Shown piece after piece: positions 1 to 30,581 of a DNA stretch of 30,581 bases; position 1 is the first letter of the stretch, and the number at the start of each line of letters is the position of its first letter. A model generated the notes under the pieces. It did no database searches, had not been told where the DNA came from, and worked only from the letters and a program-made list of their open reading frames with translations. The DNA is from a virus. The stretch covers positions 1 through 30,581 of the IMG/VR virus record IMGVR_UViG_3300046001_000450. One strand, given 5' to 3'. The translations under genes were made by a program, and so were the position numbers.

Positions 1-2
1 AA

Positions 3-194
3 AAACATTTTAATAAAGCAGTACGCAGACCGTTTTACGCATCAGACCTGCTGAAAATAATTCAATTTGAGGCACTTCTAACGTCCGTAGCGGCGTTTGA
101 TTTGAGCGAGGGTAGGCAGGTATCGGAAGTAGACAGAAAACGGCTTAAAACGGCTGTAGCCAGAATCAACGAAGCCGTTAGTTACATTAACTAG
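3..194 (+). CDS. Unknown protein, C-terminal part (5' truncated by window edge)
   Basis: An open frame runs from the first bases of the window to a TAG at 192-194, with no start codon needed because the gene begins outside. The 63 visible residues are mixed charged and helical, with a C-terminal stretch of Lys/Arg and Val/Ala (DRKRLKTAVARINEAV) typical of a small soluble helical protein. The stop is followed 9 bases later by the next ATG, preceded by AGGGGA, which fits the tightly packed + strand operon. I do not recognise the family. Being open over its whole visible length and sitting directly upstream of a well-positioned gene are the only support. Confidence 0.55.
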   Translation, partial: KHFNKAVRRPFYASDLLKIIQFEALLTSVAAFDLSEGRQVSEVDRKRLKTAVARINEAVSYIN

Positions 195-203
195 GGGAAA
201 CAT

Positions 204-392
204 ATGAAAACACCAAAAGAGTTAGATGTTTTACGTCGAGCAGTTTGGTTTGAGGATACGCCTGAGATTGTTGAGGACATGAAAGCTCAGGGGTTTCCGG
301 AGTGGTCTAGGCATTTGCACAAAATGAACATTTACCACAAGAATCTAATTGCTGAGATTCGTAAACTGCGTCGGGAATTAAAGGGGCAGTAA
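204..392 (+). CDS. Small unknown phage protein (62 aa)
   Basis: This is a 62-residue charged, Lys/Arg- and Glu-rich protein without signal peptide or membrane segment, so probably cytoplasmic. The ATG at 204 has an AGGGGA ribosome site at 193-198. The second half is likely one long helix ending in basic residues (AEIRKLRRELKGQ). Its TAA shares one base with the ATG of the next gene (TAATG), so the two are probably co-translated. The family is not recognised. A role in early host takeover or replication is only suggested by its position ahead of the helicase. Confidence 0.7.
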   Translation: MKTPKELDVLRRAVWFEDTPEIVEDMKAQGFPEWSRHLHKMNIYHKNLIAEIRKLRRELKGQ

Positions 393-673
393 TGACGATT
401 GAGCTAGCGAGAGGAGAGGCTGAGGAACTGCTAAATATTTTACGGATGGTGTACTCGAATCACGAACTAACGAAAGCCATCAGTAATCGGCTAGCTGGAG
501 ATGTGCTGATTGAGTTCCCACCTGAGCCTGTAGAGGAAAAGCCTGTTGCAGAGTGGAAAGAATTGTCTACGGCAGAGATTAAGGCACTCTGGAACGTAAC
601 GAAGAAACCTAGTGAATTTGCCAGTTTACTGCTGGCTAAAGTGAAGGAGAAGAACTATGAGTGGAGACAATAA
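392..673 (+). CDS. Unknown protein with W-x-x-L-(S/T)-x-x-E-I C-terminal module (93 aa)
   Basis: The start overlaps the previous stop (TAATG). The protein is acidic with no membrane segment. From about residue 54 it contains EWKELSTAEIKALW and it ends in a helix rich in KVKEKNYE. The same arrangement (KWQYLTETEI ... KLKEKNYD) ends the next protein, so the two share a C-terminal module of roughly 40-50 residues. Such W-x-x-L-T-x-x-E-I tails occur in many small phage hypothetical proteins (recalled, not searched). The codons for its tail contain AAGGAG, the ribosome site of the following gene, whose ATG at 657 lies inside this gene. Function unknown. Confidence 0.75.
   Translation: MTIELARGEAEELLNILRMVYSNHELTKAISNRLAGDVLIEFPPEPVEEKPVAEWKELSTAEIKALWNVTKKPSEFASLLLAKVKEKNYEWRQ
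643..660 (+). promoter_or_regulatory. Ribosome binding site built into the preceding gene's C-terminus (copy 1)
   Basis: The 18 bases GAAGGAGAAGAACTATGA encode the KEKNYE tail of the 392-673 protein. They also supply a strong Shine-Dalgarno (AAGGAG) and the ATG of the 657 gene. An identical 18-mer recurs at 965-982 and a near copy at 1171-1188. Confidence 0.75.
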
Positions 674-986
674 TCGGTATCCGGTGGCATGGGGTTTAAC
701 AAGTGAAGGCGATCACATCGAGAATGTTTACCTCAAACAACAAAATGTTGAAGAAGCAATGGAATACTTAAATAAAGAATATCCACGAAGGGTTAGGAAA
801 ATTGTCCCGCTTTACACTTTCCCGCCACAGCGAAAATGGCAGTATCTGACGGAGACGGAGATAGATGAAATCATTGCTCCTAGACCGGGGTTTAGTGAAA
901 ACGAGGACGAATGCGCTGAGTATGATCGTGCTTTGAAAGTTGCGTTGGACATTGAAGCTAAGTTGAAGGAGAAGAACTATGACTGA
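657..986 (+). CDS. Unknown protein with PLYTFPPQR and W-x-x-L-T-x-x-E-I motifs (109 aa)
   Basis: The start ATG lies 17 bases before the end of the previous gene and behind AAGGAG. Around residues 50-72 the protein has VPLYTFPPQRKWQYLTETEI. I recall similar PLYT-x-PP-(Q/K)R-x-W-x-x-LT-x-x-EI strings in many phage hypothetical proteins with no assigned function. The C-terminal helix ends in EAKLKEKNYD, matching the previous protein, which suggests duplication of a tail module. No catalytic motif, signal peptide or membrane segment is visible. It is probably a small cytoplasmic accessory protein; function unknown. Confidence 0.75.
   Translation: MSGDNNRYPVAWGLTSEGDHIENVYLKQQNVEEAMEYLNKEYPRRVRKIVPLYTFPPQRKWQYLTETEIDEIIAPRPGFSENEDECAEYDRALKVALDIEAKLKEKNYD
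965..982 (+). promoter_or_regulatory. Ribosome binding site built into the preceding gene's C-terminus (copy 2)
   Basis: This is an exact 18-base copy of 643-660, again encoding the KEKNY tail while providing AAGGAG and the ATG (979) of the DUF3310 gene. A diverged third copy at 1171-1188 (AAGGAGAAGAATAATGAG) starts the helicase gene. Confidence 0.75.
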
Positions 987-1194
987 CATGGTGAATCATC
1001 CACCGCACTACAACACGGGCGGGATTGAGGCGATTGACTACATTGAAGCGAAGCAGTTGGACTTTCATCTTGGGAACGCAGTCAAGTACATCAGCAGAGC
1101 CGAACACAAAGGAACGTATACGCAAGACTTACAAAAAGCGATATGGTATTTGAATCGTGCCATTGAAGCTAAGGAGAAGAATAATGAGTCTTGA
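979..1194 (+). CDS. DUF3310 family protein (SaV-like)
   Basis: This 71-residue protein has the full DUF3310 signature: VNHPPHY near the N-terminus, GGIEAIDYIEA, then GNAVKYISRAEHKG and a terminal DLQKAIWYLNRAIE helix. The family is common in tailed phages. T7 gp1.7, which contains a related domain, has been linked to nucleotide kinase activity, so a role in nucleotide metabolism or phage DNA synthesis is plausible but not shown here. The start is fixed by AAGGAG at 967-972 and overlaps the previous stop. Its last codons hold the ribosome site of the helicase gene. Length is normal for the minimal domain. Confidence 0.88.
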   Translation: MTDMVNHPPHYNTGGIEAIDYIEAKQLDFHLGNAVKYISRAEHKGTYTQDLQKAIWYLNRAIEAKEKNNES

Positions 1195-2188
1195 GACAAG
1201 AGCGATAGAACTAGACGAGGCTAGGAAGGCTCGAATCCTAAAGTCAGAGAGTATTGACGTTGAGAAGTATCTACATTCTAACGACGTAACGATACGGGTT
1301 AAGAAGGCTTCTGATTGGCTAGACTCCATCAAAGAGGCTTACCTATCGGAAACGGTAGAGAAGAAAGTCGTTATGCCTTGGACTAAGACGCATGATTCTT
1401 TTGCCTATCGTGAGGGTGAAGTAACTGTCTACGCAGGTTCTAACGGTGGTGGTAAGTCGCTTATCACGGGTCAGATAGCGTTGAGTCTGGTTAAGCAGGG
1501 TCAGTCAGTCTGCATAGCGTCGTTTGAGATGAAGCCTGAACGGACGTTACAGAGGATGCTTAGACAGTTCTCCGGGGAATCGTTGGATGATCCGTTGACT
1601 CACGACAGGGCAGGATTTATCACGAAGATGGTTGACCGGATGGACAAGTTTCTATCCGACAAGATGTACCTTTACGACCAGCAGGGGACTACTACGCCGG
1701 AGAAGGTGATTGCTATGTCGAGATATTGCGCTGTAGAGCTAAAGGTCAAGCACATCGTTATCGACAGCCTGATGAAGTGCGTCAAGAACGAGGATGACTT
1801 CAACGGTCAGAAGTCGTTTATCGACGAGCTAACGGCTTTGGCTAGGGATCACAACGTACACATCCACCTAGTCCACCATATCAGGAAGCAGCAGACGGAC
1901 GAGACACAGCCGAACAAGAACGACCTCAAAGGGTCAGGGAGTATCTCGGATCAGGTGGATAACGTCTTTTTGGTTTGGAGAAATAAGAAAAAAGAAAACC
2001 AGAAGAACCGGGGTGAAGTGATAGACGAGACTCAGCCAGATACCTTCCTAATGTGCGAGAAGCAGAGGAACGGGGATGGTACTGAGTGGTACGGACTCTG
2101 GTACGACAGCCTAAGTCAGCAGTTTGTTGAGAGGATAGGGGCGAGAATTGACTTTGATAATAAGGGATCATTTTCGGGGGTAATGTGA
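1184..2188 (+). CDS. DnaB/Twinkle-type replicative DNA helicase (RecA-fold core only)
   Basis: Likely hexameric 5'-3' helicase for phage replication. Using the ATG at 1184 it has 334 residues. The motifs are Walker A AGSNGGGKS (about 84-92), the DnaB-like catalytic-Glu segment SFEMKPE (113-119), Walker B HIVIDSL (190-196), HLVHHIRK (228-235), and the arginine-finger region GSGSISDQVDNVFLVWRN. About 65 residues precede the core, so there is no room for a primase or a full DnaB N-terminal domain, and no primase is visible in the window. An in-frame ATG at 1157 exists, but 1184 sits 7 bases after AAGGAGA and is preferred. The last two codons (ATG TGA) overlap both following starts. Confidence 0.88.
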   Translation: MSLETRAIELDEARKARILKSESIDVEKYLHSNDVTIRVKKASDWLDSIKEAYLSETVEKKVVMPWTKTHDSFAYREGEVTVYAGSNGGGKSLITGQIALSLVKQGQSVCIASFEMKPERTLQRMLRQFSGESLDDPLTHDRAGFITKMVDRMDKFLSDKMYLYDQQGTTTPEKVIAMSRYCAVELKVKHIVIDSLMKCVKNEDDFNGQKSFIDELTALARDHNVHIHLVHHIRKQQTDETQPNKNDLKGSGSISDQVDNVFLVWRNKKKENQKNRGEVIDETQPDTFLMCEKQRNGDGTEWYGLWYDSLSQQFVERIGARIDFDNKGSFSGVM

Positions 2189-2994
2189 ATGAGTTGGCTC
2201 TTTTCGCGGGTGCTGGTGGAGGAATACTTGGGGGAAAGTTGCTCGGATGGAGAACCGTCTGTGCAGTTGAATGGGAACCCTACCCAGCTAGCGTACTTGT
2301 CGCAAGACAAAATGACGGACTTCTCCCGGCTTTCCCGATTTGGGATGACGTTCAAACCTTTGACGGAAAACCGTGGCGAGGAATTGTTGACGTTGTATCT
2401 GGCGGGTTTCCATGCCAAGACATCAGTTCAGCCGGAAAAGGCGCAGGAATTGATGGAGAACGATCTGGGATGTGGCGAGAAATGGCGAGGATCATTCACG
2501 AAGTACGACCTAGATTCGCGTTCGTGGAAAACTCACCAATGCTCACTAGTCGGGGACTTGGAACCGTTCTTGGAGACTTGGCCTCGATGGGGTTTGATGC
2601 GAAATGGGGAGTGTTGGGAGCAGCCGACGTTGGAGCAAACCATCAGAGGGACAGAATCTGGATCGTTGCAAAAAATGTGGTCGACTCCAATAGCACAAGA
2701 TGCAAAACACAGTGGATACGCGAAAACAGGACCGGGGAAAGCGAACAAATTGAGTTACGAAGTAATAAAATTTCCGACTCCAACGTGTCACAACAGCAAG
2801 GAGGAAGCGTTCCCATCGGAGTACAACAGAAAGACTCCTTCGCTAGCGACTCATGCTGGTGGGAAACTGAACCCAACGTGGGTAGAGTGGCTGATGGGGT
2901 GGCCTCTAGAGTGGACAGACTTAAAGCCATTGGAAACGGACAAGTCCCATTATGTGCAGCAGAAGCATGGAGAATCCTAAGTGGAGGAGCATAG
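2185..2994 (+). CDS. DNA cytosine-C5 methyltransferase
   Basis: Predicted to transfer a methyl group from SAM to cytosine C5 in DNA, probably protecting phage DNA from host restriction. Motifs over 269 residues: I (LFAGAGGG, 6-13), IV with nucleophile (GFPCQDIS, Cys77), VI (VENSP, 114-118, ENS instead of the commoner ENV), VIII (HQRDRIWIVA, 153-162) and X (RLKAIGNGQVP, 245-255). The target-recognition stretch between VIII and X is short, so the enzyme is compact. The only usable start is GTG at 2185, overlapping the helicase stop; a TAA lies just upstream in frame. Almost the whole gene is shared with a second open frame (2189-2980). Target sequence cannot be predicted. Confidence 0.88.
   Translation: MNELALFAGAGGGILGGKLLGWRTVCAVEWEPYPASVLVARQNDGLLPAFPIWDDVQTFDGKPWRGIVDVVSGGFPCQDISSAGKGAGIDGERSGMWREMARIIHEVRPRFAFVENSPMLTSRGLGTVLGDLASMGFDAKWGVLGAADVGANHQRDRIWIVAKNVVDSNSTRCKTQWIRENRTGESEQIELRSNKISDSNVSQQQGGSVPIGVQQKDSFASDSCWWETEPNVGRVADGVASRVDRLKAIGNGQVPLCAAEAWRILSGGA
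2189..2980 (+). CDS. Second protein encoded in the +1 frame of the methyltransferase gene (263 aa)
   Basis: An ATG at 2189, 8 bases after a GGGGG run, opens a 263-codon frame lying entirely inside the C5-methyltransferase gene. It has its own ordered motifs: FHAKTS (74-79, same DNA as PCQDIS), KYDLDSRSWKT (105-115), ETWPRWGLMRNGECWEQP (129-146), two related blocks WSTPIAQDAK (164-173) and FPTPTCHNSK (195-204), LNPTWVEWLMGWP (227-239) and EWTDLKPL (241-248, same DNA as the GNGQ region). I recall the same motif series in phage and metagenome hypothetical proteins, so this is probably a real protein family. No function is known to me. The alternative is a long shadow frame kept open by the methyltransferase sequence. 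Confidence 0.6.
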   Translation: MSWLFSRVLVEEYLGESCSDGEPSVQLNGNPTQLAYLSQDKMTDFSRLSRFGMTFKPLTENRGEELLTLYLAGFHAKTSVQPEKAQELMENDLGCGEKWRGSFTKYDLDSRSWKTHQCSLVGDLEPFLETWPRWGLMRNGECWEQPTLEQTIRGTESGSLQKMWSTPIAQDAKHSGYAKTGPGKANKLSYEVIKFPTPTCHNSKEEAFPSEYNRKTPSLATHAGGKLNPTWVEWLMGWPLEWTDLKPLETDKSHYVQQKHGES

Positions 2995-3166
2995 GCACAA
3001 ATGCGAAGTAAGACAGGTGCTAGCTTGGCGTACAGAAGACAGGGGCAAGGCAATGGACTATTTGGCTAGAGTCAAGGGTGACAGGCGGGAGAAGCTAGAG
3101 AAGGATTGCCGAGACCAATGGGAACGGGGAAACCGTGGCAAATGGGAGGATTGGCGTGGTCTATAA
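2981..3166 (+). CDS. Small basic unknown protein (61 aa)
   Basis: The GTG start at 2981 follows directly on the TAA of the 2189 frame and has GGAGA at 2969-2973. The product is strongly charged, with ARVKGDRREKLEKDCRDQW followed by GNRGKWEDWRG. Similar endings (R-x-x-x-E-x-x-C-R-x-Q-W-x-x-G-N-R-G-x-W-x-D-W) occur in small phage proteins next to nuclease or replication genes (recalled). No transmembrane or enzyme motif is seen. Its end overlaps the following nuclease start. A nucleic-acid-binding role is possible from the charge pattern but is inference. Confidence 0.65.
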   Translation: MEEHRHKCEVRQVLAWRTEDRGKAMDYLARVKGDRREKLEKDCRDQWERGNRGKWEDWRGL

Positions 3167-3434
3167 ACGGGTGGATTCTAATCAAGTGCAAATCGTGAAA
3201 GAGCTAAGACGCTTGGGGATGGAAGTCGAGCATCTGCATAGCGTAGGCAAAGGCTGTCCTGACATTCTGGTGGGATACCGGGGCAAAAACTGTCTGCTAG
3301 AGATAAAGAAGGACGATAAGGCCAAGCTGACACCGGATCAGGTGCTATGGCATCACAGTTGGAAAGGTCAGGTAGCTGTTGTCACTAACGTAATTGATGC
3401 GGTTAAAGCGGTGAAAGAGGTTTGCCGGGAATAG
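3156..3434 (+). CDS. VRR-NUC/Holliday-junction-resolvase-like PD-(D/E)xK nuclease
   Basis: This 92-residue protein fits the small phage VRR-NUC-like nuclease fold. It has an N-terminal helix, then GKGCPDILVGYRGKNCLLEIKKDD holding Asp36 of the PD motif and the E49-x-K51 pair, followed by KLTPDQVLWHHSWKGQVAVV, the usual C-terminal strand-helix part. Such proteins are predicted metal-dependent nucleases acting in recombination or on branched DNA. GTG at 3156 is chosen because GGGAGGA lies 6 bases upstream; a GTG at 3135 in the same frame would add 7 residues. It is the last gene before a ~120-base gap, so it may end a transcription unit. Confidence 0.8.
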   Translation: MVYKRVDSNQVQIVKELRRLGMEVEHLHSVGKGCPDILVGYRGKNCLLEIKKDDKAKLTPDQVLWHHSWKGQVAVVTNVIDAVKAVKEVCRE

Positions 3435-3552
3435 GTTTTATCTATCAAAAATAGCGTTTCTCGATAGAAATTATTTAGTTTACCGATGGAAACCTTTTGT
3501 GAGAGTATCTGTCCATACCGCAGCACACAGCGGGATGACTAAGGGGAACGAG
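3435..3552 (+). other. AT-rich intergenic gap, possible regulatory region
   Basis: This is the longest non-coding stretch in the window (118 bases). TCTATC (3441-3446) and GATAGA (3463-3468) form a 6-base inverted repeat around a 16-base AT-rich loop. A weaker CCGC/GCGG pair lies in the second half. The flanking sequence is rich in T and A runs, unlike the coding neighbours. A promoter or operator is plausible, but I see no convincing paired -35 and -10 elements. Confidence 0.35.
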
Positions 3553-3756
3553 ATGATGATTACAGAGAAAACGATTCGCGGTGACAGCCAATGGGTCAAG
3601 ATTACTCGTGACAACAAGAACCGCACATTCACATTTGCTCGTGGTTACGCTGGTCAGTATCAAGCACACGATATTTCTAAACTGCCATTTAAGTGGATTG
3701 CAAACTGGACTGAAGCAATCGACCATGCGAATCACACAATAGCAACATACGCTTAA
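3553..3756 (+). CDS. Small unknown protein (67 aa)
   Basis: ATG at 3553 is chosen over an upstream in-frame GTG at 3499 because AAGGGGA (3541-3547) is correctly placed before it. The product is basic and aromatic-rich, with DSQWVKITRDNKNRTFTF, suggesting a short beta-strand domain, then a helix ending in ATYA. There is no membrane segment and I do not recognise a family. It begins a new unit after the 118-base gap and is followed by a GAAA-loop hairpin. Confidence 0.65.
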   Translation: MMITEKTIRGDSQWVKITRDNKNRTFTFARGYAGQYQAHDISKLPFKWIANWTEAIDHANHTIATYA

Positions 3757-3763
3757 TCAACCA

Positions 3764-3781
3764 GCCGGGGGAAACCCCGGC
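3764..3781 (+). other. Stem-loop with GAAA tetraloop between genes
   Basis: GCCGGGG, GAAA, CCCCGGC is a perfect 7-base G/C-only stem closed by a GNRA-type tetraloop, in the 41-base gap after the 3553 gene. It lacks a following T-run (next bases GTTCTAGGGG), so it is not a standard intrinsic terminator. It could act as an RNA-stabilising or attenuating element just ahead of the ribosome site of the 3798 gene. Confidence 0.6.
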
Positions 3782-3797
3782 GTTCTAGGGGAGCAAC

Positions 3798-3986
3798 ATG
3801 GAATCAATCAAGATCGAAGGTGTAGAGCAGCATCAAGGCATTTACGTTGACACCATAGGCGAGAATGTCTGGGTAAACATCATAGTCCGCAACGGTAGTG
3901 CCAATCTCTGCATAACTCCGGAGAACGCTGAGAAGTTGGTTGAGGCATTGCGAATCGCTATCGTAGAGGCATCCCATGAAGATTGA
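3798..3986 (+). CDS. Small unknown protein (62 aa)
   Basis: The ATG at 3798 is preceded by AGGGGA (3788-3793). The 62-residue protein looks like a small alpha/beta domain: strands VDTIGENVWVNIIVRNG, then SANLCITPENAEKLVEALRIAIVEA, a likely helix. No catalytic residues are evident. The C-terminus overlaps the next start by 11 bases. Family not recognised. Confidence 0.7.
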   Translation: MESIKIEGVEQHQGIYVDTIGENVWVNIIVRNGSANLCITPENAEKLVEALRIAIVEASHED

Positions 3987-4302
3987 TCCATACGAGGCAA
4001 TCGATTTTATTTTTAACAACTCTACGGCTTACGCTGAGGCTAAGGCTGAGGTAACGTACCTTGAGGAGTTTCGTAAGAGCAAGAAGGCGATCTTATTCTC
4101 ACAGGCTATCGGGAATACGGTAGCTGATCGTGAAAATCAGGCCTATGCTCATCCAGAGTATCAAACTGTATTAGATGGCCTTAGAGATGCTGTAGCGGTT
4201 GCTGAGGCATTGAGGTGGAAACTTATATCCAAGCAAGCCACAATCGACGTATGGCGGTCTCAGGAGGCTTCTAATCGGGCTATGGACAGAAACACTCAAT
4301 AG
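3976..4302 (+). CDS. Unknown helical protein (108 aa)
   Basis: The start ATG lies inside the end of the previous gene. The protein is Ala-, Glu- and Lys-rich and probably mostly helical: AEAKAEVTYLEEFRKSKKAILF, then DGLRDAVAVAEALRWKLISKQATIDVWRSQEASNR. In length and in the pattern of long amphipathic helices ending in I-D-x-W-R it resembles small phage proteins of unknown function placed near Ref/NinG-type nucleases (recalled), as here. No membrane segment. Function unknown. Confidence 0.7.
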   Translation: MKIDPYEAIDFIFNNSTAYAEAKAEVTYLEEFRKSKKAILFSQAIGNTVADRENQAYAHPEYQTVLDGLRDAVAVAEALRWKLISKQATIDVWRSQEASNRAMDRNTQ

Positions 4303-4311
4303 GGGATAGAC

Positions 4312-4506
4312 ATGGAATACACAATACCAGACGATAGTAATTTGGCACAATGTGAGTGGTGCGGTTGGGTAGTAGACTGGGATGAGGTTCCGAGGGCTAG
4401 GGACTTATCCGGAGAGATCGTTACCTGCTGCGAGGAATGTAACGAGGGTGAGTCGTTTGTAAATTATCCGTCTAAGAGGTTTGCGCTTGCGGAAAAAAGA
4501 ACGTGA
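4312..4506 (+). CDS. Small zinc-ribbon protein (64 aa)
   Basis: Residues 14-17 give CEWC and residues 39-43 CCEEC, a spacing that can bind one zinc ion in a ribbon fold. The remainder is acidic. The ATG has AGGGGA upstream (4303-4308). Such mini zinc ribbons in phages often bind nucleic acid or a host protein, but nothing specific can be assigned. The last 20 bases overlap the TTG start of the following nuclease gene, consistent with coupled translation. Confidence 0.72.
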   Translation: MEYTIPDDSNLAQCEWCGWVVDWDEVPRARDLSGEIVTCCEECNEGESFVNYPSKRFALAEKRT

Positions 4507-4783
4507 ATTCTTATCCGAGATTGCTGACATAGGTTGCATATTATGTTACAAACTTGGATACGCAGGGACTCCTGCTGAGATTCATCATATTAGGGGGGTA
4601 GGGTTAGGACTGGGAGTCAGGAATTCTCATTCTAACGCTATCCCCCTTTGTCCTGAGCATCATAGGGGTAATACTGGGTATCACGGTTTGGGTCGTAAGG
4701 CATTTGAACGACGGTATTCCGTGACTGAATCTGAACTGCAAGACTTAGTTATGGAGTTGCTAAATGAAAAAGACGAAATCTGA
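4487..4783 (+). CDS. HNH nuclease, Ref (P1)-like recombination nuclease
   Basis: The 98-residue product has C17-x2-C20 (GCILC), EIHHIRG (31-37) and CPEHHRGNTGYHG (55-67), the Cys/His and HNH layout of the Ref/HNHc_6 type, followed by a helix that reads RKAFERRYSV. P1 Ref is a RecA-dependent nuclease active during recombination, so this protein may cleave recombination intermediates. No ATG exists near the start; TTG at 4487 is 7 bases after TAAGAGG, and TTG at 4481 is an alternative. The gene overlaps both neighbours. Confidence 0.8.
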   Translation: MRKKEREFLSEIADIGCILCYKLGYAGTPAEIHHIRGVGLGLGVRNSHSNAIPLCPEHHRGNTGYHGLGRKAFERRYSVTESELQDLVMELLNEKDEI

Positions 4784-4925
4784 AAAGAAGATGAGCAAGG
4801 TGTATAACGAATTCAAGGCCGGGACACTACATAGTGGCAAGGATGGGAAGGTTGTTACCAACAAGAAACAAGCAGTTGCAATTATGCTATCAGAAGGTGG
4901 CAAAGCAAAAAAGGCTAAGAAATGA
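4764..4925 (+). CDS. DUF6496-like small basic protein (53 aa)
   Basis: This short frame begins with ATG inside the end of the HNH gene. Its product starts MKKTKSEKKMSKVYNEFKAG and continues TLHSGKDGKVV, NKKQAVAIMLSEGG, then a Lys/Ala tail. The order basic head, F-K-x-G-x-L-H-S-G, K-Q-A-(I/V)-A-I-x-L-S-E is what I recall for DUF6496 phage proteins. Over a quarter of residues are Lys, so nucleic-acid binding is likely but untested. It ends by sharing ATGA with the next gene. Confidence 0.75.
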   Translation: MKKTKSEKKMSKVYNEFKAGTLHSGKDGKVVTNKKQAVAIMLSEGGKAKKAKK

Positions 4926-5074
4926 AGCCGGGGCTATACAGTAACATTGCAGCTAAACGGAAACGTATCGCTGAGGGTTCTGGCGAGAAGATGCGTAAGC
5001 CGGGAGCCAAAGGCGCACCAACAGCAGCAGCCTTCAAAGCAGCCGCTAAAACAGCCAAGCCGAGGAAAAAGTGA
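4922..5074 (+). CDS. Small very basic phage protein, GLYxNIxAKRKRI type (50 aa)
   Basis: ATG at 4922 overlaps the previous stop (ATGA). The product contains GLYSNIAAKRKRI, AEGSGEKMRKPGAKGAPT and a FKAAAKTAK tail. I recall this motif order in small proteins of many T7-like and cyanophage-like genomes, always without known function. It is almost entirely Lys/Arg/Ala/Gly, with no hydrophobic core, and probably binds DNA or packs with the genome. The stop overlaps the GTG of the next gene (GTGA). Confidence 0.78.
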   Translation: MKPGLYSNIAAKRKRIAEGSGEKMRKPGAKGAPTAAAFKAAAKTAKPRKK

Positions 5075-5553
5075 ATAATTGTCCTAAAGCCACCTACGAC
5101 ATTCTGTACAACCTGAAAAAGCGGGATTGGGCATTTAAGAATGTTGGTTATGGCCCTGCAAATCCAGAGGAACCTACAGATTTTTGGGATAAACGGGCTA
5201 AGGAGTGGAATACGACTCCTGAGAACGCTCAAACGATGCGCTGTGGCAACTGTTCAGCATTTATCCAGACTCCTGAGATGATGGAATGTATCGTCAAGGG
5301 AATTCAAGGCGAGGAATCGGACGCTGAGACCTATGCTAACGAGGTCGTTGACGAGGCTGATCTGGGCTATTGTGAGCTTTTCGAGTTCAAGTGTGCGGCT
5401 GACAGGACTTGTTCGGCATGGCTAGTAGGTGGCCCGATAACCGAGAAGATGACGGATCGGCAGAAAACGATGCTGAAGATGGCAAAGCGGGAATCTGAGA
5501 ACGAATACGGAGAAATGGAAGATGAAGAAAACTCCGGCATGGACGAGGACTGA
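5071..5553 (+). CDS. Cys-rich phage protein, possible metal or Fe-S binder (160 aa)
   Basis: The central part holds MRCGNCSAFI, MMECIV, GYCELFEFKCAADRTCSAWLVGGPI, that is, six or more conserved-looking cysteines within about 70 residues. It continues into an acidic C-terminal tail. The RCGNC ... GYC ... CAADRTC-x-AW order is familiar from phage hypothetical proteins, and the clustering fits a zinc or high-potential-iron-type site, which is inference. The GTG start overlaps the previous stop, and the tail overlaps the next gene by 32 bases. Function unknown. Confidence 0.75.
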   Translation: MNNCPKATYDILYNLKKRDWAFKNVGYGPANPEEPTDFWDKRAKEWNTTPENAQTMRCGNCSAFIQTPEMMECIVKGIQGEESDAETYANEVVDEADLGYCELFEFKCAADRTCSAWLVGGPITEKMTDRQKTMLKMAKRESENEYGEMEDEENSGMDED

Positions 5554-5824
5554 GGGTAAGAACAAGGCTAGCGGTCTGAATGAAAAGGGTCGAAAGTCTT
5601 ATGAGGCAGCAAATCCCGGTTCCGACCTAAAGGCTCCAGTCAAATCAGGGGACAACCCAAGAAGGGCTAGCTTTTTAGCCCGTATGTCAGGTATGCCCGG
5701 AGCAGAGTATAAAAATGGTGAGCCTACTCGTTTGCTACTATCTTTACGGGCATGGGGAGCTAGTTCTAAGGCTGATGCTAAGGCTAAAGCAGCTGCAATA
5801 TCCGCAAGAAACAAGAAGAAATGA
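5522..5824 (+). CDS. DUF6321-like basic protein (100 aa)
   Basis: Motifs in order: AWTRTEGKNKASGLNEKGRKSY, NPGSDLKAPV, RRASFLARMSGMPG, LSLRAWGASSKADAKAKA, ending in a Lys run. This is the pattern I recall for DUF6321, found in many short-tailed phages near packaging genes. No enzyme motif is visible; the high Lys/Arg content and the Gly-rich first half suggest DNA binding or a virion-associated role. The start ATG lies inside the previous gene. It is the third strongly basic small protein in this 1.1-kb cluster. Confidence 0.8.
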   Translation: MKKTPAWTRTEGKNKASGLNEKGRKSYEAANPGSDLKAPVKSGDNPRRASFLARMSGMPGAEYKNGEPTRLLLSLRAWGASSKADAKAKAAAISARNKKK

Positions 5825-6342
5825 GCCATCAGAGCCAGCTAGACTTTGTTGCTAGCGTGAAAAAACAATTCCCACAGTATTTCTTTGAGTCCAAGGTCTT
5901 AGAGGTAGGAAGTCTGGACATCAACGGTTCCATCCGTCAATTCTTTGTAGGCTGCGATTATGTTGGGGTTGATCTTGGCGAGGGACGAGGGGTTGATGTG
6001 GTGGCTAGGGGTGAGGAACTGGACTACCCTGACAATAGTTTTGACGTTGTTGCTAGCTGCGAGTGCTTTGAGCATAACCCTGAGTGGATAAAGACCTTTA
6101 ATAATATGGTCAGGATGGCTTCTGGGCTGGTTTTCTTTAGCTGTGCTACTACGGGTAGGGCTGAACATGGAACGAGGCGTACAAGCCCGGATGACGCGCC
6201 ATTTTGCGGGGATTATTACCGGAACCTAACGGAGCAGGACTTTAGGGAAAACTGCGATCTGAGTAAGTTTGAAGTATATGAATTTATAACTAGTTATAAC
6301 CCAGCAGACTTATACTTTTGGGCGATATGCAAGCAATCGTAA
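5821..6342 (+). CDS. SAM-dependent methyltransferase, class I (Methyltransf_11 type)
   Basis: The 173-residue product has a Rossmann-type SAM site: motif I VLEVGS (26-31), the acidic second-strand end YVGVDLGEG (47-55), and DNSFDVVASCECFEH (71-85), the usual post-motif segment of Methyltransf_11 enzymes. The substrate is not visible. The overlapping downstream glycosyltransferase suggests modification of a sugar or surface component rather than DNA, but this is inference. ATG overlaps the previous stop by ATGA. Length is typical of compact phage versions. Confidence 0.82.
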   Translation: MSHQSQLDFVASVKKQFPQYFFESKVLEVGSLDINGSIRQFFVGCDYVGVDLGEGRGVDVVARGEELDYPDNSFDVVASCECFEHNPEWIKTFNNMVRMASGLVFFSCATTGRAEHGTRRTSPDDAPFCGDYYRNLTEQDFRENCDLSKFEVYEFITSYNPADLYFWAICKQS

Positions 6343-7034
6343 TCTGTACGGTGAACAATTGCGGCATAACGGTGCTGCTGGAGTCTATTCGTTGCTATGG
6401 TGACAAGTTACCCGTGTACTTATGTAGTAATAATCTTGGACTCTGGGCAAGAGCAAGAGAGATCACAGAAAACCTTATCTACCGACCCAATCCTGCTACC
6501 AATTTCGGAGATGCTTATAACGCAGCCGTCGATTACGCCTTTGAGCATGGCAAGTTTGACTCATTGATTTTAGCTAACGATGATGTGGTTCTTAATCCAG
6601 ATACGCTATCGTTAATGCGGGAAGATGCGGGGATTCTGGAGTCTCGTGGCGTGAAATACGGATTCTTAGGCGCAAGGTCGGACTATGTATTGCCGGATCA
6701 GAACATCAGGTTTCCGGTAGACGGGGACAGAAGGGCAGGATTGAAGTGGGAAAGTGAGCATCAGATTAAGATTACTCCGGTAATTGCGCCTATCTGGGCA
6801 AGTATCAGCCGGGAAGCGTGGGGAGTAGCTAAGTTCCCGAGTACTAATTGGTATTCAGATAATATAATATGCCATGACTTGAACGTGGCGGGTTATCAGC
6901 ATTTCGTCAGCAGGGCTTATGTGCATCATGCAGGAAGCCAGACGGTAGGTGTTGATTTCAAGAAATGTCACGAAGAACCGAGGGCGTGGATATTGAAACA
7001 TCGTCCCGATATGTACGAAGCGATATACGCATGA
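6327..7034 (+). CDS. Glycosyltransferase-like protein (GT-A fold, family 2-like)
   Basis: The 235-residue product starts with a strand MQAIVICTVN and has NFGDAYNAAVDYAF, then SLILANDDVVLNPD, where NDD (84-86) takes the place of the metal/nucleotide-sugar DxD motif. Near the C-terminus HHAGSQTVG recalls the conserved His of GT-A enzymes. It probably transfers a sugar, from an unknown donor to an unknown acceptor (virion protein, DNA base or host surface). ATG at 6327 is preferred to an upstream in-frame TTG at 6318. It overlaps the methyltransferase gene and precedes the terminase genes. Confidence 0.72.
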   Translation: MQAIVICTVNNCGITVLLESIRCYGDKLPVYLCSNNLGLWARAREITENLIYRPNPATNFGDAYNAAVDYAFEHGKFDSLILANDDVVLNPDTLSLMREDAGILESRGVKYGFLGARSDYVLPDQNIRFPVDGDRRAGLKWESEHQIKITPVIAPIWASISREAWGVAKFPSTNWYSDNIICHDLNVAGYQHFVSRAYVHHAGSQTVGVDFKKCHEEPRAWILKHRPDMYEAIYA

Positions 7035-7055
7035 CATCCAGAGGATAATGCAAAA

Positions 7056-7385
7056 ATGGAAACAGATAAGGTTAAAGAAACTCCTAAAATCGGTGAAGGC
7101 CTAGCAGGGCCGGGAAGACCAGCAGGAGTGCCTAATAAGAGTACTGCCGTAGTGCGTAATGCTATTGCTACTCTGCTAGAGAAGAACGTCCCTTACATGG
7201 ATAGATGGCTCCAGAGGGTAGCTGAGGGTGATGAGGTGCTAGGGTTAAAGCCTGATCCAGCCAAGGCACTAGACCTAATGCAGAAGCTATCTGAGTACCA
7301 TATACCTAAGCTAGCTAGGACAGAGGTAACGGGTAAGGATGGGGAAGCCCAAGAACACATAGTGAGATGGGGAGGACGGAAATGA
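7056..7385 (+). CDS. Putative terminase small subunit
   Basis: The 109-residue protein has the GRPAGVPNKSTAVVRNAIATLL entry (19-40), a motif seen in many phage small terminase or terminase-associated proteins, followed by helices and AKALDLMQKLSEYHIPKLAR. TerS recognises the packaging start on the genome and recruits TerL. The assignment rests on this N-terminal pattern, its length and its place just before TerL, not on a full-family match. An AGAGGA ribosome site lies rather far upstream. The stop overlaps the ATG of a microgene (ATGA). Confidence 0.62.
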   Translation: METDKVKETPKIGEGLAGPGRPAGVPNKSTAVVRNAIATLLEKNVPYMDRWLQRVAEGDEVLGLKPDPAKALDLMQKLSEYHIPKLARTEVTGKDGEAQEHIVRWGGRK

Positions 7386-7465
7386 GCTATAAGCCAGTAA
7401 ATTGCCCACAATGCAGCGCGTTCCTAGTGAACAACAAGTGCTTGAACTGCGGATACGTTAAGTGA
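7382..7465 (+). CDS. 27-residue zinc-ribbon microprotein between TerS and TerL
   Basis: ATG at 7382 overlaps the TerS-like stop (ATGA), and the TGA at 7463-7465 overlaps the GTG of terL (GTGA). The product has CPQC and CLNC (residues 8-11 and 20-23), separated by eight residues: a minimal two-knuckle zinc ribbon with nothing else. The two exact overlaps and the ideal Cys spacing make a chance frame unlikely. It could help coordinate packaging proteins, or simply keep translation running into terL; function unknown. Confidence 0.7.
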   Translation: MSYKPVNCPQCSAFLVNNKCLNCGYVK

Positions 7466-8718
7466 CAGAGATAGTCATTGGCTACGAGCCGAGGGAACTC
7501 CAGCTAGAGATACACGAAGCTATCGACAGCCATCGGTTCACCGTAGTAGTCGCGCACAGAAGATTTGGCAAGACTGTTAGCGCAATCAATCACCTTATTA
7601 AAGCCGCGATAGAGTGCGACAAGCCGAATCCTCGGTTTGCATATATTGCACCTACCTACAGCCAAGCCAAGAGAGTCGCTTGGGATTACCTACTAGAGTA
7701 CACAAGGCCACTTAATGCAACTGCCAACATTGCTGAGTTACGTGTTGATTTTTGGGGGCGTAGGGTTAGTCTTTACGGGTCTGACAATCCTGACAGTCTG
7801 CGCGGTCAGTATTTCGATGGCGTGGTTATCGACGAGGTGGGCGATCAGAATCCGAGAATTTGGAACGAGATCATCCGACCTGCTCTTTCCGACCGTGGTG
7901 GGTGGTGTTCTTTCATTGGCACTCCTAAAGGTGCTAACCATTTCGCTGAACTAGCCGATAGAGCCAAGTCCGAGGAAGGCTGGAAGTACCTAGAGTTCAA
8001 GGCTAGCAAGACAGGTGTTCTGCCTGAGTCCGAGCTTAAAGCCGCCTATCGAGAGATGGGGGAGGACAAGTACAACCAAGAGTTCGAGTGTTCCTTTAAC
8101 GCAGCGGTCGAAGGGTCTTACTATGGCAAACTTATTAATGACCTTGAAAGGGATAGTCATATTACTGACTTTCCTCGCGATGATCTGTGTCGTAGCTTTG
8201 TTGCATGGGATCTTGGAATGGGTGACTCGACTGCTCTATGGGTTGCTCAACTGGCTGGAAAGGAAGTTAGACTCCTTGATTGCGTCGAAAACCATGGACA
8301 GGGACTAGATTGGTACGTTCGCTGGCTGAAGGACAATGACTACGCAGGGTTCAGTCAAATCCTGCCCCATGACGTACAAGTTCGGGAGCTAGGCACAGGC
8401 AAAAGCCGTAAGGAAGTGCTAGAGGAAGCGGGACTGTCCATAACGGTTGCGCCTAGATTGTCTGTAGCTGACGGGATTCAGGCTGTCAGGAGACTGTTGC
8501 CTCGGTGCTGGTTTCATCCAAGGACTAAGTCGGGGCTAGATGCCTTACGGAACTACCGCAGGGAACATGACGAGAGACGGCAGATATTCTATGAGAAGCC
8601 CCTCCACGACTGGTCATCACATTTTGCGGACGGGTTCAGATACCTAGCGATAGGTCTTGACGAGGGCGATAGTTCATGGCAGACATCGTTGCCAATTTCA
8701 ACGAAATGGATTGTATAA
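7462..8718 (+). CDS. terL: Terminase large subunit (packaging ATPase and nuclease)
   Basis: TerL pumps DNA into the procapsid and cuts the concatemer. In 418 residues: Walker A AHRRFGKT (31-38), Walker B GVVIDEV (119-125), coupling motif SFIGTPKG (149-156), then the RNase H-like nuclease with AWDLGMGDST (247-255, Asp248 as first acid), LPHD (299-302) and HDWSSHFADGFRY (380-392, last acid Asp388). Size is somewhat short but all motifs are present. GTG start overlaps the microgene stop, with no clear Shine-Dalgarno, so translation is probably coupled. Its stop overlaps a TATAAT element in the gap before portal. Confidence 0.96.
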   Translation: MTEIVIGYEPRELQLEIHEAIDSHRFTVVVAHRRFGKTVSAINHLIKAAIECDKPNPRFAYIAPTYSQAKRVAWDYLLEYTRPLNATANIAELRVDFWGRRVSLYGSDNPDSLRGQYFDGVVIDEVGDQNPRIWNEIIRPALSDRGGWCSFIGTPKGANHFAELADRAKSEEGWKYLEFKASKTGVLPESELKAAYREMGEDKYNQEFECSFNAAVEGSYYGKLINDLERDSHITDFPRDDLCRSFVAWDLGMGDSTALWVAQLAGKEVRLLDCVENHGQGLDWYVRWLKDNDYAGFSQILPHDVQVRELGTGKSRKEVLEEAGLSITVAPRLSVADGIQAVRRLLPRCWFHPRTKSGLDALRNYRREHDERRQIFYEKPLHDWSSHFADGFRYLAIGLDEGDSSWQTSLPISTKWIV

Positions 8719-8719
8719 T
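8689..8719 (+). promoter_or_regulatory. Candidate sigma70-type promoter before the portal gene
   Basis: TTGCCA (8689-8694, one base off TTGACA) and a perfect TATAAT (8714-8719) are separated by 19 bases, slightly long. The -10 sits at the terL stop, just before a 25-base gap in an otherwise overlapping operon. Chance occurrence cannot be ruled out. Confidence 0.35.
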
Positions 8720-8743
8720 AAGCAAAACCCATAAGGATTTGCT

Positions 8744-10852
8744 ATGAAGATGGATGAGGGTCAAATCAAGGGAATTATCGAGAATGAGATCGATAACTCC
8801 ATCGGATACATTGATACCGAGACTACGGATCAGCGATCCAAAGCACTAGAGTATTACCTGCGTTATCCGTATGGTAACGAGGTAGAAGGCCGTAGCCAGA
8901 TCGTGACTGGTGAGGTAGCTGAGGCTATCGACGGTGCGTTACCCCAACTTATCCGGGTCTTTACGACCACCGAGGATATTGTTTCCTTTGAGCCTCAGAC
9001 TCCCGAAGATGAGGAGTCATCCAAACAGGCCACAGACTACTGTAACTGGGTCTTTTACCGTGAGAATGACGGTCTAATCATCCTGCACAACTGGTTCAAA
9101 GACGCGCTGATGATGAAGGTCGGCGTGGTTAAGGCGTACTGGGAAGCCCAAGAGGACGTTAATAAAGAGTCATACAAGAACCTGACCGAAGACGAGCTAG
9201 CCCTATTGCTGTCTGATCCTGCCATTGAGGTAGTGAGCCAGAAGGTCGAGATGGTTGATGGTGGTGTGGATATGATGGGTATGCCTATCCAGATTCCTTA
9301 CTACTCGGTCAAGGTCAAGAAGGTTAAGAAGTATGGCTGCGTCAAGATTGAGAACGTACCGCCAGAAGAATTCCTAATTAGCAAATCGGCAAGAACTATT
9401 GAGGATAGCCCGTTTGTGGCTCATCGTCGCTTGATGACTCGTTCGGAACTCATAGCGATGGGGTTCGATAAGGACATCATTGAGGGATTGCCTAGCTACG
9501 ACGATCTCCAGTTCACGACTGAGCGTATTGCTCGATTCAGTCAGGGTGAGCAGCCGGATGAGAACATCAGCCTCGACCCAACGATGCAGGTTGTTGAGGT
9601 CTACGAGTGCTACATCAAGATCGACGTTAATGGTGACGGTATCGCTGAGTTGCGGAAGATTGTCTATTCTGGCAACGAAATCCTAGATGACGAGGAATGT
9701 GATCTAGTACCGTTCCATAGCCTTTGTCCGATCCCGATCCCGCATAAATTTTTTGGACAGTCGCTAGCAGACCGGACGATGGACATCCAGCTAATCAAGT
9801 CTACGGTTACGAGACAGATGCTGGATAACCTGTATCTCACGAACAATGCCCGTCTGGGTGTGGTTGATGGTCAGGTCAACTTGGATGATGCTCTTAATGC
9901 AACTCCGGGTGGCATTATCCGTGTCAAGTCGGCTGGTGCGATTGTTCCTATCGAGGTTCCTGCTGTAACGGCTCAGGCTTTCCCATTGCTTGAGTACATG
10001 GATAGCGTACAGGCCAAGCGTACAGGCGTTAGCGACCAGCAGCAGGGTCTTGATCCTGATGTACTCAATAACGTAAGTGCTACGGCTATTGCAGCCATGA
10101 TGAAGTCGAACTCTGGCAAGCTGGAGTTGATTGCTCGAATCTTTGCTGAAACAGGCGTTAAGTCGCTGTTTAAGGGGATTCTGCACCTATTGGGCAAGTA
10201 TCAGGATCAGGCCAAGATTGTCCGTATGCGCGGCAAGTTTGTGACGTTTGATCCTCGCTCATGGACGAATCAGTACGATGTGGCGATTAACGTCGGTCTG
10301 GGTTCAGGGGATCGTGAGCAGAAGTTGGCTATGTTGCAGATGATCCTCGGCAAGCAAGAGCAGATTTTGACTCAGTTCGGGCCATCGAATCCGCTGGTAT
10401 CTGTGTCTCAGTACCGCGATACATTGGCTAGACTGATTGAATCGGCTGGTTTCAAGGATGCTAACGCCTTCATTAACGAGATCAGTCCAGAGCAGAACGA
10501 GGCATTGTCTCAACCTCAACCTCCGGCTCCAGATGCTCAGGCTGAAGTCGCACAGATGCTGGCTCAGGTAGAGAGAGAAAAGACCGAGGCTAAAGCTCAG
10601 ATTGAGGCTGCGAAACTAGACTTGCAGAGAGAGCAACTAGAGGCTGAGTTCACCCGTAAGGGTATTGAATTGTCTATGCAGCAGGAGCGTAGTGCTTCTG
10701 AGATGCGGATTAAAGAGGCTGAGTTGGCTGTTAAACAACTACAGGCTATCTTAGCGATGGATATTGCTGACGAGGACAGCCGTAATAAACAGGCTGACAT
10801 TGTCCTGAAGGCGATTAAAGAGCTAGGTAATCTGACCGGGAATCAGATGTAA
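8744..10852 (+). CDS. Portal protein (P22-like)
   Basis: The dodecameric portal forms the DNA channel at one capsid vertex. The 702-residue length fits the P22-like class. The N-terminal region reads YYLRYPYGNEVEGRSQIVTG and GALPQLIRVFT, as in many podovirus portals; the middle has ENVPPEEFLISKSARTIEDS and HKFFGQSLADRTMDIQ, with LGVVDGQVNLDDALNATPGG before the DNA-facing helix. A long Glu/Gln/Lys coiled coil fills about residues 600-690 (the barrel). A GGATTT-type weak ribosome site precedes ATG 8744 after a 25-base gap. The stop shares a base with the next start (TAATG). Confidence 0.93.
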   Translation: MKMDEGQIKGIIENEIDNSIGYIDTETTDQRSKALEYYLRYPYGNEVEGRSQIVTGEVAEAIDGALPQLIRVFTTTEDIVSFEPQTPEDEESSKQATDYCNWVFYRENDGLIILHNWFKDALMMKVGVVKAYWEAQEDVNKESYKNLTEDELALLLSDPAIEVVSQKVEMVDGGVDMMGMPIQIPYYSVKVKKVKKYGCVKIENVPPEEFLISKSARTIEDSPFVAHRRLMTRSELIAMGFDKDIIEGLPSYDDLQFTTERIARFSQGEQPDENISLDPTMQVVEVYECYIKIDVNGDGIAELRKIVYSGNEILDDEECDLVPFHSLCPIPIPHKFFGQSLADRTMDIQLIKSTVTRQMLDNLYLTNNARLGVVDGQVNLDDALNATPGGIIRVKSAGAIVPIEVPAVTAQAFPLLEYMDSVQAKRTGVSDQQQGLDPDVLNNVSATAIAAMMKSNSGKLELIARIFAETGVKSLFKGILHLLGKYQDQAKIVRMRGKFVTFDPRSWTNQYDVAINVGLGSGDREQKLAMLQMILGKQEQILTQFGPSNPLVSVSQYRDTLARLIESAGFKDANAFINEISPEQNEALSQPQPPAPDAQAEVAQMLAQVEREKTEAKAQIEAAKLDLQREQLEAEFTRKGIELSMQQERSASEMRIKEAELAVKQLQAILAMDIADEDSRNKQADIVLKAIKELGNLTGNQM

Positions 10853-11508
10853 TGGCTGGCTTACTGAGCGACATTCTAGGGTTTGTAGACAGGGCTAAAC
10901 AGTCCACTAGGGCTAATGTTGGCTTGCTGATGGACAATCCGCAAGAGTATGCGCGTCAGATTAACGAGTCAGCTAGAGACATTAACCGACAGGATACGTT
11001 AGCGGTTCAGGGTAAAAATGCCATGCTTGCAGGTAGACAGCCGACTCCTGAGCAAATGGCTGCTATGGATGCTATGCGCCAACGTACTGAGAACCTAGCG
11101 ATGGGGTTTAGTGGTGTAATACAGGGAGTGCCAAAAGAAAGTATAAAAAATCTTGCAGAAGAATTTGCAAAAAAAATTAACGATGCCGGATTTCTGGCAA
11201 AAGTTGAACATTCTGGAAGCAAATTAGGGCCAAGTAGTTATATAAATGTTTCTGATCCGATGACTGGTCGTTATCTTAAATATCCAATCAGAATATCAGG
11301 GCATAGCAAAGGGCCATACCAATCACAGTTTGTTTATGATGTAACGAATATCACGGATGATTTGAATCAAACTTTAAATGTTCTAAATGAAATGAGGTCG
11401 CAAGGCCCAGCATTAGCAATAAGACAACAAAAGTATGCAGAAGATTTAATTAGCAAAGGAATAAAGCCAAAACTCGCATATAAACAAGCAAGAGAAGAAA
11501 TTAAATAA
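10852..11508 (+). CDS. Unknown virion-cluster protein with a compositionally foreign C-terminal half (218 aa)
   Basis: Residues 1-88 (MAGLLSDILGFVDRAKQ, LLMDNPQEYARQINESARDINRQ) match the base use of the neighbours. From about 11130 on, the sequence turns AT-rich: three 60-base lines give 32-37% G+C against 52% in the line at 10921. The second part reads like an independent small domain (IKNLAEEFAKKINDAGFLAKVEHSGSK split by a turn, then GRYLKYPIRISGHS). The N-terminal part looks like a constant region to which a variable module has been joined. ATG overlaps the portal stop. No toxin or enzyme motif is recognised. Confidence 0.8.
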   Translation: MAGLLSDILGFVDRAKQSTRANVGLLMDNPQEYARQINESARDINRQDTLAVQGKNAMLAGRQPTPEQMAAMDAMRQRTENLAMGFSGVIQGVPKESIKNLAEEFAKKINDAGFLAKVEHSGSKLGPSSYINVSDPMTGRYLKYPIRISGHSKGPYQSQFVYDVTNITDDLNQTLNVLNEMRSQGPALAIRQQKYAEDLISKGIKPKLAYKQAREEIK

Positions 11509-11738
11509 TGGACAAATCGGCATGGGCTGAACACTTACTGAGGGATGAGGGCTTCCAGATGATGATGGAAGAACTCCGGTCAGTAGAGGTCAGTAAGTTT
11601 GCTATGAGTGCTGCTAGCGAGGCTAACGTAAGAGAAGATGCTTACCACCAGCTAAGGGCATTAGAGAAGATTGAAGCCTACCTTGAAGGGCTATCGGCAC
11701 AGAAGTTGATAGACGAAAAGCGGCTGAAAATTTTGTAA
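11508..11738 (+). CDS. Conserved small phage protein between portal and scaffold (76 aa)
   Basis: The start shares a base with the previous stop (TAATG). The protein has AWAEHLLRDEGFQ at the front, then VREDAYHQLRALEKIEAYLEGL and the tail DEKRLKIL. The same order (W-A-x-H-x-L-R-D-x-x-F, V-R-E-D-A-Y-x-x-(I/L)-R-A-L-E, D-E-K-R-x-K-I-L) occurs in small proteins next to portal genes of other phages, as I recall. It is helical and soluble and may be a head-assembly factor; no experimental function is known to me. Its stop codon forms part of the inverted repeat around the scaffold start. Confidence 0.82.
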   Translation: MDKSAWAEHLLRDEGFQMMMEELRSVEVSKFAMSAASEANVREDAYHQLRALEKIEAYLEGLSAQKLIDEKRLKIL

Positions 11739-11824
11739 CTGAGTCGGGCAGTTCCCGATATAATTTAGGAAACTAATATGAGCGATACTGGAAGTATGAC
11801 TCCCGAATCGGGAAATACTCAGTT
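11737..11824 (+). promoter_or_regulatory. Nested inverted repeats around the scaffold start codon, with a TATAAT
   Basis: Outer arms AACTGAGT (11737-11744) and ACTCAGTT (11817-11824) are perfectly complementary over 8 bases. Inside, TTCCCGA (11752-11758) and TCGGGAA (11808-11814) pair over 7 bases. Local alternatives are TCGGG-CAGTT-CCCGA (11744-11758) and CCCGAATCGGG (11802-11812). All enclose the ribosome site and ATG at 11778. TATAAT lies at 11759-11764 with no clear -35. The layout fits a switchable mRNA leader controlling scaffold synthesis, which is inference. Confidence 0.5.
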
Positions 11825-12761
11825 AGACGTAGGTGGTGCAGCTAACGCTATCTTGGGATTGATGGGCAATGAGGAAGGCTCCGAACAGGAACAACCTGAA
11901 TCACAGTCCGAGTCCAACGATAGCGAGGCCGAATCCGAATACATTGAGGCGCAAGCTGAAGATGAGTCGGAGGTAGAACAAGATGAAGGTGAGGATGAGC
12001 AAGAGGAACCCGCTAAATACCGCGTTAAAGCCGCTGGTGAAGAACGTGAGGTAACCCTTGATGAGCTTATCAAATCTTATCAACTTGGCACAGACTATAC
12101 GAAGAAATCGCAAGCTGTAGCTGAAGAACGCAAGGTTGTAGAAGCAGAACGCCAGCGTATCGAGGAAGCTAGGTATCTCCGCGACCAATATGCGGAACGG
12201 TTGCAGGTAATTGAGCAGATGCTTAACCAGCAGCCGGAAACTGAGAATCTGGACTATCTGAAGGAAACCGATCCAATCGGTTACGCAGTTAAGGTCGCAG
12301 AATTGTCTCAGCGGGAGAAGCAGTTAGCCCAAGTTCGAGCAGAACAGGCTAGGATTGCCGATCAGCAGCAGAGGGAGCAGCAGGAGCAACTTGGTCAGGT
12401 AGTACAGGCTGAGTCTCGTAAGCTGGCAGAGGTTATCCCTGAGTATGCTGACCCGCAGAAGGGCGAAACATTACGTCGTGAACTCCGTGAATTCGGACTC
12501 AAGGCGGGATTCTCAGATCAGGAATTAGCGAATGTTTATGATTCGCGGGCAGTATTAACGCTGTACAAGGCGATGCAGTACGACAAGTTACAGTCTGCAA
12601 AGCCGGGAATCACGAAGAAGGTTAATGAGGCTCCAAAGGTAATTAAGTCTGGAGTTTCACAGCCCCGTGATAGCAGCGACGAGATGAAGAAACTTAAGGC
12701 TAGGGCAAAGCAGACCGGAAGGGTCGCTGATGCCGCTAAAGCATTTGAACGATTTTTATGA
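11778..12761 (+). CDS. Capsid scaffolding protein
   Basis: The internal scaffold shapes the procapsid and leaves before or during packaging. The 327-residue product has no fold motif, but its composition is typical: a very acidic Glu/Ser/Gln-rich N-terminal third, YRVKAAGEEREVTLDEL, and a long Gln/Glu/Arg coiled coil (about 110-230). Then come HxxE-free helices and a basic C-terminal end (DEMKKLKARAKQTGRVADAAKAFE) that would bind the capsid shell. It sits immediately before the major capsid gene. Its start lies within a nested set of inverted repeats. P22 scaffold is known to regulate its own synthesis after transcription, so autoregulation is a fair hypothesis. Confidence 0.85.
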   Translation: MSDTGSMTPESGNTQLDVGGAANAILGLMGNEEGSEQEQPESQSESNDSEAESEYIEAQAEDESEVEQDEGEDEQEEPAKYRVKAAGEEREVTLDELIKSYQLGTDYTKKSQAVAEERKVVEAERQRIEEARYLRDQYAERLQVIEQMLNQQPETENLDYLKETDPIGYAVKVAELSQREKQLAQVRAEQARIADQQQREQQEQLGQVVQAESRKLAEVIPEYADPQKGETLRRELREFGLKAGFSDQELANVYDSRAVLTLYKAMQYDKLQSAKPGITKKVNEAPKVIKSGVSQPRDSSDEMKKLKARAKQTGRVADAAKAFERFL

Positions 12762-12772
12762 GGAATTAAATC

Positions 12773-13717
12773 ATGCCTACATTTACAGCACATTCCGCTA
12801 TCGGTCAGCGGGAAGATTTGACCGACATCATCTATGACATTTCGCCAACGGAAACGCCGTTTATGTCTTCGATTGGCAAGACCAAAGCTACTGCCGTTTA
12901 TCATGAGTGGCAGACTGACTCTCTGGCTGCTGCTACTACTGCTAACGCTGCGATTGAAGGTGCTGACGCTACATCGGCAACTCTGGCTCCTACCGTTCGT
13001 CTTGGTAACTACACCCAGATCATCCAGAAGACCGTTCAGGTTTCGGGTACTTTGGACACAGTAAACAAGGCTGGTCGTAAGTCGGAAAAGGCTTATCAGT
13101 TGGCTAAGGCTTCTGCTGAACTGAAGCGCGATCTGGAAACTATCCTGTTGGCTAACCAAGGTCGTTCGGCTGGTACATCGACTGTTGCTCGTAAGTTGGG
13201 TTCGATCCTGTCGTGGATCAAGACTAACTCGGACGTTGGTTCGGGCGGTGCTGATCCAGCAACTATCGGCGTATCGACTCGTACTGATGGCACTCAGCGT
13301 ACCTTCACCGAGGCTCTGCTGAAGACTGTTGTTTCTGAGGTTTATGTCTCCGGTGGTTCGCCGAAGATTCTGATGGTTGGCGCTGCTGGTAAGCAGAAGG
13401 TATCGTCGTTTGCTGGTATCGCTGCACAGCGTTACATGGCTCCCGGCAATACTCCGACCACCATTATCGGTGCGGCTGACGTTTATATGTCGGATTTTGG
13501 CACGATGTCGGTTGTTCCTAACCGCTTCATGCGTGTTCGTGACGCTTTGGTTCTCGATCCTGAGTACGCAGCACTTGCTTATCTCCGTCCATTCCAGACT
13601 AATGATCTGGCTAAGACTGGTGATAGCGAGAATACTCAACTCTTGGCTGAAGTTACTCTGGAAGTCAAGAACGAGGCTGCTCATGGCATAATTGCGGATC
13701 TGGACATGGCTCTATAA
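12773..13717 (+). CDS. Major capsid protein (DUF5309 / SU10-type HK97 fold)
   Basis: The 314-residue protein builds the icosahedral shell. The start TAHSAIGQREDLTDIIYDISPTETPF, split by SSIGKTKA, and the block NYTQIIQKTVQVSGT are hallmarks of the DUF5309/SU10 major capsid family. The remainder alternates Ala/Gly/Thr-rich strands, as in HK97-fold proteins, with no long N-terminal delta domain, in line with a separate scaffold gene. GAGGAA at 12760-12765 gives a good ribosome site. Codon use is strongly biased towards GGT/GCT/CTG, as expected for the most highly made protein in the particle. Confidence 0.93.
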   Translation: MPTFTAHSAIGQREDLTDIIYDISPTETPFMSSIGKTKATAVYHEWQTDSLAAATTANAAIEGADATSATLAPTVRLGNYTQIIQKTVQVSGTLDTVNKAGRKSEKAYQLAKASAELKRDLETILLANQGRSAGTSTVARKLGSILSWIKTNSDVGSGGADPATIGVSTRTDGTQRTFTEALLKTVVSEVYVSGGSPKILMVGAAGKQKVSSFAGIAAQRYMAPGNTPTTIIGAADVYMSDFGTMSVVPNRFMRVRDALVLDPEYAALAYLRPFQTNDLAKTGDSENTQLLAEVTLEVKNEAAHGIIADLDMAL

Positions 13718-13729
13718 CGGATTTTATTA

Positions 13730-13759
13730 TATAATACTCCCACATTTGATCGTGGGAGG
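13730..13759 (+). promoter_or_regulatory. TATAAT plus hairpin hiding the HNH ribosome site
   Basis: TATAAT (13730-13735) is followed at once by CTCCCAC (13737-13743), an 8-base loop and GTGGGAG (13752-13758), a perfect 7-base stem. The 3' arm contains the GGGAGG ribosome site (13754-13759) for ATG 13764, so the folded RNA would block translation of the endonuclease. No good -35 is visible. Confidence 0.55.
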
Positions 13760-13763
13760 TTAT

Positions 13764-14345
13764 ATGAAATGCGTTGTAGAAGATTGCCAGAGCAAAGTAG
13801 TTGGATGGGGATACTGCCAGAAACATTACGTAAGAGTAAAAAAGTATGGCAGTCCCCATGCTAAAAAGAATGACCACAGCACTTTAGAAGCAAGATTTTG
13901 GCGGTTTGTTGATAAAAAATCTGATTCTGAATGTTGGTATTGGGTAGGGCAGATACAGCCTAATGGATATGGAAGAATAAGTTTAGGCGCAAAAGAATTA
14001 GGTTCTGAAGGTGCGCATAGAGTTAGTTGGAAGATGCACAACAAGGCTGAGATTCCGCAAGGTTGGCACGTAATGCACAAATGCGACAATCCTAGCTGTG
14101 TAAACCCTAATCATCTAACTATCGGAACAGCCAAGCAGAACACGCAAGATATGATAGCCAAAGGCAGGAAACGTACAGTTTCACCTAAAGGCGAAGGTAA
14201 CGGTAAGTCCTTGCTAAATGAAGAACAAGTAAGGACAATAAGAGCAAGCAAACTCAGCCATGCAGCTATGGCTAGGGAACTTGGCGTATCCCCGAATTGC
14301 GTCCGGGGGGTTAGAACAGGACGCACTTGGACACATATTCAATGA
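13764..14345 (+). CDS. Free-standing HNH homing endonuclease
   Basis: The 193-residue protein has an N-terminal Cys/His zinc finger (CVVEDC, YCQKHY), an HNH nuclease domain (GAHRVSW, HVMHKCDNPSCVNPNHL, about 88-115) and a C-terminal helix-turn-helix of the NUMOD type (LNEEQVRTIRASKLSHAA, MARELGVS). Such enzymes cut a nearby site in related phages lacking the gene and spread by repair. It is inserted between the capsid gene and the next head gene and has more AT-rich codons than its neighbours. ATG 13764 is chosen for its GGGAGG site; this site is inside a hairpin. Confidence 0.9.
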   Translation: MKCVVEDCQSKVVGWGYCQKHYVRVKKYGSPHAKKNDHSTLEARFWRFVDKKSDSECWYWVGQIQPNGYGRISLGAKELGSEGAHRVSWKMHNKAEIPQGWHVMHKCDNPSCVNPNHLTIGTAKQNTQDMIAKGRKRTVSPKGEGNGKSLLNEEQVRTIRASKLSHAAMARELGVSPNCVRGVRTGRTWTHIQ

Positions 14346-14644
14346 GTACTCCGATACGGACTCAAACAGCATTTGAAGACGGTGATGGCGGGATTATCAT
14401 CGAGACTAAACAGGATGTTACCGAGATCATTGAGGCTAACAAGGCTCAACTTGAATTCGATAAAGAACGCAGAGGCCACTTAAACGAGCTTCATCACGTT
14501 GCCAGAATACCCTTTACGGTGATTGACGTACTGAATCAGCAGGGGGTTATGAAGGGCTTTAACGTGGTGGATGAGATCGGGTTTGCTAAATGGCTGAACG
14601 ATCCTGATAATGCTGTCTGGAAAACGTATCGAGGAACTGTATGA
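14342..14644 (+). CDS. Unknown head-cluster protein (100 aa)
   Basis: ATG overlaps the HNH stop (ATGA) and lacks a clear Shine-Dalgarno, so it may rely on coupling to the endonuclease gene, or its own leader was separated from it when HNH arrived. The protein has an acidic N-terminus, then HLNELHHVARIPFTVIDVLNQ and EIGFAKWLNDPDNAVWKTYRG, an order I recall from small proteins that follow the capsid gene in podovirus genomes. Likely a minor virion or assembly protein; function unknown. Confidence 0.8.
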   Translation: MSTPIRTQTAFEDGDGGIIIETKQDVTEIIEANKAQLEFDKERRGHLNELHHVARIPFTVIDVLNQQGVMKGFNVVDEIGFAKWLNDPDNAVWKTYRGTV

Positions 14645-15294
14645 GAGTAGGAGTTTGCGTACCGTGTAGGGATGAGGTTCATACTGGTTTTGCTTTCGAC
14701 TTTGCGAGGATGACAGCACACGATGCGTCAGTTCGTTGCAAGGACGGTAAAGGTGGGTTAAGCCTTTACACAATGCCGGGAACGCTGATTTTCGACCAAC
14801 GGGAAAAGCTAGCGCAGGTTGCTTTGAGTGAAAAGTGTGAGGCATTGCTGTTTATCGACAGCGATATGCGGTTCCCACCAGACATCATTGACATCATGTT
14901 AAGCCGCGATGTTCCTATCGTTGGGGTAAATGCTACGACTCGGAGAAAGCCTGTCACACCTACGGCAAAGATTTTGACTAGGTACATGGATGGGGATACT
15001 GAGGTTCGTAAGTGGTCGAATGTAGATTCTCGCGGGAAAGAGGGAATCGAGGAAGTTACAGCGGTCGGGTTTGGTGCTGTAATGATCCGTAAGGAAGTAT
15101 TTGAGAAGACTGGTAGACCTTGGTTTGATGCTGGATGGGGTTCTAACGGTGTCTGTGGTGAGGATGTATATTTCTGCGTCAAGGCTGGTTCTGAGGGCTT
15201 TCAGACGTATGTAGACCATGAGCTATCGATGCACATCAGGCACATAGGCACATACGAATATGGCTGGAAGGACTTTGAGCAGTTAGAGGAATAA
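14641..15294 (+). CDS. Glycosyltransferase (GT-A fold) within the head gene cluster
   Basis: The 217-residue protein opens with the GT-A strand MRVGVCVPCRDEV. It has LLFIDSDMRFPPDII with the metal-binding DSD (73-75), VGVNATTRRKP, EVTAVGFGAVMIRKEVFE and GEDVYFCVKAG with the acidic catalytic region. This matches small family-2-like enzymes that use a nucleotide sugar. Its position between head genes suggests it decorates a virion protein, though modification of host surface sugars is equally possible. ATG overlaps the previous stop. A second, different GT-A-like gene lies at 6327-7034. Confidence 0.8.
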   Translation: MRVGVCVPCRDEVHTGFAFDFARMTAHDASVRCKDGKGGLSLYTMPGTLIFDQREKLAQVALSEKCEALLFIDSDMRFPPDIIDIMLSRDVPIVGVNATTRRKPVTPTAKILTRYMDGDTEVRKWSNVDSRGKEGIEEVTAVGFGAVMIRKEVFEKTGRPWFDAGWGSNGVCGEDVYFCVKAGSEGFQTYVDHELSMHIRHIGTYEYGWKDFEQLEE

Positions 15295-15296
15295 AT

Positions 15297-15917
15297 ATGC
15301 CATTTGCAAGCTATTCGGAACTAAAGACTACGGTAGCGAATTATCTAGCCCGTAGTGATCTAACATCGGTGATACCCGACTTTATCCGACTAGCTGAGGA
15401 AAGGCTACGTCGAGACATTCGGACTCGGCAGATGTTGATTGTCGCAACGGCATCAACAGTCGGAGGTAATTCTAAGGTTGGATTACCTACAGATTTCTTA
15501 GAGATGCGCGATATTCACCTGAACACGACTCCGGTGACTACCTTGCGCTACAAGGCTCCTAATTCGTTCTACGCTGAGTCTAGGATTACCGACGGTGGTA
15601 AGCCAGTAGATTACACAATTCTCGGCTCAGACATTCAGGTTGCGCCTATTCCAGACACGGCTTATACGCTACAGATGTTGTATTACGGCAAGCCTACGCT
15701 GTTGTCAGATAGCAATCCTAGTAACATTTTCCTAGCGAACTATCCTGATGCTTTGCTTTATGCGTCGTTAGCGGAAGCAGAGCCTTACCTAATGAATGAT
15801 GCCCGTATTCAGACATGGGCAGCTTTGTATGATCGTGCGGTAACGGCGATTTCTAACTCTGACCAGTCGAGTGAATACAGCGGTCAGCCTATGTCTATGT
15901 CTTATAACGTGAGGTGA
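15297..15917 (+). CDS. Head-tail adaptor (SU10 adaptor / T7 gp11-like tail tubular A type)
   Basis: This 206-residue protein probably forms the ring joining portal and tail. Its front reads SYSELKTTVANYLARSDL and IPDFIRLAEERLRRDIR, the helical pattern of SU10-type adaptors, then VGLPTDFLEMRDI and a beta-rich middle, with LLYASLAEAEPYLMND, a conserved helix, and WAALYDRAV near the end. The capsid protein is also SU10-like, so the two fit each other. ATG 15297 follows the previous stop by 2 bases, with GAGGAA upstream. Confidence is based on motif order. Confidence 0.85.
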   Translation: MPFASYSELKTTVANYLARSDLTSVIPDFIRLAEERLRRDIRTRQMLIVATASTVGGNSKVGLPTDFLEMRDIHLNTTPVTTLRYKAPNSFYAESRITDGGKPVDYTILGSDIQVAPIPDTAYTLQMLYYGKPTLLSDSNPSNIFLANYPDALLYASLAEAEPYLMNDARIQTWAALYDRAVTAISNSDQSSEYSGQPMSMSYNVR

Positions 15918-15921
15918 AATC

Positions 15922-16308
15922 ATGGCAGAGATGTCGAATTATCTTGAGAACGCGCTGATTAACGCGACTCTGAGAAACACGAGTTACACAAGCCCTACAA
16001 CGGTTTACGTAGCTTTATACACAGACGATCCGACAGATGCCGATACTGGTACTGAGGTATCTGGTGGTTCATACGCTAGGGTAGCGGTTACGTTTGGTGC
16101 GCCTAGTAACGGTGTATCTACGAATAGCGGTAACGTAGAATTTGCTGCTGCTACAGGCACATGGGGAACGATTACCCATATCGGTATCAGAGATGCACTA
16201 ACGACTGGTAATTTGCTTTATCACACAGCGTTAGATGTTTCTAAGCCTATTTCGTCTGGCGATATTTTCCGTATTACGACTGGTAACCTATCTGTGACGC
16301 TCGCATGA
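15922..16308 (+). CDS. Phage structural protein (Gp80/tail-fibre-associated type)
   Basis: The 128-residue product has MSNYLENALINATLRNTSY at the N-terminus, then TVYVALYTDDPTDADTGTEV, GGSYARVAVTFGA and WGTITHIGIRDA. I recall this order in many phage virion proteins placed before tail fibre genes, annotated as tail or Gp80-like. It is Thr/Gly/Ala-rich and all-beta by appearance. It may be a decoration or fibre-attachment protein. The stop overlaps the next start by ATGA. Confidence 0.78.
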   Translation: MAEMSNYLENALINATLRNTSYTSPTTVYVALYTDDPTDADTGTEVSGGSYARVAVTFGAPSNGVSTNSGNVEFAAATGTWGTITHIGIRDALTTGNLLYHTALDVSKPISSGDIFRITTGNLSVTLA

Positions 16309-16475
16309 AGATTGATTTCCAATTTGATACGCAATATGGTCGTTTCTGCGATGCTTTGCATTTGCCGGATGACCATACTTACACAGAGACAGAGATTGAG
16401 GCTATGAAGCAGCAACGGTTGACTAACTGGATTGCTGTTATTACTGCTCCACCTTCAGAAGAACCAGAGGAATGA
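16305..16475 (+). CDS. Small acidic protein between structural genes (56 aa)
   Basis: ATG at 16305 overlaps the previous stop (ATGA). The 56-residue product begins MKIDFQFDTQYGRFCDAL, contains TETEIEAMKQQRLTNW, and ends in Pro/Glu (PPSEEPEE). It is separated by three bases from the big fibre gene. I recall similar short proteins with a FxTxYGxFxDAL-like front next to Gp80-type genes. It may be a tail-fibre assembly helper, without direct evidence. Confidence 0.68.
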   Translation: MKIDFQFDTQYGRFCDALHLPDDHTYTETEIEAMKQQRLTNWIAVITAPPSEEPEE

Positions 16476-16478
16476 TAA

Positions 16479-18689
16479 ATGGCAGATCGCTATTGGGTTG
16501 GTGGAACAGGTACTTGGAATAGTACCAGCACGACTAACTGGTCAGACTCATCTGGCGGCGCTACAGGGGCATCAGTTCCAACGGCTGCTGATAACGTATT
16601 CTTTGATGCCAACTCAAACACAGGTACGGGGGCTTTTACGGTCACGATGGCAAACTCTCCAAGGGTTTGCAACGACATCACAATCAGCGGTCTTGATGGA
16701 ACAATGACCCTAGCAGGGTCAAACATTGGATTGACTGTTAGCGGTAACTTATCTTTCCCTGCGACAAACTTTACTCGTACATATACCGGCACAACTACGT
16801 TTAACGCTACGACTACTGGCAAGACAATAACGACTAACGGTGTGGCTTTTGGTGGGCCTGTTGCATTTGATGGTGTTGGAGGTGCTTGGGCATTACAAGA
16901 TGCAATGTCAGTAGGCTCTAGCGCAACCACAACAACATTAACAAACGGTACGTTAGACCTAAATAATCAGACGCTGTCAACTGGACGATTTGCATCAAAT
17001 AACTCAAACACAAGAACTATTGCGTTTGGTACTGGGAACATCACTTGTTTTGGTACAGGTGCAGTTTGGACTACGGCAACCGTAACCGGATTAACTACGA
17101 CTGGAACACAAGTTGTAAACGTAACTTCTACTGGTTCCACGGCTATATCATTTACTCCGGGGCAATTATCTGAAGCTAACTCTATCAGTTTTAATTTTAC
17201 TGGTGGAACGTATGCGCTTAGTTGGAGTGGATCTTCTAGCACCGTAAGAAGCGTAAATTTTACGGGGTATGCTGGAACTTTAGGTGAAGTTTTAATTACA
17301 ACACTATACGGAAATTTAACATTTTCTACGGGGATGTCATTAACAGCAAGTACATTTACTTGGTCATTCCGCGCAACAAGTGGAACGCAGTTAATAACAA
17401 CGAACGGAAAAACGTTAGATTTTCCTGTTACGTTCAACGGTGTAGGCGGCACGTTTAGGCTTGAAGACGCAATGACTCTTGGTTCTACGCGAGCCATGAC
17501 ATTGACAAATGGTACATTGAACCTAAATGGCAAAACTTGCACAGTGGGGACAAGATTTGTAACGGCTGCTGGTACTAAAAATCTTACCTTTAACGGTGGC
17601 ACATTAGTTTGTCCTGATCCTAACGCAACATCATTTAATAACATTAGCCCAACTAACTTCACCACGACAGCAGGTACTGGCACAGGCACGATCTCAATGA
17701 CGGCGGCAACTGCCAAAACGTTTGTTGGTAATGGGTCTACGTATAACTGCACACTAAACCAAGGTGGTGCGGGAACGCTGACGATTACTGGTGCAAATAC
17801 GTTCAACAACATTACGAATACTAACGCTACAGCCAGCCAGATTACGTTTCCTGCTAGTACAACAACGACGGTTAATGCGTTTGCATTGTCTGGATCGTCA
17901 GGCAATTTGGTTTCAATCCGTAGCTCAACGCCGGGAACTCGATTTACGTTATCCGATGCGTCTGGTACGGTGTCTGTGTCGTTCCTAGACATCCAAGACA
18001 GTAACGCTACAGGTGGCGCTACTTGGGAAGCGTTTACAACTAATGGAAACGTAGATTCTGGGAATAACCTTGGTTGGGCATTTGCTGTTCCTTATGTTGA
18101 TGCGATTGCTTATGTAAATGCTAATGCTGCTGTGACTTCAGCGGCTTCAGTATTAAAGTTTGGAAATGCAAGTATTGACGGTATTGCAACAGTTTCTTGC
18201 ATTGGAAATGAAATATTATTAGGGCAAGCAAGTATTAACGGTGTTGCAACTGTTAATGCTAACGGAATTGCCATCATAAGCGGCATTGGCAGTATTACTG
18301 GAAATGCAACATTATCTGCTGATGCTTACAAAGTTATTAGCTTTTCTGGAAGTATTACTGGAGATGCGTCAGTAACGGCAGACGCAATTCGAGTTAGGAC
18401 TGTTAGCGGTAGCGTTTTAGGTGAGGCTACTGTATCTGGACTAGGTAATATTACAGCTAGCGGCATTGGCCTAATCGAAGGGCTTGCGACTGTAAATGCT
18501 TACGGTAACGCAACTTTCTTTAATGCGCCTACAATTACAGGAAATGCAACTTTGTTAGCTGATGGTCAGATTATTGGCGAGGAATGGTCTGATGATGCCA
18601 CAACAGCAACATCGTGGGGAACTGTAACAACGACATCAAGTGTGTGGACAGCGGGTACGCCTACAGATAGTGATTGGTTAAGACAATGA
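16479..18689 (+). CDS. Beta-rich tail fibre/adhesin with tandem repeats (736 aa)
   Basis: Probable host-binding fibre or spike. The N-terminus is YWVGGTGTWNSTSTTNWS followed by VPTAADNVFFDA, a motif of large beta-helical adhesins. Two internally similar modules carry ITTNG, FxGVGGxxxLxDAM and TLTNGTLxLN (about residues 112-165 and 304-355), so a unit was duplicated. From residue about 562 to 701, seven exact 20-residue repeats follow (G-x-(I/L)-x-G-x-A-(T/S)-V-x-A). The end, SWGTVTTTSSVW and DWLRQ, may be a separate trimerising or binding tip. Nearly all Thr/Ser/Gly/Asn. It ends in ATGA overlap with the next gene. Confidence 0.85.
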   Translation: MADRYWVGGTGTWNSTSTTNWSDSSGGATGASVPTAADNVFFDANSNTGTGAFTVTMANSPRVCNDITISGLDGTMTLAGSNIGLTVSGNLSFPATNFTRTYTGTTTFNATTTGKTITTNGVAFGGPVAFDGVGGAWALQDAMSVGSSATTTTLTNGTLDLNNQTLSTGRFASNNSNTRTIAFGTGNITCFGTGAVWTTATVTGLTTTGTQVVNVTSTGSTAISFTPGQLSEANSISFNFTGGTYALSWSGSSSTVRSVNFTGYAGTLGEVLITTLYGNLTFSTGMSLTASTFTWSFRATSGTQLITTNGKTLDFPVTFNGVGGTFRLEDAMTLGSTRAMTLTNGTLNLNGKTCTVGTRFVTAAGTKNLTFNGGTLVCPDPNATSFNNISPTNFTTTAGTGTGTISMTAATAKTFVGNGSTYNCTLNQGGAGTLTITGANTFNNITNTNATASQITFPASTTTTVNAFALSGSSGNLVSIRSSTPGTRFTLSDASGTVSVSFLDIQDSNATGGATWEAFTTNGNVDSGNNLGWAFAVPYVDAIAYVNANAAVTSAASVLKFGNASIDGIATVSCIGNEILLGQASINGVATVNANGIAIISGIGSITGNATLSADAYKVISFSGSITGDASVTADAIRVRTVSGSVLGEATVSGLGNITASGIGLIEGLATVNAYGNATFFNAPTITGNATLLADGQIIGEEWSDDATTATSWGTVTTTSSVWTAGTPTDSDWLRQ
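18162..18581 (+). repeat. Seven 60-bp tandem repeats inside the fibre gene
   Basis: Units start at 18162, 18222, 18282, 18342, 18402, 18462 and 18522, each exactly 60 bases. The DNA copies have diverged (mostly shared: GG-A-GCA-AGTATT-A-CGG-GC-AC-GT patterns), but the encoded 20-residue pattern is kept: S/T-I-x-G-x-A-T-V-x-A. The regular spacing predicts one beta-solenoid turn per repeat. Confidence 0.85.
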
Positions 18690-20104
18690 CAACAATCAAT
18701 TTTGGTGAGTGGTTGCCAGATCGTCCGGGGGTTAGTGGGGCGGTAACTGACGCTAAGAACTGTTATCCGGTTTTTAACGGTTATGCGTCATTCCCTAGCG
18801 AGGCTGATTACTCTGATGCAGCGGCTCAGAACCTGCTGATTACCTTTGCGGGTAAGTTTGGTGGTGCTACGAACCTATTTGCTGCTGGTGCGACTCAAAT
18901 CTACAAGTTTGACTCTAACGATGCGAGTTTAGATGCCCTAACGACTTCAGGTTACACGGCTGTAGAAGGATGGGATGTCACTCAGTACGGTGGCAAGATG
19001 ATTCTGGCTAACGGTCAGGATAAGCTACAGTCCTACGAAATCAATGTTTCCACTTATGTAACTGACCTAGCTGCTGCTGCACCTACGGCTAAATATGTGA
19101 CTGTAGTTCGGGATTTCGTCGTTGCTGCTAACGATGGGAATGATGCGAACAAGGTCTACTGGTCGGACATTAACGATGAGACAGACTGGACTCCGGGTGC
19201 TGCTTCTCAGTCGGATACCCAGATCATCCCTGACGGCGGTGATATTACAGGTTTAGCGGGTGGCGAATATGGCCTGATCTTCCTAGAACGTGCCATATAT
19301 CGGATGAGCTATACAGGCTCCCCGTTTTTCTTTCAATTTGATGCGATCTCAAGGTCTTTAGGATGTATCTCTAACGGCTCGATTGCTCAGTACGGTGGGC
19401 TAACGTATTTCCTAGCAGATGACGGTTTCTACGTCTGCGACGGTCAAAATGCTAAGGCTATTGGCGTAGAGAAAGTCAATAGATGGTTTTTTGATAACGC
19501 CATTCCGGGACAAATTCCTACAGCAATGAGTGCTACGGTTGATCCTATCCGTAAGCTAATTGTCTGGAAGTTTGAGAATACGTTTGGCGGTAAGAACCTG
19601 TTAATTTACTCGATAGACTTAGACAGGTGGTCTTACACGGATACCACAGCAACGGCTATTTCCTATGTATTAACGCCATCAGCGACGTTAGAACAGGTGG
19701 ATAACTATAACGCTAGCATTGATGCGCTAGATATTCCGCTAGATTCACGGGTATTCGCTGGTGGACAGCTACTTTTTGCGGGTGTGGTGGGTGCTAAGAT
19801 CGTATCTTTCTCTGGTCAGCCAAAGACTGCGAACATTACGACGGGTGATATAGCGGTAGGCAGGTCTACGGTGACGTTAGTTAAGCCGATTGTGGATAAG
19901 GGTAGTGCTTCTGTAGCGATTGCTAGCCGGGATTTGCTGTCGGATCAGGTGGAATTTGGCTCTGATGTACCTGCTGATGCTGAAAACCGTGTATCTATCC
20001 GTTCTAACGGTGAATATCACAGGCTAAGACTGACTCCGACAGGTGCAAACTGGGAAACAGCGGTAGGTTTAGAGGTAGAAGTCGTTAAGCAGGGTAATCG
20101 ATGA
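18686..20104 (+). CDS. Virion protein with FGEWLPDRPG start, probable tail/head-closure component (472 aa)
   Basis: The N-terminal FGEWLPDRPGVSGAVTDAKNCYP and GYASFPSEADY, with repeated FAGKFGGATNLFAAGATQIYKF-like strands (broken here by turns), suggest a beta-propeller. Similar proteins lie after adaptor genes in many podovirus genomes and are annotated as packaged-DNA stabilisation or structural proteins (recalled; P22 gp10-like is possible). The middle has EYGLIFLERAIYRMSY and YFLADDGFYVCDGQNAK. ATG at 18686 overlaps the fibre stop (ATGA); an in-frame TTG at 18674 is less likely. It probably forms part of the tail hub. Confidence 0.75.
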   Translation: MTTINFGEWLPDRPGVSGAVTDAKNCYPVFNGYASFPSEADYSDAAAQNLLITFAGKFGGATNLFAAGATQIYKFDSNDASLDALTTSGYTAVEGWDVTQYGGKMILANGQDKLQSYEINVSTYVTDLAAAAPTAKYVTVVRDFVVAANDGNDANKVYWSDINDETDWTPGAASQSDTQIIPDGGDITGLAGGEYGLIFLERAIYRMSYTGSPFFFQFDAISRSLGCISNGSIAQYGGLTYFLADDGFYVCDGQNAKAIGVEKVNRWFFDNAIPGQIPTAMSATVDPIRKLIVWKFENTFGGKNLLIYSIDLDRWSYTDTTATAISYVLTPSATLEQVDNYNASIDALDIPLDSRVFAGGQLLFAGVVGAKIVSFSGQPKTANITTGDIAVGRSTVTLVKPIVDKGSASVAIASRDLLSDQVEFGSDVPADAENRVSIRSNGEYHRLRLTPTGANWETAVGLEVEVVKQGNR

Positions 20105-20889
20105 CTCAGTTTCGTACATTACCGCCATTTGGAGGGGATCAGAGGGCTGTTGCTGAGGTCGTTCGTGGTGTTATGGACGGAAAGACCAATAACACAGGCC
20201 GGATCACCCTAGCGACTAGCAATGCGGTTACAACTACCCTCTACGACGAGCGTATAGGCTACGACAGCCTGATTTTCTTCGTTCCTATATCTGCGGCTGC
20301 TGAGGCTGATTCGGCTCCCTATGGGGCGTTTCAGGACTCTACAGACCAGACTGCGGCTAACACCACAACGGCCTATGCAGTTACGTTTAACACGACAGAT
20401 TATTCCAATGGAGTTTACATTTCCGATAGTTCTAAGCTAAACGTCAGGAATTATGGGATTTACAACATCCAGTTCTCGTTTCAATTTAAGAATACGTCAA
20501 ACGATGGTCAGGACGTAGATATTTGGTTCCGTAAAAATGGGACTGACGTAGCTTCTTCTAATAGTAAGTTTTATTTGCCACCTAGAAAGAGTTCGGGCGA
20601 TCCTAGTCACCTGATTGCTGCGATGAATTACGTTCTGGAAATGAACGCTAATGACTATGTTCAGGTAATGTGGCGGGTTAGTAATACTGGCGTTTCTTTG
20701 GAACAGTACCCGACTGATACGAGTCCGACTAGGCCAGCAACTCCATCGACTATCATTACGATGTCTTACCTTGCACCATCGGCTACAACGAACTTATACG
20801 TTTCTACACAACAACAAGGATCAGCAACGATTAGTCATTGGGCTAACGCTACTGCTGACAAAACTTACGGATACATTATTGTCGGATGA
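20101..20889 (+). CDS. Virion protein with C1q/TNF-like jelly-roll domain (262 aa)
   Basis: Residues 1-60 resemble an attachment segment (FRTLPPFGGDQRAVAEVVRGVMDG). Residues about 76-225 have a jelly-roll pattern: GAFQDSTDQT, AYAVTFNTTDYSNGVYI, NYGIYNIQFSFQFKN, DVDIWFRKNGTDV, YVLEMNANDYVQVMWRVS. These are the strands of C1q/TNF-like trimeric domains found in phage receptor-binding proteins. It may bind the host surface or decorate the tail. ATG overlaps the previous stop (ATGA), and the stop overlaps the next ATG. Confidence 0.75.
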   Translation: MTQFRTLPPFGGDQRAVAEVVRGVMDGKTNNTGRITLATSNAVTTTLYDERIGYDSLIFFVPISAAAEADSAPYGAFQDSTDQTAANTTTAYAVTFNTTDYSNGVYISDSSKLNVRNYGIYNIQFSFQFKNTSNDGQDVDIWFRKNGTDVASSNSKFYLPPRKSSGDPSHLIAAMNYVLEMNANDYVQVMWRVSNTGVSLEQYPTDTSPTRPATPSTIITMSYLAPSATTNLYVSTQQQGSATISHWANATADKTYGYIIVG

Positions 20890-21287
20890 CGGAATTCAAA
20901 TATATCGAGCCTGACCAACTAAGGAAGTGGTGGCCTAGCGTCAAGGCTGGATTAGAGAAGATTAAAGCGGTGAGTTCTGAAAGTTGGATCGTGGAGGATG
21001 TGTACACGGACTGCTGGAATCAGAAATCAGGGTTATGGGTTGGACTAGAGGATAACCATTTCAAATCGTTCTTTGTATTGCAGCCATTGGGGGAAGAACT
21101 CCATGTTTGGTGTGCTTGGACGTTAGAAAATGATTATCAGATGGTGCAAAAAGGTTTACAATTCATCAAAAATATGGCAAGGGAAAGTGGTAACAAATAC
21201 CTAACTTTCACAAGTCATAGGCCGGGCTGGGAACGTAGAGCCAAAGCCTACGGATTCAAGCCTCGGAAATGGATAAGCGAGGTGTGA
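20886..21287 (+). CDS. GNAT-like protein of the virion cluster (T7 gp13/DUF2833-like?)
   Basis: The 133-residue protein starts FKYIEPDQLRKWWPSVKAGL, then DVYTDCWNQKSGLWVGLEDN, FVLQPLGEELHVWCAWT, and GLQFIKNMARESGNKYLTF ending with RAKAYGFKPRKW. The strand-helix order and the YGFKP-R ending are those of N-acetyltransferase-fold proteins. In short-tailed phages a small GNAT-fold protein often sits just before internal virion genes (compare T7 gp13), but a specific substrate cannot be named. ATG overlaps the previous stop. Confidence 0.68.
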   Translation: MTEFKYIEPDQLRKWWPSVKAGLEKIKAVSSESWIVEDVYTDCWNQKSGLWVGLEDNHFKSFFVLQPLGEELHVWCAWTLENDYQMVQKGLQFIKNMARESGNKYLTFTSHRPGWERRAKAYGFKPRKWISEV

Positions 21288-21288
21288 T

Positions 21289-21993
21289 ATGGGCGGTGGT
21301 GGCGGTACTCAAGAAACTAAGACGGAAATTAGCCCGGAGTTTAAGCCGTACATTACCTATTCGTTAGGTGAGGCTCAGAGGCTGTATCAGGGTATGCCAG
21401 CGGCTCCTGAGACCTTGGCAGTTGCTCCGTCAGCGGCTACATCTCAAGCCCTACAAATGGCTCAACAACGGGCTGTAGGCGGTTCTCCATTACTTCGTGC
21501 TGCTCAGGAAGAACAACTCGCTACGGTTCAAGGTAGAGGCGTTAATCCATTCCTAGGTGGTGCTTTAGAACAGGCTAACCGTCTAGCGGGTGAGCGTTAT
21601 ACCCAGAACATTCAAGACCTACAGTCTCAGGCTTCATCGGCTGGTCGTTATGGCTCGGCTGCAATGGGTCAACAAGCTGGTCGCGCACAAGACATCTTTG
21701 CTCGTGCATTAGCGGAACAGGGTGGTCAACTAGCGTACTCCTCGGCTGAGGCTGAAAGGGCTAGACAGATTGCGGCTTCTCAGGCTGCTCCACAGATGTC
21801 TTCGGCTGATTATGCTGATCTCCAACGTCTCTTACAAGTTGGTCAGGCTAGAGAAGGCTACGAACAACAGGGTATTCAAGGTCGATTGGCTGCACAAGAT
21901 ATTCCGATGCAAAGATTGCAACGTGCTGCTAACGTCTTCTATGGTGCGCCGCTGGAGACTAAGACCACTTCTACTCCTCAGGGAGGTAAATAA
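21289..21993 (+). CDS. Internal virion/ejection protein 1 (Ala/Gln-rich, 234 aa)
   Basis: MGGGGGTQETKTEISPEFKPY starts the protein, followed by long Ala/Gln/Gly-rich helices (QMAQQRAVGG, LEQANRLAGERYTQN, SQASSAGRYGSAAMGQQAGRAQD). The Gly-rich head and helical body resemble proteins preceding large ejection proteins in podovirus genomes, which are expelled with the DNA and help it cross the envelope (known for T7 gp14-16 and P22 gp7/16/20; relation here is by position). Start is preceded by GAGG. TAATG overlap with the next gene. Confidence 0.7.
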   Translation: MGGGGGTQETKTEISPEFKPYITYSLGEAQRLYQGMPAAPETLAVAPSAATSQALQMAQQRAVGGSPLLRAAQEEQLATVQGRGVNPFLGGALEQANRLAGERYTQNIQDLQSQASSAGRYGSAAMGQQAGRAQDIFARALAEQGGQLAYSSAEAERARQIAASQAAPQMSSADYADLQRLLQVGQAREGYEQQGIQGRLAAQDIPMQRLQRAANVFYGAPLETKTTSTPQGGK

Positions 21994-22544
21994 TGGGTGA
22001 TCCGATCACGATGGCTATGATTGGTGCTGGCGTTGGTGCTGTTACCAATCCTAGAAAGCCTCTACAGGGTGCGTTATTGGGTGGTGCATTAGGTGGCTTT
22101 GGTGGTGCAGCGATGGGTGGATTTAAGGCTGCTGGTAGTGCTGGAACTGCTGGTCTGGCTGGTGGTGGTGGCTCAGGAATGTTTACGGCTGGGACTCAGT
22201 TGGCTAACCCTATGGGTGCTGGTGGTACTTATTTCGCAGCAGGAACGCCTGCAGCAGCAGGATCACTACAAGCAGGTGGAAATGCCGTAATGAATGTCGG
22301 TCAGACTGCAATAGGCACTAGTCCTACATTTATGGAGCAAATGAGGGGTGGACTTCAGGGTATTGGTCAGTTTAACCGTGAAAACCCGATGGTTGGTCAG
22401 TTAGGAACTAATGCCCTTCAGAATATTGCACAACCTCAGCCTATGGCAGCAGCACCTACTCCGGGATTACTAAGAGGTAATCCATCACAGGAACAGCCTA
22501 CTCAGTACGCTATGGGTATGCCACAAATTAACCTGTTAGGGTGA
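21993..22544 (+). CDS. Gly/Ala-rich internal virion protein with glycine zippers (183 aa)
   Basis: The N-terminal half has AMIGAGVGAV, LLGGALGGFGGAAMGGF and AGSAGTAGLAGGGGSG, glycine-zipper-like patterns that may insert into membranes. The second half is richer in Asn, Gln and Pro (QTAIGTSPTFMEQMRGGL). Such proteins are seen between ejection proteins and may help form a channel in the host envelope, an inference from composition and position. It starts at an overlapping TAATG and is followed by a three-base gap. Confidence 0.7.
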   Translation: MGDPITMAMIGAGVGAVTNPRKPLQGALLGGALGGFGGAAMGGFKAAGSAGTAGLAGGGGSGMFTAGTQLANPMGAGGTYFAAGTPAAAGSLQAGGNAVMNVGQTAIGTSPTFMEQMRGGLQGIGQFNRENPMVGQLGTNALQNIAQPQPMAAAPTPGLLRGNPSQEQPTQYAMGMPQINLLG

Positions 22545-22547
22545 CGT

Positions 22548-24377
22548 ATGGCTATTGAAGACATCTTACCGCCGATATTTACTGGTACACCAGCTATGTA
22601 TCAGGGGTTGCTTAACCCACAGGATCAGGCTGCGCTACAAAAACGAGCTAACTTAGGTGGATTGCTAAGTGCTGCTAGTGTATTGGCTCAGGGCATGAGT
22701 CCACAGGGCTATCGTCGGTCTCCTCTACAGAACGTCTTAACGGCTCTAGGTGCTGGATTTCAGGGTGCTGGTCAGACATTTGAATCTGGAATTAACCAGA
22801 TGTCTAACGTAATGAAGTTGCAGCAGTCCCAAAGACAACTAAAGGGATTGCAAGAATTAGCTGAAGCTAATCCTGACTTGGCTTATCTAGCTTCTGTAAG
22901 TCCAGAGGAATTTGTTAAGCAGGTATCGGCTCGTCGACGTATGCAGTTGTACGGACTAGGTGGAACTCCTAGCCAAGCTGCTCCTGCTCCGGCTCCTGTG
23001 TCCGCACCTGCTCCTGCTACTGCTCCTGAAGTTGCCCCGGTTCCTGCACCTATCGCTGAGGTTCCTGCTGGTCTCATTTCTCCTGAGAGTGGTGGTGGTG
23101 GGTTTGTTGGTGGCGGTTATGGAAGCGTTGGCATGGGAACACCATCTGCTGTATCTGTACCTGCGCCTGTTGCTCCTGCTCCTGCTCCTGCTGCTCCTGC
23201 ACCAGTAACTACTACAACTAATGTTCCGCAACAAGCTCCGTATTTTGCTGGTGTAAGTCCTGAGAATAAAGCTGAGGCTGCAAGGCTAAGACGAGTAGCT
23301 GTTATTGCTTTACAGAATAACGATGCAGGGGCTGCAAATTTTGCTAAAGAAGAAGCAGACAGACTTGATCCTAAAGAACAGGTTTTCTTTAGGGATGGCA
23401 AGGCTTTCTCTACGACAAGAGGTCTAATCGCAGACGTAAGTGGTAAGCGTGTTCTAACAACGAATGAGGCTAGAGATTACGGCCTTGATCCAAGGTTAGG
23501 AAGATGGAAAATAGAAGACAATATTCCTGCTTTGATTCCTAATACTGGAGTCTCGCCGGAAGATCAGAAGGCGCAACTAATTGCTGGTTTACCATCACAG
23601 CTAGCAAATCTTCACCCTACATTGCAACAACAAGCAAGTGCTTTGATTTCAAGAGCAGGTGCTATGGATAAGTCTCAGATTGTTAGTGAGACAGAGCAAC
23701 TGTTAAGTCAGCAGTCAAAGATTCTTGGTGAGTTGAATCCACAACTACGGGCAGCAGCTAAGGATAAAGCTATCCAAGTTGTATTGCCAAACCAGTTTAG
23801 CAAGGAAACAAAGAAAAATCTTGAGCAAGAGATTCTTGTAACGTCTGATGCAGTAGTCAGATTAAACGACATTTCAAGATCGTTTAGACCAGAATATCAG
23901 ACAATCCAGCGTCAATTTGGACAAACATGGAATACGCTAAAGGATAAATTTGGTGCGTTAAATCCTAAGGATCAAGCATCATTAACTGAGTTTACTCGTT
24001 ACCGTCAGAACTCATTACAAAACCTTAATCTCACAATTAAGGCTATTACTGGTGCTGCTATGTCTGACGCAGAAGCTGGTCGTATTATGGCTTCGTTACC
24101 AAATGCAGGGACTAACGCATGGGATGGTGATAGCCCTACACAATTCAAAGCAAAGCTAGATAACACGATTCAGCAAACAAAATATGCCCTTGCAAGAAAG
24201 CAATATGCGCTTAAGAATGGCAGAAATTGGGAAACAATCCCATTGGATTCAATCCCTGACATAGTTCGACAGCGCGGCAAAGAAATTGCCAAACAGTACA
24301 ATCTTGATGAATCAAAAGCAGCGGATTTGAATACGATTGATAGACAGCTAGCGGCTGAATTTGGAATTCTATTTTAG
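22548..24377 (+). CDS. Internal virion protein 2 with Pro/Ala-rich linker (609 aa)
   Basis: The N-terminal 140 residues are helical (FTGTPAMYQGLLNPQDQAAL, QGMSPQGYRRSPLQNVLTAL). A flexible linker of PAPAPVSAPAP-type repeats interrupted by Gly-rich GGGGFVGGGYGS covers about 142-230. The rest is long helices (EAARLRRVAVIALQNND, then many Lys/Gln/Glu). This pattern (helical head, disordered hinge, long helical body) fits a podovirus ejection protein. No lytic transglycosylase motif is visible. The gene lies in the expected place before the second large protein. Function is by analogy. Confidence 0.7.
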   Translation: MAIEDILPPIFTGTPAMYQGLLNPQDQAALQKRANLGGLLSAASVLAQGMSPQGYRRSPLQNVLTALGAGFQGAGQTFESGINQMSNVMKLQQSQRQLKGLQELAEANPDLAYLASVSPEEFVKQVSARRRMQLYGLGGTPSQAAPAPAPVSAPAPATAPEVAPVPAPIAEVPAGLISPESGGGGFVGGGYGSVGMGTPSAVSVPAPVAPAPAPAAPAPVTTTTNVPQQAPYFAGVSPENKAEAARLRRVAVIALQNNDAGAANFAKEEADRLDPKEQVFFRDGKAFSTTRGLIADVSGKRVLTTNEARDYGLDPRLGRWKIEDNIPALIPNTGVSPEDQKAQLIAGLPSQLANLHPTLQQQASALISRAGAMDKSQIVSETEQLLSQQSKILGELNPQLRAAAKDKAIQVVLPNQFSKETKKNLEQEILVTSDAVVRLNDISRSFRPEYQTIQRQFGQTWNTLKDKFGALNPKDQASLTEFTRYRQNSLQNLNLTIKAITGAAMSDAEAGRIMASLPNAGTNAWDGDSPTQFKAKLDNTIQQTKYALARKQYALKNGRNWETIPLDSIPDIVRQRGKEIAKQYNLDESKAADLNTIDRQLAAEFGILF

Positions 24378-24385
24378 GTGGGATC

Positions 24386-26416
24386 ATGGCAGAAGTTGAT
24401 TACGCAAAGAGATTGTTTGCTAGTGAGCCACAAGGTGCGCCTGTTGGGCAACAGGTTGACTATGCGGCAAGATTGTTTTCTGGCGTAAAACCTTCTATTG
24501 GTACTGCTCCGAGTTTAGAAAAGCCTCCTGTTGCCATATCAGAGCCATCTAGGGGTGCGAGTATGGCTACTGCCTTCATGGGTGGTATCCCTACGGACAA
24601 GCAAGCTGCGGTTAATTACTTTGCATCACAGCGTGGTATATCTCCTAGTAGATACCAAATCATCGATGGTGACATTGCGTATCAGGCTGATGATGGTAAG
24701 TTCTACAAAGAGGTCTCTGGCTTAGGTGCTACTGCGGCGTACTATGCTCCTGACGTAATGGAGATGGCTCCTGACGTTGGTGCTGGTGTTGCTTTGGCTC
24801 CATTGTCTATAGGTGGCCCGTTAGGTACTGCGACTGCTGTTGGTGGTGTTAGTGCGGTGGCTGCTGGAACGAACTATCTGCGGCAGAAGATTGCAGGAAA
24901 GATTGCAGGTCAAGAGCTTGATCCGTTCCAAGTTGGTCTGTCTGGTCTATTGTCTGGTACTGCTGAGTTGGCTCCTGTTGTTCGTAAGGGATTCCAAGAA
25001 CGTAGACTGGCAAGGGATATTGCTCAGGTTGATCCTCAGTTAGTGGCATCACTTAGGGCTAAATCAGGTCAATACGGCATCCCATTAACTCCGGGTGAGT
25101 TGACTAACCTATCGTCGCTACTAGGACAGCAGAAGGTTATTGGTAATGTTCCTGAGTCTTCTGTACAGATGCAGAAGTTCTATAAGGAAAGAGAAGCCAA
25201 GGTACAGAGTGCAGTAGATGACTATTTGGCAAGCATCTCTCAGGTTGAGGATGCTGCTATTGCTGGTAATCGTGGTGTAGCTGCATTAGAGGTTCAAAGA
25301 CAGAATTTGCTCAAGGCTAGAGAGGAAGCTGTTGATCCTATATACAAGGCTGCATTTGCGTCCTCTGTGCCTGTTAATACGGCTCCAGTATTGAACCAGA
25401 TTGACAATATGCTCAAGACACAGCCGCCTACTGGTCGTGCTGCTGGTTATCTACGCAAGATTAAGGACTTGCTGCAAAAGCCGGGGATTGATGCTGAAGG
25501 TAATCAGTTAAAAGAGTTGGTTCCTGAAGATCGTTTACCTAACTTGCAGAACTCAAAGTTTGAGATTGATGCAATGTTCAAGGAAGATGCTTTTAGCTCT
25601 TTGGATAAGACAGTTCAGGGAAAACTAACGGCAATCAAAGAAAATTTGCTACAGCAGATGGGCAAGGATAACCCTGACTACATTGCTGCGAACAGGGAGT
25701 TTGAGAGACTATCTCAGCCGCTTAACGAGTTCAATGAGCGTATTACAGGCGTTTCATTGATGCAGATGTCTCCTGATAATCTCAAGAACTTTTCTAACCG
25801 TATATTTGCTAATCCTAGTCCGGGGACTATCCGTTACGCTAAGAAGCAGATCATTGCTGGTGGTGGTGAGGAGGCATGGAACGCTGTTACAAGGTCTTTC
25901 CTTGAGGAGCAATGGACGCTTGCTAAGAAGCCAGCAAAGACTCAGCAAGGGGCCAAACTAGACACAGGTAACACTTGGCAGAATATTATTATCGGTGATC
26001 CTAAGCAGATGAAGGCTATGCAAGCCGCATTGTCACCGGAGCAGTTCAAGGCATTGCGTGATTTGTCTGAGGTATTGGAGGCTGCTGGACGGGCTAAGAA
26101 GCTAGGTTCAGATACGGCATTTAACCAGTTGGTGACCGAGGAAATGTTCAAGAATCCTCCGATTACTAGCATTACGACTGGTGCGGCTAGGATTATCGGT
26201 GGTATCAAGCTAGATCAACCTGCTAAAGCCCTTGCTGACTGGGCTATCCGTAAAGATGCTGCTGTCAATGCCGAAGAAATTGCTAAGATCATAACGAGTC
26301 CAGATGGTATTAACAGACTCAAGGAATTACGAAAAATGTCTCCTACTTCCGCTAAGAGATGGGCTGGTACTGCTCAGTTGTTAGCTGATTATGGAATGTT
26401 AGAGTCAAGGGAATAA
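24386..26416 (+). CDS. Internal virion protein 3 (676 aa)
   Basis: The start has two copies of VDYA-(K/A)-R-L-F about 20 residues apart (residues 4-11 and 24-31), then a Pro/Gly linker. A hydrophobic Gly/Ala stretch (APDVGAGVALAPLSIGGP, GTATAVGGVSAVAAGTNYL) could cross a membrane at about 130-165. The rest (from 210) is long helices with FERLSQPLNEFNERITG and SFLEEQWTLAKK. No enzymatic domain is recognised. By order and composition it is probably an ejection protein. AGGTGGGATC precedes the ATG. Confidence 0.7.
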   Translation: MAEVDYAKRLFASEPQGAPVGQQVDYAARLFSGVKPSIGTAPSLEKPPVAISEPSRGASMATAFMGGIPTDKQAAVNYFASQRGISPSRYQIIDGDIAYQADDGKFYKEVSGLGATAAYYAPDVMEMAPDVGAGVALAPLSIGGPLGTATAVGGVSAVAAGTNYLRQKIAGKIAGQELDPFQVGLSGLLSGTAELAPVVRKGFQERRLARDIAQVDPQLVASLRAKSGQYGIPLTPGELTNLSSLLGQQKVIGNVPESSVQMQKFYKEREAKVQSAVDDYLASISQVEDAAIAGNRGVAALEVQRQNLLKAREEAVDPIYKAAFASSVPVNTAPVLNQIDNMLKTQPPTGRAAGYLRKIKDLLQKPGIDAEGNQLKELVPEDRLPNLQNSKFEIDAMFKEDAFSSLDKTVQGKLTAIKENLLQQMGKDNPDYIAANREFERLSQPLNEFNERITGVSLMQMSPDNLKNFSNRIFANPSPGTIRYAKKQIIAGGGEEAWNAVTRSFLEEQWTLAKKPAKTQQGAKLDTGNTWQNIIIGDPKQMKAMQAALSPEQFKALRDLSEVLEAAGRAKKLGSDTAFNQLVTEEMFKNPPITSITTGAARIIGGIKLDQPAKALADWAIRKDAAVNAEEIAKIITSPDGINRLKELRKMSPTSAKRWAGTAQLLADYGMLESRE

Positions 26417-26418
26417 TC

Positions 26419-27162
26419 ATGCCAAAGAACAAAGTTAGCGAATACAGCGCAACAGCGTCTAATAATACCGACATCGGCGGCATTAACATTGCTGAAGGAT
26501 GTGCGCCATCTGGTATCAATAACGCTATCCGAGAGCTAATGGCTCAACTGAAGGATATGCAAGCTGGTACTGATGGGGATAACTTTACCGTAGGTGGTAA
26601 TTTAACTGTTACTGGTACTGCTACTGGGGCTACTCCTAGCGTTTCTGACGATAGCACTAAGTTTGCTACGACTGCGTTTGTTCGAGACATTATCCCTAGT
26701 GGCGTTATCGTCATGTGGTCTGGAACTATTGCCACTATTCCTAGTGGATGGTTCTTATGCGATGGTAATAACAGCACTCCAGATTTGCGTAGCCGCTTTA
26801 TTATTGGTGCTAATGCTGACGATGCAGGTGTTGCTAAGACTAACGTAACTGGTTCAGCGACTCAAACTGGTGGTTCTAAAGACGCGATTGTTGTTAGCCA
26901 TGCCCATACTGCGACTGTTACTGATCCGGGTCACGCACATCAGATCATGTCATCGGCAAACATTTCTATAAACCCGGCATACAATACGTTTACAAAATCA
27001 GCGACGCAGTCTACTAGTCTTGGGGTTACATCTGGAACTCAGAATAACGGCACATCTTCTGAAACTACCGGCATTTCCGTATCTAACAGCACAGAAGGTT
27101 CATCCGGCACTAACGCTAACCTTGTCCCGTACTTTGCACTCGCGTTTATTATGAAGTCTTAA
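26419..27162 (+). CDS. Tail-collar domain fibre protein (247 aa)
   Basis: After an N-terminal part with NTDIGGINIAEGCAPSGINN (typical of short phage fibres) and FATTAFVRD, residues about 93-140 carry the Phage_Tail_Collar signature IPSGWFLCDGNNSTPDLRSR followed by FIIGA. A His-rich beta segment (SHAHTATVTDPGHAH), then Thr/Ser/Gly repeats and LVPYFALAFIMK, ends it. Such proteins form thin host-binding fibres. Start ATG two bases after the previous stop. It is the last structural gene before the lysis cassette. Confidence 0.88.
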   Translation: MPKNKVSEYSATASNNTDIGGINIAEGCAPSGINNAIRELMAQLKDMQAGTDGDNFTVGGNLTVTGTATGATPSVSDDSTKFATTAFVRDIIPSGVIVMWSGTIATIPSGWFLCDGNNSTPDLRSRFIIGANADDAGVAKTNVTGSATQTGGSKDAIVVSHAHTATVTDPGHAHQIMSSANISINPAYNTFTKSATQSTSLGVTSGTQNNGTSSETTGISVSNSTEGSSGTNANLVPYFALAFIMKS

Positions 27163-27163
27163 C

Positions 27164-27442
27164 ATGGAAAACTTATTCTCTCAAATCGTCGTAGGTATTG
27201 GTGGTCTAGGTGCAGGAGCTTGGGCTATGTATCAGAAGATTCAAGCCGATAACCGGAACAATAAGTCTGCTGAGATAACTGATGCTGCATGGCAACAGGT
27301 TATTACTACCTTGCGAGAAGAAGTCGAGCGTATGTCTGTTCGTCTAGCGGCTGTTGAAGAACAGAACCGTAAATGCGAGGAGCATAACGAGGAACTCCGT
27401 AAAGAGTTAAGCGATATAAAGATGCGTCTCCATGTAGAGTGA
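27164..27442 (+). CDS. Single-pass membrane protein with coiled coil (92 aa)
   Basis: A hydrophobic Gly-rich segment (IVVGIGGLGAGAWAMY, about 8-23) near the N-terminus is followed by a long charged coiled coil (QQVITTLREEVERMSVRLAAVEEQ split by turns; ELRKELSDIKMRL). It resembles small membrane-anchored phage proteins near lysis genes (possible holin partner or antiholin), but no family can be named. The start is one base after the tail-collar stop; its end overlaps the next GTG by four bases. Confidence 0.7.
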   Translation: MENLFSQIVVGIGGLGAGAWAMYQKIQADNRNNKSAEITDAAWQQVITTLREEVERMSVRLAAVEEQNRKCEEHNEELRKELSDIKMRLHVE

Positions 27443-28140
27443 TTGACCCGATAACCATTGCTGCGGCTTATAAAGCCTGTACGACAGCAATCGATCTCGC
27501 TAAAAAAGGCGTAGACCTTTACAAGCAGATAAAAAATACAAGCGGGGACATCAGCGACGTACTGAAAGACCTGAAAGAACAGTATCACAAGATAGTCGAT
27601 CCTAGCCCTGAGCAGAAGAAGCAATATAACGAAGAAGTTAAGCGAGTTCAGGAAGTAGCCAAGGCTGTACCAGATGACGTGCTTAATGATATTTGGTCGA
27701 ATCTAGGTACATTTATCGACCAGTACGAGGCTCTGGTAAAGATTTATGTTCAGAGTGAAGCAGCGTCTAAAGAAGTCTATAAAGGTGACTTATCGCTAGG
27801 TCGCAGAGCATTAGAGAGGATCAGGCTGGAATCCAAACTTAACGAAATGCTATCTCAAGTACGCGAACAGATGGTATTTGGGACACCTCAAGAGCTTGGC
27901 TCAGTTTGGAGCCGTTTTGAGAAGGCATGGGCTGACATCCAGAACGAGCAAGCAGATGCTCTGGCGATAGAGACTAGAAAGATTCAAGCGGCTCGATGGC
28001 AACGAAGGCAACAGATAAATCGGGTAAAAAGTCAGCTGGCATGGATTGGGGCAGTCGTTCTTACAATTCTATGGGCAATAATGCTAATGGTTCTGATAGT
28101 AAGAAGCGAGACGATGAAAACATCCCTTGGACATTATTGA
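27439..28140 (+). CDS. Unknown helical protein with C-terminal membrane anchor (233 aa)
   Basis: The 233-residue product is charged and helical (KKGVDLYKQIKNTSGDISDV, RRALERIRLESKLNEMLSQV), with a basic segment RWQRRQQINRVKSQ just before a terminal transmembrane stretch of about 22 residues (IGAVVLTILWAIMLMVLIV). The anchor suggests the long N-terminal part faces the cytoplasm. The last 145 bases also encode the start of the next gene in another frame. It lies in the lysis region, so a holin-related or membrane-remodelling role is possible, but unproven. GTG start overlaps the previous stop. Confidence 0.72.
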   Translation: MIDPITIAAAYKACTTAIDLAKKGVDLYKQIKNTSGDISDVLKDLKEQYHKIVDPSPEQKKQYNEEVKRVQEVAKAVPDDVLNDIWSNLGTFIDQYEALVKIYVQSEAASKEVYKGDLSLGRRALERIRLESKLNEMLSQVREQMVFGTPQELGSVWSRFEKAWADIQNEQADALAIETRKIQAARWQRRQQINRVKSQLAWIGAVVLTILWAIMLMVLIVRSETMKTSLGHY

Positions 28141-28301
28141 TTACTGTCATGGCGGTGTTATTAACCTTCTTTATCGTAATGCCTATCATCGGATTTATGC
28201 TCTGGGATATGCACATAGCGACTCAGGCTGCTGTACATGAAGTCAGAAGGATGAAAGAGTTACGGCGAGACATACTGATAGAGAGGATGTATCGTGATTG
28301 A
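27996..28301 (+). CDS. Single-pass membrane protein, holin candidate (101 aa)
   Basis: ATG at 27996 lies 145 bases inside the previous gene in the +2 frame. The first 40 residues are polar (ATKATDKSGKKSAGMDWGS). Residues 45-70 form a strong transmembrane segment (WTLLITVMAVLLTFFIV then MPIIGFMLW), followed by a charged tail with RRMKELRRDILIER. I recall the S-A-G-x-D-(W/F)-G-x-R-S ... D-D-E-N-I-P-W order in other phages. One crossing plus polar head and charged tail suits a class III-type holin or an antiholin. It ends by overlapping the GH19 endolysin start. Confidence 0.78.
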   Translation: MATKATDKSGKKSAGMDWGSRSYNSMGNNANGSDSKKRDDENIPWTLLITVMAVLLTFFIVMPIIGFMLWDMHIATQAAVHEVRRMKELRRDILIERMYRD

Positions 28302-28932
28302 TCGCAAGGCATTTAAGAAGTTTATCCCTAACTCAAAGTACTCGGATCAATGGTACGACGCGCTATTCAGTTCTCAGACTGAGCTAGGTGGGAAGTCTCT
28401 CCTAGAAGAATACGAGATTACGACTCCTAACCGTATAGCGTCATTCCTAGCCCAATGCCACCATGAATCAGGTGGATTCGTCTGGCTAACGGAGAACCTG
28501 AACTACTCTGCTGCTGGTCTCCTTAAAGTCTTTCCTAAGTATTTTGCTACAGACTCACAGGCCAAGGCTTACGCTAAACAGCCGGATAAGATCGCTAACT
28601 ACGTCTATGCGAATCGTATGGGTAATGGGGACGAGGCTAGCCAAGAGGGGAGCGTCTACAAGGGCAGAGGATTAATCCAACTGACCGGCAAGGATAACTA
28701 TTTTTGGTTCGCTGCTAGCCTAGAGATGACTCCAGAACAGGCCTCAGAGTACACCCAGACGTTTGAAGGTGCTGCTCAGAGTGCTTGCTGGTTCTGGGAG
28801 ACTAACAAGCTAAATCGGTTTGCAGACGCTGGTGATCTCAGAGGCATGACTAAGGTCATTAACGGTGGTTACAAGGGTATGGAAGATAGAGAGGCTCAGT
28901 ATGCGCGCGCTTTGGCTGTTGTTCATTCTTAG
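28294..28932 (+). CDS. Endolysin, GH19 chitinase/lysozyme family
   Basis: The 212-residue enzyme cleaves peptidoglycan glycan strands. GH19 hallmarks: FLAQCHHESGGF (51-62) with catalytic Glu58, ENLNYSA (67-73), then YKGRGLIQLTGKDNY (122-136) and INGGYKGMEDRE near the end. No signal peptide or cell-wall-binding domain is present, so a holin must release it. GTG start at 28294 with AGAGGA upstream; overlaps the preceding membrane protein by 8 bases. The gene for a lipoprotein starts within its last 32 bases. Length is typical of phage GH19 lysins. Confidence 0.92.
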   Translation: MIDRKAFKKFIPNSKYSDQWYDALFSSQTELGGKSLLEEYEITTPNRIASFLAQCHHESGGFVWLTENLNYSAAGLLKVFPKYFATDSQAKAYAKQPDKIANYVYANRMGNGDEASQEGSVYKGRGLIQLTGKDNYFWFAASLEMTPEQASEYTQTFEGAAQSACWFWETNKLNRFADAGDLRGMTKVINGGYKGMEDREAQYARALAVVHS

Positions 28933-29083
28933 TCTAGTAGGTTGTGAGGATAGATTCCGTTATCCCTGTCAAGATAACAAGAACTGGAATAAACCTGAGT
29001 GTCAGCGTCCTACCTGTGCTGTAACTGGGACTTGTCCTGACCAGCTAGTACCTGCTGCCGACTTTAAGCCGGAGGAAAAATGA
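28901..29083 (+). CDS. Phage lipoprotein, Cys-rich (60 aa)
   Basis: MRALWLLFILSLVGC is a short signal peptide with lipobox SLVGC (lipidated Cys15). After it come four more cysteines (about 23, 34, 39, 45) in FRYPCQDNKNWNKPEC and CAVTGTCPDQL. I recall this NW-x-x-(P/A)EC...C...C pattern in small phage lipoproteins near lysis genes, but not their role. It could sit in the outer membrane and assist lysis or block superinfection. ATG 28901 has GAGAGG upstream; a GTG at 28865 would add 12 residues before the signal peptide and is unlikely. It overlaps the endolysin gene by 32 bases. Confidence 0.78.
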   Translation: MRALWLLFILSLVGCEDRFRYPCQDNKNWNKPECQRPTCAVTGTCPDQLVPAADFKPEEK

Positions 29084-29511
29084 AGTGGAATTCTGACCAA
29101 ATTGATAGCATCATTAAGCTGATTATTGGCACGACGTTCTGCTTAGTCATTTTGATGATGTCTGGTGTCGCTACATACTCTATTGTTTTCGTCGTGCAGC
29201 CGATGACAGGGATCGCACCGGTTGATAAAGCACTATTTGCACTACTTAGCGACATCTCAAAATACTGCCTCGGAGCATTGGCTACATTACTTGCTCTGCG
29301 TGGTAAAGACGGTGTTGCTAAGTTGATCGATCCACCACCCGGAGTATCTAAGGCGAGTGATTGGACTGATCCACCTAAGTCACCACCACCATCACCTGTA
29401 CAACAACCTGTACGCATGGAGCCGACGATAGCTCCTATTAGTTCTGCACCAACGGCAGGTTATAACGGTAAAGCAGCCCCTGAACAACCACCTCACCCGG
29501 AGATAACATGA
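29080..29511 (+). CDS. Two-pass membrane protein, holin-like (143 aa)
   Basis: Two transmembrane stretches (about 11-38, IIKLIIGTTFCLVILMMSGV and on; and about 51-73, ALFALLSDISKYCLGALATLL) are followed by a Pro-rich soluble tail (DPPKSPPPSPVQQP). The two close hydrophobic helices and the position beside the lysis genes suggest a class II holin, but the long Pro-rich tail is unusual. The ATG follows GGAGGAAAA, one of the strongest ribosome sites in the window, and overlaps the lipoprotein stop. The stop overlaps the next start by ATGA. Confidence 0.75.
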   Translation: MKWNSDQIDSIIKLIIGTTFCLVILMMSGVATYSIVFVVQPMTGIAPVDKALFALLSDISKYCLGALATLLALRGKDGVAKLIDPPPGVSKASDWTDPPKSPPPSPVQQPVRMEPTIAPISSAPTAGYNGKAAPEQPPHPEIT

Positions 29512-29690
29512 TTGCAATACGCATGGTTGGAACTGTGTTTCTTAGTCTATTTCTTGTGTTTAACATTCACGCAGGAGAGACTAAAAAAGTCTGCAATGCC
29601 CAAAAAGACAAGAAGGGTAAGGAAGTTCAGGTCTGTCGTGAGGTCAAGGTACACAAGAAACTTGATGGCACGAAAGTACCGCCGAAATGA
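29508..29690 (+). CDS. Small secreted basic protein (60 aa)
   Basis: The N-terminal 22 residues form a signal peptide ending in a cleavage-like IHA-GE site. The mature part of about 38 residues is Lys-rich with two Cys (KKVCNAQKDKKGKEVQVC) and ends KLDGTKVPPK. It has no lipobox, so it should be periplasmic. I recall related short secreted proteins ahead of spanins in other phages. ATG overlaps the preceding stop (ATGA) and its own stop overlaps the i-spanin start. Function unknown. Confidence 0.68.
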   Translation: MIAIRMVGTVFLSLFLVFNIHAGETKKVCNAQKDKKGKEVQVCREVKVHKKLDGTKVPPK

Positions 29691-30148
29691 ATCCGTATCT
29701 TATCCTCGGCGTTGTATTCGCAGTCGGTGTAGCCGGAGCAGGTGGCCTATACAAGGGTCACAAGCTAGGTAAGGCTGAGGTTCAGCAACAATGGGATAAG
29801 GAGAAAGCCGAGCAATATGCTGCTTATGCTAAGGCTCAAGAAGAAGCCCGTAAGAAGGAGCAAGAGCTACAGGCTACTGCGGATCAACTAAGGAGGGAGA
29901 AAGATGAAGAAATCAGGGATATTGCTGCTAAGTCTGCTGCCCTTGCTAGTAAGTTGCGCGACAGGAAAGACCGCCCCACCCAAACAGGTTCCGTGTCCAG
30001 TACCGCCAGCGTTGGATCAAGCGGCTGTAGCGGAAAAGAGCTTTACCGAGAGGATGGGGAATTTCTTATCCGGATCGCTAGAGAAGCCGACGAACTCCGT
30101 ACAGCCCTCAAGCAATGCTACACCCAGTACGAAGCCCTAAGAAAGTGA
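29687..30148 (+). CDS. i-spanin (Rz-like), inner-membrane lysis protein
   Basis: The 153-residue protein has an N-terminal transmembrane segment (LILGVVFAVGVAGAGGLY, 5-22) and a long periplasmic coiled coil rich in Lys/Glu/Gln/Ala (EAQQQW-like stretches; QEEARKKEQELQATADQLRR). It matches Rz proteins that join the inner membrane to an outer-membrane lipoprotein and fuse the membranes in the last lysis step. The embedded Rz1 in +1 frame confirms this. Its last 12 bases overlap the end of a convergent gene. Confidence 0.9.
   Translation: MNPYLILGVVFAVGVAGAGGLYKGHKLGKAEVQQQWDKEKAEQYAAYAKAQEEARKKEQELQATADQLRREKDEEIRDIAAKSAALASKLRDRKDRPTQTGSVSSTASVGSSGCSGKELYREDGEFLIRIAREADELRTALKQCYTQYEALRK
29904..30140 (+). 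CDS. o-spanin (Rz1-like) lipoprotein embedded in the i-spanin gene
   Basis: This 78-residue protein lies wholly inside the Rz-like gene in the +1 frame. It starts MKKSGILLLSLLPLLVSC, a signal peptide with lipobox LVSC (lipid on Cys18), then a Pro-rich mature part (PPKQVPCPVPPALD) as in known Rz1 proteins. A ribosome site GGAGGGAGAAAG lies just before ATG 29904. This arrangement is known from lambda-type nested spanins, and it proves a second membrane, so a Gram-negative host. Confidence 0.9.
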   Translation: MKKSGILLLSLLPLLVSCATGKTAPPKQVPCPVPPALDQAAVAEKSFTERMGNFLSGSLEKPTNSVQPSSNATPSTKP

Positions 30149-30343
30149 CTCTGAGGCTTGCGTAGCGATCTCTGAAGCCGTTTTTATCATCTGGTCATAG
30201 GTCTGACCACTACCCCTAGCTATTAAGCCTCCTAGAGCCGCTGCGAAGAAGATACGCCAATCATCGTTGACTGGTACTCCCGTAACTTGTTCTGCCACAG
30301 GTTGCCACTTAGGATCATCAGGATTCTTACGAGGTCTGCCCAT
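30137..30343 (-). CDS. Small unknown protein on the opposite strand (68 aa)
   Basis: Read leftwards, ATG at 30343 is preceded by AAGGGAA. The product begins MGRPRKNPDDPKWQPV, a basic-Pro start common in small phage DNA-associated proteins, then has an Ala/Gly-rich helix (IFFAAALGGLIARG). It converges on the spanin gene, overlapping it by 12 bases, and overlaps the next - strand gene by 17 bases. No family assigned. Confidence 0.72.
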   Translation of the reverse strand: MGRPRKNPDDPKWQPVAEQVTGVPVNDDWRIFFAAALGGLIARGSGQTYDQMIKTASEIATQASESLS

Positions 30344-30536
30344 TACGTTCCCTTAATTGTTTGATAATTTTATTGATGTGGTTTACTGGACTAGGTTTCC
30401 CAGATAGGTTCCTGTAGATACTTGGGGATTTCTTATCAAGGCAAGACTTACATATCCAGCGGTTAGTGCGTTTACCACGCCTAAATATCCCACCGTCTTC
30501 ATCTCTCATGGCTTGGCAACTTGTGCAGAATTTCAT
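30327..30536 (-). CDS. Small zinc-binding protein on the opposite strand (69 aa)
   Basis: Residues 4-7 give CTSC and 29-32 give CKSC, the two knuckles of a zinc ribbon (MKFCTSCQAMRDEDGGIF, then RTNRWICKSCLDKK). The rest is basic, with NKIIKQLRERNGQ. I recall similar MKxCxxCQ proteins in phages. It is co-directional with the 30343 gene and overlaps it. No clear ribosome site is present; the ATG may overlap the stop of an upstream gene (see 30533-30581). Confidence 0.75.
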   Translation of the reverse strand: MKFCTSCQAMRDEDGGIFRRGKRTNRWICKSCLDKKSPSIYRNLSGKPSPVNHINKIIKQLRERNGQTS

Positions 30537-30581
30537 AGTCTACGTTGGCAGGTAAAGGCTTGGATGTCTACGCGAAATGCC
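30533..30581 (-). CDS. Possible C-terminal end of another - strand gene (partial)
   Basis: Reading leftwards from the window end, one frame is open for 15 residues, ending FRVDIQAFTCQRRL, with its TGA overlapping the ATG of the zinc-ribbon gene (ATGA), the coupling style used throughout this genome. A second frame is also open until a TAG 5 bases before that ATG, so the choice is uncertain and the fragment too short to identify. Confidence 0.3.
   Translation of the reverse strand, partial: AFRVDIQAFTCQRRL

Follow-up and report, generated by a model that had tools for sequence, protein, structure and literature searches.

The virus record analysed here (30,581 bases, the whole of which we call the window) carries two open reading frames on the same strand and in +1 register, with four bases between their starts and 14 between their stops. 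On the basis of their register and of the selection acting on them, we consider it highly probable that this locus encodes a two-polypeptide C5-cytosine DNA methyltransferase in overlapping frames, with the +1 product, beta, as the second, specificity-bearing subunit. Both frames are conserved, the methyltransferase motifs are split between them, and selection switches frame at motif VIII. In the proposed enzyme the frame 0 product, alpha, would supply the SAM-binding and catalytic motifs I–VIII as well as the closing motif X, and beta would supply the target-recognition region and motif IX, which in a conventional C5-methyltransferase together form the small domain that reads the DNA. Beta would be translated from its own ATG off the ribosome-binding site of alpha, the two chains would bind each other and assemble into one enzyme, and this enzyme would methylate phage DNA, probably protecting it against host restriction. 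Over its first ~155 residues beta would be mostly passenger, kept open so that ribosomes reach the useful part.

Motifs carried by the two frames

The features of the locus are collected in Table 1; genes for terminase, portal, scaffold and major head proteins follow further downstream in the window. An original prediction, made from the letters of the window, had described two double-coding plus-strand frames, which the open reading frames bear out, and had read PCQDIS (2410-2427) and FHAKTS (2408-2425) from common bases, with which the coordinates agree. It had also placed the GNGQ and WTDLKPL regions on the same bases, which calls for a small correction: WTDLKPL (2912-2932) has its bases in common with VDRLKAI, and GNGQ (2932-2943) with the residues that come next in the +1 frame, ETDK.

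Table 1. Features of the alpha/beta locus, in positions of the window
Feature	Positions	Strand	Description	Basis
Alpha	2185-2994	+	Frame 0, putative C5-cytosine methyltransferase catalytic subunit, motifs I-VIII and X, GTG start, 269 aa	PF00145, phrog_363
Beta	2189-2980	+	+1 frame, ATG start, 263 aa, putative target-recognition blocks and motif IX	phrog_1008
Shine-Dalgarno-like GGGGG	2176-2180	+	8 bases before beta ATG, 4 before alpha GTG	Sequence
Stop codon of upstream helicase gene	2186-2188	+	Beta ATG adjoins directly	Sequence, ORFs
Alpha motif IV PCQ (catalytic cysteine)	2410-2418	+	Bases common to beta FHAKTS	
Alpha motif VIII QRDR	2644-2655	+	Past here selection shifts to the beta frame	
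Beta putative target-recognition block 1 (WSTPIAQDAK...)	2678-2770	+		
Beta putative target-recognition block 2 (FPTPTCHNSK...)	2771-2866	+		
Beta putative motif IX block LNPTWVEWLMGWPLEWT	2867-2917	+		
Alpha motif X GNGQVP	2932-2949	+		

Alpha scores 107.7 bits against Pfam PF00145 (cut-off 22) over profile positions 4-187 of 324 only. The match ends at motif VIII, motif X lies further on and motif IX is absent, such that alpha does not hold the full set of motifs in one chain (I–VIII, target-recognition region, IX and X). Among PHROG families, alpha matches phrog_363 (1.3e-68) and beta matches phrog_1008 (3.1e-27), which is labelled DNA methyltransferase; the other PHROG families matched by beta are labelled 'unknown function', and beta has no match in Pfam.

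In beta, two WPTP-type blocks in the target-recognition region are accompanied by LNPTWVEWLMGWP, which we read as the missing motif IX. Related phages divide these elements in another way. Frame 0 stops just after motif VIII in the mycobacteriophages Avle17 (79/78) and Firecracker (gp6/gp5) and in the streptophage Vash (32/33), and the +1 ORF of each carries PTP blocks followed by EWMMG...IGNGV, which corresponds to motifs IX and X; the two members of each pair are annotated as DNA methylase or methyltransferase. At one locus (L317), motifs IX and X share an ORF with motif IV and the PTP block reads in another frame. At another (L311), the PTP blocks, motif IX and the first residues of motif X stand in the ORF of motif IV, after which X breaks off; this locus may derive from a form resembling L310 through an indel that fused the frames. 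ORFs joining both halves exist in L311 and L179. Given the split forms, L317 and L311, the +1 block has the appearance of a C-terminal C5-methyltransferase half.

Profile comparisons point, with low scores, in the same direction. A profile of the IX–X region, A4, aligned with nine other-type methylases on RLTPRECARLMGFP and GNSVV (hhalign E 0.00088, probability only 23%). Against the PDB, A4 listed eight chains, six of them DNA methyltransferases of the DRM type matched at IX–X with E of 1.1-1.5, and a threonine synthase tied at E 1.1. We regard the beta block as the probable motif IX: the profile scores are weak, but they fall in the right place, and the position of the block agrees. Sequence searches of solved structures with beta returned two unrelated weak matches or none, and with L317 they matched the catalytic part only.

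Structure models contributed less. Beta modelled alone was poor (pLDDT 55.7, pTM 0.22), which would fit a subunit needing its partner, and comparison of this model with the PDB gave two meaningless matches and nothing useful. The single-chain model of L311 had a pLDDT of 56.6, with residues 391-430 at 76-90. Its best structural matches were C5-methyltransferases, mostly over the catalytic half (HhaI 2uyc: residues 1-207, Z 14.6, rmsd 3.2, 168 aligned), and some alignments extended to residue 438 (HaeIII 1dct, DNMT1 6w8v). As the matches are mainly catalytic, they say little about motif IX; our confidence in the two-subunit reading was left unchanged by them, since it rests on register and selection.

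Conservation of, and selection on, the two frames

Viral contigs were searched separately with beta and with the methylase, each query yielding at least 599 confirmed stretches, of which 80 loci were kept. Together with the locus of the window and six phage records chosen from a beta search these make 167 loci, and in every one of them the two proteins stand in the same register, the 80 methylase-found loci being the fair part of this test. Of 318 loci, 280 have motif IX in the +1 frame with motif X in frame 0; as many of the loci had been retrieved through beta, this count is not an independent test. A scan of bacterial genomes with a beta profile gave 79 loci, 74 of which show this arrangement, ranging from Acinetobacter and Pseudomonas to metagenome-assembled genomes of Planctomycetota and Verrucomicrobia. 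By tblastn against 50,697 phage records, beta matched 180 (E 1e-3) and the methylase 1329 (E 1e-5), a difference which suggests that other types probably account for many of the phage C5-methylases. Beta matched nine of 72,556 plasmid records, and a Klebsiella phage alpha matched four of 5426 E. coli genomes, each with ~35% of the query covered.

The 397 loci reduce to 305 that are distinct. We called both frames intact where the first block and motif X of alpha lie in one ORF and the middle block and motif IX of beta lie in one ORF; 235 of the 305 are nested and intact in the register of the window. The remaining nested loci comprise 18 with alpha intact in which the middle block of beta was not found, seven with alpha broken and two with beta broken. 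Eight loci are split, 19 have motif IX in +1 with motif X not found, six are incomplete, and ten are in other registers, some resembling indels. A broken beta beside an intact alpha, which the original prediction had held would count against it if common, is therefore rare (2 of 305, versus seven with alpha broken and beta intact). It had also proposed a search for genomes with the +1 protein and no methylase frame; among the 397 loci there were none save L389 and L392, both of which start at contig ends.

Chance opening of the +1 frame was rejected by codon shuffles, by methylase-found relatives and by methylases of other types. Synonymous shuffling of the alpha codons of the window produced a mean of 7.2 stops in the +1 frame. 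The real gene has two, both at the borders (the TGA upstream of beta, at 2186, and the stop that ends beta, at 2978), and only 0.025% of 20,000 shuffles had one stop or fewer. In all 80 loci kept from the methylase-only search (the best 80 of at least 599, including some duplicates and one locus identical to the window), the +1 frame is already open by alpha codon 5. Across alpha codons 3-155, 76 distinct methylase-found sequences contain no +1 stop, where shuffling expects 2.69 per locus; these sequences are kin and do not amount to 76 independent cases. The +1 frame of nine ORFs of other-type methylases (12 loci tried, three missed by the script) holds 4-34 stops. The lowest count belongs to L402, the core of which was probably mis-called, and L400 has eight stops and one opening of 149 codons. 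A codon shuffle over all loci was not counted as evidence, as its restriction to the overlap of two open frames gives zero stops by construction.

Selection was assessed by counting substitutions according to their effect on each frame, in four sets of at most 500 pairs each, the second of which shares contigs with the first. Earlier runs had relied on an alignment guided by alpha and had been restricted to sequences in which neither frame is interrupted. A sliding window was blurred by misalignment of the recognition region; for this reason, a frame-blind nucleotide alignment and non-overlapping pairs were used. Before motif VIII, the ratios for the four sets were 0.25-0.38 for alpha and 0.66-0.93 for beta (0.25 and 0.93, respectively, in the close set). 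In the recognition region, the beta ratios (dNN/dNS) were 0.16, 0.18, 0.24 and 0.15, and those of alpha (dNN/dSN), in the same order of sets, were 1.52, 2.46, 0.92 and 1.09. At motifs IX and X the close set gave 0.26 for beta and 0.23 for alpha; in the Paenibacillus-like set alpha was unconstrained there too (0.97).

Flanking genes served as the control because the helicase gene is present in only 7 of 157 loci. Read in +1, 94 pairs of these genes gave a dNN/dNS of 0.92 [0.80-1.05]. The empty +2 frame gave 1.25-2.98 in the same regions and 1.66 in the control genes, and the baseline of the ratio is thus frame-dependent, with no clean value of 1. The rate of changes affecting alpha only exceeded that of changes affecting beta only in 2 of 123 pairs before motif VIII, in 82 of 83 in the recognition region and in 68 of 123 at IX/X, each sequence being used once, though the pairs are not strictly phylogenetically independent. 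The expectation that the second frame dominates selection in the recognition part was thereby confirmed. Judged by these counts, selection changes frame along the gene, at motif VIII. Over its first ~155 residues, beta has a dNN/dNS of ~0.9 in the two closer sets, as in the control genes, and of 0.66 and 0.79 in the others. The dSN/dSS of this half (0.26-0.36, versus 0.73 in the control), derived from very few sites, points instead to constraint, against dNN/dNS.

Starts of translation and competing explanations

Translation of beta from a start of its own is suggested by the conservation of that start. The first aligned residue of beta is an ATG in all 163 loci aligned from residue 1, lying four bases after the alpha place in 150 and elsewhere in 13; among the methylase-found loci (the best 80 of at least 599), 77 have the ATG at the fixed position. 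The matching alpha codon in the 163 is ATG in 77, GTG in 27, TTG in 17 and no start in 42. The second alpha codon, where it encodes Asn, is AAT in 73 of 73 cases, versus 91 AAT to 14 AAC at other Asn codons before G. In relatives, the distance from Shine-Dalgarno motif to beta has its mode at eight bases (24 of 56 motif-bearing contexts, out of a total of 66), leaving four to the alpha place, a spacing that suits beta. In other families, beta opens later, at a median alpha codon of 59 in the Paenibacillus-like set and of 108 in the Avle17-like set, which would fit a dispensable first half. The simplest reading is that one ribosome-binding site would serve both starts, with the first half of beta as passenger.

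A programmed frameshift could account for much of the same pattern: translation would begin at alpha and slip by +1 near motif VIII, yielding a fused chain of alpha motifs I–VIII with the recognition region and motif IX of beta, and the upstream half of beta would never be made as such. The constrained parts of the two frames do meet at motif VIII, the split actinophage gene pairs overlap near it, and joined ORFs occur in L311 and L179. However, a frameshift needs no opening of the first 155 beta codons, and these are free of stops in all 76 sequences; nor does it call for a beta ATG kept in place with good Shine-Dalgarno spacing. The fused chain would moreover be without motif X, which stays in frame 0 in the great majority of loci. 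We consider this explanation unlikely.

The same half of beta bears on whether the +1 frame is translated at all. Its amino acids change about as those in the +1 frame of control genes, and wherever alpha is conserved some shadow similarity in the other frame is to be expected, as would be the case if the opening were a by-product of the conserved motifs and codon use of alpha. Such a by-product does not explain a recognition region in which alpha is free and beta is held, nor the avoidance of stops, nor the lack of any full opening in the nine other-type methylases, and we find it extremely unlikely that beta goes untranslated. That beta is a separate, overprinted protein with another task, such as the anti-restriction or methylase-controlling role offered by the original prediction, we deem very unlikely. 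Its own conserved blocks, its lack of a Pfam match and the 'unknown function' labels would suit such a protein, but it bears the putative motif IX block and recognition region of the same methylase, and the corresponding block of the split phage forms makes up the C-terminal half of the methylase, ending in motif X. The Pfam match of alpha, furthermore, stops at motif VIII, the alpha frame is unconstrained where a target-recognition region is expected, and among the 397 loci beta occurs apart from alpha only at the two contig ends.

Putative recognition blocks, precedents and implications

Between motifs VIII and IX, 280 distinct beta regions contain 0-7 blocks beginning with WPTP or a variant, mostly 1-4: none in four regions, one in 57 and two or more in 219, for a total of 686 blocks with a median length of 33 residues. 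The window has two, WSTPIAQDAK and FPTPTCHNSK, and the proposal that they are related is upheld, both belonging to the repeat that recurs through the family. Block types recur at different positions beside different neighbours, the largest type having 67 neighbour relations, although single-linkage clustering may lump types. The C5-methyltransferases of the Bacillus phages SPR, H2 and phi3T are single chains with several exchangeable target-recognising units in the variable region. The repeated blocks described here would be comparable and, unlike those units, lie in an overlapping frame; by analogy, each block may be a target-recognising unit. A bolder proposal, which we advance tentatively and with some doubt, is that a large phage-borne methylase family has its DNA specificity encoded in a frame overlapping the catalytic gene. 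Beta would then be a pluggable, HsdS-like subunit of interchangeable WPTP blocks, each with its own target, whose shuffling would create new methylation patterns with the alpha sequence beneath as a free spacer.

Two-polypeptide C5-methyltransferases are already known (M.AquI, M.EcoHK31I), and in M.EcoHK31I the small gene is nested inside the large one in another frame. According to PMC3404938, M.EcoHK31I (YGGCCR) has motif IX on the small polypeptide and a predicted target-recognition domain assigned to the large subunit, and M.AquI (CYCGRG) is divided within the variable region into two polypeptides; PMC3439449 adds that the naturally split M.EcoHK31I also serves in engineering. The original prediction had named neither a described function nor an account of such an overlap, and M.EcoHK31I amends this as a precedent. 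Like M.EcoHK31I, the locus has a large polypeptide with motifs I–VIII and X and a small one with the block assigned to motif IX, the weak profile matches notwithstanding. Unlike the prediction for M.EcoHK31I, selection here places the recognition region in the small +1 product, with alpha unconstrained; in addition, the two frames overlap over almost the entire gene, and repeated blocks make up the recognition region. We propose that the locus works like M.EcoHK31I, a likeness drawn from the published description of that enzyme, and do not file it as a member, the recognition region being in the other product. The small subunit of M.AquI has motifs IX and X, whereas in the window X sits in alpha; M.AquI-like in this respect are the split actinophage forms (L168, L169, L171, L301-L308), the small part of which holds both.

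Among phage records, Paenibacillus larvae phage Shelly (NC_041909.1) has a depositor-annotated 'g55 internal gene' that is the +1-frame beta of the same family. Unlike that of the window, it opens at about alpha codon 59, and the record names its product a DNA methyltransferase without adding any function. An out-of-frame product also arises from ShiLan-domain HNH insertions within mycobacteriophage methylase genes; according to PMC11855218, it is, unlike beta, a homing endonuclease insertion in the third frame and no part of the enzyme. Our literature search, mostly of open-access texts, found no account of the alpha/beta phage family, of second-frame recognition regions or of the blocks. The near-complete overlap, second-frame selection on the recognition region, reshuffled repeat blocks and a spread through phages and bacteria go beyond the precedent of M.EcoHK31I.

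The division of labour between the two products is visible in selection, one frame ruling the catalytic half and the other the recognition half, with both held at motifs IX and X in most sets. Of ten nested phage records whose annotation was viewed, nine list one frame only and one lists both. It is therefore probable that many cytosine methylases of phages stand in the records as half an enzyme, and assays of alpha by itself may misjudge these as inactive. Should the blocks be target-recognising units, they may offer a code for predicting the methylation targets of phages.

Interrupted, divided and apparently fused methylase frames

The frame of alpha, the C5-cytosine methyltransferase, carries one stop in each of two related loci (L025 and L030) and two stops in a third (L088), and in all three the +1 frame, that of beta, is open. 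These loci are candidates for decay of alpha, or else contain sequencing errors.

A set of actinophage methylases (L168, L169, L171 and L301-L308) consists of two overlapping genes divided at motif VIII, the second of which lies in the +1 frame and contains motifs IX and X. Both genes of the pair are annotated as DNA methylase or methyltransferase in each of three records examined for these split loci.

At four other loci (L179, L186, L268 and L287), motif IX shares an open reading frame with motifs I-VIII, and motif X falls in a third frame. The layout looks as if an indel, either real or a sequencing error, had fused the two frames.

Helicase stop and beta start

The ATG of beta stands directly 3' of the helicase stop TGA, in the same frame (window 2186-2189), so that re-initiation downstream of the helicase could be a further source of beta. 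A relative of the helicase was detected in only 7 of 157 loci.

Additional reading frames in the window

Neither antisense frame has a PHROG match, and both are probably by-products of codon use. The 238-aa gene likewise lacks a PHROG match and overlaps its methyltransferase-like neighbour at 6318-6342.

Other reading frames of the window
Feature	Position	Strand	Context or match
SAM-dependent methyltransferase-like gene, then 238-aa gene	5821-7034		first gene: phrog_32762, 8.5e-61
Antisense ORF, 382 aa	12536-13684	(-)	opposite scaffold/major head genes
Antisense ORF, 341 aa	16967-17992	(-)	opposite gene of 736 aa

Length of Pfam matches

Across 18 bacterial genomes, many matches to PF00145, the C-5 cytosine-specific DNA methylase family, span about 320 positions and many others end near 163-172, which corresponds to motif VIII. 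Given these two lengths, a short PF00145 match may serve as a marker of nested methylases.
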